Below are positions 1 to 64,000 of a DNA stretch of 64,000 nucleotides, piece after piece. Position 1 is the first letter of the stretch. The number at the start of each line of letters is the position of its first letter. Origin of the DNA: Hyphomonas sp. (lineage in GTDB: Bacteria; Pseudomonadota; Alphaproteobacteria; Caulobacterales; Hyphomonadaceae). The stretch lies in the NCBI RefSeq assembly GCF_018402285.1, contig NZ_JAGYJH010000004.1, forward strand, positions 1 through 64,000, in the 5' to 3' direction. The notes beneath the pieces are model-generated. The model did no database searches. It saw only the letters and a list, made by a program, of their open reading frames with translations, and was not told the origin of the DNA. A program made the position numbers and the translations under genes.

Positions 1-21
1 GGTCTGCTTTGAACCGGTGGG

Positions 22-939
22 ATGACGACTATGCGGGTGGTGACAAAAACAGCTCGGATCTGCGGTGTTGGCGCGTCGATGGCGTTTCTGTTCCTTGCCC
101 CTGCCGGATCCCCTCAGGTGAAGGATGATCGCCATGATGCCTATGTGCGCGCGCACATCTCCTGGGCGCTTTACCATGAGACCGGGCATGCCATTCAGGA
201 TTTCACGGCCGACCGGTTCGTGATGACGGCGCAGGAGCGGGAAGACCACGCCGACAAGATTGCGGCCTTCCTGATGCTGCCCAAGCGCGGCAAGGTTGAG
301 GAATTTCAGTTCTATTATGATGCGGCCATCGATCTTTACATGGATACCGACCCGCCCGATCCCAACCATGTCTACGCGCCCAGCCGCGTGCGGGCAGAGC
401 GGATGCTCTGCATGCTGTACGGCGCTTTTCCCGACAGCCCCTGGACGGGCGACGCCCAGGAACTTAAAAACCGCAGCGATCAGGCGTGCATCGACGAGTA
501 TGCGGCCTTTCGAGAAGAGACAGTCGAGCTTCTGGGCTTTGCCCGGGACGTCACGTCGATAGACGAGCCCCAGTTCATTGATCCCCGGCTGATGGCGGCC
601 GAGCCGCGGCATCAGCAGGCGTATGACTATCTGGAGACGTCCGACATTCTTCTCGACCTTGCGATCGACGTGGAAGAATGGTTGCCGGGGCTGCAGGTCT
701 CCGAAAAGAAATTCCAGATCGTTGCTCAGGAATGCCCGGGTTATGACGGGTTCCGGTATTCCTGGGACCAGTCTGCCGTGGTCGCCTGTTACAGCGCCGT
801 TCAGCGATGCATGAACCGGCCCGGTCATCTGATTGCGATGGTCGATGCGCCCGATGAGGAGACATCTGACGGCGAAGAGGACGCCGCGTTTGACGAGGAC
901 GAAACCGGCTTTGACGAGGAAGAATTTTTCGAAGACTGA
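22..939 (+). CDS. Secreted DUF4344-like putative metallopeptidase
   Basis: A 305-residue protein with an N-terminal hydrophobic segment (about residues 15-30) that looks like a signal peptide, so it is probably exported. Residues 52-56 read HETGH, an HExxH zinc-metallopeptidase signature, followed by EREDHADKIAAF (about 72-83), which resembles the second conserved block of the DUF4344 family. The C-terminal 30 residues or so are very acidic. The substrate is unknown. The next gene downstream also encodes an exported acidic protein, so the two may belong together. The start could be the ATG at 22 or the one at 31; neither has a strong Shine-Dalgarno. The family call is from motif resemblance only. 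Confidence 0.6.
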   Translation: MTTMRVVTKTARICGVGASMAFLFLAPAGSPQVKDDRHDAYVRAHISWALYHETGHAIQDFTADRFVMTAQEREDHADKIAAFLMLPKRGKVEEFQFYYDAAIDLYMDTDPPDPNHVYAPSRVRAERMLCMLYGAFPDSPWTGDAQELKNRSDQACIDEYAAFREETVELLGFARDVTSIDEPQFIDPRLMAAEPRHQQAYDYLETSDILLDLAIDVEEWLPGLQVSEKKFQIVAQECPGYDGFRYSWDQSAVVACYSAVQRCMNRPGHLIAMVDAPDEETSDGEEDAAFDEDETGFDEEEFFED

Positions 940-1013
940 GCCAACAGGCAGGAAACCGCGTACCGGGGCATGAGCTGATTGCGGCCCGGTCAACTGAAGA
1001 AAGTGAACTCCAG

Positions 1014-1461
1014 ATGCGTACACGAACAACGAGACTTTCCCTGATGGCTGGCCTGGCGGCCTGCCTTGCCCTGTCGCCTGTGGGCACCGGCCTTGCCATG
1101 GCGGCGCAGGACAATGTGATGACAGCAGAGCCCCCCGCCGAAGAGGGCTTTGAAGAGGCTGAGTTTGCCGCAGATGACGACGCCGGCCTGACCGCCGGAT
1201 GGAGAGGAGGACGAGGACGGATCGCTCAGCGATGAAGACGGGGATGCCGGGGAAGGGCCTTCCTTCGCCGATGACGACGCCGGTCCGAGTGCTGACGACA
1301 GCTCCGGTGAGTGGGAGAGCGTCTCCGATGAGGAGGAGGCTCCGGACGCCGGGCAGACCGAGGCAGCTGGTGAAACATCCTCTGCAGGCGCTGAAGAAGG
1401 CGAGATTCCCCTGAGCGACGATGACGGGGGATCGCGCGCCAAAACCGGGCCGGGTCAGTAA
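1014..1461 (+). pseudogene. Frameshifted exported acidic protein
   Basis: The frame opened at 1014 has a clear signal peptide (charged start, hydrophobic core, AMA-type cleavage near residue 30) and then turns acidic (EEGFEEAEFAADDDAGLTA), but it leaves the acidic frame near 1192 and ends at 1235 with a basic GWRGGRGRIAQR tail. The acidic composition continues in another frame from 1192 to a TAA at 1459-1461 (starting PPDGEEDEDGSLSDEDG and including SFADDDAGPSADD). The near repeat of the ADDDAG motif on either side suggests one original reading frame broken by a single-base indel around 1185-1197. It could be a real mutation or an assembly error. No function is recognised; the protein would be low-complexity and highly charged. 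Confidence 0.6.
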
Positions 1462-1470
1462 GCCCGGCGC

Positions 1471-1493
1471 CGCGCTTGCGGGGACAAAGCGCG
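1471..1493. terminator. Hairpin between convergent genes
   Basis: A 7-bp perfect stem (CGCGCTT at 1471-1477 with AAGCGCG at 1487-1493) lies in the 43-bp gap between the acidic protein gene and the convergent TIR-WD40 gene. There is no T-run, so termination is only a guess from position. Confidence 0.3.
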
Positions 1494-1504
1494 CCCTGCC
1501 GGTT

Positions 1505-4500
1505 TCAGGGCGGAAGGGTTGACAGGCAAACGGCCTGATCCGGGCGCGCCGTGGGCGGGTCGGGCGCAGACAGATGATATGGCAGGGTCCGGGACTGAAG
1601 GATCTCTTTCAGGCGCCGCTGCGATGGCGGGGCCCCGAACCCCTGGCACACGTCGCCCCGGACGTCGCCCCACTGGGCCCTGAGCAGCTGGTCTGCGGTG
1701 ATGTCGGCCTCGGAGAACTGTCGCATCGCCCCGCTCAGCAGGAGCGTGCATACGTCCCCGGCAAGCGTGTCCCAGTCCTGGGTCAGCCGCGACACATCCC
1801 AGATCCTGGCTGTCCCGTCGGCGCTGGCGGAAACGACCGATCGGCCATCGGGTGCGAATTCGGTGCTGTAAACCTTGTCCGTATGTCCCGCCAGCGAGGC
1901 AATCATCCGTCCGTCACGGGCGTCCCAGATATCCACTGTGCCGCCATTGCTGCCTGTCACGATGCGCCGCCCGTCGGGTGAGAAATGCGCGCTGTTCACC
2001 CAGTAAGTCCGACCACGGAGCATGGCGACCAGCTCACCGGTGGCGGCATCCCAGATCCGGGCCGAAGCATCATCACTGGCGGTAACGACCTGTCTGCTGT
2101 CAGCTGAGAATGCAGCGCCGTTGATCGGTTCTGCGTGGCCCTCGAGCACGCGAATTTGCTGTCCGGTTGCCGCGTCCCATATGCGGGCGGTTCCGTCGTG
2201 TCCGGCGGTCACGACGCGGGTTTGATCGGGTGAAAACTCTGCATCCCAGATAATCGTTTCGTGGCCGGTCATCACGATCGGGGGCGCCGAACCGTCGCGC
2301 TGCCATATCCGGGCTTCTCCGTCACTGCTTGCGGTCAGCACGCGCGCGCCGTCTCCGGAGAGGGCAACGGCATTGACTTCTCCTGTGTGTCCCACCAGCT
2401 GGCGGGGCGGCTCAAGACCGGTGCGATCGAAAATCCATGCAGTGCCGTCGCCGCTGCCCGACAGGACGAGGCTGCCATCGGCTGAGAGCGCGGCGTTGTA
2501 GGCGGGGCAGCCCTGGGTGAAGACGGCCGCGTCCATAGGCGCGCCGTTTGAGGCGTTCCAGAGCCGGGTTGTCCCGTCTTCGGAGGCGGTGAAAACAGTT
2601 GCGCCGTCTGCTGAAAAACCGGCCCGGTATACCGGACCCTCATGGATATCGAGGGTCAGGAGCAGCCTGCCGTCACCGCCTTCCCAGATGCGCGCGGTAT
2701 GATCGAGGCTTGCGGTGGCCACCCGCTGTCCGTCGGGCGAAAAGGCCGCCGTCCAGATCTGGTCTCCATGGCCTGCCAGTATCGCCACGGGTCTTCCGGT
2801 GCGGACATTCCAGAGCCGAGACGTGCCGTCATGGCTGGCCGTCACCAGGCGTTCACCGTCGGGTGAAAAGGCCAGTCCCTGAACATGCCGGCGATGACCT
2901 CTCAGCGAAAACAGAAGCCGGCCTGTGGCCGCCTCCCAGATCTGAACGGAGGTGTCGCGTCCGGCCGTTGCGATGAGGAGCCCGTCCGGGGAATAGGCGA
3001 CGGTCCAGAGCCCGTCTGGCCCTTCAAGGCGCATCGGGTCTGTGCCGGGCGCCAGCAGGTTCACAACCTGCGCGGTGTTGTCATTGCTGGCGGTCACGAT
3101 CTGCCTGCCGTCCGGAGACAGGGCGATCTCGAAGACCGCGTCTGAATGGCGTGCAAGAACCTCTGTAGCCGGTCCCTCCCGGGCCGCATCCCAGAGCAGG
3201 ACGGTGCCGTCATGGCTGGCCGTGACAACCCGTTGCCCGTCCGGTGTAAACAGGGCGCGGGCGAGCGCATCGGTGTGGCCGCGAAACACGATCAGTTCAG
3301 CCCCGGTTGCGGTATCCCAGAGGCGCGCCGTCCCGTCGCGCCCGGCAGTGACGACCCGCGCGCCGGACGCACCGGGTTCAAACTGCGCGAATGAAACGCG
3401 CCCGTCATGCCCGGTCAGGACGACGGGCGGACGGGCGCTGCCGGGGAACCAGATCCTTGCGGTGCCATCATTGCTTGTTGTGACGATGCGCGTGCCGTCC
3501 TGCGAGAAGGCGGCAGAATTGACTTCGTCCGCATGGCCTTCAAGCGCTTCGATCAGCAGGCCGGTCTCTGCGTCCCAGAGGCTCGCCGTTCTGTCCCGGC
3601 TGGCCGTCACAAGCCGGCGCCCGTCAGGGGAAAACACCGCCATCTTGACCCCGTCGCCATGAACAAGCGGGGGCAGGCTTTCACTCGTCGACTGCATGAT
3701 GCCGGCCAGCGCAGCGAGGTAGACGCGTTCATTGGCGGCTGAGAGCTGACGTCCGGCGAGGGCATAGCGAGCGGCGGCGGGCGTATTGCCATCATCCAGG
3801 GCCTGCCAGGCGCGTTCTGCAAAGAAGCGGTTGAGATTGGTGTTTGCCCGCAGACCGAGCGTCACGGCAGCCGTGGTGAGCCCGGCGAGCACGAGGCTGA
3901 GGACCCCGAGCGCGCCCAGGGCTGCGCGCGTGCGTCTCTCCGCCCGCCGGCGGTCGCGTTGCCAAAGTTCATCAAACCCGACACCGAGAATACCCGCGGC
4001 CAGGCGGGCGCAGGCCCGCGAGCGCCCGTCGGTGCGCAAGTCGAGCCCAAGCGGTTCGATCGGAAGGGCTGAAGGATCGCTCTCGTCCTGCCTTGCGCGC
4101 AGGGCGGCCGGAAAGCATTCCGAGCCGGGGTCACCGGAATTGGGGACCCCGTCCACAATCACCGCGAACACCGGCCGGTCATGCTGGGTTGCCCGGAACC
4201 GGGAGATTTCGGCGGCAACCCATTTCGATCTGGCAGATCTCGGAGAGCAGACAACGATGAGACATTCAGCCTGATCGAGCGCCTGACCGACAATCTCGCG
4301 GATATCGGCGGCCGCCGCCATATCGTCCTGATCCCTGAAGAACAGCCCGAGCCGCCGGTCAGGGGTCGTGCGGCCCGCAACGCCTGCCGGCACGCGGTAA
4401 GTCTCCAGCCAGCGCTGAAGTCTGCGAGCCCAGATCATGTCCTGCTGTGAGTAGCTTATGAAGCCGCGGTAGCGTCCGGAAGGGGGCGCGGGCGGCGCAT

Positions 4501-4540
4501 CGTCACCGTAAGCCGGGGCCAGGGCCTCATCGGGGGTCAT
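1505..4540 (-). CDS. TIR-transmembrane-WD40 repeat protein
   Basis: A 1011-residue protein in three parts. Residues about 24-135 form a TIR domain: it opens YRGFISYSQQD, and SPRSARSKWVAAEI (about 99-112) matches the conserved helix in which E111 would be the NADase catalytic glutamate. Residues about 208-231 are one transmembrane helix. From about 290 to 930 there are 15 WD40 repeats of the form H-x-V..FSPDG..VVTAS.DGTARIWD, enough for two beta-propellers. The TIR end should face the cytoplasm, but the orientation was not determined. The start overlaps the stop of the upstream membrane protein by 4 bp (ATGA), so the two are co-translated. TIR domains in bacteria are NAD-degrading or signalling effectors in immune systems, and WD40 propellers in such proteins usually sense or scaffold. 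An antiphage or stress-death role is an inference. Confidence 0.85.
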   Translation of the reverse strand: MTPDEALAPAYGDDAPPAPPSGRYRGFISYSQQDMIWARRLQRWLETYRVPAGVAGRTTPDRRLGLFFRDQDDMAAAADIREIVGQALDQAECLIVVCSPRSARSKWVAAEISRFRATQHDRPVFAVIVDGVPNSGDPGSECFPAALRARQDESDPSALPIEPLGLDLRTDGRSRACARLAAGILGVGFDELWQRDRRRAERRTRAALGALGVLSLVLAGLTTAAVTLGLRANTNLNRFFAERAWQALDDGNTPAAARYALAGRQLSAANERVYLAALAGIMQSTSESLPPLVHGDGVKMAVFSPDGRRLVTASRDRTASLWDAETGLLIEALEGHADEVNSAAFSQDGTRIVTTSNDGTARIWFPGSARPPVVLTGHDGRVSFAQFEPGASGARVVTAGRDGTARLWDTATGAELIVFRGHTDALARALFTPDGQRVVTASHDGTVLLWDAAREGPATEVLARHSDAVFEIALSPDGRQIVTASNDNTAQVVNLLAPGTDPMRLEGPDGLWTVAYSPDGLLIATAGRDTSVQIWEAATGRLLFSLRGHRRHVQGLAFSPDGERLVTASHDGTSRLWNVRTGRPVAILAGHGDQIWTAAFSPDGQRVATASLDHTARIWEGGDGRLLLTLDIHEGPVYRAGFSADGATVFTASEDGTTRLWNASNGAPMDAAVFTQGCPAYNAALSADGSLVLSGSGDGTAWIFDRTGLEPPRQLVGHTGEVNAVALSGDGARVLTASSDGEARIWQRDGSAPPIVMTGHETIIWDAEFSPDQTRVVTAGHDGTARIWDAATGQQIRVLEGHAEPINGAAFSADSRQVVTASDDASARIWDAATGELVAMLRGRTYWVNSAHFSPDGRRIVTGSNGGTVDIWDARDGRMIASLAGHTDKVYSTEFAPDGRSVVSASADGTARIWDVSRLTQDWDTLAGDVCTLLLSGAMRQFSEADITADQLLRAQWGDVRGDVCQGFGAPPSQRRLKEILQSRTLPYHLSAPDPPTARPDQAVCLSTLPP

Positions 4541-5712
4541 AATACAAACCTGGCGCGGTCGTTTGTGATGAGAAAGTCCAGCATTTCCTCGGTGGATGCG
4601 CGTTCCAGAAGCTGGGCTGCCAGTAGCGCCTCGCGCGGACCTTTTGCGGACTGGATTTCCTGCTGCGCATGGGCGACGGCGATGGCGTAGTTTTCCATCC
4701 GGTTGAGTTCCTGCTGCGGGTGCAGGCCCTCCTGCAGGGCGCGGGCGCCGACAGCGAGCAGGGCAAGCGCCATGGCCACCGAAACAAGGGCCATGTCGAC
4801 CGGGGTCGGAGGACGGGTGATCGCAAGGATGGTGGCGCCGAAATTTACAAGGAAGGCCAGGACCACAAGCGTGTAGGAGGCCCCCGTCAGGAGGCGAATC
4901 TGGCGCGCCGGATGAGACCAGAACCTTCCTGAATCTGAGAGCACATAATTTGTGTACTGAACCTGGCCCTGGAGTCTGATCGATGTGTAGGCGCTGCGAA
5001 CCTTTTCCAGGGCCTGTCCCTCGCCCTCCTGCGGCTTGCGTCTGGCCAGGTCAGCCCATGAAGGATCAATCCAGAAGGCGCGCATGTCACTGGCCGACAG
5101 GGCCCGGCCGCTTATCCGGCCGGCCGCATTGCGTTGGGTGTATTTGCTGAACTCGCTTGAAACCTGGCCCAGGAAGCTGCGCCGGAAGCGTTCATACGCG
5201 ACGCCGCGTTCCTGTTCATAGGCCTTGCGCCGCTCGGGATCTGCGCTGGCTGCGGCGATGTCGATCGCCGTGGCCAGCTGGTACTGGGCATGCCACTGGC
5301 GCAGACGTTCGCAGGAAAGCCGGCGATAGAGCCAGTCGCGTTTGCTGGCCCCGAAGCCCAGCCCCAGATTTCCGAAAACGATCGCAAGGACCCCGCTTGC
5401 CGCGCCGGCAAAAGCGAGCGCCCGGAGCACGCCGGGATCGGGCATGGCGTCCCCCAGGAAGATCCTGACGACCGGTTCCAGGGGAAATGTCAGCAGCGAC
5501 GCCAGGGCGAGCCCGATCGCTGCCAGTCCGAAGGCCCGGGAGCGCGCTTTGGCCTGTCGCGCCTCGCGGTCGAGCCTGACAAAATCTGCGCGCAGGGCGG
5601 GATGGTCGAGCGCGAAGAAAACATCCGGAAAACTGCGCGCAGCAAGGTCGCGGTCTTCCTGCGCAAGCAGGAGTTCGTCGTTGAACCGGAAGGTTTCCGA
5701 TGCGCGCTTCAC
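4537..5712 (-). CDS. SLATT-like four-helix membrane protein, partner of TIR-WD40
   Basis: A 391-residue protein with two pairs of membrane helices (about 60-78 and 96-118; 273-297 and 305-326). The first pair is followed by a helical segment WLYRRLSCERLRQWHAQY (127-144), like the conserved helix after the membrane pair of SLATT-type proteins. The C-terminus is helical and ends DFLITNDRARFVL. SLATT-type proteins are predicted pore-forming effectors that accompany nucleotide-signal and TIR systems. That assignment is my reading of topology and motif, not a search result. The start is GTG at 5712 after a G-rich stretch. The stop overlaps the TIR-WD40 start by 4 bp, so the pair forms one transcript, with this gene first. 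Confidence 0.65.
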   Translation of the reverse strand: MKRASETFRFNDELLLAQEDRDLAARSFPDVFFALDHPALRADFVRLDREARQAKARSRAFGLAAIGLALASLLTFPLEPVVRIFLGDAMPDPGVLRALAFAGAASGVLAIVFGNLGLGFGASKRDWLYRRLSCERLRQWHAQYQLATAIDIAAASADPERRKAYEQERGVAYERFRRSFLGQVSSEFSKYTQRNAAGRISGRALSASDMRAFWIDPSWADLARRKPQEGEGQALEKVRSAYTSIRLQGQVQYTNYVLSDSGRFWSHPARQIRLLTGASYTLVVLAFLVNFGATILAITRPPTPVDMALVSVAMALALLAVGARALQEGLHPQQELNRMENYAIAVAHAQQEIQSAKGPREALLAAQLLERASTEEMLDFLITNDRARFVL

Positions 5713-5764
5713 CCCAGACGCCCCCCCATGGACCAGCTGTGACCTCTACACCGCTTTTATCCAT

Positions 5765-5793
5765 CAGTATGCATTGGGAATAATTTTCTTCAA
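5765..5793 (-). promoter_or_regulatory. Candidate promoter of the SLATT/TIR-WD40 pair
   Basis: On the minus strand a TTGAAG (5788-5793) is followed after 17 bp by ATACTG (5765-5770), about 53 bp upstream of the GTG start. The match to the sigma-70 consensus is moderate, and nothing else in the 196-bp gap stands out. Confidence 0.3.
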
Positions 5794-5908
5794 CCAGATT
5801 GCCATCCCGGCGCGAGAGGCGGGGGCAGACATGTCTGTCCTGCCCGGATGCGCCGGGCGTGCCCGAACCTTGTCCGAGGGCCGACGCGGCGTGAAACGGC
5901 CCTGTTCC

Positions 5909-7354
5909 TCAGGCGCGGGACGCTTCAGGCGAGGTCTGGTTCACGAATAGATCGCGTCCGAAAGTGCGCCCGGACAGGAGAAAGAACAGACCCGCGAACG
6001 CAAACAGGCACGTTGCGGTCACGCAGGCCCATTGCACGCCATGGGCGCGTGCATTGCGGCATGCCTCGACAAGTTCGGCGGAGAGGGCAGGATCGGTCAG
6101 GCTGCAGGTTGCGGTGATCTGCCCGGCATAGCTGCTCGCGGCAATCCAGCCCGAGGTCATGGTGTCTGCCACGATGCCCAGTGCGGGCGGACCGACGCCA
6201 TACCCGATCAGGTTGACCACAAAGAGCAGGATCGCAATGGATGTGGCGCGCACGCGCAGGCTGACGACGGCCTGGGCGATATTGTACTGCGCGCCCAGGT
6301 AAAAGTATTGCAGCACGCTGGCCACCATCAGCAGGACGAGCATCCAGGTGCTGTCTGCGACCATGAACGCCGACGCATAGAGGGGCGCGCACACAAGGAA
6401 GGCCAGACCCGGCACCCAGGTTGCGGCGGTTGCCGAGGTCCTTGATGCCTGCTGGGTGAGGTATCCGCCAAGGAAGGCGCCGAGGGTGCCTGCAAGGCCA
6501 ACGGGCGCCATGAACATCAGCGCGGTTTCGCCCGGCGTAAAGCCATGCGTGAACACCACATGCTGTGGCTGCAGTCCGACAAGGGCATAGCCGGCAAACG
6601 CGGCGACCGTTGCCCCTGCGGTCATGACCCAGAAGGTGCGCTTTGAAAAGATTTCCGCCAGGGCGACGCTGAAGCTGACGCGTTCCACTTTCGGGGTTCC
6701 GGGAGGGTCGGAATAACCGCGGGGCGGCTCTTTGACGGTCAGCAGGAAAACAATACCCAGAAGGATCCCGGGCGCGCCGACGAAGATGAAGGCTTCGCGC
6801 CAGGTGAAGACATCCAGAATGAACCCGCCAAAGACCTGTGCCAGGACGCCGCCGGCGGTTACGCCCATGGCGTAGATGCCAAGCGCGGTGGGACGCGCCA
6901 GCGGGGCATAATAGTCGCTGATCATGGAGTTGGCCGGCGGGGTACATCCCGCCTCGCCGATTCCCACCAGCATCCGGGCCAGCAGGAGGGTCACGAACCC
7001 GACCGTGAAGCCGCACAGGACCGTTGCAGCAGACCAGAGAATGACGCAGATCCCGATGATCAGCTTACGGCTGACCTTTTCGGAAAGGTTTGCGATGGGA
7101 ATACCCAGAAGCGTATAGAAGAGGGCAAATCCGATGCCCGAGAGCAGGCCGAACTCGAATTGCGAAAGCTCGAATTCATTGATGATCGGAACGCTGACAA
7201 CACTGATCAGGATCCGGTCAACAAAATTGAATGTGTAAACGATGGTCAGCGATATCAGCACATAGGTCCGGTAGCCGAAACTGCCATAGCTTACCCCTGC
7301 CGGGTTGTTCCCCGCACCGGCGAAGTCCGATGCGCCCGCGGCTGTGTTACTCAT
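5909..7354 (-). CDS. Spinster-like MFS transporter
   Basis: A 481-residue inner-membrane carrier with about 12 hydrophobic helices. YTFNFVDRILISVV near residue 40 is the first-helix signature of spinster-type MFS proteins, which often carry lipids, organic acids or aromatic compounds. RMLVGIGEAGCTPPANSMI is the helix 4-5 region. A Shine-Dalgarno (GGAG, 9 nt upstream) supports the ATG at 7354. It lies 380 bp downstream of galT-galK on the same strand. No other sugar carrier is present in the galactoside cluster, so this could be the uptake system, but the long gap and the family make that uncertain. Confidence 0.8.
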   Translation of the reverse strand: MSNTAAGASDFAGAGNNPAGVSYGSFGYRTYVLISLTIVYTFNFVDRILISVVSVPIINEFELSQFEFGLLSGIGFALFYTLLGIPIANLSEKVSRKLIIGICVILWSAATVLCGFTVGFVTLLLARMLVGIGEAGCTPPANSMISDYYAPLARPTALGIYAMGVTAGGVLAQVFGGFILDVFTWREAFIFVGAPGILLGIVFLLTVKEPPRGYSDPPGTPKVERVSFSVALAEIFSKRTFWVMTAGATVAAFAGYALVGLQPQHVVFTHGFTPGETALMFMAPVGLAGTLGAFLGGYLTQQASRTSATAATWVPGLAFLVCAPLYASAFMVADSTWMLVLLMVASVLQYFYLGAQYNIAQAVVSLRVRATSIAILLFVVNLIGYGVGPPALGIVADTMTSGWIAASSYAGQITATCSLTDPALSAELVEACRNARAHGVQWACVTATCLFAFAGLFFLLSGRTFGRDLFVNQTSPEASRA

Positions 7355-7734
7355 GCGTGTCGCTCCGGAGGTCGTTGTCAGAAATAGGGTCAGCGGCGCT
7401 GCCCAGGCAGGGGCTGATCAGAAAGGATGCAGAACACGAATCTGTTGTCACGAAGGCCCCGGTTTCAGGCATCGTGACCGCGTTCCATGACAGCGCCCGG
7501 TCCGATGACGTCTTTTCAGGCCGATGTTCCGGGGCCTTTGGAAAAAGGATAATACAAAAATCGATAGACGGTAATAGGACAGGGCTATGGGGCCGGGCGC
7601 GTCCCGCTTTGCTGCCTGAAGGCGTGCGGCCTTTGGCAGGCTCAAGGGGATGCCCGAACATTGCCGGGTCCGGGACCGCGTCGACCTGAGCGCCATTTGC
7701 CGGTTGTCAGCGAGCCGGGATCGGCCCGGACCGT
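7355..7734. other. 380-bp gap between galK and the MFS gene
   Basis: No convincing gene. It holds an imperfect hairpin near 7612-7640 (CTGCC..GAAGGC with GCCTTTGGCAG) that could end the galT-galK transcript, and an AT-rich patch at 7546-7575 that may carry the MFS promoter (TATTAT on the minus strand). Neither is strong. Confidence 0.4.
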
Positions 7735-8745
7735 TCAGACGACGCGCACGGCGCCTGGATGACGTGCCTTTAGCCGGGACCACCAGGCGGAAGCCTGGCC
7801 GGTTTCGACAAGGCAGACGAAACAGCCGCCAAAGCCGGCGCCTGTAATGCGGGCGCCGTCGGCGCCCAGTTCGACCGCATCATCGACCATCGCGTCCAGG
7901 GCAGGGACCGACACGTCCATGTCGTCCCGCAGGGAGGCATGGCTGGCATTCATCAGCATTCCGAATGATGGCCGGCTTGCGGCCGCAAGCGCTGTGACGG
8001 CCTGCAGGGACCGGGCCCCTTCGGAGATGACATGACGCGCCCGTCTGGCCAGGACGGGGGGGAGCGATGGCGTGTCCTCCAGCTTTCCGTCACACAGATA
8101 GGGGACGCCGAGGCTACCGGCGGCCTCAAGGCATTCCTGCCGCCGCGCCCGGTAGCGTCCGTCAGACAGGGCGCGGGCGATGCCGGAATGGATGACAGCA
8201 AAAGTCCAGCCCGCCGGGACGGGCATTATCTGATAGCTGCAGTCGCGCGTGTCGAGCGCCAGGACGTTTCCTGGCCGTCCCACGGATACAGCCATCTGAT
8301 CCATGATCCCGCAGGGAACGCCCATGAAAATGTTTTCCACGTCCTGCGCTGCACGGGCGATCCCGGCCGGATCAATACCGGCCAGTTCGGCGCCCGCAGC
8401 CCTGAGTGTCGCCACGATCGTGGCCGCTGAAGAGGAAAGGCCCGCGCCGACAGGAATTGTGCTTTTCAGGATGACATCCTGTCCGCCGGTGATCCAGCCC
8501 ATGCGGCGGCCATACTGGAGGCCGCCGCGCACGTAGTCAGACCAGTGTCCTGCCGCAGGCACATCGATGCCAAAATCAGTGATGTCGGAGAACTGCTGAG
8601 ACTGCACGCGGTCATGGGTTTGTCCGTTCGCGCACATCTCCAGTTCGACCGACTGTGACAGAGCCATGGGCAACACGGTGCCGCCGTTGAAATCGATCCA
8701 TTCCCCGATCAGGTTCACACGCCCGGGTACCGTTGCACAGGTCAT
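7735..8745 (-). CDS. galK: Galactokinase (GHMP kinase)
   Basis: Phosphorylates galactose to galactose-1-phosphate, the first step of the Leloir pathway. At the N-terminus PGRVNLIGEWIDFNGG matches the galactokinase signature GRVNLIGEHTDYNGG except that the usual His-Thr is Trp-Ile. IPVGAGLSSSAA is the GHMP ATP-binding motif, CGIMDQMA is the sugar-binding block, and ITGAGFGGCFVCLV near the end is motif 3. At 336 residues it is shorter than the usual 380 or so, at both ends. The start overlaps the galT stop by 4 bp, so the two are coupled. Confidence 0.88.
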   Translation of the reverse strand: MTCATVPGRVNLIGEWIDFNGGTVLPMALSQSVELEMCANGQTHDRVQSQQFSDITDFGIDVPAAGHWSDYVRGGLQYGRRMGWITGGQDVILKSTIPVGAGLSSSAATIVATLRAAGAELAGIDPAGIARAAQDVENIFMGVPCGIMDQMAVSVGRPGNVLALDTRDCSYQIMPVPAGWTFAVIHSGIARALSDGRYRARRQECLEAAGSLGVPYLCDGKLEDTPSLPPVLARRARHVISEGARSLQAVTALAAASRPSFGMLMNASHASLRDDMDVSVPALDAMVDDAVELGADGARITGAGFGGCFVCLVETGQASAWWSRLKARHPGAVRVV

Positions 8746-9821
8746 AGGGTTCTGAGCCTTTCAGCGGCGATTTCGGGCAGGACATCAACCGTAAACACGC
8801 CCGTAAACTGTTCGACACTGGCGAGATATTTCAGCCGCCCTGGCGATCTGAGCATGGGACAGAACTGAACCGTGAACTGGAAGTTGGAACCTGCCTGAGG
8901 AGGGGCAGCCTGAAAACTCATCATGTAGGGCATAGGCTCCGCGAAGAGCGCATCCAGCCTGCGGGGAACTTCGCCCAGGAGCCGGGCCAGGGCATGTACG
9001 CCGCCGGTATCGAGTTCCCATGGCCCGGCGCAGGGCCGCCGGGCCATGATCCAGGTTTCGTAGGGAAACCGGGCGAACGGAGGACAGAACGCCGACAGGT
9101 CGCCGTCTGAGGTGACATCGAACTTCCCGTTCCAGGACGCGTGGTTGGCGATGAGGTCAAAACCTTCCCCGAAAGCGCGGACCGCCGAGGCCTGAGGTCC
9201 AGGAATGCCGGGGAAAGCGTAGATCTGGCCGTGCGGGTGGGCCAGTGTGACACCGACCCGTTCTCCGCGGTTCTCGAAGGGCAATACAAATGCAAAACCT
9301 GCCGCATGCAGGTATCTGTAGCGGTCAATCAGTGCTTCGATGAGGAGGACGCGCCGCTCCTGGCTCAGGGTGGCGAGACTCCCGGCTTGCTCTTTTGAGA
9401 AAACGACGACGTCGCAATGGCCGTTTGCGGGCCCGCAGGCCCAGTCTGTCACACTGGCGGGCACCGTGGCCGGCGCAAGGCTCGGAAACCTGTTTTCGAA
9501 GACAGCAAGTTCGAAATCTTCAAACGGGATTTCGGTCGCCGGCGCGCCGGGCCTGTGCGGCGCCAGCGGATCGGCCGCCGCCGACGGCAGAAAGGTGCGC
9601 GATTGCCTGTGGGGGGCATAGATCGCCCAGCTGTTCCTCAGGGGATCTCTTCTGAGCTCGCCTGGCGCGGTTTCCGGCCGCAACAGCTCATCAAGAACGG
9701 GCCCCTCATGCGGCGCATAGCCATAAAGGGAGAGATGCCGGCCGTCCGGTTTCCGGTGATCCCGGCGAAAGACCGGTCCGGTTTTTCCTTCGAGGCGGAT
9801 TATGGCGGAGTAATCTGACAT
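8742..9821 (-). CDS. galT: Galactose-1-phosphate uridylyltransferase
   Basis: Exchanges UMP between UDP-glucose and galactose-1-phosphate in the Leloir pathway. The 359-residue protein has the catalytic HPHGQ motif (in [14 protein letters not shown]) carrying the nucleophilic histidine, and FENRFPSL and [10 protein letters not shown] blocks typical of GalT. The open frame reaches back to 9986, but the first 55 residues would cross the divergent promoter and look non-coding. [15 protein letters not shown] from 9821 is the natural start. galE and galM are not in the window. Confidence 0.92.
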
Positions 9822-9854
9822 GTGAGCTGACAGGCTGCGCGAAAAGGTGAATTC

Positions 9855-9873
9855 AGGTCGGTCCGTCAGACCT
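9855..9873. promoter_or_regulatory. Inverted repeat in the galT/alpha-galactosidase divergent promoter
   Basis: AGGTC (9855-9859) and GACCT (9869-9873) flank 9 bp in the 115-bp region between the divergent galT and alpha-galactosidase starts. The position suits an operator, but the arms are short and no regulator gene is next to the cluster. Confidence 0.3.
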
Positions 9874-9936
9874 ACCGCGTCAGCCCAATTGATCATAGAA
9901 GCAATAAGCTGGCGAGTGGACAGGGGGGAACGGGAC

Positions 9937-11997
9937 ATGACCGACACGGCCATCATTTCTGACGCCGGTTTTGCCCTGCATGTCACCGGGGGAGCGGGCG
10001 CCGGCTTCAGCTTGACCTATTTCGGCCCGTCCTGCGCGGCGCACGGCACCGAGCCACTGCCGGTTCTTCCGGCGGGGCCGGACCGTCCACCCGGCCCGCG
10101 CCTCCTGGCGATGCGGGGCGATGGTTATGACGGGATCTCCCATATCGAAGCCGTGCGCCTTGAGGACGGCCGTGCGGCACACCTGATCCCGGTGTCGATC
10201 GAGCAGGTCTCGGGCACCGCCCTGCACCTTCATTCTGCCGACGAGGCGCAGGGGCTTGGTGTCACCCTGGAGATACGGCTCGGGCATGGGCTACTGCATA
10301 TGCGCACCCGGGTGCGCAATGGCGGACCGGCGCCGGTGCTGCTGATCCGCTGCGCTGCGCTGCTTCTGCCGCTGCCGGACTGGGCTGATGAGGTCATATC
10401 CGGCTACGGGGCCTGGGCCCGCGAAGGGCACACCGCGCGGCGCAGGCTGGATGCGGGTTTTTCCGGCAAGGCGAGCCGGCTCGGGCGTACCGGATTTGAC
10501 GGCCCGCCCGGAATTGTGATCTGTGCGGCCGGCACGACAGAGACCGTCGGCCGCGCCCTGGGCGCCCAGCTCGCCTGGAGTGGCAGTCATCGCATCCATG
10601 CCGAGCGGCTCCGGGACGGGGCTGTCGAACTTTGCGCCGAAGCGATCTATGAGCCAGGCGAGATCCTTATCGGGCCAGATGAAACCTTCGAAACGCCTGA
10701 AGCCCTTGTTGTCCTGTCGGAACAGGGCCTGGATGGTCTCAGAGACGTCTGGCACGCCCACGCACGCCGCCAGGTCCGGCCCGTTACCCGACCGGTCCAT
10801 TTCAACACATGGGAGGCGCGCTATTTCGGTTTCGACGAGCCAGGTCTCATCGAACTCGCAGGCCAGGCGGCCCGGCTTGGTGTCGAGCGCTTCGTCCTTG
10901 ACGACGGGTGGTTTGCCGGCCGCCGGGATGACCGGACATCGCTGGGCGACTGGACCCCTGACCCCGACCGTTTCCCGAACGGCCTTGCGCCCCTCATCCG
11001 CGCGGTAAACGACCTTGGCATGTCCTTCGGGCTCTGGGTTGAGCCGGAAATGGTGAGCCGCCAGAGCCACCTTTACCGGGCCCGTCCGGACTGGGTTCTG
11101 GCGTTCCCGGAAGAGGCTGCGCCGACGGGACGCAACCAGCTGGTACTGGATCTCTCCAATCCCGAGGTTGTGGATCATCTCTTCGGGACGCTGTCAGGCT
11201 TGCTGCGCCCTGGCGGCATTGATTATCTGAAATGGGATTGCAACCGGGAGCTCTATCCGGCAAGCCGGAACGGCAGATTGCGCGCGACGGCGCAGGTCAG
11301 AGGGCTGTATGATCTTCTCGACCGTCTGCAGGCAGCGTTTCCGGAACTGGAGATCGAAAGTTGCGCCAGCGGTGGGGGGCGGATCGATTTCGGTATCCTT
11401 CCGCGCGTCATGCGGTTCTGGGCGAGCGATGCGACGGACGCAGCAGACCGGATCCGGATCCAGGACAGTCTTTCACGATACATTCCTGCGGAAATGATCG
11501 GAAGCCATGTCGGACCCTCCCCAAATCCGATCACGGCAAGGGCATTTCCGATGGCCTTCAGAGGCCTTGTGTCAATGTTCGGGCATATGGGGGTCGAACT
11601 AGATCCGGCAAAACTCGATGCCGGAGACCATGCGACGCTTACCCAGGCAATTGCGCTTCACAAAAAGCTTCGCCCGAGCCTGCAGGCGGGGACCTATAAG
11701 GTGCTCGAAACCGGGGATGCCTCGCTGCACGTCTCCGGACTGTTCCGCGCCGGTTCCGGCGAATTTCTGCTCAGGGTTCTCAGGACGGCCATGTCCGTCT
11801 ACCCCCTGCAGGCGCGGATTACTGTGCCGGGCCTTCCGGGCGGTGCGCGCTACCGGGTACGGGAACTGGTGCTTGGCGAGGAGAGCGGACGCGAGCTCGG
11901 GATACTGACGGCCGAGACGCTTGCCTGGGCCGGTTTCCAGGGTGATCCGCGCAGGCCCGATCACGGACGGCTCTTCCATTTCCTTCCAATCCGGTGA
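9937..11997 (+). CDS. GH36 alpha-galactosidase
   Basis: Hydrolyses terminal alpha-galactosyl residues such as those of melibiose and raffinose. The 686-residue size and motifs fit glycoside hydrolase family 36: LDDGWFAGRRDD, DYLKWDCNRE with the nucleophile D434, CASGGGRIDFGIL, and RFWASDATDAADRIRIQ with the acid/base D498. No signal peptide is seen, so it is cytoplasmic and the galactoside must be imported. The open frame begins at 9847, but the ATG at 9937 has a G-rich Shine-Dalgarno (AGGGGGGAA) and gives a normal N-terminus. The beta-galactosidase gene follows after 7 bp. Confidence 0.9.
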   Translation: MTDTAIISDAGFALHVTGGAGAGFSLTYFGPSCAAHGTEPLPVLPAGPDRPPGPRLLAMRGDGYDGISHIEAVRLEDGRAAHLIPVSIEQVSGTALHLHSADEAQGLGVTLEIRLGHGLLHMRTRVRNGGPAPVLLIRCAALLLPLPDWADEVISGYGAWAREGHTARRRLDAGFSGKASRLGRTGFDGPPGIVICAAGTTETVGRALGAQLAWSGSHRIHAERLRDGAVELCAEAIYEPGEILIGPDETFETPEALVVLSEQGLDGLRDVWHAHARRQVRPVTRPVHFNTWEARYFGFDEPGLIELAGQAARLGVERFVLDDGWFAGRRDDRTSLGDWTPDPDRFPNGLAPLIRAVNDLGMSFGLWVEPEMVSRQSHLYRARPDWVLAFPEEAAPTGRNQLVLDLSNPEVVDHLFGTLSGLLRPGGIDYLKWDCNRELYPASRNGRLRATAQVRGLYDLLDRLQAAFPELEIESCASGGGRIDFGILPRVMRFWASDATDAADRIRIQDSLSRYIPAEMIGSHVGPSPNPITARAFPMAFRGLVSMFGHMGVELDPAKLDAGDHATLTQAIALHKKLRPSLQAGTYKVLETGDASLHVSGLFRAGSGEFLLRVLRTAMSVYPLQARITVPGLPGGARYRVRELVLGEESGRELGILTAETLAWAGFQGDPRRPDHGRLFHFLPIR

Positions 11998-12004
11998 GGC
12001 CTTC

Positions 12005-13999
12005 ATGAAGCTTGGCGTCTGCTACTATCCCGAACACTGGCCCGAGGAACACTGGCGTGAGGATGCCGCCATGATGCGTGCGCTCGGGGTTTCAATGGTC
12101 CGCATCGGCGAGTTCGCCTGGTCGCGGATCGAGCCTGCGCCGGGGCGGTTTGACTGGGGCTGGCTTGACCGGGCTGTCGCAGTGCTGGCCGAGGCGGGGC
12201 TGGGCATTGTGCTTTCCACCCCGACAGCCACGCCTCCGAAATGGCTTGTTGACCTCAGGCCTGACATCCTTCCTTTTGACCAACACGGCCATCCCCGGCG
12301 GTTTGGTTCGCGGCGGCATTACTGCTTCTCTTCCCGCGCTTACCGCGCCGAAAGCCGGCGCGTGACCGAGGCTGTCGCCCGCCGTTACGGCGAGCACCCC
12401 GCGGTGATCCTCTGGCAGACCGATAATGAATACGGCCATCATGGCAGTGATGAAAGTTTCTCTCCCGATGCTGTGTCTGCCTTTCGGGACTGGCTGGCGG
12501 CCCGGTACCGATCGGTTGCGGCCCTCAATGATGCCTGGGGAACGGTCTTCTGGTCTCAGGAGTATGCAAGCTTTGCCGAGGTTGATCCGCCTCAGGCCAC
12601 CGTTACAGAAGCCAATCCGTCACACAGGCTCGACTGGCGGCGCTTCTGTTCTGACCAGATGTGCGCATTCAACCGAGACCAGGTTGATATTCTCCGTAAG
12701 TTCAGCCCCGGGCGTCCGGTAACCCACAACTTCATCGGTGATTTCATCCGGCTCGATCACCGCAAGATGGGACGGGATCTGGACTATGCGAGCTGGGACA
12801 GCTACCCGATCGGACTTCTCAGCGAAGGGATCGCGTCAGAAGGCGAGAAGATCCGTAGGCTGAGGTATGGGGATCCTGACTTTGCGGCATTCAATCATGA
12901 TGTGTTCAGGGCCTGTGCCCCAAAATGGGGTGTCATGGAGCAGCAGCCAGGTCCTGTGAACTGGGCAAACTGCAACGCAGCGCCTGCGGCCGGTGTGGTC
13001 CGCCTGTGGACCTGGGAAGCCTTTGCCCATGGCGCAGGGTTTGTCAGTTACTTCAGATGGCGCCAGGTTCCTTTTGCTCAGGAGCAGATGCATGCAGCCC
13101 TCCTGGCGACGGATCGCACGCCGCAGCCGGTATGCGACGAAATCCGCAGGGTGGCAGAGGAAGTCGCTGCCTTTCCCGATTTTGAGAAAGTCCGATCCCG
13201 GATCGGCCTCCTGATGGATTACCCGTCTCTCTGGCAGCTGGAAATTCAGCCGCATGGCAACAAGGACGGGCCGCTGGGGCCGGCGCGTATCTGCTACAGG
13301 GCCTGCCGTATGCTCGGCCAGTCGGTAGACATGGTTTTCCCCGATGATGATTTTGACGGATATGACCTTATCCTTGTGCCTGCTGTAACCATTCTCACGG
13401 ACGCGCTAGTCGGCAAACTTGCGCGCAGCGGTGCAGTCATTCTCGCCACGGCGCTCTCAGGCGCGCGCGAGGAGACCGGTCGCACATCAGCACCTTTGCC
13501 GCCCGGGCCTCTGGCTGCGCTTCTGGGCACACGTGTCCTTTCTTTCGAAAGCCTTCCGAAGGACGTGCCCGTGGTGGTCAAGACGCCGGATCTCTCCCTT
13601 GCCGGGCACGTCTGGAGAGAGAGAATCGAAACTTCAGCCGAGCCCTGGGGCTGGTTTGAAGACGGCTCGCCCGCGCAGGTAAAGTCGGGGAACTTCCGCT
13701 ATCTTGCTTACTGGCCGGATGAAACATCATGGCAGATCATCCTGCAGCAATTGCTTGACGAGCGTGGGGTGCCTCACTGGCACACAGGACCTGACCTTCG
13801 TCTTGTGCATTCCGGAGAGCTGGTATTCGCGTTCAATTACGGACCGGACACAGAGGACCTTGGGGCGCGTGCAATCGGGCCTTCCGATCAGAAATGGCTC
13901 CTGGGCGGGCCCTGCCTTCCGCCTGCCGGGGTTGCGGCCTGGAAGGCAGAGCGACCGAGGAAGCAGGCGGACACGCCTGGTCCCGGCAGCCCCGGCTGA
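12005..13999 (+). CDS. GH42 beta-galactosidase
   Basis: Hydrolyses beta-galactosides to galactose. The 664-residue protein starts MKLGVCYYPEHWPEEHW, the classic GH42 N-terminus. WQTDNEYG holds the acid/base E142, and VMEQQPGPVNWA holds the nucleophile E312. The C-terminal part fits the trimerisation (class I glutamine amidotransferase-like) and beta domains. The ATG at 12005 is chosen over the upstream frame opening at 11921 because it begins the conserved motif. With the GH36 enzyme upstream and galT-galK divergent, the cluster converts alpha- and beta-galactosides to glucose-1-phosphate, apart from the missing epimerase. Confidence 0.92.
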   Translation: MKLGVCYYPEHWPEEHWREDAAMMRALGVSMVRIGEFAWSRIEPAPGRFDWGWLDRAVAVLAEAGLGIVLSTPTATPPKWLVDLRPDILPFDQHGHPRRFGSRRHYCFSSRAYRAESRRVTEAVARRYGEHPAVILWQTDNEYGHHGSDESFSPDAVSAFRDWLAARYRSVAALNDAWGTVFWSQEYASFAEVDPPQATVTEANPSHRLDWRRFCSDQMCAFNRDQVDILRKFSPGRPVTHNFIGDFIRLDHRKMGRDLDYASWDSYPIGLLSEGIASEGEKIRRLRYGDPDFAAFNHDVFRACAPKWGVMEQQPGPVNWANCNAAPAAGVVRLWTWEAFAHGAGFVSYFRWRQVPFAQEQMHAALLATDRTPQPVCDEIRRVAEEVAAFPDFEKVRSRIGLLMDYPSLWQLEIQPHGNKDGPLGPARICYRACRMLGQSVDMVFPDDDFDGYDLILVPAVTILTDALVGKLARSGAVILATALSGAREETGRTSAPLPPGPLAALLGTRVLSFESLPKDVPVVVKTPDLSLAGHVWRERIETSAEPWGWFEDGSPAQVKSGNFRYLAYWPDETSWQIILQQLLDERGVPHWHTGPDLRLVHSGELVFAFNYGPDTEDLGARAIGPSDQKWLLGGPCLPPAGVAAWKAERPRKQADTPGPGSPG

Positions 14000-14006
14000 G
14001 GGGCTG
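13987..14006 (+). terminator. Hairpin at the end of the beta-galactosidase gene
   Basis: CAGCCCC (13987-13993) pairs with GGGGCTG (14000-14006), and the stop codon sits in the 6-base loop. No T-run follows, so it may be a weak terminator or an mRNA 3' stabiliser. Confidence 0.35.
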
Positions 14007-14310
14007 AGTGCCCCCTTTCCGGCCGGCCTTAAGGTCCGTAGGGAGCGCTTGACGGCCTCGGTCAGGTCCTTCCGCCCTGAGCCCGCCCAGGCGCGATCCT
14101 CAGCGGAAGGCTTTTGCTTCGGGGAAGTTCCGGTCGTTTGCAGTTTCCCGATCCCTCCGCCCTATCCGCCCCTCCGGTACATTCCGTATACAGGCGCAGC
14201 GCGCCCCGGTTCAGTCTGGGGGTAGACATACGCCTCTCCCGCAGTGAGGGAGGGCGTCAGCATCGTGTCCGGAACCTTGCAGAAGAGGAGGCCGGAAAGG
14301 GAGAAACAGA
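14000..14310. other. 311-bp intergenic stretch
   Basis: No gene or strong repeat was recognised apart from the hairpin at its left edge. It probably carries the promoter of the DUF2189 gene, but no clear hexamers were picked out. Confidence 0.4.
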
Positions 14311-15075
14311 GTGAACGAGACGCCCGCGCGCCTGCCTGACATCCATACTGTATCCCTGGCAGCGCCTCTGGGCTGGCTGGCTGCAGGCTGGCGCGATTTT
14401 CGGGCCGCCCCGCTCATCTGCCTTGCCTATGGGGTAATCCTTGCAGGGATCAGCGCGGGGATATTCCTTGTCCTTTACCGCACGGGGTCTGTCAGCTGGT
14501 TTTTCGTTCTTTTGGGTGGCTTTCTGATCATTGGTCCCATGCTGGGTATGGGGCTCTACGAGGCGGCCCGGCTGCGGGCTGCCGGACAGAAACCGACATT
14601 TTCAGGAATGATCTGGGTAAGGTCAGCCATGCGCCGTGACCAGTTGCTCCTCGGGTTGCTGATGGTTTTCCTGTACTTCCTGTGGACCCGGATCGCCCAG
14701 GTCATCTATGCGCTCTCCACCCCGCGCATCTTTCGCGAGCCGGAAGACTTTCTGACCTTTGTCCTGTCTGATCCCAACGGGCATGTGATGGTTCTGGCCG
14801 GACTGATCACCGGCGGGGTTGTCGCGTTCTGCAACTATTCGCTCGCGGTGATTGCTGCGCCCATGCTGCTTGACCGCCGATATGATGTCTTCATGGCTCT
14901 GGCGACGAGCGTGCGCTCGGTAAACCGGAATTTTTTCCCCATGGTCGTCTGGGCCATGATCATCACTGCGCTGACAGGACTTGGGATCTTTACCGCATTT
15001 CTGGGGCTGATCATCGTCTTCCCTCTCGTCGGTCTTGCAAGCTGGCACGCCTATACCGGCCTTGTGCGCCAGTAA
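14311..15075 (+). CDS. DUF2189 integral membrane protein
   Basis: A 254-residue inner-membrane protein with about six hydrophobic helices. The N-terminal LGWLAAGWRDFRAAPLICL and the central VRSVNRNFFPMVVWA resemble the DUF2189 family, often found near cytochrome oxidase genes though not here. It starts with GTG at 14311 behind a GGAAAGGG Shine-Dalgarno. The function is unknown. It is convergent with dnaE2. Confidence 0.7.
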   Translation: MNETPARLPDIHTVSLAAPLGWLAAGWRDFRAAPLICLAYGVILAGISAGIFLVLYRTGSVSWFFVLLGGFLIIGPMLGMGLYEAARLRAAGQKPTFSGMIWVRSAMRRDQLLLGLLMVFLYFLWTRIAQVIYALSTPRIFREPEDFLTFVLSDPNGHVMVLAGLITGGVVAFCNYSLAVIAAPMLLDRRYDVFMALATSVRSVNRNFFPMVVWAMIITALTGLGIFTAFLGLIIVFPLVGLASWHAYTGLVRQ

Positions 15076-15165
15076 CGGGCCTTTTTTCAGCAGACGACAG
15101 GCGCCGACCTTCCCGGACAACATGCAAAATTCAGCGGAGGGCGTGGCCTCGCAGCGAAAGGGTTC

Positions 15166-18100
15166 TTAATGGAAGTCCCGGCTGGGCGGGATGATGCGCA
15201 CGTCGCGGGGGTGGCGGGCGGAGCTTCGGCGGTTGCCGGTGCCGCGGTTCCCGGAGGGAGGGCGCGCAACCTCATCTGGTCGGGCTAGGACGCCTTTGAT
15301 GGGATCGCGCAGGGTGTCTTCCGAGAGGAGGGACAGGTCGGCCGAGCAGTCAATCAGCTGATCGGCGACGATGTGGGTGACATTGTCGGCAGTCTGGACC
15401 TGGCCGCGTACATGCAGGATGCGCGCGCGCATCAGGACCGGACGGAAGCGTTCCTTCACGCGCGGCCAGACAACGAGGTTCGCGACGCCCGATTCGTCCT
15501 CAATGGTAATGAAAACGACCCCGCTCGCCGTGCCCGGCTGCTGACGTACGAGGACAAGGCCGGACGTCTGGATGCGCTGCCCGTTTCGCGCAGCGACCGC
15601 CTCGGCCGTTGTCACGATGCCGCGCCGGGCATGCACGTCCCGCAGGAAACGCATCGGATGGTCTTTCAGAGACAGGCGCGCGGTCTGGTAGTCCTGGATC
15701 ACCTCCTCTGAGGGCGGAATAACCGGCAGAAAGACTTCCCGCTCCTTGCCCTGTTCGGCCACATCCGAGGTGGCGAACAGAGGTAAGGCCTGGCCGGCCG
15801 CTTCACCCCGCACCTTCCACAGAGCCGTGCGGCGAGACAAGCCGACTGAACCAAAAGCGTCAGCGGCGGCGAGCCGCTCCACCGCTGACCTGGGAAGTTT
15901 CGCCCGCCGGATCAGCGCTTCCGGGCTGCCATACCCGGTTTCCCGCATCTCTGTCAGCCGGGCCATGTCCGCTTCCCGAAGGCCGTCGACCTGACGCAAA
16001 CCGAGCCGGACCGCAAAGGCGCCTTCCTCTTTCTCAGAGGGTTCCAGCGTCGTGTCCCAGTCTGAATAATTCACGTCCACAGGCAGTATCTCGACCCCGT
16101 GCTCCTGCGCGTCCCGCACGATCTGGGCAGGCGCATAGAAACCCATCGGCTGGCTGTTGAGAAGCGCCGCGCAGAATATGTCCGGGTGGTGGCATTTGAT
16201 CCAGGAAGAGACGTAGACCAGAAGGGCAAAAGAGGCGGCATGGCTTTCCGGAAACCCGTACTCGCCAAACCCCTTGATCTGGTCGAAGCAGGCTTTTGCA
16301 AAAGCTGGCTGATATCCCCGGTCGATCATCCGTGTAACGAACTTATCTTCATAATTGTGGATGGTGCCGATATTGCGGAACGTTGCCATGGCGCGGCGCA
16401 GACCATTGGCTTCTTCCGGCGTGAACTTTGCCGCGTCGATGGCAATCTGCATTGCCTGCTCCTGGAACAGGGGGACGCCAAGGGTCCGGCGGAGGATGGA
16501 TTCCAGCTCATCGGCCGGGCCTTTATCTGCCTTCGGGCTCGGGAAGCTGACCGCCTCGATCTTCTTGCGTCTGCGAAGATAGGGGTGGACCATATTGCCC
16601 TGGATCGGGCCGGGGCGGACGATGGCGACTTCGATCACGAGATCATAGAAGGTGCGCGGCCGCAGGCGCGGCAGCATCGCCATCTGCGCCCGGCTCTCGA
16701 CCTGGAAGACACCGAGGCTGTCGGCCGCGCACAGCATGTCATAGGTCGCCTTATCCTCCTGCGGGATGGCGGCGAGATCATAGCGCATGCCCTTGTGGCT
16801 ATCGAGCAGCTCGAACGCCTTGCGGATACAGGTCAGCATACCGAGGGCGAGCACGTCGACTTTCATGATGCCGAGGGCGTCGATGTCGTCCTTGTCCCAT
16901 TCGATGAAGGTGCGATCCTCCATCGCCGCGTTGCCGACCGGAACCGTCTCGATCAGGGCTCTGCGTGTCAGCACGAAGCCGCCGACATGCTGGGACAGGT
17001 GGCGCGGAAAACCGAGCAGCTGACGGGCAAGCCGTATGGCGCGCCGGATCAGCGGATTGGCCGGATCAAGACCCGCCTCGATGATGCGCTTGTCCGGCAG
17101 GCCATCGCTCCAGCTGCCCCAGACCCCGCTCGCCAGCGCGGCCGAAATCTCTTCGCTCAGCCCCAGCGCCTTGCAAACCTCGCGGATCGCCGAACGCGAG
17201 CGATAGCAGATGACGGTGGCCGTCAGCGCGGCGCGATGCCGGCCATATCGCGCGTATACGTACTGGATGACTTCCTCGCGCCGTTCATGCTCGAAATCAA
17301 CATCGATGTCGGGCGGCTCCCTGCGTTCGGGGGAAAGGAAGCGCTCGAACAGGAGGTTGCTCAGGGCCGGATCAACACTTGTCACGCCCAGGCAATAGCA
17401 GACCGCCGAATTGGCCGCCGAACCCCGGCCCTGGCAAAGGATGCCTTTGCTGCGTGCCCAGGCGACGATATCATGCACAGTCAGGAAGTAGGGCGCGTAG
17501 TTCAGCTGCTCGATCACCCCGAGTTCCTTGTGGAGCTGGGCTGTTACCTTTTCCGGAATGCCGCGCGGATACCGCCAGGCCGCGCCGTTCCAGGTGAGAT
17601 GCGCCAGATGCGCCTGAGGCGTTGAGCCCGGCGGCACGGGCTCGTCGGGATACTCATAGGAAAGTTCGTCGAGGCTGAAGGTGCAGCGCGCAGCAATCTC
17701 CAGCGTGCGCGCGATCGCCGGCTCGAAGCCCCGGAACAGCCGCGCCATTTCTTCGGGCGGTTTGAGATGCCGTTCGGCATTTGCCTCCAGAAGGTAGCCG
17801 GCTGTGTCGATTGTGCAGTGTTCACGGATGCAGATCATCACATCCTGCAGGGGACGCCGGTCAGGCACGTGATAGAGGACGTCGTTGAGCGCCACCATCG
17901 GGGCGCCGGCCTGCGCGGAGAGCTGCGCGAGCCGCCCGAGGCGTTCCCGGTTCCGGCCGGAATAGGTGTAGCGTGCGCCAAGATAAATCCGCTCCGGTGC
18001 GGCTTGTGCGATCTGCTCCAGCTGTTGGGCGAAGGCGGGTTCCGGCACATTCGGGGGCAGCACGATCATCACCTGATCTTCGCTGGCAGCCAGGATATCG

Positions 18101-18435
18101 GCGAGCCGGATATGGCATTCGCCCTTCGGGACACCCGGTTTCATCTTGCCTTCCGAAAGGAGCCGCGAGAGCCGGCCATAGGCTGCGCGGTTGATCGGAT
18201 AGGCAATGATTTCCGGGCCATCCTGCGGCACGAGGCGGGCGCCGATGAGCAGTTTCAGCCCGGCCGCCCTGGCGGCCACATGCGCCCGGACCACACCGGC
18301 CAGCGTGTTCCGGTCTGCCACGCCGATAGCGCCAAGTCCGAGGGCGGCAGCGCGCTGCACAAGTTCCCCGGCATGGCTTGCGCCATGCAGGAAAGAGAAA
18401 TTGGTTGTTACGGCAAGTTCGGCATAACCTGTCAT
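15166..18435 (-). CDS. dnaE2: Error-prone DNA polymerase DnaE2 (ImuC)
   Basis: The catalytic polymerase of the SOS mutasome, which copies past damaged template with ImuA and ImuB. The 1089-residue length and the N-terminal PHP region (FSFLHGASHAGELVQRAAALG) fit. PDIDVDFEHERREEVIQYV is the C-family polymerase catalytic block, and the terminal HPRDVRIIPPSRDFH is the DnaE2-specific tail. Its start overlaps the imuB stop by 4 bp. Expression should follow the SOS box in front of imuA. Confidence 0.95.
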   Translation of the reverse strand: MTGYAELAVTTNFSFLHGASHAGELVQRAAALGLGAIGVADRNTLAGVVRAHVAARAAGLKLLIGARLVPQDGPEIIAYPINRAAYGRLSRLLSEGKMKPGVPKGECHIRLADILAASEDQVMIVLPPNVPEPAFAQQLEQIAQAAPERIYLGARYTYSGRNRERLGRLAQLSAQAGAPMVALNDVLYHVPDRRPLQDVMICIREHCTIDTAGYLLEANAERHLKPPEEMARLFRGFEPAIARTLEIAARCTFSLDELSYEYPDEPVPPGSTPQAHLAHLTWNGAAWRYPRGIPEKVTAQLHKELGVIEQLNYAPYFLTVHDIVAWARSKGILCQGRGSAANSAVCYCLGVTSVDPALSNLLFERFLSPERREPPDIDVDFEHERREEVIQYVYARYGRHRAALTATVICYRSRSAIREVCKALGLSEEISAALASGVWGSWSDGLPDKRIIEAGLDPANPLIRRAIRLARQLLGFPRHLSQHVGGFVLTRRALIETVPVGNAAMEDRTFIEWDKDDIDALGIMKVDVLALGMLTCIRKAFELLDSHKGMRYDLAAIPQEDKATYDMLCAADSLGVFQVESRAQMAMLPRLRPRTFYDLVIEVAIVRPGPIQGNMVHPYLRRRKKIEAVSFPSPKADKGPADELESILRRTLGVPLFQEQAMQIAIDAAKFTPEEANGLRRAMATFRNIGTIHNYEDKFVTRMIDRGYQPAFAKACFDQIKGFGEYGFPESHAASFALLVYVSSWIKCHHPDIFCAALLNSQPMGFYAPAQIVRDAQEHGVEILPVDVNYSDWDTTLEPSEKEEGAFAVRLGLRQVDGLREADMARLTEMRETGYGSPEALIRRAKLPRSAVERLAAADAFGSVGLSRRTALWKVRGEAAGQALPLFATSDVAEQGKEREVFLPVIPPSEEVIQDYQTARLSLKDHPMRFLRDVHARRGIVTTAEAVAARNGQRIQTSGLVLVRQQPGTASGVVFITIEDESGVANLVVWPRVKERFRPVLMRARILHVRGQVQTADNVTHIVADQLIDCSADLSLLSEDTLRDPIKGVLARPDEVARPPSGNRGTGNRRSSARHPRDVRIIPPSRDFH

Positions 18436-20024
18436 GCAAACAGTCCCTGCATGAACCAGTCTGGCAGGGCGCCGCGGCCGTCATCATAGAGCCCTTCGCG
18501 GAACACCCAGTAACGCCGGCCCTCATTATCCTCGATCCGGTAATAGTCGCGCGTGCGAGGCAGGTTGCCGGCTTCTTCCGCTGCCTGTGGCAGGTGGGTC
18601 CACCATTCCGGCGCGATCCGCTCCGGCCCATCGGCGCGCACGACGCGGCGCAGACGCCGGCGCCAGACAAATTGCAGGGGCGGGCCGTCTGGAACCTGCG
18701 CCATCACCGAAACCTGCTCAGGCCGCGCGAGCATCCGTACAGGCCGGGGCCCCGTCAGCGGCTGAGGGGCCTTATCCGGTACCTGCGCCATATAGGCCAT
18801 CTGCCGCTCCGCCTTGTAGGGCGGGTGGCGGGCTTGCCTTGCGGTGAGGGTAACGGCGCCTTCGCCCAGACGCGCACTGATCCTGTCAGAAAGGGCGGCA
18901 ATCGCGACGCTGTCGAAGTCGCTTCCGGCAAGGTCGCCGGAGAGGGGGTGGCTGCCCGTTTCCATCGGCGCGGTGCGCGCAGCCTCCAGCAGCAGCAGGT
19001 CTATTCCGAAGCCGGGGTCGATCCCGTCAAGCTTTTCCCGGAAGAGACGGAGCAGGTGCTCCGGGGCATGCACCGGGCGGGCGGCATTGACGCTGACTGA
19101 GGCCATGCCGCCATCGGAGTGGAAGGCACGGAAGGCGAAACCCTGCGCGCCAAGGCCCGAGGAAGAAAGGCAAGCGCACAGCTTTTCCGTCAGCTGCCTG
19201 AGGCCGTCGCGCACGCCTTCCGGGCTGGTCAGCGGTTCGGGGCAGGGCAGGCGTTCGGCATATTCCGGCGCCGGACGAAGGGGCGCAAAGGGTTCGGCGC
19301 GGCGTCCGAGCGCCTGGTCGAGACGCAGGCAGACGGCATGGGCCGCCTCGCGCGAGCGGAAGCGCCGCGTCAGCGCCTGGCGGTCAATGTCATAAAGCTG
19401 CCCGATGCGCGTCAGCCCGAAGCGGCGGAGCAGTGTCAGTGTTTCCGGCGAAAGGCGCAAGGCCGCCATCGGTAAATGGGCAAGGCCGCCGCGTTCCTCG
19501 CCGGAGGGAAGAATGGGATGTTCGCCCAGGCCGGCGCCGCGGGCCAGGGCATGCGCTGCGCCGGGCGTTCCCGCCACGGCAATCTGATGGGTGTATCCTG
19601 CTTGCGCAAGGCGCCGGGAGAGTTCGGCCGCCATGGCGGCCTCGCTGCCAAACAGGTGATCGCAGCCCGTCGTTTCCAGCATCAGCCCATCTTCGCCATC
19701 GAACGCGGCCAGGGGTGAAAACCGCACCATCCACATTGCGAGCGCCGTCAGTGCCTTCAGGTCTGCAGCGCGGTCGATTTCTTCCGAAAGGATATACGGC
19801 AGTGTGGCTTTGGCATCGGCAAGGCGCAGGCCGGTCTCGATCCCGGCCGCCCGCGCCGGGGCATTCGCTGCAACCACGGTCAGTCCGTTGGCGGACTTAT
19901 CATAAAGAACAAAGGGCTTGAGCCTAGCCGGCCTTGCGGCGGGGGCCGGGCGCGCCGGGCGCCGCGTGCGGCGCAGGCGGTCCAGCGGCCAGTCCGCGAG
20001 CCACACCGAGAGATAGCGTTTCAT
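18432..20024 (-). CDS. imuB: ImuB, inactive Y-family polymerase
   Basis: A 530-residue Y-family-like protein that bridges DnaE2 and the sliding clamp in damage-induced mutagenesis. It begins MKRYLSVWLADWPLDRL, as ImuB proteins do. The catalytic carboxylate blocks of active Y-family polymerases (DxD at the start and the SxDE motif) are absent: the second region reads FSPLAAFDGEDGLMLETTG. The open frame extends to 20348 in the opposite reading of imuA, but the residues before MKRYL look non-coding. The gene overlaps the 3' end of imuA by about 100 bp and couples to dnaE2 by 4 bp. Confidence 0.9.
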   Translation of the reverse strand: MKRYLSVWLADWPLDRLRRTRRPARPAPAARPARLKPFVLYDKSANGLTVVAANAPARAAGIETGLRLADAKATLPYILSEEIDRAADLKALTALAMWMVRFSPLAAFDGEDGLMLETTGCDHLFGSEAAMAAELSRRLAQAGYTHQIAVAGTPGAAHALARGAGLGEHPILPSGEERGGLAHLPMAALRLSPETLTLLRRFGLTRIGQLYDIDRQALTRRFRSREAAHAVCLRLDQALGRRAEPFAPLRPAPEYAERLPCPEPLTSPEGVRDGLRQLTEKLCACLSSSGLGAQGFAFRAFHSDGGMASVSVNAARPVHAPEHLLRLFREKLDGIDPGFGIDLLLLEAARTAPMETGSHPLSGDLAGSDFDSVAIAALSDRISARLGEGAVTLTARQARHPPYKAERQMAYMAQVPDKAPQPLTGPRPVRMLARPEQVSVMAQVPDGPPLQFVWRRRLRRVVRADGPERIAPEWWTHLPQAAEEAGNLPRTRDYYRIEDNEGRRYWVFREGLYDDGRGALPDWFMQGLFA

Positions 20025-20649
20025 CGTTCCACTCAAGATCAAAAGCCTGCCCGGCCACAGACGGGGCCGTGCGACAGCGTTCAAGCACAGCCCGCCAGCG
20101 GGGATAGCCCGGGGCGTGCGGGTCGTACCGGTTGGGGGCAGATGGACGGGGGCTGATACGCCAGCGCGCCGACGCGGCCGTTGGACCTGAGCAGCTGTAA
20201 GGCAGCAGCAGGGCGACGGGCACACCATATCGCCCGGATGCAAGGGCAAGGCGGCGGGTGGCGGTAAAGTCCGCGTCCTCGACCTCGGCAACCACCATGC
20301 TTGCGGCGCCTGAGACAATGGCTTCTTCGGTTGCCCACAGAGCCTCACGCGTGTTGCGGGCCCGCACCGTCAGCCGCAGCCGCGCAGGGCTGGCGGACAG
20401 CGCGGCTTCGGGTACATACCCGCTGTCGCGGCCAATTGCGCCCTGCTGCACCCAGAGCCATGCCCCGCGCGCGGCGGGCTGCATTGCCGCCAGCAGGAAC
20501 CCCGTCATGGCAGCCCTGTCACCATAAGCGGCTTCTGCCAGTTCATGCAGGCCGGACGCGCCCAGCCCGAAGGGAAACCCGGCGCCTGCTACAGGCGACG
20601 CCTTCGCCGGCCGGATCAGGCCCCTGGAAAGGAGGGTCTCGAAGTTCAT
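19924..20649 (-). CDS. imuA: ImuA, RecA-like mutasome protein
   Basis: A 241-residue protein similar to ImuA, a RecA/SulA-like partner of ImuB and DnaE2. GLGASGLHELAEAAYGD (about 29-45) and AWLWVQQGAIGRDSGYVPEA match the family's core. It is the first gene of imuA-imuB-dnaE2. The ATG at 20647-20649 lies only 2 bp from the SOS box and about 5 bp from the predicted -10, so the message is probably leaderless. There is no room for a Shine-Dalgarno. Confidence 0.88.
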   Translation of the reverse strand: MNFETLLSRGLIRPAKASPVAGAGFPFGLGASGLHELAEAAYGDRAAMTGFLLAAMQPAARGAWLWVQQGAIGRDSGYVPEAALSASPARLRLTVRARNTREALWATEEAIVSGAASMVVAEVEDADFTATRRLALASGRYGVPVALLLPYSCSGPTAASARWRISPRPSAPNRYDPHAPGYPRWRAVLERCRTAPSVAGQAFDLEWNDETLSLGVARGLAAGPPAPHAAPGAPGPRRKAG

Positions 20650-20651
20650 AT

Positions 20652-20666
20652 GTTCTTATTTTGTTC
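20652..20666. promoter_or_regulatory. LexA (SOS) box of imuA-imuB-dnaE2
   Basis: GTTC at 20652-20655, seven bases, then GTTC at 20663-20666: an exact match to the alphaproteobacterial LexA site GTTC-N7-GTTC. It overlaps the predicted -10 of the imuA promoter, so LexA binding would block RNA polymerase. Confidence 0.92.
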
Positions 20667-20683
20667 TTTTTGTCCTGAGTCAA
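20655..20683 (-). promoter_or_regulatory. imuA promoter, leaderless
   Basis: On the minus strand TTGACT (20678-20683), 17 bp, then AATAAG (20655-20660), followed 5 bp later by the ATG. With usual spacing transcription would begin at or next to the A of the start codon. Confidence 0.65.
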
Positions 20684-20950
20684 GTCCCGCAGGAAAATGA
20701 GCGGGCTTTGCCGGGACCGGATGCATCCGGACCGGGTTCAGGGACCCTGGTCGTGGGAGGATCAGCCCCGGGTTTCGTCTGCCCTCTCAGAACAGTTCAG
20801 TTTGAGGGAGAGAGGCGTGAGGTCAGGTCAGAAACCTGATAACGAGGGCTGCGGCCTGAGCCAAGGGAGGCTGATTAGCCGGGGCAATGGCCGCGGCAAA
20901 CCCGGCCGCCTGCGCGGTTGAAAACCGCTCCTGGCGGGAGGGTTCTGAAA
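20684..20950. other. Gap between the imuA promoter and the MlaC-like gene
   Basis: About 270 bp without a supported gene. It contains a 14-bp perfect palindrome CCGGATGCATCCGG near 20717-20730, CAGGG-A-CCCTG near 20740-20750, and GCGGTT-GAA-AACCGC near 20918-20932. The last could end the MlaC-like transcript. An RNA is possible, but no known family was recognised. Confidence 0.35.
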
Positions 20951-21553
20951 TCAGCGCGCTGCACCGATTTCTGAAATCAGCTCACGGATATTGCCGCCAT
21001 TCTTGTCCAGCATCGCCTGGAACTGCGCTCGCTGCTCGATTGCAAACCACAGGCCCATCGTTTCAATGTCGGTGACTTTCCAGCCGTCATTGTCGGTCAC
21101 GCGCCAGCTGACCAGATGCTCATCGCCATCGCCATTGCTGACCTTCATGGTCACGATGGTATCGCCTGGCCTGCGCTCGAGGGTGCGGAGGATTTCCACA
21201 TCCGCCTGCGAAAATCCGGAAAGGTGATCCCGCAGCTGCCCACGCGCAAACTTCCGGAAAGCGTCGAGAAATTCCCCCTTTGTGGCCTCATCCATGGTGC
21301 GCCAGTGACGGCCCATTGTGAAGGGGGCCACCTGGTCCACATCGATCAGTTCCAGGATGCTGTCGGCCTCCTGATTGCTGATCTTCGCATCCTCAAGCGC
21401 CGCCAGCGTGCGCTCCACGGCGGTGTTCACCACCGCCTCGGGCGAGCCGCCCGTCGATGCCGCAGCTGCCGGAGAGAGGAAGGCGGCCGCCATCAGAATG
21501 CCTGCAAGGGTGGTGCGGGTCTTGAGGGGTGAGAGAGACTTCAGGACTTTCAT
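20951..21553 (-). CDS. MlaC/Ttg2D-family periplasmic phospholipid-binding protein
   Basis: A 200-residue protein with an N-terminal signal peptide (hydrophobic 17-32, cleavage near AAAAS). The body matches the MlaC family, periplasmic shuttles that move phospholipids between outer-membrane MlaA and the inner-membrane Mla complex: FTMGRHWRTMDEATKGEFLDAFR and, near the end, WFAIEQRAQFQAML. A second MlaC paralogue sits with mlaA at 38.9-40.4 kb and shares the IEQRAQF motif. This copy is alone. Confidence 0.82.
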   Translation of the reverse strand: MKVLKSLSPLKTRTTLAGILMAAAFLSPAAAASTGGSPEAVVNTAVERTLAALEDAKISNQEADSILELIDVDQVAPFTMGRHWRTMDEATKGEFLDAFRKFARGQLRDHLSGFSQADVEILRTLERRPGDTIVTMKVSNGDGDEHLVSWRVTDNDGWKVTDIETMGLWFAIEQRAQFQAMLDKNGGNIRELISEIGAAR

Positions 21554-21762
21554 GATCGGCTCCGGAACCAGGCCGGCCTGCGCTGGCTTTTCAGGGGGTG
21601 AACTGGCTCAGCAACGCCCCATGGAGGAGAATGGTTCCCGATTGAGCGCAACAGGTACGGCGCCGTCCCCCCGGCAGAGGCCTGCAGGGGGCCTTGTCTG
21701 TTCGTTATGCGGGCACGTTTACAATTGGCCCATCTGTCTGCGTCACGCCTTTCCGGGTCCGC

Positions 21763-22449
21763 TCAGTTTTTTTTGCTGGTTGTCTTGAGCATGTGCCTGG
21801 CGGCGTTCAGACCAAGGTTGACTGATTGTGAAATTTCTTCCTCCAGAGACCGTTTTCCTTCGGTTTCCCGCCATTTTCGGTGAGGAAGGATCGTGCTCGC
21901 CACGAGCAGCGAAGCGACAAGGTCCGGCAGGAAATCGATCTCCCGGTTCAGGCAGTATTCGGCGGAAATATAGTCTGCATAAACATCTTTCTGGCCCTGT
22001 TCGTAGTCTGACCAGGCAAAGGCGAGTTCCCGGTCAGTGCGCAGCACGCTCCACACGGATGCTGCAGGCTGGGCAAGGTCTCTGCCTGGACGGGCAAAGG
22101 ACAGCGCTTCATCTTTGAAGAAATCAAGGAACAGTGTCGTCTCGCGCGCCGCAAGCGCCCTTTCGCGCAGCGCCTTTATCGCAGAGGTGACAAGGCTCGT
22201 TGCAAGTTCATTCTTGGAACTGAAGTGCGAAAACAGCGTGGTGACATGAATGTCCGCCTCATCCGCGATGGCCTGCATTGTGGTTGCGGCAAATCCGGCC
22301 CGGCTGATCTGCTCGGCGGCAACTTCCTGGATTCTTATCCGCGTGCGACGCCGACGCTCGGTTCGGCGTGGATATTTGGCGTCCCCCGATGCGTCAGCCT
22401 GTGTTGGCTCAGCCGGTTGTGCCTTATCCGGATTTGCTGTTTTCGCCAT
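21763..22449 (-). CDS. TetR/AcrR-family regulator
   Basis: A 228-residue repressor-type protein. After a 27-residue flexible start, RRRTRIRIQEVAAEQISRAG and TTMQAIADEADIHVTTLFSHFSSKNELA (about 57-84) form the TetR helix-turn-helix. The ligand-binding half is unlike anything I can name. It is divergent from the DUF2891/pxp operon across 368 bp, so it may control that operon as well as itself. Confidence 0.85.
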   Translation of the reverse strand: MAKTANPDKAQPAEPTQADASGDAKYPRRTERRRRTRIRIQEVAAEQISRAGFAATTMQAIADEADIHVTTLFSHFSSKNELATSLVTSAIKALRERALAARETTLFLDFFKDEALSFARPGRDLAQPAASVWSVLRTDRELAFAWSDYEQGQKDVYADYISAEYCLNREIDFLPDLVASLLVASTILPHRKWRETEGKRSLEEEISQSVNLGLNAARHMLKTTSKKN

Positions 22450-22817
22450 GAAACGTCTCCGGCCGGGATGAAAGACCGCTATGCGCCAATGGCCACACAG
22501 CCCGGCCCTGTCTGGTCGCAGAGTTCAGAAAGTTGAGCCGAGTAGCTGGCCTGATGCCTAAGAGAAGGCTTCCTTGTTGCGTGAGGCAGCGCGCCGGAAG
22601 CCGCCCGGAAGGAGGGTTGTTTCATCTCTGACTTCCTTTCGAACTTTATTCCGGGCCGGCCTTGGCCGCGATGATTTCCGGCAGGATAAAATCGATTAAT
22701 CTATTTGCATAGTGTTATCTCGAGGCTCCCTGACGTCAGGTGTCTCAACGCCCGCCGCTTGCCTCGGCTGGCCGGCACCTGTTACCCCTCGGGCCGGGTA
22801 ATGCGGGAGAGCAGGAC
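22450..22817. other. 368-bp divergent regulatory region
   Basis: No gene. It separates the TetR gene from the DUF2891/pxp operon and holds a perfect 12-bp palindrome, CCTGACGTCAGG, at 22729-22740 (77 bp before the operon's first ATG), beside an AT-rich patch at 22684-22720 that probably contains promoter elements. Confidence 0.45.
22729..22740. promoter_or_regulatory. Palindrome upstream of the 5-oxoproline operon
   Basis: CCTGACGTCAGG is perfectly self-complementary and lies just downstream of the AT-rich promoter-like patch. It is a candidate operator for the divergent TetR protein; only one copy was noticed in the window. Confidence 0.4.
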
Positions 22818-23969
22818 ATGAAGCGATGGATAGTGGCCGCTGGCCTGGGCGCGATGGCCATGGCAGCCTGCGCGCCAGACCCTGCTCAGCCAGCGCCGGC
22901 AGAGGAGATCGCCATGGAAACGGAAGAGACCAGCCTGCCACCGCCGAGGGACGGCGTCGTGACCGACCGTTTCGCGCGCCTCGCCCTCTCCTGTGTCCAC
23001 AAGGACTACCCCAACAAGATCAGCCATGTGCTGAACTCTGACGCCGACGCAGCCACACCGCGCCAGCTCTACCCTGCCTTCTATGGATGCTTTGACTGGC
23101 ACTCCTCGGTACATGGCCACTGGCTTCTCGTTCGTATCCTGAATACGGACCCGGAAACGCCCTACGCAGATGTCATCAGGTCGGCGCTGGCAAAAAGCTT
23201 CACGCCGGAAAACATCGCCGGTGAGGTTACCTATTTCCAGGCGCCGGAGCGTGCCTCCTTCGAGCGTCCCTATGGCACGGCCTGGTTCCTCCAGCTGATG
23301 ACAGAACTGCGCCAGGCGGATTTCCCGGAAGCTGCCGAATGGGCGGAAACCCTCTCCCCGCTGGAGTCCCTCATTGTCGACTATACCAGCGCCTGGCTTC
23401 CCAAACTCGTCTACCCGATCCGCGCCGGCACGCATAACCAGACCGCCTTTGCCTTCGGCCTGATGATCGACTGGGCAGACGCCACCGGCAACACATCCTT
23501 CCGGCAGCAGATCGCCGCCAAGTCACTGGAGTTCTATGCCAGGGATGTGTCCTGCCCGCTCAGCTATGAGCCTTCGGGGGAAGACTTTCTCTCGCCCTGC
23601 CTGATGGAGGCAGACCTGATGCGCCGCGTCATGAACCAGCAGGACTTTGCCGCCTGGCTCACCGCGTTCCTGCCGCTCATCCCGCAGGACGGGCAGGCCG
23701 CCTGGCTCGCGCCGGGCGTCGTGCTGGACCCCTCCGATGGCAAGCTTGTCCATCTCGATGGCCTGAACCTTTCCCGCGCCTGGGCGCTGGAGGGCATCGC
23801 CTCGGCCTTGCCGGAAGCAGACCCCCGGCGCCCGGCGCTGCTGGCATCGGCGCTCATCCACAAGGAAAGCGGCGTCGCCTCGGTCAGTGAAGAACATTAT
23901 GCCGGCAGCCACTGGCTCGCGAGCTTTGCCACCTATCTGGAAACCGGCCGGGGCCTTCCTGCTCCATGA
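22818..23969 (+). CDS. DUF2891 lipoprotein of the 5-oxoproline operon
   Basis: A 383-residue protein. The ATG at 22818 (Shine-Dalgarno GGGAG upstream) gives MKRWIVAAGLGAMAMAACAP, a signal peptide with a lipobox ending in Cys18, so it should be a lipoprotein. RFARLALSCVHKDYPNK and YPAFYGCFDWHSSVHGHW are DUF2891 hallmarks. DUF2891 genes often sit beside 5-oxoprolinase genes, as here, but the biochemical role is unknown. The stop overlaps the next gene by 4 bp. Confidence 0.78.
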   Translation: MKRWIVAAGLGAMAMAACAPDPAQPAPAEEIAMETEETSLPPPRDGVVTDRFARLALSCVHKDYPNKISHVLNSDADAATPRQLYPAFYGCFDWHSSVHGHWLLVRILNTDPETPYADVIRSALAKSFTPENIAGEVTYFQAPERASFERPYGTAWFLQLMTELRQADFPEAAEWAETLSPLESLIVDYTSAWLPKLVYPIRAGTHNQTAFAFGLMIDWADATGNTSFRQQIAAKSLEFYARDVSCPLSYEPSGEDFLSPCLMEADLMRRVMNQQDFAAWLTAFLPLIPQDGQAAWLAPGVVLDPSDGKLVHLDGLNLSRAWALEGIASALPEADPRRPALLASALIHKESGVASVSEEHYAGSHWLASFATYLETGRGLPAP

Positions 23970-25180
23970 AGCGAAAGCTTTCTTTCGGTCCCGGGGCGCT
24001 CGTCGCCGCAGCCTTTATCGGTCCCGGCACGGTCACGGCCTGCACGCTTGCCGGGGCAAATTTCGGCTTTGCGCTGGTCTGGGCGCTTGTCTTTGCGACG
24101 GTGGCAACGATCATCCTGCAGGAAATGACCGTGCGTCTTGGCATCCTCGGCGGGTCCGGCCTCGGTGAAGCACTCGTCGCGCCCGGAACGCCGGTGATCC
24201 TGAAATGGGGCGCCATCCTTCTGGTTCTGGCTGCGCTTGCGCTTGGCAATGCCGCGTATGAAGCGGGCAACATCACCGGCGGCGCGCTTGGCCTGCGCGC
24301 GATCCTTGGTGAAGGGGAAGGCGTCCAGCGCGCCGCAGCCCTGGCCACAGGGCTGCTCGCGGCAATTGTCCTGGCGGTCGGCCGCTACAAGACGCTCGAA
24401 CGCTTCCTCATCGGCCTTGTCATCCTGATGAGCCTCGCATTCGCCGCCAGCCTTCTTCTGGTCCGGCCCGACATCGGCGCCATGATCGGTGGCTTGCGCC
24501 CAACCCTGCCGGACGGCAGCCTTCTGACAGCCATGGCACTCATAGGCACCACGATCGTGCCCTACAATCTGTTCCTGCATGCGGCGGCCGTGCGCGAGCG
24601 CTGGAAGGAAAATACCGAAGCAGGTCTTGCGGCCGCCATTGCGGATACGCGTGTGTCAGTCGGCCTCGGCGGCCTCATCTCCATCCTTGTGCTCAGTACG
24701 GCAGCCGCCAGCCTCTTCGGAGCGGGCATCGTCATCAGCAGCGGCGCAGACATGGCCATCGCGCTTGAGCCCGCATACGGCCCTGCCGCGCGCATTCTTG
24801 TAGGTGCCGGCCTCTGCGCGGCGGGGCTCTCCTCGGCGATCACCGCGCCGCTGGCAACCGCTTACGCCATATGTGAAGTTACCGGGCGCCCGAAAACCGG
24901 CTGGGTCTTCAAAGGCGTCGCCCTCACGATCGTCGCCATCGGTCTCGGTGTCGCCTTGCTCGGTATCCGGCCTGTGGAGCTTATCCTCGTGGCGCAGGTT
25001 GCCAATGGCCTGCTCCTTCCGGTGGTGGCCACCTTCCTGCTGATCACGATGAACCGGAAATCGGTCCTCGGCGCGCACACCAATGGCCCGCTGCGCAACG
25101 GTCTCGGTCTTCTCGTGGTGCTGATCGCCGCGTTCCTCGGCCTTCGCCTCATCCTTCGCGCTCTGGGCATCTGGCCATGA
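23966..25180 (+). CDS. NRAMP-fold transporter lacking the metal-site residues
   Basis: A 404-residue inner-membrane protein with about 11 hydrophobic helices and the NRAMP fold. True Mn/Fe NRAMPs have DPGN in helix 1 and MPH in helix 6. Here the corresponding sequences are GPGT (19-22) and VPYN (198-201), so the Asp, Asn and Met ligands are all missing. It is coupled by 4-bp overlaps to the DUF2891 gene and pxpA. A related NRAMP-like gene (ycsG) lies in the Bacillus oxoprolinase cluster. Import of 5-oxoproline or another non-metal solute is an inference from context. Confidence 0.8.
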   Translation: MKRKLSFGPGALVAAAFIGPGTVTACTLAGANFGFALVWALVFATVATIILQEMTVRLGILGGSGLGEALVAPGTPVILKWGAILLVLAALALGNAAYEAGNITGGALGLRAILGEGEGVQRAAALATGLLAAIVLAVGRYKTLERFLIGLVILMSLAFAASLLLVRPDIGAMIGGLRPTLPDGSLLTAMALIGTTIVPYNLFLHAAAVRERWKENTEAGLAAAIADTRVSVGLGGLISILVLSTAAASLFGAGIVISSGADMAIALEPAYGPAARILVGAGLCAAGLSSAITAPLATAYAICEVTGRPKTGWVFKGVALTIVAIGLGVALLGIRPVELILVAQVANGLLLPVVATFLLITMNRKSVLGAHTNGPLRNGLGLLVVLIAAFLGLRLILRALGIWP

Positions 25181-25929
25181 CCCGCAGAATCTGCCTCAAT
25201 GCGGACATCGGCGAGCTTCCCGGCGAGGCGGGCACGGCGCTGGACCGGGCAATCCTCAAGGTCGTCTCCCGCTGCAGCATCGCCTGCGGCGGCCATGCCG
25301 GAGACGAACAGTCCATGTCCCTCTCCCTGCACATGGCGAAGGAACTGGGCGTTCTTGCAGGCGCGCACCCCTCCTATCCCGACCGCGAAGGATTTGGCCG
25401 GTCGCGGAACAATGTTTCACTTTCCGAGCTCGCGGTCTCCCTAAAGGGTCAGGTGTCGGCCCTTCAGCGCCTTGCCGCCGTCACCGGCGTGCCGGTCAGC
25501 CACATCAAACCCCATGGCACGCTTTATAATGATGCCGCCCGCGACGGCGAACTGGCGAGCCTTGTTGCGGGGCTTTGCGTGGATGAAGGTATTCACGTCC
25601 TGCTTGGCCCGCCCGCCAGCGAGATGGAGCGCGCGGCTCACGCCGCTGGCCTCTCCTATATTGCCGAAGGCTTTGCAGACCGCGCCTATGAGGCGGATCT
25701 CAGCCTGACGCCGCGCAGCTTTTCCGGCGCCGTTCTGGAGGACCACGAAACCCAATGCGCGCAGGCGCTCTCCATGACGCTCCGGCATCTTGTGACGGCG
25801 CGAACCGGGGAAATCATTCCCATCCGTGTCCAGACCATCTGCCTGCACGGCGACACGCCCGGCGCGGCTGAAAATGCGGCCCGGCTTCGCGCGGCGCTGG
25901 AACAGCAGGGCGTCGGCATCGGTCCATGA
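25177..25929 (+). CDS. pxpA: 5-oxoprolinase subunit A
   Basis: The LamB/YcsF-family subunit of the ATP-dependent 5-oxoprolinase PxpABC, which opens 5-oxoproline to glutamate. The 250-residue length is normal. The N-terminus ICLNADIGE and CGGHAGDEQSMS, with AGAHPSYPDREGFGR and HIKPHGTLYN, are the family's conserved blocks. It overlaps its neighbours by 4 bp on both sides. Confidence 0.93.
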   Translation: MTRRICLNADIGELPGEAGTALDRAILKVVSRCSIACGGHAGDEQSMSLSLHMAKELGVLAGAHPSYPDREGFGRSRNNVSLSELAVSLKGQVSALQRLAAVTGVPVSHIKPHGTLYNDAARDGELASLVAGLCVDEGIHVLLGPPASEMERAAHAAGLSYIAEGFADRAYEADLSLTPRSFSGAVLEDHETQCAQALSMTLRHLVTARTGEIIPIRVQTICLHGDTPGAAENAARLRAALEQQGVGIGP

Positions 25930-26555
25930 CCGCCCCTGAGATCGTCTTCGTCGGAGATGATGCCCTGGCTGCAAAGACCGGCGATGGTGGCGTTCGGAAC
26001 GCGCTTGCCGCGTCCTTGCGTGCCTCGGGCACATGGCGGGATGTCGTGCCCGGGAAGCAGGAAGTCACCGTCCAGTTCAATCCGCTGACGCTGCCGCCCG
26101 CAGTTGCGTTCGAGCGCCTGACAGAGCAGTGCCAGTTCATTCCCGGTGACGCAGACATGTCGGCCCGCCATGTGTCCTTGTCTATGCGGGCAGATGAAGC
26201 CTCCGCCCCGGACCTCGCCCGCCTCGCCGGGGAGAACGGCCTGTCGCAGAGCGCATTCCTGCAGCGTATCCTGGCTTCGCCGCTCACCGTCGACATGATG
26301 GGTTTCACCGCCGGATTCGCCTATGTCGCCGGCGTTGATCCCGCGCTGTCGGCGGCCCGTCTGGACGTGCCCCGCCAACGTGTTCCGGCCGGATCGGTCG
26401 GCCTGATCAGCGGCCAGCTCGGTCTCTACGCGCTCGCCGGTCCCGCGGGCTGGCCAATCATCGGGCGCATTGCTCAGCCTCTGTTCGATGCCCAAAGCAC
26501 GGCGCCTTTTACGCTTGAGGCGGGCATGCGTATATCCCTCCGGATCGAGGGCTAG
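25926..26555 (+). CDS. pxpB: 5-oxoprolinase subunit B (KipI family)
   Basis: A 209-residue KipI-like subunit of 5-oxoprolinase. VTVQFNPLTL and MMGFTAGFAYVAGVDPAL with PRQRVPAGSVGLISGQLGLY are the carboxyltransferase-like signature; the usual GFxPGF reads GFTAGF here. pxpC begins 4 bp after its stop. Confidence 0.92.
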   Translation: MTAPEIVFVGDDALAAKTGDGGVRNALAASLRASGTWRDVVPGKQEVTVQFNPLTLPPAVAFERLTEQCQFIPGDADMSARHVSLSMRADEASAPDLARLAGENGLSQSAFLQRILASPLTVDMMGFTAGFAYVAGVDPALSAARLDVPRQRVPAGSVGLISGQLGLYALAGPAGWPIIGRIAQPLFDAQSTAPFTLEAGMRISLRIEG

Positions 26556-26559
26556 GGGC

Positions 26560-27489
26560 ATGGTGCTTGCTGTTGTCAGGCCCGGCCTGCTCGCCACGAT
26601 CCAGGGCTGCGCGCGGCAAGGTCTGCGCCATCAGGGGATACCTGCCAGCGGACCTGCCGATTCCCTGTCGATGGCGCTGGCAAACCGCCTTTGTGGGAAT
26701 GCGCCAGACGCCTCAGCCATCGAAATCACCTTCGGCGGCGCAGAATTCGCATTTAATCAGGATACGGCATTTTCATTCGCTGGCGCCTGCGCCACGGCGA
26801 CGCTCTCCGCCCGGCCCGTGCCCTCACATGAAACCCTCCAGGCAATGGCCGGAGACAGGCTGGCCTTCGCCCACCCCCTCGCAGGCGTGCGCACATATCT
26901 CGCCATTCCCGGCGGCTTTGCCGCTGATTTGGCATTCGCCAGCACGTCCACCTTCGTGCCGGCGGCTTTCGGCGGCCATGCCGGCAGGGCGCTGCTTGGG
27001 ACCGACACGCTGAGCCCGGCCTCTGTTGCGCCCGCTCCTGAGCGCCTCGTCACACCTCCCGCCTTGCGCCCGGCCATGAAGCGCGCTCACGCGCTGCGCG
27101 CCGCCCCGGGCCCTGATGCGGCGTTCCTCCCGGATACGATCTGGGCTCAGCCCTCTCAGGCCACCAACCGTATGGACCGCACGGGGATTGAACTTGCCGG
27201 CAGTTGGCCCGTCCCCGAAGGCGGCGCGCACCGTCCCAGCGCAGCTCTGTTTCCCGGCGCTGTCCAGCTAACGCCCTCGGGCAACATGTTTGTTCTCCTG
27301 CCGGATGCCCAGACAACAGGGGGCTATCCTCATGTCCTTCAGGTCATCCGCGCAGATCGCCATATCCTCGGCCAGATCGCCCCGGGGGACCGCATCACCT
27401 TTCTGCGGCGCTCGGCAGACGAAGCGTATCAGGATCTGAAACGGAAGTCGAAATACCTGTCGGACTGGCTGCCGGGGTTCGCGTTCTAG
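26560..27489 (+). CDS. pxpC: 5-oxoprolinase subunit C (KipA family)
   Basis: A 309-residue KipA-like subunit. RPGLLATIQGCARQGLRHQG then PASGPADSLSMALANRL matches the conserved N-terminal block, and DRHILGQIAPGDRITF the C-terminal block. The frame is open from 26470, inside pxpB, but MVLAVVRPGLL from 26560, just behind the pxpB stop and AGGGGC, is the natural start. It is the last gene of the operon. Confidence 0.92.
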   Translation: MVLAVVRPGLLATIQGCARQGLRHQGIPASGPADSLSMALANRLCGNAPDASAIEITFGGAEFAFNQDTAFSFAGACATATLSARPVPSHETLQAMAGDRLAFAHPLAGVRTYLAIPGGFAADLAFASTSTFVPAAFGGHAGRALLGTDTLSPASVAPAPERLVTPPALRPAMKRAHALRAAPGPDAAFLPDTIWAQPSQATNRMDRTGIELAGSWPVPEGGAHRPSAALFPGAVQLTPSGNMFVLLPDAQTTGGYPHVLQVIRADRHILGQIAPGDRITFLRRSADEAYQDLKRKSKYLSDWLPGFAF

Positions 27490-27574
27490 CCAGAGATCAG
27501 GTGCCCGTTTCCGTCCGGCTACCCGTATCGCAGCAGGCATCCAACTGATGTTCCCGCGCGGGCGCCGCGACCCG

Positions 27575-27643
27575 TCACGCACCAAGTATGAAGCCGATAC
27601 TTCCGCCTGCCCGGAACATCACAAGACTGATAATCCACATCAT
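27575..27643 (-). CDS. Possible 22-residue hydrophobic peptide
   Basis: On the minus strand GGAGG is followed 7 nt later by ATG-ATG and a frame encoding MMWIISLVMFRAGGSIGFIL-GA, ending at 27575. The Shine-Dalgarno and the hydrophobic character suggest a small membrane peptide. Chance is a real possibility at this length. Confidence 0.25.
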   Translation of the reverse strand: MMWIISLVMFRAGGSIGFILGA

Positions 27644-27792
27644 CACCAAACCTCCAGAAAGGCCCCTCCGCCAGAAAAGGTTCAGGCAGGTGGCAGGGGC
27701 GGGACTATCGCGCGGCTTCGCGTTTAGCCTCTTTATCCCCAGCTTGTTCCCCTCGCTTGCGGACAAGTCTGATAAGTCAATCCGTATACGTC

Positions 27793-27809
27793 GTTACCGT
27801 TCCGGTAAC
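27793..27809. promoter_or_regulatory. Inverted repeat upstream of the TonB receptor
   Basis: GTTACC (27793-27798), five bases, GGTAAC (27804-27809). It is in an AT-rich region about 350 bp upstream of the receptor start and could be an operator. Confidence 0.35.
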
Positions 27810-28158
27810 CAGCGAAAGAACATTAAAAACATCAAAATACGGAACATGTTCACAAACCGGAGTTCATTGAACGAGCGGTCTGAGCCTTGGGTCCATCATG
27901 ACGGGCAAGTCGCTCCCGGCTTTCCGCCATTCAGTTGCGGCCGGAATGGAGGGCAGGGAAGGAAGTGTCCAGGTTCGGGGTTTCGCGGTCGCCCCAGCCT
28001 GCACTACAGCCAGTTTCCGCCCCATTCCCAGTGGCAAGGCAGTCGCCGCCCGGCCGCACGCCTGACGCTGGGTCGCTCTTGACACGAAAAAAAGATAGAT
28101 GTCCAACAACAAACATATGGCCCAAGAGGCGATACAAGAACACATCCTGGGAGGATAT

Positions 28159-30495
28159 ATGTCATTCAAAAGAAACGTGCGGCTGATGGCCGGCACGGCT
28201 ATCGTCTGGTGCGCAGCCGCCGAGATCGCTCTCGCGCAGGACGCAGCCGTCCCCGCAGAAACTGAAGTTTCCGCCCCTGCCGCAGAGGAAGGCGATCGCC
28301 GCCTGTCCACGGTAACGGTCACCGCTCAGCGCCGCGAAGAGAGCGTCCAGGATGTCCCCCTCGCCGTAACGGCTGTTACCGGCGACCAGCTGGCAGAGCT
28401 GCGCGTCGAGAATATCGAGAATATCAGCCTTGTCTCGCCGAGCATCACCTTCAACAAGACCAATGCCCCGGCCGCCTCGTCCAACATTCAGATTCGCGGC
28501 ATCGGCACGACCGGTCAGTCTCGCGTCTTTGAAGGCGCTGTCGGCGTGTTCATCGACGGCGTCTACCGCACCCGTTCGGGTCAGGCGCTCTCCAGCTTCC
28601 TGGACATTGACGGTCTTCAGGTCCTTCGCGGTCCGCAGGGCACCCTCTTCGGCAAGAACACCTCTGCCGGCGCGCTCCTCCTGAATTCGACCGCACCCAA
28701 CCTTGACGAGGTCAACGGCTATGTCACTGCCAGCTACGGCAACTACAACGCCTTCGACATCTCCGGCGCGGTCAACATTCCGGTCTCCGACACCTTCGCC
28801 TTGCGCATCGCGGGCAGCCATTCGGAGCGGGACGGTTACCTTGAAAATCCCGAAGGCGGCAGCGAAAACGACCAGAGCATGGGTTCGTTCAAGGTCAGCG
28901 CCCTGTGGGAGCCCACCGACACCCTGTCCTTCAGGCTGATCGCGGACTATTCCAACGAAGACGATGAAGTCGGCTACGCCACCGTCGACGCCGTGGATGG
29001 CCCGCTCCAGCCCCTCATCGACGGGCTCACCCTGGCCAACGGCCGCGGTGTCCCCTCGCGCAATATTGAAGACTACGAAACCAGCCTCAGCACGCCGACC
29101 TCCAACAAGGTCGAAGACAAGGGCATTGCCCTCCTCGTTGACTGGGACATTGGCCCGGGCACGCTGAAGTCTGTGACCGCCCAGCGCGAATATGACACGG
29201 TCCAGAATGCCGATGCCGATTTCACCGGCGCTGATATCCTGGTCATCGAAGAGCTCTTCAACTCCAGCTTCTTCTCACAGGAATTCACGTATGGCGGCGA
29301 GCTGACCGGCCCGGTGAACGCCAACTATCTCTTCGGCGCATTTTACTCCGATGAAGAACTCGACATGGGCCGAAACCTTGACTGGGGCGCGCAGGCGCAG
29401 CCCTTCTGGGATGTCGTCCTTGGCGCGCAGGGCGTTCCGGCTGGTCTCTCCAATGCGGCGCCGGGTAACTGGGCCCGGGAGGTTCTGGTTGGAACCGCCG
29501 AATCCCTTGCGCTCTTCACGCACTGGGACTTTGCCCTCAACGATCAGTTCAACCTGATCACCGGCCTTCGCTATTCCGAAGACGACAAGACCGGCGCGTT
29601 CACCTACGACTTCTTCCGCGATCCCATCTTTGATCCGTTGGCGATTGCCGGGTCCGGGCCGGGGCCGCAATATGCCCGCACCTTCTCTGATGAAGCCGTT
29701 TCCGGAACACTCAGCCTGCAATATCGTCCGAATACGGATGTAATGTACTATGCAAGCTACAATCGAGGCTACAAGGCAGGCGGTGTCAACGTGGATGCCA
29801 GCGGCGCCGGCGTTCCCGGCAGTTCGCTCAATCCGCTCGACACAGGCTCGATGGCCGACCCGGTGTTCGCGCCGGAAACCATTGATGCCTTCGAACTCGG
29901 TGCCAAGATTGACTGGCAGGATGGGGCAGCGCGTACCAACGTCGCGGTCTTCTACAACGACATCAAGGATCTTCAGGTCGCGCAGTTCCTCGGCCTGATC
30001 TTCACCATCCTGAACTCGCCGGAAGCTGAATCCTACGGCGCCGAGTTCGAGCATACCCAGGCCCTGACGGACTATCTTGTCTGGAACGCCTCGGCCACCT
30101 GGCTTCCCGAAGCGGGCTATGGTGAAGATGCCGCGATCGGCGTCCTCTCCGGCCGCCGCTTCCCGAACGCGCCGGAAATCTCAGCCAACACGGCATTGAA
30201 CCTCGACTATGAGCTCTCCGGCGGCAAGGCCCTCACAGGCCTCCTCCAGGTTCAGTATTCGGGCGAGCGTTTCACCAACACCGCTTCCAATCTGCAGGAG
30301 GATGCGGTTACGCTTGTGAATGCCAATCTCGGTGTCAAGTTTGACTCCGGCCTGTCGGTCTCTGCCTTCATCCGCAATGCAACGGACGCGCGTTACGTTT
30401 CGCAGCATTTCAACACGCCGCTTCAGGGTGATGATCGCAACGGCTATGTCGCTGCGCCCAGAACCTTCGGTGTCTCCGTCCGCAAGACGTTCTAG
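28159..30495 (+). CDS. TonB-dependent outer-membrane receptor
   Basis: A 778-residue outer-membrane receptor that would import a large or scarce nutrient using TonB energy. Residues 1-27 or so form a signal peptide (cut after ALA). STVTVTAQRREES is the TonB box. The plug domain follows (QIRGIGTTGQSR, GVFIDGVYRTRSGQ, VLRGPQGTLFGKNTSAGA), then the beta-barrel with YNRGYKAGGVN, ending in the C-terminal Phe of outer-membrane proteins. GGAGG upstream fixes the ATG at 28159. The substrate is unknown. A TetR regulator follows after a strong terminator. Confidence 0.9.
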   Translation: MSFKRNVRLMAGTAIVWCAAAEIALAQDAAVPAETEVSAPAAEEGDRRLSTVTVTAQRREESVQDVPLAVTAVTGDQLAELRVENIENISLVSPSITFNKTNAPAASSNIQIRGIGTTGQSRVFEGAVGVFIDGVYRTRSGQALSSFLDIDGLQVLRGPQGTLFGKNTSAGALLLNSTAPNLDEVNGYVTASYGNYNAFDISGAVNIPVSDTFALRIAGSHSERDGYLENPEGGSENDQSMGSFKVSALWEPTDTLSFRLIADYSNEDDEVGYATVDAVDGPLQPLIDGLTLANGRGVPSRNIEDYETSLSTPTSNKVEDKGIALLVDWDIGPGTLKSVTAQREYDTVQNADADFTGADILVIEELFNSSFFSQEFTYGGELTGPVNANYLFGAFYSDEELDMGRNLDWGAQAQPFWDVVLGAQGVPAGLSNAAPGNWAREVLVGTAESLALFTHWDFALNDQFNLITGLRYSEDDKTGAFTYDFFRDPIFDPLAIAGSGPGPQYARTFSDEAVSGTLSLQYRPNTDVMYYASYNRGYKAGGVNVDASGAGVPGSSLNPLDTGSMADPVFAPETIDAFELGAKIDWQDGAARTNVAVFYNDIKDLQVAQFLGLIFTILNSPEAESYGAEFEHTQALTDYLVWNASATWLPEAGYGEDAAIGVLSGRRFPNAPEISANTALNLDYELSGGKALTGLLQVQYSGERFTNTASNLQEDAVTLVNANLGVKFDSGLSVSAFIRNATDARYVSQHFNTPLQGDDRNGYVAAPRTFGVSVRKTF

Positions 30496-30509
30496 GTCTC
30501 CTCCCTCCG

Positions 30510-30545
30510 GCCGTGGCGGAAACACGCTTTCCGCCACGGCTCTTT
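30510..30545 (+). terminator. Strong intrinsic terminator after the TonB receptor
   Basis: A 13-bp perfect stem (30510-30522 with 30528-30540, GCCGTGGCGGAAA and its complement), a 5-base loop, then TCTTT. Confidence 0.85.
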
Positions 30546-30739
30546 CATTACGCAGGCGCACAAAGAGGCGCCCCCTATCCTCCCCGAACTCTCGCGCGCT
30601 GAACGTTTTGTGCAGCGCCGCATTCTGCGCCCGCCTGATCGGTCAATTGACAGACTGCGGCAAACAAGCATCATTCATCCTGATGCATACAAAAAAGCGG
30701 GGCAGCGTTCAGCGTTGACCCTGAATCTCGGGGGAGATC

Positions 30740-31384
30740 ATGAAACAGCACGAGCGTCGCAAACAGTCGACGGACAAGCTTATAAATGCCTATCTGGAAC
30801 TGGCAGCCGAGCAGGGTGTCTCGGCCCTGACCTTTGATAACATCGGTCTGCGAGCCGGCTACAGTCGCAACCTTGCGTTTCAGAAATTCGGTTCGAAAGG
30901 CGGTCTTCTGACGGCCGTGATCAACCATCTTCATGAGTTGATGTCGGAACGCCGGAAGAAGCAGGATCTCGACTCGCTGACGGGTCTGGAAGGGCTGCTG
31001 CTCTATTGCGATGTCCACATCGCGGCACTCGACAAATCTGCAGACATGAAAGCCTATTTCATCCTTATGAGCGAGGCCATCGCCGATATGTCGGAGATGA
31101 GCGAACAGTTCGTCGCGTCGCACAAGCGTTCCGCGACAGAGCTCATGCGTCTGATTCGCCTTGGCCGCGAAGATGGTTCCATCCGCAAGGGCGTGACGGT
31201 CGACATGGCGGCCCAGCTGATCGGCACCCAGCTGATCGGCATTTCTGCTCAATACCTGATCGAGCCAGCCTTTAGCCTGAAGCGGGCGCGCAAGGAGCTC
31301 CACCTGATGATCCGCTCCGCTTACGGATCAGGACAGGAAGCGGCTGCGTCACGGAAATCGGCCGTCGCCGTTGCCGGGCACTAG
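30740..31384 (+). CDS. TetR-family regulator
   Basis: A 214-residue protein with a TetR helix-turn-helix near residues 10-55 (LTFDNIGLRAGYSRNLAFQKFGSKGGLL) and a helical ligand domain. GGGGGAG upstream supports the ATG at 30740. It lies between the TonB receptor and an alcohol dehydrogenase on the same strand and may control either; no regulatory site was matched to it. Confidence 0.85.
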   Translation: MKQHERRKQSTDKLINAYLELAAEQGVSALTFDNIGLRAGYSRNLAFQKFGSKGGLLTAVINHLHELMSERRKKQDLDSLTGLEGLLLYCDVHIAALDKSADMKAYFILMSEAIADMSEMSEQFVASHKRSATELMRLIRLGREDGSIRKGVTVDMAAQLIGTQLIGISAQYLIEPAFSLKRARKELHLMIRSAYGSGQEAAASRKSAVAVAGH

Positions 31385-31499
31385 GGGCCGGATCTGCCCG
31401 GGGACATATAATCCGTTTGCGGTAAAATGTCCGATCAAATGATTGACGCACATCCAGCCGGATACTAGCGTCGGCGGGTTATACTTCAGGAACGGTTCA

Positions 31500-32600
31500 A
31501 TGCAAACCCAGGCAGCGGTCATCTATTCCGGTCAACCCGGCTTCAGGTATGAAACGGTCGAGATCGAAGCGCCCCGCGCTGACGAAATTCTCGTCCGTGT
31601 TCTGGGGGTCGGCCTCTGCCACACGGATCTGGTCTTCAGTTCCGGCGCTGCGACTTATCCGTTTCCGGCTGTGCTCGGCCATGAAGGCTCCGGCATCGTC
31701 GAGGCGGTCGGCGCGGGCGTGCAGAAGGTGAAGCCTGGCGACAGCGTCCTTATCACCTTCCGTTCCTGCGGCGCGTGTGACCGGTGCGGGGCAGGGGACG
31801 CCGCCTACTGCCGCACCATGCCGATGCTCAACTATACCGGCCGCCGCACAGATGGCACTTGCGCCCTCTCCAATGAAGCGGGCCCCGTTTCGTCAAACTT
31901 CTTCGGCCAGTCCTCCTTCGCCGGTCATGCCATTACCTATGAGCGCAATGTCGTGAAGGTCGACGCTGCTCTGCCGGTCGAGATCATGGGCCCGCTCGGC
32001 TGCGGGATCCAGACCGGGGCCGGGGCGGTCATGCGCTCGCTTGGCGCCAAGAAGGGCTCCAGCCTTCTCGTCACCGGCGGAGGCTCGGTCGGCCTCAGCG
32101 CCGTCATGGGCGCGAAGATCCAGGGCTGCGCCACCATCATCCTCGTCGAGCCGATGGCTCCGCGCCGCCAGCTCGCCACGGAGCTTGGCGCCACCCATTG
32201 CATTGATCCAGAATCACAGCCCGATGTCGCCGCCGCCGTGCGCGCCATCTTGCCGATGGGCGTGGACAACGCCCTCGATACAACCGGCATCCCCGCTGTC
32301 CAGGCAGCTGCCCTGGCCAGTCTTGGCTCAAAGGCGACCCTTGGCCTCGTCGGCGTCAGTGCGCCGGGCACGCCCATGCCGGGCGAGGTCAATGCGGTGA
32401 TGACCTTCGGCCAGTCGGTCAAGGGCATCATCGAGGGTGATTCCGATCCCGATGAATTCATCCCGGAGCTCATCGAACACTTCAGGGCGGGCCGCCTGCC
32501 ATTCGACAAACTGGTCAGGACCTACCCCCTCAGCCAGATCAACGAGGCCATTGCCGCCCAGCATCATGGCGATTGCGTCAAGGCAGTCCTCATTCCCTGA
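31500..32600 (+). CDS. Zinc-dependent alcohol dehydrogenase
   Basis: A 366-residue medium-chain dehydrogenase that would oxidise an alcohol (possibly aryl or allylic) with NAD. GLCHTD carries the catalytic-zinc Cys, GHEGSG the zinc His-Glu, and [15 protein letters not shown] the four structural-zinc cysteines. The nucleotide-binding fold is at [19 protein letters not shown]. The frame is open from 31443, but [11 protein letters not shown] from 31500, after AGGAAC, matches the family N-terminus. Confidence 0.9.
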
Positions 32601-32680
32601 ACGCCTGAGGTTCGTCTTCCCGCGGGAATCGCCGGCAGTGTCGGGATATCGCGACATCTGAGTGCCGGCATCACAGCCGC

Positions 32681-32720
32681 GCTCCCACAGGCTCAGTCTA
32701 GCTCCCACAGGCTCAGTCTA
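32681..32720. repeat. 20-bp tandem duplication upstream of katG
   Basis: GCTCCCACAGGCTCAGTCTA occurs twice in a row (32681-32700 and 32701-32720), ending about 88 bp before the katG ATG. It looks recent, since the copies are identical, and it may duplicate part of the promoter region. Confidence 0.9.
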
Positions 32721-32737
32721 TAGGTCGCCAGCCTAAA

Positions 32738-32752
32738 ATTGATTGGATCAAT
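32738..32752. promoter_or_regulatory. Palindrome in the katG promoter region
   Basis: ATTGAT-TGG-ATCAAT, with perfect 6-bp arms, lies 56 bp before the katG start in AT-rich sequence. It could be an operator. A full OxyR-type ATAG/CTAT array was not found, although an exact ATAG at 32720-32723 falls in a suitable phase. Confidence 0.45.
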
Positions 32753-32781
32753 AGGTCGGACTCCGCCATCGTGGGGAATAA

Positions 32782-34983
<2,202 letters not shown>

Positions 34984-35005
34984 TCGGCCAGCAGGATCAA
35001 AACAG

Positions 35006-35037
35006 AAAAGGGCGGCTCGCAAGGGCCGCCCTTTTTT
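35006..35037. terminator. Terminator after katG
   Basis: An 11-bp stem (35006-35016, AAAAGGGCGGC, with 35025-35035), an 8-base loop, then a T-run. The A-run on the other side lets it also serve the convergent gene that ends at 35054. Confidence 0.88.
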
Positions 35038-35053
35038 CTTGGCCAAGAGGGGC

Positions 35054-36256
35054 TCAGCCTGCCTGTCCGTCCAGCGCCAGGCGCACCCAGGCACGCGTTT
35101 CGTCTTCCCCGCTCTCCAGACCGGCCTCCACATCCGCGCGGTAGCGGGCGTCCACACGCGACAGCACCATGGCGTAGAATTTCTGCATCCGCGCGATGTC
35201 GTCCTGCGTGTCCCCGTCCCAGTCCTCCAGGGCTGCGCGATCTGCAGCCAGCGTGTCGAGGCGGCCAAGGATGTCGCGTATCTCGATCACGCTGCAACGG
35301 GCGGCCATTTTCCCCACCCGCTCTTCGGGGGGCAGGGCATATGCGTTCACGCCGTCGAAGGCGTCTCCCATCAGATAGGGTACATGCGATATCTTGTTGA
35401 CGGCCTCGCCGGTCCACTCCTTGCAGATGCCCTCCCAGACAGCGCCGCCTTCATCGGCCCAGAGGCGTTCTTCCTCAACGCTGGAAAAGCGGGAGTTGAA
35501 CGGGTCATCCGGATTATAGCATTTCTGGAACCGTTCATCCCACGCCGTCAGCTTGCCGATCAGCGCCTTGCTGAAACCCAGACCGGCGGGATCAACATTC
35601 GCGCAGGTCTCGTCATCCCAGGTCGGCCAGCAATGGTATTCGGGGGAAAGCCTCAGGAACTCCGTCGGCCGGGAAGGGTCGCGCCCGGCGCATTCATCCG
35701 CGTCATCCCAAAGGAACTCCGGATCGCTCTTGCCATCCTTGCGCTGTCCTCCGGGCGGGTTTGCGATCAGCCACATGCAAGCCACGGTCAGCAGCGCAGT
35801 CACCAGAAGCTCGGCCGCGAGGCCGGCCATCCCGGCGCCAAGCCAGGTCCGCCACAGGCCCTGCTGCTCCACCATGAGAACCAGTCCGAACACGCCGATA
35901 TAGATGAACAGGGCATTGGTCGTGGCCTGCCGGCCCCGGCGTTCCAGCTCGTTTTCGGGTGGCTGCGCCCGGCCAGCCCAGATCAGATAGCCTGCCTGCA
36001 CCAGGATATTGAGGACAAAGACGGGCAATGCCGCCCGGCTCTGCGCCAGTAAGGAAAGGCCGGAGGCGAGCGTCAATCCGGCGCCCAGGGTCAGGATGCG
36101 CGTGGAGGTTTCTTCGGCGTGGTCGCGTTTGAGCGTGATCGCGGCGATGGCCTTGTCCAGAAGCCTGTCCATCGCGATGCTGCGCGCGAGCACAATGCCG
36201 CCGGCGGCATAGAACACGCCGATGGCAAAGAGGATCCAGGGCAGTGCGGTGTGCAT
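35054..36256 (-). CDS. Hypothetical membrane protein with a C-terminal soluble domain
   Basis: A 400-residue protein not recognised. It has four hydrophobic helices in the first 167 residues (about 5-25, 58-92, 115-130, 143-165). A soluble, acidic, Cys- and Trp-rich C-terminal half follows (SPEYHCWPTWDDETCANVDP, WEGICKEWTG). The even number of helices puts the C-terminal domain on the same side as the N-terminus. Nothing in the neighbourhood points to a function. It is transcribed alone, after the TetR gene on the same strand. Confidence 0.7.
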   Translation of the reverse strand: MHTALPWILFAIGVFYAAGGIVLARSIAMDRLLDKAIAAITLKRDHAEETSTRILTLGAGLTLASGLSLLAQSRAALPVFVLNILVQAGYLIWAGRAQPPENELERRGRQATTNALFIYIGVFGLVLMVEQQGLWRTWLGAGMAGLAAELLVTALLTVACMWLIANPPGGQRKDGKSDPEFLWDDADECAGRDPSRPTEFLRLSPEYHCWPTWDDETCANVDPAGLGFSKALIGKLTAWDERFQKCYNPDDPFNSRFSSVEEERLWADEGGAVWEGICKEWTGEAVNKISHVPYLMGDAFDGVNAYALPPEERVGKMAARCSVIEIRDILGRLDTLAADRAALEDWDGDTQDDIARMQKFYAMVLSRVDARYRADVEAGLESGEDETRAWVRLALDGQAG

Positions 36257-36358
36257 GGCGGGGCAGGAATCCAGCAGGCTGTAAAGTCGGATCTCGGGAT
36301 ATGCGGTTTGCCAGCCTCCCCGCCAGCCCCCGAACCGGGGGAGGCGCGCTGGATGAGG

Positions 36359-36931
36359 TCAGAGCGGCGAAATCACCTTCGCGATGATTTCGGCAATCCT
36401 GGCTTTCACTTTCTCGCGCATTTCCGGCGTATCGGCGAGGTCCCCGCTGATCTGCTGGCTGATCGAAAGACCCAGGAGCATCGCGCCGAACATCTGGGAG
36501 CGCACCATGGCATGCTCGCCGCCAATCGCTTCGGCAAACGGCCCGTGAAAGCGCTCGACGATGGAATTCTGCACCAGCGGGCCTGCCACCGGAGAGTTCG
36601 CCGAGTGAAGGATAATGAGGATATCCTCTATCGATTTTCCCTCATCTTCGGGGTCGGTCATGATGTCTGCGACGCGCCCGGGCAGTCCCTCCGGCGCGGT
36701 GCCGATAATGTCCGCTCCGCGATCGCCATGGCCGAGCATTTCGGAGAAAAGCTCTTCCTTCGATCCGAAATAACGCGAGACAAGCGCCGCATCGGCCCCC
36801 GACAGGGAGGCAATCTCCCGTATGCCGACATTTTCGTAACTGTCTCGCGCAAACAGGTTTCGCGCCGCGCAGAGGATGGCGTTTCGGGTCGATGCGGCGT
36901 CCCGGCGCCGGACTGGCTGGCTGGATTTCAT
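36359..36931 (-). CDS. TetR-family regulator of the AbgT/mla region
   Basis: A 190-residue regulator with a TetR helix-turn-helix (VGIREIASLSGADAALVSRY near 35-54, then FGSKEELFSEML). A 20-bp palindrome, AAGTCA-TCACCTGT-TGACTT, lies 28 bp before its start, and two close relatives lie upstream of mlaA 3.4 kb away. The protein therefore probably represses itself, perhaps the divergent AbgT gene, and mlaA-mlaC. The ligand is unknown. Confidence 0.85.
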   Translation of the reverse strand: MKSSQPVRRRDAASTRNAILCAARNLFARDSYENVGIREIASLSGADAALVSRYFGSKEELFSEMLGHGDRGADIIGTAPEGLPGRVADIMTDPEDEGKSIEDILIILHSANSPVAGPLVQNSIVERFHGPFAEAIGGEHAMVRSQMFGAMLLGLSISQQISGDLADTPEMREKVKARIAEIIAKVISPL

Positions 36932-37232
36932 GCTGTTTCCTATCCCAGAAAAACTAATAAGTCATCACCTGTTGACTTGTGCTTTTCCGGCGTCAAATGC
37001 GGTTATGAGGTGATGGCCTTGAGGCGCGCCTCTACCTTTCTGTCCTGATTGTGAGGAAAAAGGTGTGGGGCGCGTTATAATGGATGCGTTTCTGTTGTCG
37101 CCAGGGCGCTTGTCGCCTGTGCATGCCGCGCCTCCCCCGCTCCGGCCCGCGCGACTGCATTTCTGACACAAAAGGCCTTGCCTTCGCGGCGCTGATCCGC
37201 ACAGTCCGCCCCGGGAAACTGGGAGACTTGCA
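36932..37232. other. 301-bp divergent regulatory region
   Basis: Separates the TetR gene from the AbgT gene. It has the 20-bp operator-like palindrome near its left end; no small gene is supported. Confidence 0.5.
36959..36978. promoter_or_regulatory. Operator-like palindrome, copy 1 (tetR/abgT)
   Basis: AAGTCA (36959-36964), 8 bp, TGACTT (36973-36978): a perfect inverted repeat. It is 17/20 identical to the site at 40407-40426, and 17/20 identical in reverse orientation to the site at 40450-40469. Confidence 0.75.
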
Positions 37233-38855
37233 ATGACCGGAACGGATACAGCCACACCGCAGAAAGGATTTCTCGGATTTGTCGAGAGAACCGGCAACAA
37301 ACTGCCTGATCCGGTTTTTCTCTTCTTCTATCTGATCGGCGGCCTGGTCCTGATCTCGATCGTCTGTGCCGCCATGGGTGTGTCCGCGCCCCATCCCACC
37401 CAGCTCAATCCGGACGGCTCCACCGTGATCGTGCGCGCTGACAGCCTCCTGTCAGCCGCCAATATCCAGCGTCTCTGGGTCGACATGCCCAAGACCTTCA
37501 CCCACTTCCACCCCCTCGGCTATGTGCTGATCGTGATGCTGGGGGCTGGCGTGGCCGAGCGTTCGGGCCTCTTCGCCAGCGGCATGCGCGCCGCCGTTCG
37601 CGGCGCCCCGACCGCGCTGCTCACGCCCGTCGTCGCCCTGATCGCCATGCTGTCGAACCATGCCTCCGACGCGGGCTATGTCGTCCTGATCCCCCTCGCG
37701 GGCATCCTCTATGCGGCCGCCGGGCGCCATCCGATCGCCGGTATTGCCGCCGCCTTCGCCGGTGTTTCAGGTGGTTTCTCCGCCAACATCACCCCCGGCC
37801 AACTCGACGCGCTGCTGTTTGGCATTACGCAGCAAGCTGTGGATAACTCCGGTCTGGTGGACGGCCTCAGCGTCAACATCGCCGGCAACTGGTTCTTCAT
37901 CGCGGTCTTGATGGTGATCTACCTGCCGCTCATCTGGTTCGTGACCGACAAGATCGTCGAGCCGCGCCTCGGCAAATGGGTGCCCTCCGAGCAGCAGGCA
38001 AAGGACTTCGGCGAAGACAACAAGCCGCTGGAACCGGCCCAGAAGAAAGGCATCCGCAATGCCGGCCTCGCCAGCCTCGCGGTGATTGCCCTTTGGGCCT
38101 TCATGACCTTCGGCCCCGGCACGCCGCTCATCAATGAAGAGGCCTGCGCGCCGGGCACGATCGAAACCGGCGCCTGCTCGGTCCACGCCACCCTTGCCCC
38201 GCTCTACCAGTCCCTTGTCGCGGCGTTCTTCCTTCTCTTCCTGTTCGCCGGCTGGGCCTATGGCGCCGCCGCCGGAACGGTGAAAACCCACCGCGACCTC
38301 GTCGCCATGATGGCCGAAGCCATGAAGGACATGGGCTATTACCTCGTCCTTGCATTCGCCGCGGCCCATTTCGTAGCGATGTTCGGCTGGTCAAACCTCG
38401 GCTTCATCTCGGCCGTTCACGGCGCCAACGCCATCGAAGCCAGCGGCCTGCCGCTGCCTGTGGTGCTCGGCCTGATGGTGATCTTCACCGGCTTCTTGAA
38501 CATCTTCGTCGGTTCGGCCTCGGCCAAATGGGCGCTGATGGCTCCGGTGCTCGTGCCGATGCTGATGCTGCTCGGCGTCTCGCCGGAAGGCGCCACCGCC
38601 GCCTACCGCGTTGGCGACGGGGCCACCAACATCATCACGCCGCTGATGGTCTATTTCCCGCTGATCCTGATTTTTGCCCAGCGCTGGGTAAAGGATTTCG
38701 GCCTGGGAAGCCTCACCGCGCTGATGCTGCCCTATTCGGTCTGGCTGCTGCTGACCGGCGTGATTCTCACGGTCGGCTGGTTCTATCTCGGCATCGACCT
38801 CGGCCCTGGCGCACCGATTGCCTTCGAGATGCCGGCTGCGCCGACCGGTCCGTGA
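37233..38855 (+). CDS. AbgT-family transporter
   Basis: A 540-residue inner-membrane carrier with about 12 helices. The AbgT family exports sulfonamides or takes up p-aminobenzoyl-glutamate, a folate breakdown product. GFLGFVERTGNKLPDPVFLF at the start, LSNHASDAGYVVLIPLAG, and RVGDGATNIITPLMVYFPLIL are family signatures. GGGAG upstream supports the ATG at 37233. It is divergent from the TetR gene and ends in a terminator. The window's metF and metH also use folate, but a functional link is not shown. Confidence 0.92.
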   Translation: MTGTDTATPQKGFLGFVERTGNKLPDPVFLFFYLIGGLVLISIVCAAMGVSAPHPTQLNPDGSTVIVRADSLLSAANIQRLWVDMPKTFTHFHPLGYVLIVMLGAGVAERSGLFASGMRAAVRGAPTALLTPVVALIAMLSNHASDAGYVVLIPLAGILYAAAGRHPIAGIAAAFAGVSGGFSANITPGQLDALLFGITQQAVDNSGLVDGLSVNIAGNWFFIAVLMVIYLPLIWFVTDKIVEPRLGKWVPSEQQAKDFGEDNKPLEPAQKKGIRNAGLASLAVIALWAFMTFGPGTPLINEEACAPGTIETGACSVHATLAPLYQSLVAAFFLLFLFAGWAYGAAAGTVKTHRDLVAMMAEAMKDMGYYLVLAFAAAHFVAMFGWSNLGFISAVHGANAIEASGLPLPVVLGLMVIFTGFLNIFVGSASAKWALMAPVLVPMLMLLGVSPEGATAAYRVGDGATNIITPLMVYFPLILIFAQRWVKDFGLGSLTALMLPYSVWLLLTGVILTVGWFYLGIDLGPGAPIAFEMPAAPTGP

Positions 38856-38880
38856 AGCCAGCCAGCCTGCTGCAATGAAA

Positions 38881-38912
38881 AACGCCCTGACCAGAGGTCA
38901 GGGCGTTTTTTT
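38881..38912. terminator. Terminator between abgT-like and mlaC genes
   Basis: A 12-bp perfect stem (38881-38892 with 38896-38907), a 3-base loop and a T-run after it; the A-run before it serves the convergent mlaC. Confidence 0.9.
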
Positions 38913-38933
38913 GTATCCGCAACCGGAAAACGA

Positions 38934-39560
38934 TCAGCTGCGCTTGCGGCTCTTCAGATCGGCAGTCATGGCGTTGATCTTGCTGATCAGCACATCGGCC
39001 GAACCATTGTTCTGGTCGAGCAGGGCGATGAACTGGGCGCGCTGTTCAATGGCGAGCCAGATGAGGTTGCCGTCAAGGTTTAGAGCCACGTCGACAACCT
39101 GGTAGTTGCCTTCCTCGCCGTGGACGCGCCAGCGTACGTCCATGTCCCTGCCATCCCGGCGCTTGATGACTGTGTTGACGATCGAATCCGTCGCTGACCG
39201 GTCGACAGAATTCTTCACCGTGACCGCTTCGCCGCGATAGGCGTCGAGCTCGTTCTCGTAGACGGCCATGGCATAGTTGCGGAAGGCCGTGCGATAGCGC
39301 GTCAGGTCTGCCTGGCTGAACCGGCGGCTGTACTTGCCGATGACAAAGTTCGAGATCGCGCCGAAATCGGCGAACTCGTCCATATAGTCGCTGAACTTCT
39401 CCGTCCGCTCTATTGCGGAAAGGTCGGGATTGTTGAGCGTCGCCAGAACTTCATTGGCGTTCTTCTGGACATAGGCTTCGGTCTTGGCGTCTGCAAAAGC
39501 GGGCAGGGCGCTGACCGCAAGGGTCGCGGCCAGGATGGCCGGGAGAATGAAACGCTTCAC
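38934..39560 (-). CDS. mlaC: MlaC, periplasmic phospholipid shuttle
   Basis: A 208-residue MlaC-family protein with a signal peptide (cut after AFADA near 24). FSQADLTRYRTAFRNYAMAVYE and the LAIEQRAQFIALL end are typical. It would carry phospholipid from the outer-membrane MlaA towards the inner membrane to keep outer-leaflet asymmetry. It lies 33 bp downstream of mlaA in one operon. mlaFED are not in the window. Confidence 0.85.
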   Translation of the reverse strand: MKRFILPAILAATLAVSALPAFADAKTEAYVQKNANEVLATLNNPDLSAIERTEKFSDYMDEFADFGAISNFVIGKYSRRFSQADLTRYRTAFRNYAMAVYENELDAYRGEAVTVKNSVDRSATDSIVNTVIKRRDGRDMDVRWRVHGEEGNYQVVDVALNLDGNLIWLAIEQRAQFIALLDQNNGSADVLISKINAMTADLKSRKRS

Positions 39561-39593
39561 AGTTGTACTCCTTCTTCAGGGGCGGCCTGGGAC

Positions 39594-40352
39594 TTACTCT
39601 TCAAATTCGTCAAAATCAGGGAGATCATCATAGGCCGTCTCTTCATCGACCCTTCCATTAAGGATCTCTGCCTGACGCGAAGATGAATAAATCCGTCTAA
39701 GGGCAATATAGGGTTCGGGTTGAGCATTGAGGGTGTTGATCTGGTCGTCCAGCCGGACGCGGGCATTGAGCGCGCCAATCACGCCCAGACCGGCGCGGAT
39801 GGCGAGATCGGAGCCCTCGTCATTGTCGAGTTGAACCCAGGTCAGCGGGTCCATGGCGCGGTCAACGCCCAAACCGGCCAGATCGCGCGGGGTGGTCGGA
39901 CCAAGCACTGGCAGAACAAGATAGGGGCCGCTTTCGACGCCCCAGACGGCGAGTGTCTGACCGAAATCTTCCCGGTGGCGCTCAAGACCCATCTCGGAGG
40001 CTGCGTCCCAGAGGCCCAGGAGGCCTAGGGTCGTGTTGATTCCAAACCGGGCGAAGGTCGTCCCGGCCCGTTTGGGCTCGCCCTGAAGCACGTCATTTGC
40101 GAAAATGACAGGGCCCGTCAGATTTGACAGGAAATCTCCGACGCGGTCCCTCGCAAACTCAGGTGTTACGGTCTTGTACGCCGTCGCAGCCGGGTCGAGG
40201 GCGTATGTGTCGAGCCCGTTGTTGAAGGCAAACATCTTGCGGTTAAAGCCTTCATACGGGTCTGCAATGTCAGCGGAACCGGCAGCAGGCGTTGACGCGC
40301 AGGCTGCAAGTGCAACCGCGAGCAAGGCGGCACCGGGGAAGGCGGATTTCAT
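39594..40352 (-). CDS. mlaA: MlaA (VacJ) outer-membrane lipoprotein
   Basis: A 252-residue lipoprotein (lipobox LAAC, Cys18). DPYEGFNRKMFAFNNGLD is the MlaA signature, followed by FLSNLTGPVIFANDVLQG and GPYLVLPVLGPTTPRDL. It removes misplaced phospholipid from the outer leaflet of the outer membrane and passes it to MlaC. Two operator-like sequences lie 55 and 98 bp upstream, matching the one before the TetR gene, so the operon is probably repressed by that regulator. Confidence 0.92.
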   Translation of the reverse strand: MKSAFPGAALLAVALAACASTPAAGSADIADPYEGFNRKMFAFNNGLDTYALDPAATAYKTVTPEFARDRVGDFLSNLTGPVIFANDVLQGEPKRAGTTFARFGINTTLGLLGLWDAASEMGLERHREDFGQTLAVWGVESGPYLVLPVLGPTTPRDLAGLGVDRAMDPLTWVQLDNDEGSDLAIRAGLGVIGALNARVRLDDQINTLNAQPEPYIALRRIYSSSRQAEILNGRVDEETAYDDLPDFDEFEE

Positions 40353-40406
40353 AAGTCAAAATTCCTCAGGAGGCGGCAACTGACAGATTCTGCGGGTGGA
40401 CGGAAC

Positions 40407-40426
40407 AAGTCATCGGCTGTTGACGT
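40407..40426. promoter_or_regulatory. Operator-like palindrome, copy 2 (mlaA)
   Basis: AAGTCA-TCGGCTGT-TGACGT: 17/20 identical to the palindrome before the TetR gene at 36.9 kb, with one mismatch in its own arms. Confidence 0.7.
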
Positions 40427-40449
40427 GCCTGTGATTGGAGACGCGAAAT

Positions 40450-40469
40450 AAGTCAACGGGTGATGACAA
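40450..40469. promoter_or_regulatory. Operator-like palindrome, copy 3 (mlaA)
   Basis: AAGTCA-ACGGGTGA-TGACAA. Read on the other strand it is TTGTCA-TCACCCGT-TGACTT, 17/20 identical to copy 1. It lies 43 bp from copy 2, centre to centre, which is about four helical turns. Confidence 0.65.
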
Positions 40470-40614
40470 GCCTGGTTGATGAGAACCGGTACCAGATGGC
40501 ATGCAGTTTTGCTGCTTCAACCTGACACTCCCAAAAATGCGAAGTTGCGTGTCTTTCCTGCCATACTGATGGGTAATCATAACGAACCCGTTCAGATCAG
40601 GTTCCGAAGATGGA

Positions 40615-40644
40615 TTGCAAATCATATAAATAATCGTTTATATG
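40615..40644 (+). promoter_or_regulatory. Promoter of the ArsR-methyltransferase gene
   Basis: TTGCAA (40615-40620), 18 bp, TATATG (40639-40644), then 6 bp to the ATG at 40651. Transcription would start at the start codon. Most of it lies inside the 34-bp operator. Confidence 0.6.
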
Positions 40645-40650
40645 ATTTGC
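40617..40650. promoter_or_regulatory. ArsR-type operator abutting the start codon
   Basis: A perfect inverted repeat with 14-bp arms (GCAAATCATATAAA at 40617-40630 and its complement at 40637-40650) and a 6-bp spacer. It ends at the base before the ATG at 40651. Long AT-rich palindromes of this kind bind ArsR-family dimers, so the gene should repress itself and the met operon behind it. Confidence 0.85.
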
Positions 40651-41628
40651 ATGAGCGAAGCATTCGACAGACTTCTTGAGCGGCTGCGGGCCGCAGGCGA
40701 GCCGACCCGGCTGCGCCTGCTCGCGCTTCTGCGCTCTCAGGACCTGTCGGTGGGTGAACTGGTCCAGGTTCTGGAGCAGAGCCAGCCACGCCTCTCTCAC
40801 CATCTCAAAGCGCTTTCCGAAGCGGGGCTTGCCGAAAGGCTGCCGGAGGGGGCGTTCGTCTTCTATCGCGCGGCACGCAGCGGGCCCGGCAAAGAACTGC
40901 TCGACGCATTGTTCAGCGCGCTCGGCCCGGATGTGCCCGAGATTGACGCAGATCTTGAGCGCCTGCACAGGGTGATGGCCGGCCGGGCCGCCTCGGCCGA
41001 AGCTTACTTCTCAAGTATTGCCGAGACCTGGGACACCGTTCGCGCGCTGCATTATCCCAATGACGCAATCGAGACCGCCTTGCTCGGCCTTGCCGGGAAG
41101 GGACCGTTTCGCCGGCTGATAGATTTCGGCACCGGCACCGGGCGGATGTTGTCACTGTTTGCCCCGCTCGTTGCCGAGGCCGAAGGCATCGATTTCAGCC
41201 ACCGCATGCTGACCGTGGCGCGGGCAAACCTGGAAAGCGCCGGTGCCCGCAATGCGCGGGTGCGGTTTGGCAATGTCACGTCCGCGCCTTTTGCCGATGA
41301 AAGCGCCGATCTCATCATCATTCATCAGGTGCTTCATTTCCTCGACACGCCGGCCGATGCGATCGCCGAGGCGGGCCGCGTGCTCGCGCCAGGCGGCTGT
41401 CTGCTGGTGACTGATTTTGCGCCGCATGACCTCGAATTCCTGCGCACCGAGCATGGCCATCACCGGCTTGGACTGCGTCATGATGCGCTCTCTGCCTGGG
41501 CCACTGACGCCGGCCTCAGCCTTGAGGAACCCATCAGCTTTGCGCCGCCGGAAAACGGCGCGCCGGGCCTTACCGTCAATATCTGGCGCGCGTCAAAAGC
41601 CGCCTCAGCTCAGGAGAAAGCCGCGTGA
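40651..41628 (+). CDS. ArsR-family regulator fused to a SAM-dependent methyltransferase domain
   Basis: A 325-residue two-domain protein. Residues 1-85 form an ArsR winged helix (LRLLALLRSQDLSVGELVQV, QPRLSHHLKALSEAGL). Residues about 130-260 form a class I methyltransferase fold (LIDFGTGTGRMLSLF and VAEAEGIDFS binding SAM). Such fusions sit before metF and metH in many alphaproteobacteria, and SAM or S-adenosylhomocysteine sensing is a reasonable inference (compare SahR). The frame also has an ATG at 40642, inside the operator; 40651 is preferred and would be leaderless. It overlaps metF by 4 bp. Confidence 0.88.
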   Translation: MSEAFDRLLERLRAAGEPTRLRLLALLRSQDLSVGELVQVLEQSQPRLSHHLKALSEAGLAERLPEGAFVFYRAARSGPGKELLDALFSALGPDVPEIDADLERLHRVMAGRAASAEAYFSSIAETWDTVRALHYPNDAIETALLGLAGKGPFRRLIDFGTGTGRMLSLFAPLVAEAEGIDFSHRMLTVARANLESAGARNARVRFGNVTSAPFADESADLIIIHQVLHFLDTPADAIAEAGRVLAPGGCLLVTDFAPHDLEFLRTEHGHHRLGLRHDALSAWATDAGLSLEEPISFAPPENGAPGLTVNIWRASKAASAQEKAA

Positions 41629-42539
41629 ACCGTCCGGCCATCCAGTCTCAGACCGCCAGAGAGCCCGTGCGGGTCTCGTTCGAATTCTTTCCGCCCAAGT
41701 CCGAGGCGATGAACACCCGCCTCTGGGAAACGGTGCAGCGGCTTGAGCCCATGGCGCCGGCCTTTGTGTCGGTGACTTACGGAGCGGGTGGATCGACGCG
41801 CGAGCGCACGCACGACACCGTTCGCCGGATGGCAACCGAGACGACGCTGCGCCCCGCCGCCCACCTCACCTGCGTTTCGGCGACAAAGGAGGAAGTGCTC
41901 GCCGTGGCCGAGGAATACTGGCAGGCGGGCGTGAAACACATCGTTGCCCTGCGCGGCGACCCGCCCGCGGGCATGGGCGCCAAATTCGAGGCCCATCCTG
42001 GCGGCTTTGCCGACTCGGTTGATCTCATCCGCGGGCTGAGGGAGCACCGGCCGGAGCTGGGCAAGTGTTTCGAGATTTCGGTTTCCTGCTACCCGGAGCT
42101 TCACCCCGAGAACAAGGGATGGGACGCGGAGATTGCCTTCCTGAAAGCGAAGCAGGACGCCGGCGCCGACCGGGCCATCACGCAGTTCTTCTTCGAGCCG
42201 GAGGTGTATCTTGCCTTTCTCGAGAAGGCGCGGGCGGGCGGGGTCACCATGCCGATCGTGCCGGGCATCATGCTGCAGCCGAATTTCAATGGCCTGAAGC
42301 GCATTGCCGGTCTTTGCGGCGCGTCGATCCCGGGCTGGCTGCACGCCCTTTATGACGGGCTGGATGAAGACGAGGAAACGCGCGATCTGGTGACTGCGAA
42401 CGTGGCGGCTGACCTCTGCAGGAAGCTGCAGGCTGAAGGCGTTGAGGACTTCCATTTCTACACACTGAACCGGGCAGGGCTGGCGCTGTCGACCTGCCGT
42501 CTGCTTGGTCTTAATCCCCAGTCCGCAAAGGCAGCCTGA
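41625..42539 (+). CDS. metF: Methylenetetrahydrofolate reductase
   Basis: A 304-residue flavoenzyme that makes 5-methyl-THF for MetH. VSFEFFPPKSEAMNTRLW at the start, FVSVTYGAGGSTRERTHD and HIVALRGDPP are MetF signatures. It starts with GTG at 41625, overlapping the regulator's stop by 4 bp, and is followed after 3 bp by metH. Confidence 0.96.
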   Translation: MNRPAIQSQTAREPVRVSFEFFPPKSEAMNTRLWETVQRLEPMAPAFVSVTYGAGGSTRERTHDTVRRMATETTLRPAAHLTCVSATKEEVLAVAEEYWQAGVKHIVALRGDPPAGMGAKFEAHPGGFADSVDLIRGLREHRPELGKCFEISVSCYPELHPENKGWDAEIAFLKAKQDAGADRAITQFFFEPEVYLAFLEKARAGGVTMPIVPGIMLQPNFNGLKRIAGLCGASIPGWLHALYDGLDEDEETRDLVTANVAADLCRKLQAEGVEDFHFYTLNRAGLALSTCRLLGLNPQSAKAA

Positions 42540-42542
42540 GCC

Positions 42543-43601
42543 ATGAACAGCCAGGACCGTTTCAAGGCGCTCGAAGCGCTCGCCGATCAGCGCATCCTCG
42601 TGCTCGACGGCGCAATGGGCACCCAGATCCAGAACTACAGACTGACCGAAGCGGACTTCCAGGGGAGCCGGTTTGCCGATTGGGAAATTCCGCTGAAGGG
42701 CAACAACGACCTGCTGAACCTGACGCGCCCGGACGTGATCGGCGAAATCCACCGAAAATATATTGAGGCGGGGGCGGACTTTGTGGAGACCAATACATTC
42801 TCTGCAACCACCATCGCGATGGCCGACTACAAGATGGAAGCGCTCGCTGCCGAGATCGCCCGACAGGGCGCGCGGATTGCACGGGAGGTGGCCGACGAGG
42901 CCGAGGCCAGGCTTGGCCGGCCTGTAGGCGTGATGGGCGCCATCGGGCCGACGAACAAGACGCTCTCGCTGAGCCCCAATGTGAACGATCCGGGCTACCG
43001 GGACGTGACGTTTGACCAGGTGCGCGAAGCGTATTTCGAGCAGGCCGAGGCGATGGCGCCGTTCATCGATGTGTTCCTGATCGAGACGGTGTTCGATACG
43101 CTCAATGCCAAGGCGGCGATCAAGGCGCTGCTCGACCTGCGTGCACAGAAGGGGATTGACCTGCCGATCATTATTTCCGGGACGATCACGGATGCGTCGG
43201 GCCGTACCCTCAGTGGGCAGACGGCTGAGGCTTTCTGGAACTCGGTGCGGCATGCAAAGCCCTGGGCGATCGGGCTCAACTGCGCGCTGGGCGCCGACCT
43301 TATGCGCCAGCATATTGCCGCAATTTCGCGCGTGGCGGATACACGCGTGATTGCCTATCCCAATGCCGGCCTGCCCAACGCCTTTGGCGAATATGACGAG
43401 ACGCCGGACCAGACATCGGCGCATCTGAAGGAATGGGCCAATAGCGGCCTTGTAAATGTTCTGGGCGGATGCTGCGGCACCTCGCCAGGGCATATTGCGG
43501 CGATTGCGCAAGCGATCAGATCTGCCGCGCCGCGCAAGCTGCCGGAGGTTTCGCGGGCAATGCGCCTCTCTGGCCTTGAGCCCTTTACGGTGGCATCGTG
43601 A
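42543..43601 (+). CDS. metH: Methionine synthase, homocysteine-binding part (MetH N-part)
   Basis: A 352-residue protein that matches the homocysteine S-methyltransferase module of cobalamin-dependent MetH: LVLDGAMGTQIQNY at the start, NTFSATTIAMADY, LNCALGADLM and GGCCGTSPGHIAAI, with the zinc-binding cysteines. The rest of MetH is a separate gene (44023-46665); the two lengths add up to about one full MetH (near 1,230). Two-gene metH is common in alphaproteobacteria, but here another gene lies between the halves. Confidence 0.93.
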   Translation: MNSQDRFKALEALADQRILVLDGAMGTQIQNYRLTEADFQGSRFADWEIPLKGNNDLLNLTRPDVIGEIHRKYIEAGADFVETNTFSATTIAMADYKMEALAAEIARQGARIAREVADEAEARLGRPVGVMGAIGPTNKTLSLSPNVNDPGYRDVTFDQVREAYFEQAEAMAPFIDVFLIETVFDTLNAKAAIKALLDLRAQKGIDLPIIISGTITDASGRTLSGQTAEAFWNSVRHAKPWAIGLNCALGADLMRQHIAAISRVADTRVIAYPNAGLPNAFGEYDETPDQTSAHLKEWANSGLVNVLGGCCGTSPGHIAAIAQAIRSAAPRKLPEVSRAMRLSGLEPFTVAS

Positions 43602-44022
43602 CGCAAACGAACGTGCAGGCCGGAGATATCTTCATCTTCTACGGCCTTCTCAAGCAGGGCGCAGCAGACGAGGCTGGCGCGCTTGGCCTAGAAGTGGCCG
43701 GGGAGTTTCTCGGGCCGTGCCGGTTCCGGGCAACCATGCTCGACCTGGGTGGCTTTCCGGGCATTGTTGCGGGGTCGGCGCTTTGCCAGGGCGTGCGCTG
43801 GCGCGTGAAGGATGCCCGTGTGATCCCGGCAATGGATGAGTTTGAAGACGTGACGGATGACCCGGCCACATCGCTCTACCTGCGCCGAAAGGTGCCGGTC
43901 CTCAATGAGGCCGGCGCAGAAACGGGCGAGCAGGCCTGGATTTACATCTACAATCAGAAGACGGACGGCTTTGCCATTCTCCCGGATGGCAACTGGCCGC
44001 TGGACCGCGGAAGGTCGCGAAA

Positions 44023-44026
<4 letters not shown>
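43598..44026 (+). CDS. Gamma-glutamylcyclotransferase-like (AIG2 fold) protein
   Basis: A 142-residue protein with the AIG2/GGCT fold: [11 protein letters not shown] (Y15-G16-x-L18), a hydrophobic strand run, and AMDEFEDV with E83 as the likely catalytic acid. GGCTs release 5-oxoproline from gamma-glutamyl peptides. It begins with GTG overlapping the metH N-part stop by 4 bp, and ends overlapping the metH C-part start by 4 bp, so it is translated with the methionine synthase. The substrate is not known. Confidence 0.8.
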
Positions 44027-46661
<2,635 letters not shown>

Positions 46662-46665
<4 letters not shown>

Positions 46666-48524
46666 CCGGCCAGACTGAAAGCCTCGCCTGGGTTTTCGAC
46701 AAGGTTTGGTGCAGGCCTGCCGAGGAGAAAACCCTGCACCAGATCGCAGTTCATGCCACGCAGGCGTTCAAGCGTTGCGACGTCTTCAACTCCTTCTGCG
46801 CAGCACAGGATGTTCAATGCCTGACTGAGACCGATTGCGGCTGATACAATCTTTTCGGAACTGGGCGAATGCTGAGCCGACTGGATGAAAGATTTGTCGA
46901 TTTTCAGTTTGGTGAGGGGCAGTTCCTTTACAAGCGTCAGTGAGGAATAACCGGTACCGAAATCGTCCAGTGCTATGGACATACCCATATCACTCAGATC
47001 ACGGAGCACAGATACTGTGTGCGTCATGTCGCGGAACATCGCGGTTTCGGTGATCTCGATTTCCAGCTGGCTGCACTGAACGCCTATGCGGGAAGCCAGG
47101 GCTGCAAGTCGTGCAGGAAACAAGCGGTTGGCAAACTGGATAGGGGAAACATTAAGCGCAACCTTCTGGTGGGGCGGCATGTGTCTGCAGGCAAGCAGGG
47201 CCTGCTCGGCAATACCCCAGAACATCTCGTCGATGAGGCCAAGGCGCTCCAGGAGCGGAATGAATTCATCGGGCCCCGGTATGAACCCGACATCGGGGCC
47301 ATTCCAGCGAGCAAGGACTTCGTATCCGGCCAACTGCCCGCTTGCCACGGAATAGAAGGGCTGGAACATCGGGCGTATCTGATTTTGGGAAACTGCCGCC
47401 GGCAGGGACTCTTTCAGGCGCGCATGCCTTGCCTGGGCGATGTCGAGGGTCGGATCAAACAGGCGTACGCCGCCATGATCTGACTTTGCCCGCTGCATAG
47501 CTTTGTCGGCCGCATGGAGCCATTCGGGCCGCGTGGCGGCATCGCCGGGAAATTCGGCCGCGCCTATCGAGGCGCCGACGCTGACAGCGCCGGGCTTTGA
47601 CAGGAAGGGGGCACACAACGAGGCATGCAGCCGCAGCAACTCTTCTTCCAAACCGACTGCGATGCCGGTCGCATCAACGAGTATCCCGAATTCATCCCCT
47701 CCAAGCCTGGCGATCAGAGCGTCATTTCGCCACTCATGGATCCGTCCGGCGACCACTTTGAGCGCATCATCCCCGACGGCATGGCCGTACCGGTCGTTGA
47801 GATATTTGAACCGGTCGAGATCCACATAGATGAGCCAGGCGTGCGAGCCGTGCTGGACGAGACGGTCTGCCTCCTCGATGAATAGTCTGCGATTGTTCAG
47901 CCCCGTCAACGCATCCGTATCCGCCAGGCGCCTGGCTTCCTTTTCGGCTGCGCCGCGGACTGCGACTTCGGAATTGAGTTCATTAACCAGCGCCATATTC
48001 AGCTTGAGGAGCGCGCGGAGAACGGACAGTCCGTCCACGATGCCAGCATAGCGCCCGAGATGATCCACCAGAATGTAGCCGTCAGGCGCATTGGTGAGGT
48101 CTGTCGCCGCAAGTTCATTGGCGATGTCAGCAACTTTCTGGTCCGTACCCACGACAAAGCGGGGCGGATCCAGGAACTCGGCAAGCGGGCGGGCGTCATA
48201 GAGCGCCCTGCCAAACTGGCCGGCGGCCTTGGAGATGATTTTCGAACGTGTCAGCGCGCCGGCGGGGCGCCCGGCTGCGTCCACAGCAGCGATCAGTCTG
48301 AGTTTCGGGTTGCCCACGAAGAAATCGATTGCGTCCCGGCATAGCCCATCGGCCCGCAGCGCGGGAACGTCCTGAATATCAAGCTCACCGAAGTGCATGC
48401 CAGTTCCTGTCGAGTAGGGTGCGCAAGGCAGCGCGTCTTTGGATGACCATAGGGGGAAAAGGTAAATTTCCAGGTTTTCTAACTCATTGAAATATCGCTG
48501 ATTTTGTTCGAAATCCTGTCGCAT
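46662..48524 (-). CDS. CBS-GGDEF-EAL protein of c-di-GMP turnover
   Basis: A 620-residue protein. Residues about 50-180 look like a CBS pair ([28 protein letters not shown]). Then comes a GGDEF domain with an intact [10 protein letters not shown] motif, and an EAL domain with [15 protein letters not shown], and [18 protein letters not shown]. Both catalytic motifs are present, so it could make or break c-di-GMP; the CBS pair would sense nucleotides. The frame is open to 48602, but the first 26 residues there look non-coding and lie next to the decayed metH copy; the start is uncertain (48524 chosen). The stop overlaps the end of metH by 4 bp on the opposite strand. Confidence 0.88.
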
Positions 48525-48612
48525 TTCATCCGGAAAAATAGTGTCTGCCTGTAAGTCGTCGGCTGTCCGCCAACGATGCGGCCTGCAAGGACTGTGGCTC
48601 ATTGAGAACCGA

Positions 48613-48672
48613 CGATGGCGGGCGCCGATCCTTCCACATGACCCGTTCGTGACGGCCGATGCCGTGGCCTGA
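48613..48672 (+). pseudogene. Decayed second copy of the metH 3' end
   Basis: In frame this reads RWRAPILPHDPFVTADAVA-stop, against [19 protein letters not shown]-stop at the end of metH (46606-46665): 15 of 19 residues and 47 of 60 bases match. No further homology was seen upstream. The CBS-GGDEF-EAL gene lies between the two copies. Confidence 0.85.
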
Positions 48673-48763
48673 CCTGACTTTTCCCAAGGCGCGCGCTGGT
48701 GAAGAGCCAGCGAGTCGCCTAGGGGTGTTCGCGATCACGTAAGGGCAGGGTGGAGCCGGAAGA

Positions 48764-50188
48764 ATGAGCAGGAAAAAGCTGCAGGGCGAGAACGCCAAGA
48801 TTGTTGCAACGCTCGGTCCGGGCAGCCGGTCACCGCGTGAAGTGCGCGCCCTGGCAGACGCCGGCGTCGACGTTTTCCGCCTGAATTTCAGCCATGGCGA
48901 ACATGCCGCCCATCTGGAAGCGCTGAATGCCGTCCGCGCGGCGGAAGCCGCCGTCGGCTGGCCGCTGGCCACGCTGGCAGACCTGCAGGGCCCCAAGGTT
49001 CGCGTCGGCAGGTTTGAAGGCGGTTTCCTCAAGCTCGGTTTCCGCAAAGAGTACCGCATCCTTGTTGGCGAAACCGCGCCGGACACGGAAACCATCCCGG
49101 TGCCCCATGCCGAGATTGTTGCGATCCTGGAAGAAGGCGACACGATCCTTGCCGACGATGGCAAGCTGATCTTCACCGTGGTTTCCGGCGGCGACGAGCC
49201 GCGGGTGCGCGCCGAAGTGCCCGGCAAGCTCGGTGATAAGAAAGGCTTCACGGTTCGCGGCAAGGCCTTACCCGTCCGTGCACTGACGGAAAAGGACCGG
49301 GCAGACCTTCTGTTTGCGCTCGAAATCGGCGTGGATATCGTGGCGCTCTCCTTTGTGCAGACCGTGGAAGACATCGAAGAGGTCAAGGCGATCATTGCGG
49401 GCCGCGCCCCTCTGGTGGCCAAGCTCGAAAAGCCTGCCGCGATCACGAACCTCGACGCTATTGTCGAGGCGGCCGACGCCGTGATGGTGGCGCGCGGAGA
49501 TCTGGGGGTCGAGTTTGCCCCCGAAGAAGTTCCGGTCATCCAGCGCCGCATCGTGCGGGCTGCCCGCGCGCTCGGGCGTCCGGTCATCGTCGCCACCCAG
49601 ATGCTGGAATCGATGATCGAGAACTCCGCGCCGACCCGCGCCGAGGCGTCTGATGTGGCAACCGCCATCTACCAGGGCGCAGATGCCGTGATGCTGTCGG
49701 CCGAGACCGCAGTTGGGCGACACCCGGCAACAGCGGTCGCGATCATGTCCCGCATCATCCGCTCGACGGAAGGGGCAGAAGACTATCGCCGTTCGCTCAA
49801 GGAATTTTGCGGTGAGGACCAGGCATCGAATGCCATCGACGTGGTGGCGCACACCGCGCTTTCGATGGCCGAAGCTGAAGGCGCAACGGCGCTCGCCCTG
49901 CGGACCGGCGCGTTCGAGCGGCTGGCCCGGTTTGCCCGGGTCCGCGGCGGCGTGCCCATCCTCTACGGGTCGCTGGACGATCAGCGCCTGCGCCAGGCGT
50001 GCCTGCTGTGGGGGGTGCATCCTCAGAAGCTGAACGCCGGAGCGGAGAACTGGTATCGGGACCTGATGAAGGCCGTGGGCCTTGATGGCCGCGTTGCCTA
50101 TGCCCGCTGGGCCGGAGACGAGCAGCGCTTTGCCTGGGAGATCGGTGTCGGCCGGGGCGCGGACGGCAAGCCGATCACTGGCGTATGA
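48764..50188 (+). CDS. pyk: Pyruvate kinase
   Basis: A 474-residue glycolytic enzyme that makes ATP and pyruvate from phosphoenolpyruvate. KIVATLGPGSRSPREV and FRLNFSHGEH are at the start, LADLQGPKVRVG follows, and AKLEKPAAITNLDAI with DAVMVARGDLGVE is the active-site signature. VATQMLESMI is also present. It overlaps the convergent protease gene by 14 bp at the 3' ends. Confidence 0.96.
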   Translation: MSRKKLQGENAKIVATLGPGSRSPREVRALADAGVDVFRLNFSHGEHAAHLEALNAVRAAEAAVGWPLATLADLQGPKVRVGRFEGGFLKLGFRKEYRILVGETAPDTETIPVPHAEIVAILEEGDTILADDGKLIFTVVSGGDEPRVRAEVPGKLGDKKGFTVRGKALPVRALTEKDRADLLFALEIGVDIVALSFVQTVEDIEEVKAIIAGRAPLVAKLEKPAAITNLDAIVEAADAVMVARGDLGVEFAPEEVPVIQRRIVRAARALGRPVIVATQMLESMIENSAPTRAEASDVATAIYQGADAVMLSAETAVGRHPATAVAIMSRIIRSTEGAEDYRRSLKEFCGEDQASNAIDVVAHTALSMAEAEGATALALRTGAFERLARFARVRGGVPILYGSLDDQRLRQACLLWGVHPQKLNAGAENWYRDLMKAVGLDGRVAYARWAGDEQRFAWEIGVGRGADGKPITGV

Positions 50189-50726
50189 TCAGCTGGCCTT
50201 TGCGGAATTCGTAGGAATTCAGTTCGCTGAGAAATGTCATGCCCAGCAGCGACTGTTCCAGTTCGCTGCGCAGCACGACAGCATTGACCTCTTCCACCTC
50301 GACCCGGCCGATGCGGATGCTGGCGAGCGTAACGGGGGCGCCATAGGTGACCCCGCCGGCCGTGCGGATTTCAGAATCATAGATCAGCAGGTCCGGCTTG
50401 AGGCCCAGCCGCTGCGCGTCTCGATAGGTTAGGGCGACAATGCTGGCCCCGGTGTCGATCATGAATTTCACTTCGGTGCCGGTGACATCTGCCCGTGTCC
50501 AGTAATGCCCGTCGGCTTCCCGTTCGATGAAGGCGGCGCGCGTATGGATGGACGACGCCGGCTCCGAGGCGGCCGCGACAACTGTTTTCGTCTCGCGTTG
50601 ACGCTCAATTGCCGCCTGATACTCCGCCTCGCGCAGCTTGGGCGCAAGGTAAAGCCCGATCACCATCGCGATCGCGACCGCGGTGGCTATCAGGGACAAG
50701 ATCTTGCCAGCACTCATTCCCGTCAC
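50175..50726 (-). CDS. Membrane-anchored retropepsin-like aspartic protease
   Basis: A 183-residue protein with one N-terminal membrane helix (about 8-27) and a retropepsin-like domain containing FMIDTGASIVALT (catalytic D91), as in the TIGR02281 clan-AA group. It should face the periplasm. It follows the DUF1289 gene with a 4-bp overlap. The substrate is unknown. Confidence 0.82.
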   Translation of the reverse strand: MTGMSAGKILSLIATAVAIAMVIGLYLAPKLREAEYQAAIERQRETKTVVAAASEPASSIHTRAAFIEREADGHYWTRADVTGTEVKFMIDTGASIVALTYRDAQRLGLKPDLLIYDSEIRTAGGVTYGAPVTLASIRIGRVEVEEVNAVVLRSELEQSLLGMTFLSELNSYEFRKGQLIIRQ

Positions 50727-50920
50727 CGCTTCCCGAGGGCCTTCAACCGTTCAATCCGTTCCGGCAGCATGGCAATCACGCTGTCGCGCTCATCATGCCC
50801 GAGTCGCGTCCAGGTGCCGATCTCCTTCAGCGTCCGTCCGCAGCCGAGGCAAAGCCCGGTCTGGCCATCTACAGCACAAACCTTGATGCAGGGGCTCTTT
50901 ATCGGCTCAAACTCTGTCAT
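50723..50920 (-). CDS. DUF1289 small cysteine-rich protein
   Basis: A 65-residue protein with the DUF1289 pattern: SPCIKVCAVD, then LCLGCGRTLKEIGTW, giving a four-cysteine cluster that probably binds an iron-sulfur centre or zinc. The ATG at 50920 is chosen because MTEFEPIKSPC is typical; a longer frame starts at 50959. No Shine-Dalgarno is evident. It is coupled to the protease gene. Confidence 0.85.
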   Translation of the reverse strand: MTEFEPIKSPCIKVCAVDGQTGLCLGCGRTLKEIGTWTRLGHDERDSVIAMLPERIERLKALGKR

Positions 50921-51059
50921 TATACGATTTACCCATACTGGTGGCGGGCTGCAGTGCAAGTTCTACAGGTAAGGATGAAATAAATCCTTGCCGGAAGGGG
51001 TGTACCTTGTCCGCCATGATTAAGATTGCCGGACATTCCGGTAACAGGAGATAACGGCC

Positions 51060-52061
51060 TTGAGCGAGCCCACCCGGAGCAAGTCCCCCCTGGATGATGT
51101 CCGCGACCTCATCCTGAAGCCGGTCGAGACCGATCCGGAAGCCGGGCGCAAGGTGCACCAGGCGCTGCTGGGCATGGGCCGCGAAGGCGATTTCGGCCGG
51201 CTGGGCGAGGCCGCCGAGTGGCTGGCCACCTGGCAGCGCCGGTTTCCGCCGCGCATAGAAAAGCCCGCCCTGGCGATCTTCGCCGGCTCGCATGGCCTTG
51301 TGGAAGCCGGGGTGTCGCTGTCGTCGGATGAAGATACCCGCGCCCATATCGACGCGCTGAAGTCGGGCCGCGCGCCGCTTTCCGCCATCGCCGCGCAGGT
51401 AGGCGCCAATGTCCGGGTGTTCGAGCTCGCCCTCGACAAACCCACCCCGAGCATTGCCGAAACCGCCGCGATGACTGAGCGCGAATGCGCCGCCACGATC
51501 GCTTTCGGCTTCGAGGCCGTTGAAGACAGTCCCGACCTTTTGGCGATCGCCGTATCGGGGGCGGGCGTGGGAACCGTGGCTGCCGCCGTGGCCTGCGCGC
51601 TCTATGGCGGGTCCCCGGAATACTGGGTCCGCCCCAGCGCGCATACGCCGCCCGGACTTTCCCGCAAACGCGTCGAGTTGGTCAGCACCGCTCTGAAGGT
51701 TCATCGCGGCCACCTGTCGGATCCGCTGGAGTCCCTGCGCTGCCTTGGCGGGCGCGAGATTGCCGCTTGCGTCGGCGCTATTATCGCGGCGCGCCATCAG
51801 GGCATCCCGGTGCTGCTTGACGGCTTTGCAACCACCATTGCGGCTGGCATCGTTCATGCCGTTTCGCCCGAGGCGGTCAGCCATTGCCTGGCTTCCCACA
51901 TCACGCAGCGCCCGGCCCATGAGGCGGCGCTTGAGCGGATCGGCCTCAAGCCCTTGGTGCAGCTGGAGTTCCAGACGGGAAGCGGCCTCGGATCGGCGAC
52001 CGCTATCGGCATCCTCAAGACAGCCTGCGCGCCGTTCATTGCCCGGCCGGCAGAAGGGTGA
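51060..52061 (+). CDS. cobT: Nicotinate-nucleotide-dimethylbenzimidazole phosphoribosyltransferase
   Basis: A 333-residue enzyme that activates dimethylbenzimidazole for the lower ligand of cobalamin. FAGSHGLVEAGVS, AVSGAGVGTVAAAVAC, LGGREIAACVGAI, LLDGFATTIAAGI and LEFQTGSGLGSATAIG are CobT blocks. The start is TTG at 51060, behind a CAGGAG Shine-Dalgarno. The product feeds the B12 cofactor of MetH. No other cob gene is in the window. Confidence 0.93.
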   Translation: MSEPTRSKSPLDDVRDLILKPVETDPEAGRKVHQALLGMGREGDFGRLGEAAEWLATWQRRFPPRIEKPALAIFAGSHGLVEAGVSLSSDEDTRAHIDALKSGRAPLSAIAAQVGANVRVFELALDKPTPSIAETAAMTERECAATIAFGFEAVEDSPDLLAIAVSGAGVGTVAAAVACALYGGSPEYWVRPSAHTPPGLSRKRVELVSTALKVHRGHLSDPLESLRCLGGREIAACVGAIIAARHQGIPVLLDGFATTIAAGIVHAVSPEAVSHCLASHITQRPAHEAALERIGLKPLVQLEFQTGSGLGSATAIGILKTACAPFIARPAEG

Positions 52062-52183
52062 CGCCACGATAACTGCGGCATTCTTTACGTTTACGTGCGC
52101 GTCACCTTGTCAGCGAATAGGAATGGCTGACATACAGAAACGAAGTGCCGGGACCAAACAGGCAGATCCAGGAGCGACCGTCC

Positions 52184-53377
52184 ATGAACCTCGAATTTTC
52201 CCCCGAAGAGATCGCCTTCCGTGATGAAGTGCGCACCTTTATCCGTGACAACTACCCCAAGGAGCTGATGGGGCTCGGCAATCGCGAGGACCTTACCCGC
52301 GAGCAGTTCCTGGCCTGGCACAAGATCCTCGGCAAAAAGGGCTGGTCTGCGCCGGCCTGGCCAAAGAAGTATGGCGGCACGGGCTGGACCTCCACCCAGC
52401 GCTACATCTGGTCGGAAGAAAATGCCCGCGTCGATGCGATGATGCCCCTTCCGTTCGGCGTCTCGATGGTCGGCCCGGTCATCTACACCTTCGGCGATGA
52501 AGAGCAGAAAGCCCGCCACCTCCCCGGCATTCTCGCCGGTGACGTCTGGTGGGCGCAGGGCTATTCCGAGCCGGGAGCAGGCTCTGACCTTGCCAGCCTC
52601 AAGACCACTGCTGTGCGTGATGGCGACCACTATATCCTCAACGGCCAGAAAACCTGGACGACCCTCGCCCAGCACGCTGACTGGGGCTTCTTCCTCTGCC
52701 GCACCGATCCTTCGGCGAAGGCCCAGGAAGGCATCTCCTTCATTCTGGTCGACATGAAAACGCCCGGCATCGAAGTGCGCCCGATCAAGCTGATCGACGG
52801 AACGCATGAAGTGAACGAAACCTGGCTGACGGATGTCCGGGTGCCGGTCGAGAACCTCGTCGGCAAGGAAAACGAAGGCTGGACCTACGCAAAGTTCCTG
52901 CTGGCGCACGAGCGTTCCGGCATCGCCGGCGTTGCCCGCTCCAAGCGCGGCGTCGAGCGCCTGCGGTCGATCGCGTCCCAGGAAACCATGGATGGCACGC
53001 CGCTGATCAGGACAGACGAGTTCGCCCGCAAGATCAGCCAGCTCGAAATCGACCTGACCGCGCTGGAGTTCACCGAACTGCGCACGCTGGCATCCGAAGC
53101 GGCCGGCAAAGGCCCTGGCCCGGAAAGCTCGATCCTGAAGATCAAGGGCACCGAGATCCAGCAGCGTCTGACCGAACTCACGCTGGAAGCTGTCGGCAAT
53201 TACGGCGCGCCCTATGCCCGCGGCATGGACAATTTCGGCGTCAACGAAGTGGGCGTCGGCCCGGACTACTCCAATTTCAGCGCTGACAATTACTTCAATA
53301 TGCGCAAGACCTCGATTTATGGCGGATCCAACGAGATCCAGCGCAACATTATCAGCAAGATGATCCTCGGCCTCTAA
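52184..53377 (+). CDS. Acyl-CoA dehydrogenase, large-subunit type
   Basis: A 397-residue flavoprotein that oxidises an acyl-CoA to the enoyl-CoA. MNLEFSPEEIAFRDEVRTFI is the N-terminus, WWAQGYSEPGAGSDLASLKT and GDHYILNGQKTWTT bind substrate and FAD, and MRKTSIYGGSNEIQRNIISK ends it. AGGAG upstream fixes the ATG at 52184 rather than 52145. A second acyl-CoA dehydrogenase follows after 29 bp, an arrangement known from PimC/PimD-like pairs. The chain substrate is not known. Confidence 0.9.
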   Translation: MNLEFSPEEIAFRDEVRTFIRDNYPKELMGLGNREDLTREQFLAWHKILGKKGWSAPAWPKKYGGTGWTSTQRYIWSEENARVDAMMPLPFGVSMVGPVIYTFGDEEQKARHLPGILAGDVWWAQGYSEPGAGSDLASLKTTAVRDGDHYILNGQKTWTTLAQHADWGFFLCRTDPSAKAQEGISFILVDMKTPGIEVRPIKLIDGTHEVNETWLTDVRVPVENLVGKENEGWTYAKFLLAHERSGIAGVARSKRGVERLRSIASQETMDGTPLIRTDEFARKISQLEIDLTALEFTELRTLASEAAGKGPGPESSILKIKGTEIQQRLTELTLEAVGNYGAPYARGMDNFGVNEVGVGPDYSNFSADNYFNMRKTSIYGGSNEIQRNIISKMILGL

Positions 53378-53406
53378 GGCACCGGGGCAGGGAGGAGATT
53401 ACATCC

Positions 53407-54561
53407 ATGGATTTCAATTTCACCGAAGAACAGACGATGATCCGCGACAGCCTCGCCAGGCTGATCAAGGACCAGTATGATTTCGACACCCGCCGCAAGG
53501 TCGTCGCCTCGAAAGATGGCTGGCGTCCGGAAATGTGGGCCCAGTTCGCTGAGCTTGGCCTCCTGGCTGCGCCGTTCTCGGAAGAAGACGGCGGCCTTGG
53601 CGGCGGACCGATCGACGCGATGGTCGTCATGGAAGAATTCGGCAAGGGCCTCGTGGTCGAGCCGTTCCTGCAAACCGTTGTTATTGCGGGTGGTTTCCTG
53701 AAGGCTGGCACCGACGCGCAGAAGCAGGAGCACATTGCCGCCCTGGTTTCCGGCGAGCGCGTGTTCGCTTTCGCCTATGCTGAACCCAAAGGCCGCTACA
53801 ACCTCGCCGATCTGGAAACGACCGCATCGAAAGATGGCAGCGGCTGGAAGATTTCCGGTCACAAGGCCGTCGTGATCGGCGCGCCCTGGGCGTCTCACCT
53901 GATCGTCACGGCACGGACCTCCGGTGGCCGCCGCGATGCAAAAGGCGTGGGCGTGTTCATCGTCCCGAAAGATGCCAAGGGCGTCACCACGCGCGACTAC
54001 CCCACGGTTGATGGCCGCCGCGCCTCGGAAGTCTATTTTGACAACGTCACCGTCGGCGCCGATGCCGTTATCGGGGATCCCTCCGACAGCCTCGGGCTGG
54101 TTGAGAACGTCACGGATCAGGCCATTGCAGCCCTCTGCGCGGAAGCCTGCGGCGCCATGAAAGTGGCCAATGCCCAGACGGTCGACTATTCCAAGACAAG
54201 GAAACAATTCGGTACGCCGATCGGCAAGTTCCAGGTCCTTCAGCACCGCATGGCCGACATGTTCATCGAGCATGAACAGTCTATCTCCATGACCTACATG
54301 GCGACGCTGAAACTCGACGAAGATGACGTGACCCGCAAGAAGGCAGCGTCTGCTGCGAAGGTCCGCATTGGCCAGGCCGGCCGGTTTGTCGGCCAGCAGT
54401 CGATCCAGATCCATGGCGGCATGGGCATGACCGACGAACTTGCCATCGGCCATTACTTCAAGCGTCTGACGATGATCGATTCCGAGTTCGGCAATGTCGA
54501 CCATCACCTGAAGCGCTATACCGAGCTGTCGGCAACGGACATGGCCGTCGCAGCTGAATAA
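53407..54561 (+). CDS. Acyl-CoA dehydrogenase, small-subunit type
   Basis: A 384-residue acyl-CoA dehydrogenase (MDFNFTEEQTMIRDSLARL, then EDGGLGGGPIDAMVVMEEFGKG; RKQFGTPIGKFQVLQHRMADM; QIHGGMGMTDELAIGHYFKRL). It is diverged from its upstream neighbour and lacks the SEPGAGSDL-type block (it has AEPKGRYNLADLET). A hetero-oligomer with the upstream protein, like PimC/PimD, is an inference. Both are closed by the terminator at 54590. Confidence 0.88.
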   Translation: MDFNFTEEQTMIRDSLARLIKDQYDFDTRRKVVASKDGWRPEMWAQFAELGLLAAPFSEEDGGLGGGPIDAMVVMEEFGKGLVVEPFLQTVVIAGGFLKAGTDAQKQEHIAALVSGERVFAFAYAEPKGRYNLADLETTASKDGSGWKISGHKAVVIGAPWASHLIVTARTSGGRRDAKGVGVFIVPKDAKGVTTRDYPTVDGRRASEVYFDNVTVGADAVIGDPSDSLGLVENVTDQAIAALCAEACGAMKVANAQTVDYSKTRKQFGTPIGKFQVLQHRMADMFIEHEQSISMTYMATLKLDEDDVTRKKAASAAKVRIGQAGRFVGQQSIQIHGGMGMTDELAIGHYFKRLTMIDSEFGNVDHHLKRYTELSATDMAVAAE

Positions 54562-54589
54562 GGCCTGCCGGTCATTAACCAGACGATAG

Positions 54590-54619
54590 CGGGGCGGCTC
54601 CGGAAGGGCCGCCCCGTTT
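54590..54619 (+). terminator. Terminator after the acyl-CoA dehydrogenase pair
   Basis: A 9-bp stem CGGGGCGGC (54590-54598) with its complement (54608-54616), a 9-base loop, then TTT. Confidence 0.8.
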
Positions 54620-54727
54620 GCATCGGGCCTTGCCCGGCCCGGAATTTGCAGGTCTGCGGGGCGTTAACGGATCATCGTCCTGGCGGCGTTATATTCGACT
54701 ACCGGCCAGATTTGAAGGAGCGCTGCC

Positions 54728-55690
54728 TTGATCCCTCCAGGCGATACATCGCGGAACTTGCAGATCCTCGTCGCGGCGTCGACCTATCGGCGCAACGATA
54801 TGCTGGACGGCCTCCTGAAAAGCCTGTCGGCGCTGACCTTGCCGGAGAATGCGGATGTCCGTTTCGTGATCATCGACAATGACGGGGCGGGAAATGCCCG
54901 CCCCGTGGTCGAGAAATGGCAGCCTGCTTTCTCCGCGCCGCTTAGTTATGAACTTGAGGAAGAACCCGGCGTCACGCATGTTCGCAATCGCGCACTGAAG
55001 CTCGCAGGTGAGGCAGACCTTCTCGCCTTCATTGACGACGACGAGTTTGCCCATCCTCAATGGCTTGCCGCACTCGTTCGTCGATATCGCGAAACCGGCG
55101 CAGCAAGTGTCTTCGGGCCCGTCCAGTCGGTCTATCCGCAATCGGCGCCGCAATGGATGAAGGATTGGGGCGTACACGGAACACAGATCATGCAGGACCG
55201 TGACCAGACCAAGCCTGGCGCTACCTGCAACTGTCTGATCGACATGACCGTCGTGCGCCGGGAGGGCCTGCTTTTCGACCCGCGCATGTCGCTGACAGGC
55301 GCAGAGGATACCCTGTTTTTCACGCAGCTGCTGGATCGCGGTCACCGGCTCACCCAGGCGAAGGATGCGCTGGTGTATGAGCATGTTCCGGAAGACCGGG
55401 CGCGGGCCAACTGGCTCTTGCGCCGCTGGTATCGCACCGGTCTCACCGATGCGATGATTGCCGGGCGGCACATGAAGCCGGGCATGGCGCGCGTCAAAGG
55501 CGGCGTCAACGGGGTGGCCCGCGTCGTCGCCGGCAGTTTCCTGACGACCCTTACGGTCCTGGCTACACTGGGTCAGAACAGGCGCGCGATCCTGGCGCGC
55601 GCCTACACCGTCAGCCGGGGGCTCGGCATGATTTCCTTTGCGCTCGGCAAGAGCTATGAGGAATACGGACGGAAAAAAGGGTCGGCCTAG
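54728..55690 (+). CDS. Family 2 glycosyltransferase
   Basis: A 320-residue GT-A glycosyltransferase. ILVAASTYRRNDMLDGLLKSL is the nucleotide-sugar entry, VIIDNDG and LLAFIDDDEFAHPQWL carry the metal-binding acidic motif, and MSLTGAEDTLFFTQLLDRGH holds the ED catalytic pair. The C-terminal part has a hydrophobic stretch that may lie on the membrane. The start is TTG at 54728 behind AAGGAG. It may add sugar to a cell-surface glycan. The 3' end overlaps rlmJ (convergent) by 4 bp. Confidence 0.87.
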   Translation: MIPPGDTSRNLQILVAASTYRRNDMLDGLLKSLSALTLPENADVRFVIIDNDGAGNARPVVEKWQPAFSAPLSYELEEEPGVTHVRNRALKLAGEADLLAFIDDDEFAHPQWLAALVRRYRETGAASVFGPVQSVYPQSAPQWMKDWGVHGTQIMQDRDQTKPGATCNCLIDMTVVRREGLLFDPRMSLTGAEDTLFFTQLLDRGHRLTQAKDALVYEHVPEDRARANWLLRRWYRTGLTDAMIAGRHMKPGMARVKGGVNGVARVVAGSFLTTLTVLATLGQNRRAILARAYTVSRGLGMISFALGKSYEEYGRKKGSA

Positions 55691-56475
55691 GCTTTCTGCG
55701 CCCAGTAGTTTTCAAGGCTGGTCGCAATCGCCTCACACGGGGCGCGGGCTTCGGGGGGCGCGCCAAAGGCGACCATGGCCGATCCCTCAATCGAGCTTTC
55801 CGTTCCAGTTGCCACAGGCCAGCGCGCGCCGAAAATCATCGCGTCGCCGAGCGTGGCGAGGTATTCGCCGAACTCCGCCTCCCGACCATCCCGGAAAAGG
55901 GGGAGCCAGAGGATCAGCAAGGCGCCCGGCCAGCGCTTCAGTGCCTTGGGTGTCCACAGCGCAAGCGCCTCGATGTCCCGTTGGGTTTCATAGCTCGGGT
56001 CAACCAGCACAACCAGTTGCTCGCCGCCACGGGGCGCAAGCTTCAGCGCGCCGGTATAACCGTCAGCTTTCTGGATGCGGATGCGGTCGTCGCCCCTCAT
56101 TGCTTCGGTAAGGGCGGCGTTCTCCTGCGGGTGCAGCTCGAACAGGACCATCCGCGCCGATTTCGGCAGTAGCGCCTGCGCCAGTGCCGGGGACCCGGGA
56201 TAATCCTTCATGCCGCGCGCATTGACGAGGTCCATCCAGCCGGAAAGCGGCGACGGCGCCTTGCCCTTCATCAGGGCAATCACGCCATCATCAGACTCGC
56301 CCCGTTTGCGGGCCTGTGCATTGGTAAGGTCATACCGTCCGCGTCCGGAATGGGTTTCCACATAGAACAGAGGCCGCGGCCCGGCTGCCGCCGCTTTCAG
56401 CAGCGTGTCGAGCACGCCATGTTTGAGCACATCGGCGCGGTTTCCGGCATGAAAGCCATGCTGATAGGAGAGCAT
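55687..56475 (-). CDS. rlmJ: 23S rRNA A2030 N6-methyltransferase
   Basis: A 262-residue RlmJ-family enzyme that methylates 23S rRNA. MLSYQHGFHAGNRADVLKHG is the conserved N-terminus, YVETHSGRGRYDL binds SAM, and VDPSYE is the DPPY-type catalytic motif (Ser at the second Pro). The M28 peptidase gene precedes it on the same strand at a 41-bp gap. Confidence 0.93.
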   Translation of the reverse strand: MLSYQHGFHAGNRADVLKHGVLDTLLKAAAAGPRPLFYVETHSGRGRYDLTNAQARKRGESDDGVIALMKGKAPSPLSGWMDLVNARGMKDYPGSPALAQALLPKSARMVLFELHPQENAALTEAMRGDDRIRIQKADGYTGALKLAPRGGEQLVVLVDPSYETQRDIEALALWTPKALKRWPGALLILWLPLFRDGREAEFGEYLATLGDAMIFGARWPVATGTESSIEGSAMVAFGAPPEARAPCEAIATSLENYWAQKA

Positions 56476-56516
56476 GCGGCCTCTGTATGTCTGAGTAGGG
56501 GGCAGGCCCCGCCAGG

Positions 56517-58253
56517 CTACTGCCCGGCGAGACTTGCCTTTCGGGTGGCTTCAAACTCGTTGCCCGGATACCAGGTCGGCCAGCTGTCGGAATTGGCAAT
56601 GCGAAGGCCCACTTCATACAGCGCCTGCAGGTCCTCCTGGAAACCTGTCAGGTCCCAGTCGTCGGAATATTCGTCCATCGGCTTGTGATAGCGCTCGGCC
56701 GTGTATGCTGCCGCCGCAGCCCGCCCGGCGGCGACGCCGCCTTCGCGCTTGTCCTCCCCTTCGCCGGCATACAGCATCGGCACGCCTTTCTTGGCGAGCG
56801 AGATATGGTCGGAGCGGTAGAAGTAGCCAGCTTCCGGGCGGCCATCCGGGGTGATGACGCGGTCATAGGCGACCAGCACGTCTTTGAGGATGTCCTCAAG
56901 CTCGGAGGCGCCATATCCCACGACCGTCATGTCCTTCGTGCGGCCCATTGGCAGGGCGCCGTCGATGTTCATGCCGGCAACTACCTTGTTGTGGGGAACC
57001 GTCGGATTGTTGGCGTAGTATTCAGAGCCGAGCAGCCCGGACTCCTCCAGCGTCACGAACAGGAACATCATCGACCGGTCGAGCGTCTGCGCCTTCATCG
57101 CTTCGGCGATCTCGAGGATGCCTGCAGATCCGGTGGCATTGTCCACAGCGCCGTTGAAGATCTGGTCTTCGTAGAAGTCTTCGCCGGGCGCGCCCTTCTT
57201 CATGCCAAGATGGTCCCAGTGAGCGGTATACAGAACGTATTCGCCGGGGGTCTTTGTGCCCGGCAGGATGCCGATGACGTTGCGGCTGGTCAGGGGGTCA
57301 ATCGTCTGATGGATTTCGCCGCGGGCTTTCACGCCTTCAAGTGCCACCGGCTTGAAGCCCGGCGTCCTGGCGGCCGTCTTCATAGCCTCGAAATCCAGAC
57401 CTGCCCTGGCGAACATGTCCACGGCGATGTCGCGCTGGACCCAGCCTTCCATCATTGCCCGTTCGGCGCCGCCATCGGGACGCACGAGGTCGGACTGAGC
57501 GCCGGTCCAGGAATTGGCGACAACATCCCAGCCATAGGAAGCGGGCTCGGTTTCATGGATGACGATGGCAGCGGTTGCGCCCTGACGCGCTGCTTCCTCG
57601 AACTTGTACGTCCAGCGGCCGTAATAGGTCATGGACTTGCCGTTGAAGAGTCCGGGATCGCCGGTTGCAAAGCCCGGGTCATTGACGAGGATCAGCACGG
57701 TTTTCCCGGTATAGTCCTGGCCGGCATAATCATCCCAGCCATATTCCGGCGCGACGGCGCCGTATCCGACGAAGACGACATCTGTCGGATCGAACGTGAT
57801 GTGGTCGGTGTTCTGGTGTTTCGTCCAGACAACGGCCTGATCCTTCAGGTCGAGCGAAAGCTCTTCCTGGTCGGGCCAGGTCAGGACAAAGCTCGAGTTC
57901 GCCGGATCAACGGTCTGGTTGACCATTTTCACTTCCTGGAACCAGCTGCCATTGTCGCCCCCGGGCTCCAGCCCGATGCGGGCCAGCTCGGCCGCGATCC
58001 AGGCGGCTGAGGCTTCGCCCGTTGGCGTGCCGGGGCCGCGGCCTTCAAACACGTCATCGGCCAGTGTCTTGACGCGGACGGCCAAATCCGCCGGCGTGAT
58101 CTCGGTCGTGGTGGCTTCCGGCAGCGGCAAAAGCAGCTCTTCTGCGGGTGTTTCGGCCACTTCGGGCGGCGCAACGGGCTCTGTTGGCGTCGAAGGCGCG
58201 CAGGCAGCAAGCGCAAGTGCGGCGGCTGAGAGGGTCAGGTGTTTGATGTTCAT
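56517..58253 (-). CDS. M28-family metallopeptidase lipoprotein
   Basis: A 578-residue exported peptidase. The start at 58253 gives MNIKHLTLSAAALALAACAP, with lipobox Cys18. The PA-type insert is around 150-300. The M28 zinc residues appear as YTAHWDHLG, FNGAVDNATGSAGILEIAEA, FVTLEESGLLGSEYY and YRSDHISLAKKGVP. It would cleave N-terminal residues from peptides in the periplasm or outer membrane. The frame is open to 58379, but the upstream part lacks the signal peptide. Confidence 0.9.
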   Translation of the reverse strand: MNIKHLTLSAAALALAACAPSTPTEPVAPPEVAETPAEELLLPLPEATTTEITPADLAVRVKTLADDVFEGRGPGTPTGEASAAWIAAELARIGLEPGGDNGSWFQEVKMVNQTVDPANSSFVLTWPDQEELSLDLKDQAVVWTKHQNTDHITFDPTDVVFVGYGAVAPEYGWDDYAGQDYTGKTVLILVNDPGFATGDPGLFNGKSMTYYGRWTYKFEEAARQGATAAIVIHETEPASYGWDVVANSWTGAQSDLVRPDGGAERAMMEGWVQRDIAVDMFARAGLDFEAMKTAARTPGFKPVALEGVKARGEIHQTIDPLTSRNVIGILPGTKTPGEYVLYTAHWDHLGMKKGAPGEDFYEDQIFNGAVDNATGSAGILEIAEAMKAQTLDRSMMFLFVTLEESGLLGSEYYANNPTVPHNKVVAGMNIDGALPMGRTKDMTVVGYGASELEDILKDVLVAYDRVITPDGRPEAGYFYRSDHISLAKKGVPMLYAGEGEDKREGGVAAGRAAAAAYTAERYHKPMDEYSDDWDLTGFQEDLQALYEVGLRIANSDSWPTWYPGNEFEATRKASLAGQ

Positions 58254-58435
58254 GTGAACGGTTCCCCGTCTGGAATCTGTGTTGTCCCGGTCTCGCACGC
58301 CAGCGCCGGACGGGCAAGCAACCGGCTGGGGCAGGCGCGTTGCCATGCGCCGGTTGTCTTGGCCACAAAACACGCCCATTTGTCAGCCAGCGTTCATCAC
58401 CTTCCGGCTATGAGACGCATCATTGGGGGGACAAT

Positions 58436-59530
58436 ATGAGAGTTGACGCCATGCCAGCTTGCCTTCGCCCTTCCGGCATCGCCGTTTTCCGGCTCGTGGC
58501 CGGTATGGCCGCCGCGCTTTCAGTCGCGGTCGCTGCCTGCGCCACGCCGGTCACGCAGGGGGCGCTCAGCCCGGCTGCCCAGGTGTCTCCCGCCTTCATT
58601 CCCGAGCGTGACCAGTTCATTTCCCAGGACGGCGCCCGTCTGGGGCTGACCGTCTGGCCGGCCGAAGGAACCGATACCCCGGAATATGTCGTCGTGGGTG
58701 TTCACGGCATGAATGATTATGCCAACGCTTTCCATATGGCCGCGCCTTACTGGGCCAGGCATGGCGTCACCACTTACGCCTACGACCAGCGGGGCTTTGG
58801 CCGCTCGCCCAACAAGGGAATCTGGCCGGTAGAGGAACTGATGCGCGAAGACCTGCGCACAGCTGTGGATGTCGCCCGCGCCCGGCATCCGGATGCCACC
58901 ATCACGGTTGTAGGCATCTCGATGGGGGGCTCTGTTGCAATGACGGCATTTGGTTCAGACCGCCCGCCGAGGGCCGACAGGCTGATCGTCTCCGGTCCGG
59001 GCCTGCGCGGCTGGGGCGCGATCAACCCGCTTTACCGGGTCAGCCTCTGGGCCTCGGCCTATGCCAATCCGGACTGGCTGGTTGTGCCGCCCGTTGGCCT
59101 CGTGAAGATCGAGCCATCGGACAACAACGCAATGCTCCGCCGGACATGGTCGGACCCGCACATGACCTACCGGACGCGGATTGATCAGGTCTATGGCCTC
59201 GTCGCGCTCATGGAAAACGCCAATTCGGCTGCCGCACGGCTCAGGCCGGGCGTGCCGACGCTGATCTCTTATGGGGCCCGCGACATCGTCATTCCGGAAA
59301 ACGGCGTGCGCCGCACTGCCGAAATCCTCCCCTCCCATGTCCGCACCGTCTACTACCCCGATGGCTATCACATGCTGCTGCGCGATCTCCAGGCAGAGCG
59401 TGTCCATGCCGACTATCTTGCCTTCATGAAAGGTCCCGCCTCGGCGCTCCCGAGCGGCGAAGGCGAGTGGCCGTTCCGCAAGGATTGCACGCATTGGGCG
59501 TCGGTGGATCGTCCGCCCGTCGCCTGCTGA
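58436..59530 (+). CDS. Alpha/beta-hydrolase lipoprotein
   Basis: A 364-residue exported hydrolase, like serine aminopeptidase S33 or monoacylglycerol lipase. The signal peptide ends in VAVAAC (Cys35). GVHGMNDY is the oxyanion region, AYDQRGFGRS follows, G160-I-S162-M-G164 is the nucleophile elbow, and GARDIVIP with DGYHML hold the Asp and His. GGGGGG precedes the ATG at 58436. A cytoplasmic-type paralogue follows after 9 bp. Lipid or peptide substrate is unknown. Confidence 0.85.
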   Translation: MRVDAMPACLRPSGIAVFRLVAGMAAALSVAVAACATPVTQGALSPAAQVSPAFIPERDQFISQDGARLGLTVWPAEGTDTPEYVVVGVHGMNDYANAFHMAAPYWARHGVTTYAYDQRGFGRSPNKGIWPVEELMREDLRTAVDVARARHPDATITVVGISMGGSVAMTAFGSDRPPRADRLIVSGPGLRGWGAINPLYRVSLWASAYANPDWLVVPPVGLVKIEPSDNNAMLRRTWSDPHMTYRTRIDQVYGLVALMENANSAAARLRPGVPTLISYGARDIVIPENGVRRTAEILPSHVRTVYYPDGYHMLLRDLQAERVHADYLAFMKGPASALPSGEGEWPFRKDCTHWASVDRPPVAC

Positions 59531-59539
59531 CGGCGCAGG

Positions 59540-60433
59540 ATGCCGGCTTTTCTTGACGATGAAGATGCCATGCTGGCCCATGATGGGGCCCGGCTCGGCC
59601 TGACGGTCTGGAGCCCGGCGCCGGGCCCACCCCCCGATCATGTGATCGTCGGCATTCACGGCATGAACAATTATGCTGGCGAGTTTCGTCTGGCTGCGCC
59701 CGAATGGGCCGCGCAGGGCAGGGTCGTTTATGCCTATGACCAGCGGGGGTTTGGCCGATCGGTGAACCGCGGCCTCTGGCCGGTTGAAGAGTTGATGCGG
59801 GAAGACCTGCGCACGGCCACTCGCCTCGCCCGCGCCCGCCACCCGGGCGCCACCCTCACGGTGATTGCCATCTCGATGGGCGCGGCCGTCGCGATTACGG
59901 CCTTTGCCTCGCCCAGGCCTCCGGAGGCAGACCGGCTCATCCTGTCAGGGCCCGGCCTGCGGGGCTGGGGCGCGCTGTCCCCGGTGTTCAGGGGCACGCT
60001 CAAGCTGATGACGGCGCTCAGCCCCGGACTTGTCGTGCGCCCGCCGGCGCTGGTGAAGCCCCGGATGTCAGACAATGCAGCCTTCATCTCCCTGCAGGAT
60101 GCCGACCCGCTGCATGCAACGGAAAACCGTGTCGACCAGCTTGCAGGGGCTGTTACGCTTATGGAGCGTGCCCACGAAGCGGCAGCCCGCCTTCCCGATG
60201 CGCTTCCGGTTCTTGCCGCCTATGGCGCGCATGACCGCGTTGTACCCCCGGAAGGGCCCCGCCGCACGGGGAAGCGGTTTCCGTCCCATGTTCGCACGGT
60301 CTACTATCCCGACGGCTACCATGTTCTTCTGAGCGACAATCAGAGGGGCAAGGTGATCGCCGATTACGCTGCTTTCATGGACAATCCGGCCGCTCCCTTG
60401 CCCAGTGGGAGCGGCCGCTGGCCGTTCCGTTAG
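59540..60433 (+). CDS. Alpha/beta hydrolase, paralogue without signal peptide
   Basis: A 297-residue paralogue of the preceding gene, with the shared blocks LWPVEELMREDLRTA, SGPGLRGWGA and SHVRTVYYPDGYH. It lacks the signal peptide, so it should be cytoplasmic. The nucleophile elbow is A110-I-S112-M-G, with Ala in place of the first Gly of GxSxG. The Asp (GAHDRVVP) and His (DGYHVLL) remain. The start at 59540 or the ATG at 59570 are both possible. A tandem duplication is likely. Confidence 0.82.
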   Translation: MPAFLDDEDAMLAHDGARLGLTVWSPAPGPPPDHVIVGIHGMNNYAGEFRLAAPEWAAQGRVVYAYDQRGFGRSVNRGLWPVEELMREDLRTATRLARARHPGATLTVIAISMGAAVAITAFASPRPPEADRLILSGPGLRGWGALSPVFRGTLKLMTALSPGLVVRPPALVKPRMSDNAAFISLQDADPLHATENRVDQLAGAVTLMERAHEAAARLPDALPVLAAYGAHDRVVPPEGPRRTGKRFPSHVRTVYYPDGYHVLLSDNQRGKVIADYAAFMDNPAAPLPSGSGRWPFR

Positions 60434-60551
60434 GGATTGAGCGCTTTTCCACAGCAGGCGCGGCCTTGCGGTGGCCAGCGAATGGACAAATATAAAGGCA
60501 TCTGCCAATCCTGCAGGTGGCGATTCAGCCCTGATCCACAAGGCCATTTTT

Positions 60552-61175
60552 ATGTCGACATCAATTCAGACCGCTCTCAACCTTGTTCCGATGGTCGTCG
60601 AGCAGACGAGCCGTGGCGAGCGCGCGTTTGACATCTTCTCCCGCCTCCTCAAGGAGCGGATCATTTTCGTGACCGGCGGGATTGATGACGGCATCGCTTC
60701 TCTCATCACGGCGCAGCTCCTGTTCCTCGAATCGGAGAACCCGAAGCGCGAAATCGCCATGTATATCAACAGCCCCGGCGGTTATGTCTCGTCCGGGCTC
60801 GCGATCTACGACACGATGCAATATGTCCGCTGCCCGATCTCCACAGTCTGCATCGGCCAGGCCGCGTCCATGGGGTCACTGCTCCTGGCTGCGGGCGAGA
60901 AGGGCATGCGTATTGCTCTTCCGAATGCCCGCGTAATGCTGCACCAGCCGTCTGGCGGTTATTCGGGCGTTGCCACCGATATCGAGCGCCATGCCGAGGA
61001 AATCATCGAACTCAAGCGGCGGTTGAACGATATTTACGTCCGCCACACCGGCCAGGAATACGATGTAGTTGAAAGAAAGCTCGATCGCGACACCTTCCTT
61101 ACGGCTGAAGAAGCCATGGAATTCGGGATCGTTGACAAGGTTTATGAACGCCGCACCGCTGAAGACGAAAAATAA
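60552..61175 (+). CDS. clpP: ATP-dependent Clp protease proteolytic subunit
   Basis: A 207-residue serine protease subunit. S106 (GQAASMGS), H131 ([10 protein letters not shown]) and D180 form the catalytic triad, with the same spacing as in E. coli ClpP. With ClpX it degrades tagged and regulatory proteins; in Caulobacterales it is needed for cell-cycle turnover. The frame is open from 60471, but [19 protein letters not shown] from 60552 is the conserved start. clpX follows after 126 bp. Confidence 0.96.
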
Positions 61176-61204
61176 TCCCCTGTGGGACAAGGTGCGGCCC
61201 AGCC

Positions 61205-61232
61205 CTTGCAGGGCAGGCGAACAGGTTTATTG
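61205..61232 (+). promoter_or_regulatory. Possible sigma-32-type promoter of clpX
   Basis: CTTG at 61205-61208 is followed after 16 bp by GTTTATT (61225-61231), a loose match to the alphaproteobacterial heat-shock promoter (CTTG ... CYTATNT). It lies 70 bp before the clpX start. Confidence 0.3.
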
Positions 61233-61301
61233 TCTAGGAAAAGACCATGCTTGGCAGGGGCTTAAAGCCCACGTTAAGCCTTGTATGGCAGTGAGGACCG
61301 C

Positions 61302-62564
61302 ATGACCAAACCAAACGGCTCCGGCGATTCAAAGAACACGCTGTACTGCTCCTTCTGCGGGAAGAGCCAGCATGAGGTCAAAAAGCTCATTGCCGGGCCG
61401 ACCGTGTTCATCTGCGATGAATGCGTCGAACTCTGCATGGACATCATCCGTGAGGAAAACAAAACCTCTGCGATCAAGTCCCGCGACGGCGTCCCGACAC
61501 CCCAGGAAATCTGCGATGTCCTCGACGATTACGTGATTGGCCAGCGCTATGCCAAGCGGATCCTCTCGGTCGCCGTGCACAACCATTACAAGCGCCTCTC
61601 GCATGCGGGCAAAACCGATGGCGTGGAACTGTCGAAGTCCAACATCCTGCTCGTCGGCCCCACAGGCTGCGGCAAGACGCTGCTGGCCCAGACACTGGCG
61701 CGCATTCTGGACGTGCCCTTCACCATGGCTGATGCGACCACGCTCACCGAGGCGGGCTATGTCGGCGAGGACGTGGAAAACATTGTCCTGAAGCTGCTTC
61801 AGTCGGCTGATTACAACGTTGAGCGCGCACAGCGCGGCATCGTCTATATCGACGAGATCGACAAGATTTCCCGCAAGTCGGACAACCCCTCGATCACGCG
61901 CGACGTGTCGGGCGAGGGCGTCCAGCAGGCGCTGCTCAAGATCATGGAAGGTACGGTTGCCGCCGTACCGCCCCAGGGCGGCCGGAAACATCCCCAGCAG
62001 GAATTCCTGCAGGTCGACACGACGAACATCCTCTTCATCTGCGGCGGCGCTTTTGCCGGCCTCGAGAAGATCATCGCGGCGCGCGGCGAGAACGCTTCGA
62101 TCGGCTTTGGCGCCACCATCAAGAGCGGCGAAGAGCGCGGTGTGGGTGCCACGCTCCGCGAAGTCGAGCCGGAAGACCTTCAGAAGTTCGGTCTCATCCC
62201 GGAATTCATCGGCCGTCTGCCGGTCCTGGCGACACTTGAGGATCTCGACGAGAAAGCCCTGATCCAGATCCTCACCCAGCCGAAGAATGCTCTGCTCAAG
62301 CAGTATCAGCGCCTCTTCGACATGGAAAACGTCCAGCTGACCTTCACGCCCGAAGCACTCGTCGCTGTTGCCCGCCGCGCCATCACACGCAAGACAGGCG
62401 CCCGTGGCCTGCGCTCGATCATGGAATCGATCCTGCTCGATACCATGTTCGAACTGCCCAATCTGCGCGGGGTGGAAGAAGTCGTGATCAACGCTGAAGT
62501 GGTCGACGGAAATGCCGAGCCGCTCTACGTTCACGCGTCCAAGAGCCAGACCGAAGCGGGCTGA
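61302..62564 (+). CDS. clpX: ATP-dependent Clp protease ATP-binding subunit ClpX
   Basis: A 420-residue AAA+ unfoldase. The N-terminal zinc finger has C16, C19, C38 and C41. Walker A is GPTGCGKT (119-126). VYIDEIDKI is Walker [15 protein letters not shown] is the sensor-2 region. The ATG at 61302 follows GAGG. It hands substrates to ClpP. Confidence 0.97.
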
Positions 62565-62591
62565 TACCTTCTAGTCCACGCACAAGTTCAA

Positions 62592-62620
62592 AACGCCCGC
62601 CTGGTTTTCAGGCGGGCGTT
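62592..62620. terminator. Terminator between clpX and the metallophosphoesterase
   Basis: A 12-bp perfect stem (62592-62603 with 62609-62620) and a 5-base loop, followed by CTTC. The genes on both sides converge, and it may serve both. Confidence 0.8.
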
Positions 62621-62622
62621 CT

Positions 62623-63546
62623 TCATTCCGGAAAGTGCACCGTCAGGACATCAATTCTCGGCGGCATCAGGAAGCGCATCGGCAGACCGGTCATGCCTGT
62701 TCCCGTTGTCACATAGATCAGCCGCTCGCCCGCCGGGGTCTGGAACTGGTGCAATTCCTTGTCGAACGGCCCCTGCACGGGGATCATCCGCTGAAACAGT
62801 CCGGGAATGCGCACCTGACCGCCATGCGTATGCCCGGCCAGCATCAGATCGTACCGGAAGTCGTCAGGCACATTATAGGCCGTGTCCGGATTATGTGTCA
62901 GCAGGATGACCGGAACGCCCTCCGGCAGGCTGGCATGAAACCCGAAATCCTGCCGCCGCTCCCACAGGTCCGAAGCGCCCGAGACGATCACGGCCTCTCC
63001 GCCGATCTCCACCTCCAGCGCCCGGTTGTGCACCACCCGCGCCTCCGCCTCCTGCAGGACGCGCATCAGTGGCCCGGTCAGGTTCTCTCCGGGAAAGCCC
63101 ACATCATGATTGCCGAATACGGCGAAGAGTGGCGCCTCAAGGCCTGCCAGCGCCGCAAATTTCCCGGGTAGATCCTCCGCCTCCGGATAATATGTCAGGT
63201 CGCCTGCCAGGAACACGGCATCAACATGCTGCGCATTGATCCGGTCAACGATCCGCGCGAGCGGCATCGCGTTGGGAAACAGGCCGATATGCGGGTCGCC
63301 AAACAGGGCTATCTTGATGGAAGGGGACGAGGCGCTCGCGCCGGGCAGGATTATTGTGTCCTCATGCACCAGCAGCAGGCTCGGTTCCCCAAAGCGTGCC
63401 CAGGCGAGCGGCAGGCTAAGGACAAGCGCTGCTCCGGCAAGCCGGCGAAGGCCCCCGCGCCCGCGGAAAATCGTCCAGAGGCAGAGCAGGGCGAATGGCC
63501 AGAAGATATGAGCGCCATGCAGAAGCGCAAGTTTCAGGGAGGTCAT
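62623..63546 (-). CDS. Membrane-anchored calcineurin-like metallophosphoesterase
   Basis: A 307-residue protein with one or two N-terminal membrane helices (about 7-50) and the metallophosphoesterase blocks: ALFGDPHIGLF, VFLAGDLTYY, FGNHDVGFP and LAGHTHGGQVR. These bind two metals for phosphoester hydrolysis, as in YkuE-like or lipid A-modifying enzymes; the substrate is unknown. The frame is open to 63591, but that ATG is inside the glnA terminator stem, so 63546 is the better start. No Shine-Dalgarno is evident. Confidence 0.85.
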   Translation of the reverse strand: MTSLKLALLHGAHIFWPFALLCLWTIFRGRGGLRRLAGAALVLSLPLAWARFGEPSLLLVHEDTIILPGASASSPSIKIALFGDPHIGLFPNAMPLARIVDRINAQHVDAVFLAGDLTYYPEAEDLPGKFAALAGLEAPLFAVFGNHDVGFPGENLTGPLMRVLQEAEARVVHNRALEVEIGGEAVIVSGASDLWERRQDFGFHASLPEGVPVILLTHNPDTAYNVPDDFRYDLMLAGHTHGGQVRIPGLFQRMIPVQGPFDKELHQFQTPAGERLIYVTTGTGMTGLPMRFLMPPRIDVLTVHFPE

Positions 63547-63578
63547 GGACGTTTGGGTGCCATGCCATTGCGGCAAGG

Positions 63579-63608
63579 AAAAGGCCGGCATCCGTCAGGA
63601 TGCCGGCC
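63579..63608 (-). terminator. Terminator of glnA
   Basis: An 11-bp stem (63583-63593 with 63598-63608), a 4-base loop, then TTTTCC on the minus strand, just after the glnA stop. It separates glnA from the metallophosphoesterase gene. Confidence 0.82.
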
Positions 63609-63635
63609 TCTGACCAGGAACCAGAACCCCGCGTT

Positions 63636-64000
<365 letters not shown>

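Follow-up and report, generated by a model that had tools for sequence, protein, structure and literature searches.

A membrane-anchored TIR-WD40 protein, a SLATT-like neighbour and a secreted-looking peptidase: a possible signalling module in Hyphomonas

What might a membrane-anchored TIR protein with a long WD40 array do together with a four-helix membrane protein encoded directly in front of it? The window, the whole stretch of 64,000 nucleotides, holds such a pair of genes (Table 1). As an earlier note on this DNA had described, the two genes overlap: on the minus strand, the sequence ATGA at 4540-4537 belongs both to the end of the P0002 gene and to the start of the P0001 gene. Together with a secreted protease, the two proteins, a probable TIR receptor and its likely pore protein, perhaps belong to a module for self-defence or cell suicide. 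The module is larger than it first appeared, since a secreted-looking DUF4344 metallopeptidase, missed by the earlier note, is a third component. Its build looks different from that of known TIR-SLATT pairs; the pairing itself is known in outline.

Table 1. Positions of the gene pair, its parts and its neighbours in the window.
Feature	Position	Strand	Basis or remark
P0002, SLATT-like membrane protein, 391 aa, GTG start	4537..5712	-	4 predicted TM helices; divergent tandem type
TM1 of P0002, residues 60-78	5479..5535	-	hydropathy
TM2 of P0002, residues 95-113, followed by conserved K..WL..RL..ER.RQ stretch	5374..5430	-	hydropathy, family alignment
Second TM hairpin of P0002, residues 280-298 and 305-323	4744..4875	-	hydropathy
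P0001, TIR-TM-WD40 protein, 1011 aa, ATG start	1505..4540	-	overlaps SLATT-like gene by ATGA
TIR domain, about residues 24-165; Glu111 codon 4208-4210	4046..4471	-	Pfam TIR_2, alignments
Single TM helix, residues 208-226, K/R-rich on TIR side	3863..3919	-	hydropathy
15 WD40 repeats, residues 288-921, predicted extracytoplasmic	1778..3679	-	PF00400, anchors; side from charge rule
DUF4344 putative metallopeptidase, HETGH motif, signal-like N-terminus (by eye)	22..939	+	PF14247, 44.2 bits
Remnant of small secreted acidic protein	1014..1461	+	signal-like start and acidic rest with the stop codon lie in different frames

The TIR domain claimed for P0001 is borne out. Pfam TIR_2 matches at 4127-4462 with 47.6 bits, over its cut-off of 28 bits, and Glu111, intact in the motif SKWVAAE, aligns with the glutamate of SKWCLME in the TIR domain of flax L6 (E 0.024), which we take to be the catalytic residue of L6. 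A glutamate is aligned at this place in 33 of the 34 TIR proteins of the examined loci; the TIR protein of L154 has lost it. Judged from these alignments, P0001 carries a true TIR domain with the catalytic glutamate. This domain also has weak matches to the PADLOC models SAVED_TIR and ThsB, and the WD40 array has one to HEAT-ARM_XIII.

Behind the TIR domain, hydropathy and 15 PF00400 stretches recover the one membrane helix and the roughly 15 WD40 repeats reported before. Anchor residues divide the array into 15 units of 42-43 aa. Near-identical repeats, which would be a sign of rapid diversification, were not seen: pairwise identities average 38% and reach 56% at most. A single helix after the TIR domain is the common arrangement (29 of the 34 TIR proteins); three proteins have several helices, and in two no helix stands out. 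One of these two comes from L156, the locus nearest to the window in gene order. For 28 of the 29 single-helix proteins the K/R bias places the TIR domain inside, with one tie. Hydropathy and charge bias thus predict a cytoplasmic TIR domain and a periplasmic WD40 array for P0001, and a trigger that is probably extracytoplasmic. The idea that the WD40 propellers sense a trigger at the membrane is kept as a proposal, with the sensing side moved to the predicted periplasm.

Is P0002 a SLATT protein? It has the four helices ascribed to it, and its two halves resemble each other (hhalign 58%, E 1e-4). Its family displays the SLATT feature of a hairpin of two TM helices with a long, conserved helix behind it: W127, L128, R131, E135 and R138 are invariant after the first TM pair (60-113), and R338 and Y342 after the second (280-323). 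A Pfam search of P0002 alone gives no SLATT match, and NCBIfam SLATT_1 matches residues 47-157 with E=0.046 and 13.7 bits. We assign P0002, with some reserve, to a divergent tandem SLATT-like family, a likeness that is clearer from the family than from the single sequence. The family set comprises 25 of 36 matching genomes (E<=1e-5); 11 short, weak matches were left out, and in the two of these that we inspected (L063 and L064) no relative was seen. Of the 25 members, 20 match SLATT_1 with E<=1, the best at 1.5e-9, and the 41-bit cut-off of this model is exceeded in none of 299 genomes. Pfam DUF4231 (11 of 25, best 0.0012) and SLATT_5 (5 of 25, best 6.4e-4) match weakly, and DUF2207_C, with matches in 15 of 25 (best 5.8e-5), outnumbers every Pfam SLATT model. 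The SLATT-like reading in the earlier note stands for the family, while the window protein itself stays below the SLATT_1 cut-off.

Profile comparisons give a divided picture. The family aligns with SLOG-SLATT fusions at 86% in hhalign, over 253 columns and both hairpins; six single sequences used as controls reach at most 0.3%. Two bona fide Pfam SLATT_1 proteins, compared as a two-row set, reach only 0.6%, and canonical SLATTs taken singly 1-5%, except for L126 with 53% (halves up to 11%). The argument for SLATT therefore draws on three things: the NCBIfam matches, the pattern of the fold and the SLOG-SLATT fusions. A PDB profile search with the family returned two chance-level matches and no SLATT structure, and we found no published experiment on a member. 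Proteins of 620-680 aa matched by SLATT_1 might have been false positives, but by eye most of those listed are SLOG-SLATT fusions; the one in L114 is an ABC transporter. Neighbours of 596-611 aa in L208, L209, L218 and L219 match the SLOG-SLATT profile weakly and were excluded from the SLATT counts.

Does the pairing recur in other genomes? The survey proposed for this purpose finds a conserved neighbourhood: 26 of 43 SLATT-family loci have a TIR gene directly next to the SLATT gene, and the other 17 do not. The geometry of the pair varies, and the C-terminal domains are exchangeable. In 25 whole genomes we count 18 adjacencies where 0.12 are expected. Other SLATT-type matches have a TIR gene next door in half of the regions (9/18). 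The window order, SLATT before TIR-WD40, recurs in L054 and in L156, where the first gene is SLATT-like and the overlap is 4 bp; in L198, L201 and L202 a SLOG-SLATT fusion takes the first place. All 11 other members of the window's SLATT clade are paired with a divergent TIR-FGE gene, the window member with TIR-WD40; hence, partners swap. This SLATT family and this close TIR-TM-WD40 type were found joined only in the window. More generally, SLATT-type proteins accompany varied signal or sensor domains (TIR, SLOG, nSTAND1), and a SLOG-like gene, recognized by eye and without a Pfam match, lies beside L096.

One SLATT-TIR pair adjoins cas9, Ion_trans channels occur in the related loci L052 and L155, and many partner loci lie, by eye, amid ordinary-looking genes. 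The TIR-WD40 modules of five same-genus genomes share no common flanking sequence, and a search of plasmids, phages and viral contigs for mobile copies found none. Around the window pair, no defence island came to light: none of the eight other window proteins that were scanned, which reach to 18.4 kb, is defence-like, and the single match, in an MFS transporter, is at chance level (E 0.0077).

The DUF4344 gene is a more constant companion of TIR-WD40 than SLATT is. It lies just inside the start of the window contig, convergent with the TIR-WD40 gene. Counting the window, 12 of the 13 nearest TIR-WD40 homologues keep this arrangement, even though DUF4344 is detected in only 18 of 299 genomes. 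SLATT need not be present in cis: eight of 12 TIR-WD40 and DUF4344 loci have none in the examined region (in L194 the contig reaches only 0.5 kb upstream). Four same-genus genomes carry an unlinked tandem SLATT of 333-335 aa and the TIR-WD40 and DUF4344 module elsewhere; in G170 the contig with the module stops 0.5 kb upstream. All four share a syntenic SLATT locus, so that the co-retention in trans may reflect one clade and one event. The small acidic ORF, its frame broken in the window, looks intact at the same place, between the peptidase and receptor genes, in four same-genus loci, whose proteins share the C-terminal tail PG.T.ES.PGGST.PGT.PD.

To connect these parts, we propose that they form a TIR-SLATT type of signalling module at the membrane, a reading that we give an even chance of being right. 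P0001 would be the receptor, and its periplasmic propellers would sense an envelope-side trigger, such as a phage at the cell surface, a toxin on its way in or a self-protein that has been cleaved. The single helix would span the membrane, and the cytoplasmic TIR domains would cluster and cleave NAD+. A signal of the ADP-ribose type, or direct contact, would then open the four-helix SLATT protein as a pore, leading to growth arrest or cell death. The DUF4344 peptidase would be at work on this outer side too, whether as a sensor, an activator or the trigger itself. A bolder version, which we think distinctly unlikely, is a counterpart of the Toll pathway: DUF4344 would cleave the small secreted acidic protein, the periplasmic WD40 array would read the product or the peptidase, and TIR NAD chemistry would open the tandem SLATT pore, with ectodomains (WD40 or an FGE lectin-like fold) exchanged while TIR and SLATT are kept.

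The roles of the two proteins could also be reversed. The TIR protein itself may kill by depleting NAD+, while SLATT, upstream of it in the membrane, would be a sensor or co-receptor, gathering TIR into clusters and forming no pore. The eight loci without a visible SLATT, in which the TIR protein may act alone, would suit such a killer, as would the position of the invariant SLATT-family residues outside the predicted helices; the pore is itself a prediction (PMC9503650; PMC12483538). We regard the reversal as fairly unlikely, because SLATT-type proteins join TIR, SLOG and nSTAND1 in the manner usual for a shared effector.

Immunity may not be involved at all: the WD40 array and the metallopeptidase could watch envelope proteins in stress or development, with TIR and SLATT tuning permeability or growth. 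Ordinary-looking genes around many partner loci, ion channels in some, a DUF4344 protein that looks secreted and the lack of defence genes around the window pair are what such signalling would lead one to expect. Patchy distribution at unrelated sites, partner swapping and the locus beside cas9 are not, and TIR, SLATT and STAND-type domains belong to conflict systems (PMC7159879); we find this account unlikely. Finally, two independent genes without a common function may have met by chance or recently. The exact combination of subfamilies was found only in the window, its closest TIR-WD40 homologues lack this SLATT and its closest SLATTs partner TIR-FGE. The overlap by ATGA, the recurrence of this order with other SLATT families and an adjacency far above chance make such a join highly improbable.

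How does the proposed module compare with known systems? The pair had been put forward as a candidate new system, a claim to novelty in principle that falls away, since TIR genes beside SLATT genes have already been reported (Iyer et al. 2022, PMC9503650). That report describes neighbourhoods of TIR and 2TM SLATT in phages of Firmicutes, sometimes with a zincin-like metallopeptidase, and predicts SLATT to be an ADPr-regulated membrane effector. The window pair is a further variation on this theme: the SLATT is a tandem four-helix protein on a bacterial contig instead of a 2TM protein in phages, the TIR receptor has a TM helix and WD40 repeats, and the peptidase is a DUF4344 protein. In Thoeris with TM-macro ThsA, an NAD-derived signal from a TIR protein acts on a membrane effector (PMC11204291), as we propose for the window pair, whose TIR protein is, in contrast, itself predicted to be membrane-anchored, with a propeller domain. 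The pair does not belong to Thoeris: its SLATT-like, DUF4344 and MFS transporter neighbours have no SIR2, SLOG or macro match, and the ThsB matches are weak. GAP1-N1 systems likewise join TIR, or other nucleotide enzymes, with a SLATT gene (PMC7159879); none of the scanned window proteins is a GAP1-N1 GTPase core gene.

Closer at hand are the SLOG-SLATT-SLATT fusions with TIR-FGE or TIR-WD40 neighbours. They share the tandem SLATT with the window, and those in L198, L201 and L202 its gene order with TIR-WD40 and DUF4344; they differ in the SLOG-like domain fused to SLATT (by eye) and form a separate subfamily. Most known bacterial TIR systems are cytosolic. If our proposal is true, an outward-looking TIR receptor with swappable ectodomains and an adjacent membrane effector would amount to Toll-like outside-in immune sensing in bacteria, and SLATT proteins, whose activity is a prediction in the papers cited here, would gain a tractable test case of two to four genes. 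Animal Toll-like receptors have an outer leucine-rich repeat sensor, one helix and an inner TIR domain. P0001 has the same predicted order of inner TIR, one helix and outer repeat sensor, with WD40, or FGE in relatives, in place of leucine-rich repeats, an analogy drawn on a predicted topology.

The two overlapping minus-strand genes of the window are as the earlier note had drawn them (table). The window makes up the opening 64 kb of contig C4, in a genome of 3.04 Mb. The larger protein carries a TIR_2 domain (47.6 bits against a cut-off of 28), a single membrane helix (residues 208-226) and 15 WD40 repeats. Its E111 pairs with the Glu of SKWCLME in flax L6 (alignment E 0.024), and this domain reading of the earlier note holds as well. 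The galactose-use cluster upstream looks ordinary; by eye it encodes galactokinase-, uridylyltransferase-, alpha- and beta-galactosidase-like proteins, and its MFS gene alone was checked with Pfam.

Genes in and around the module of the window
Feature	Coordinates	Strand	Remark
SLATT-like protein, 391 aa	5712-4537	minus	GTG start
TIR-TM-WD40 protein, 1011 aa	4540-1505	minus	overlaps the 391-aa gene by ATGA
DUF4344 putative peptidase	22-939	plus	convergent with the TIR-WD40 gene
Galactose-use cluster	5909-13999

The SLATT likeness proposed for the 391-aa protein is clearer for its family than for the protein by itself, which scores 13.7 bits against NCBIfam SLATT_1, below the cut-off of 41 bits. 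No protein in the 299 genomes of the order exceeds that cut-off. Our scan of these genomes gave matches in 36, of which 25 were kept, including the window. A scan of the named genome collection gave 32 loci, 14 of which are contigs already counted, judging by their length, which makes 43 distinct loci overall. The 25-row family alignment contains a pair of TM hairpins with a conserved stretch after each, and its first and second halves are similar to one another (58%, E 1e-4). Searched member by member, 20 of the 25 match SLATT_1 (best 1.5e-9), 15 match DUF2207_C (best 5.8e-5) and 11 match Pfam DUF4231 (best 0.0012). In profile comparisons the family matches a second tandem family at 99.8% and an 18-row set of SLOG-SLATT fusions at 86% (E 5e-6, 253 columns spanning both hairpins), with six single-sequence controls all at or below 0.3%. 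A SLATT identity is disfavoured by the 0.6% obtained with two bona fide Pfam SLATT_1 proteins and the 1-5% obtained with DUF4231-type proteins taken singly. Judged from its family profile, the 391-aa protein is probably a divergent SLATT of tandem type.

The SLATT-TIR link, whose co-occurrence in other genomes the earlier note had proposed to survey, is conserved and exceeds chance. Of the 43 SLATT loci, 26 have a TIR gene directly adjoining (18 of 25 in whole genomes, 8 of 18 further loci; a subset was checked with Pfam). Genomes hold 1-20 TIR_2 matches (mean 8.2). Assuming about 0.95 genes per kb, 0.12 adjacencies are expected in the 25 genomes, compared to 18 observed. The maximum in 200,000 simulations was 3. 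Because the loci are related, this excess cannot be read as a probability over independent events.

The partner is most often a divergent TIR-FGE type gene (19 loci). Fourteen of these encode TIR and FGE in one ORF, two have the FGE domain in an adjacent ORF, and in three the contig ends there. Divergent partners also include a short TIR (L053) and a TIR-TPR (L092). The TIR gene is convergent in L045 (with WD40) and L086, and co-directional as TIR-WD40 in the window and L054 and as a ThsB-like TIR in L103. Among the 17 loci without an immediately adjacent TIR, one has a TIR one gene further (L050), one has it about 5 kb away (L099) and one has a TIR-like stretch within a nearby ORF (L097). Others carry an nSTAND1 protein (L093) or, by eye, a SLOG-like gene (L096), or lie at a contig end (L058, L098).

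TIR partners swap between SLATT relatives. A tree was built from 41 of the 43 loci, without L093 and L098. In it the SLATT of the window falls in a clade of 12 (support 100/99), and the other 11 all have a divergent TIR-FGE gene. We also fetched 18 regions around other SLATT-type hits: ten taken as the second family, three SLOG-SLATT fusions out of about 18, and five others. Nine of these regions have a TIR gene next door: TIR-FGE in L143 and L145, degenerate TIR-FGE in L153 and L154 (the latter with TIR_2 at 21 bits and Gln replacing Glu), TIR-TPR in L144, TIR-WD40 in L155 and L156 (in L156 it shares 4 bp with the gene of a 430-aa SLATT-like protein), and, adjoining Pfam SLATT proteins, ThsB-like TIRs in L157 and in L158, whose second TIR falls below cut-off. 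Two genes separate TIR and SLATT-type gene in L146 and L148. No TIR was seen close by in L147, L149, L150, L151, L159 and L160, and no SLATT was recognised in the fetched region of L152.

Other neighbours were seen as well. An Ion_trans channel gene (Pfam) adjoins SLATT genes of two different families (L052 4797-5456, L155 10270-11031), and L049 has a channel-like gene by eye (6340-7128). Two membrane-type proteins accompany SLATT without TIR in L082 (6300-7983, one DUF6709) and L087 (9117-10684), by eye, on one Methylocystaceae and one Hyphomicrobiaceae contig. The N-terminal part of a Cas9 (PADLOC, 199 bits) adjoins a SLATT-TIR pair in Parvularculaceae (L046 1-1977, same contig as L084). The genome of the window itself encodes three long TIR proteins with WD40 similarity (823, 1574 and 1210 aa) in one 13-kb stretch (L066, C3:520001-540000), which holds no match to the window's SLATT, and two further TIR proteins on contig C5 (959 and 1115 aa; L068, L069).

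The module has a third component, a conserved secreted-looking DUF4344 peptidase. Residues 1-280 of the TIR-WD40 protein served as query against the 299 genomes, and we fetched regions for 40 of the matches. A convergent DUF4344 gene with HExxH is found in 12 of the 13 best WD40-bearing homologues, window included (L161-L173; Pfam was re-checked for three loci). DUF4344 occurs at 19 places in 18 of the 299 genomes, and 12 of these places are TIR-WD40 loci; no TIR or WD40 match turned up within 2.3-3.6 kb of sequence at the remaining seven. Six of the 17 best homologues have a tandem SLATT directly adjoining the TIR gene (window, L198, L201, L202, L204 with a split frame, L205), and L206 has one two genes away. 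The window's order, SLATT and TIR-WD40 co-directional and DUF4344 convergent, recurs in L198, L201 and L202, where the SLATT belongs to another family. In the remaining eight TIR-WD40 and DUF4344 loci the fetched region holds no SLATT (the L194 contig ends 0.5 kb upstream). Blastn at E 1e-10 found no shared flanks of the module among five same-genus genomes, with 0.5 to 8 kb compared per side and none left of the window's module.

Four same-genus loci have a small acidic ORF with a common C-terminal tail between peptidase and receptor gene; its window counterpart is split across two frames. The proteins of L192, L193, L194 and L196 are small, acidic and secreted-looking, with the tail PG.T.ES.PGGST.PGT.PD. 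Elsewhere, short TIR-TM proteins without WD40 adjoin a DUF3472-type protein (L204 4233-5117, Pfam; L203 and L205 similar), and in L204 and L205 also a SLOG-SLATT gene.

Topology was read from 34 TIR proteins hand-picked from SLATT and TIR-WD40 loci. One helix follows the TIR in 29 (two with an extra weak segment), and K/R is richer before than after it in 28 of these 29, with one tie. Because of this helix and the K/R excess before it, the TIR is predicted inside and WD40 or FGE outside. Both ends of the SLATT protein are predicted inside. The helix is unclear in L044 and L156, and L086, L092 and L155 have several. The catalytic column is Glu in 33 of 34; the L086 alignment is gapped there and unsure.

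The domains, the neighbourhoods and the conserved Glu are observed; how the module probably works is inferred. An outer sensor would act through one membrane helix on an inner TIR, which would perform NAD chemistry. The SLATT protein would act as a pore, and the peptidase would work on the outer side.

The earlier note offered the pair as a candidate new module. The pair is real and exceeds chance, but its theme is known. Iyer et al. (2022, PMC9503650) describe Firmicutes phages in which TIR accompanies a 2TM SLATT, in some cases together with a zincin-like peptidase, and they predict that SLATT is an ADPr-regulated effector. TIR and SLATT are also noted in GAP1-N1 systems (PMC7159879), and SLATT with some DRT9 systems (PMC12483538). 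In the literature searched, with partial coverage, we recognised no description of a TIR-TM-WD40/SLATT/DUF4344 module. As far as sequence can tell, the window carries a variant of the known TIR-SLATT theme, and what is new is the predicted outward-facing receptor layout together with the conserved secreted-looking peptidase.
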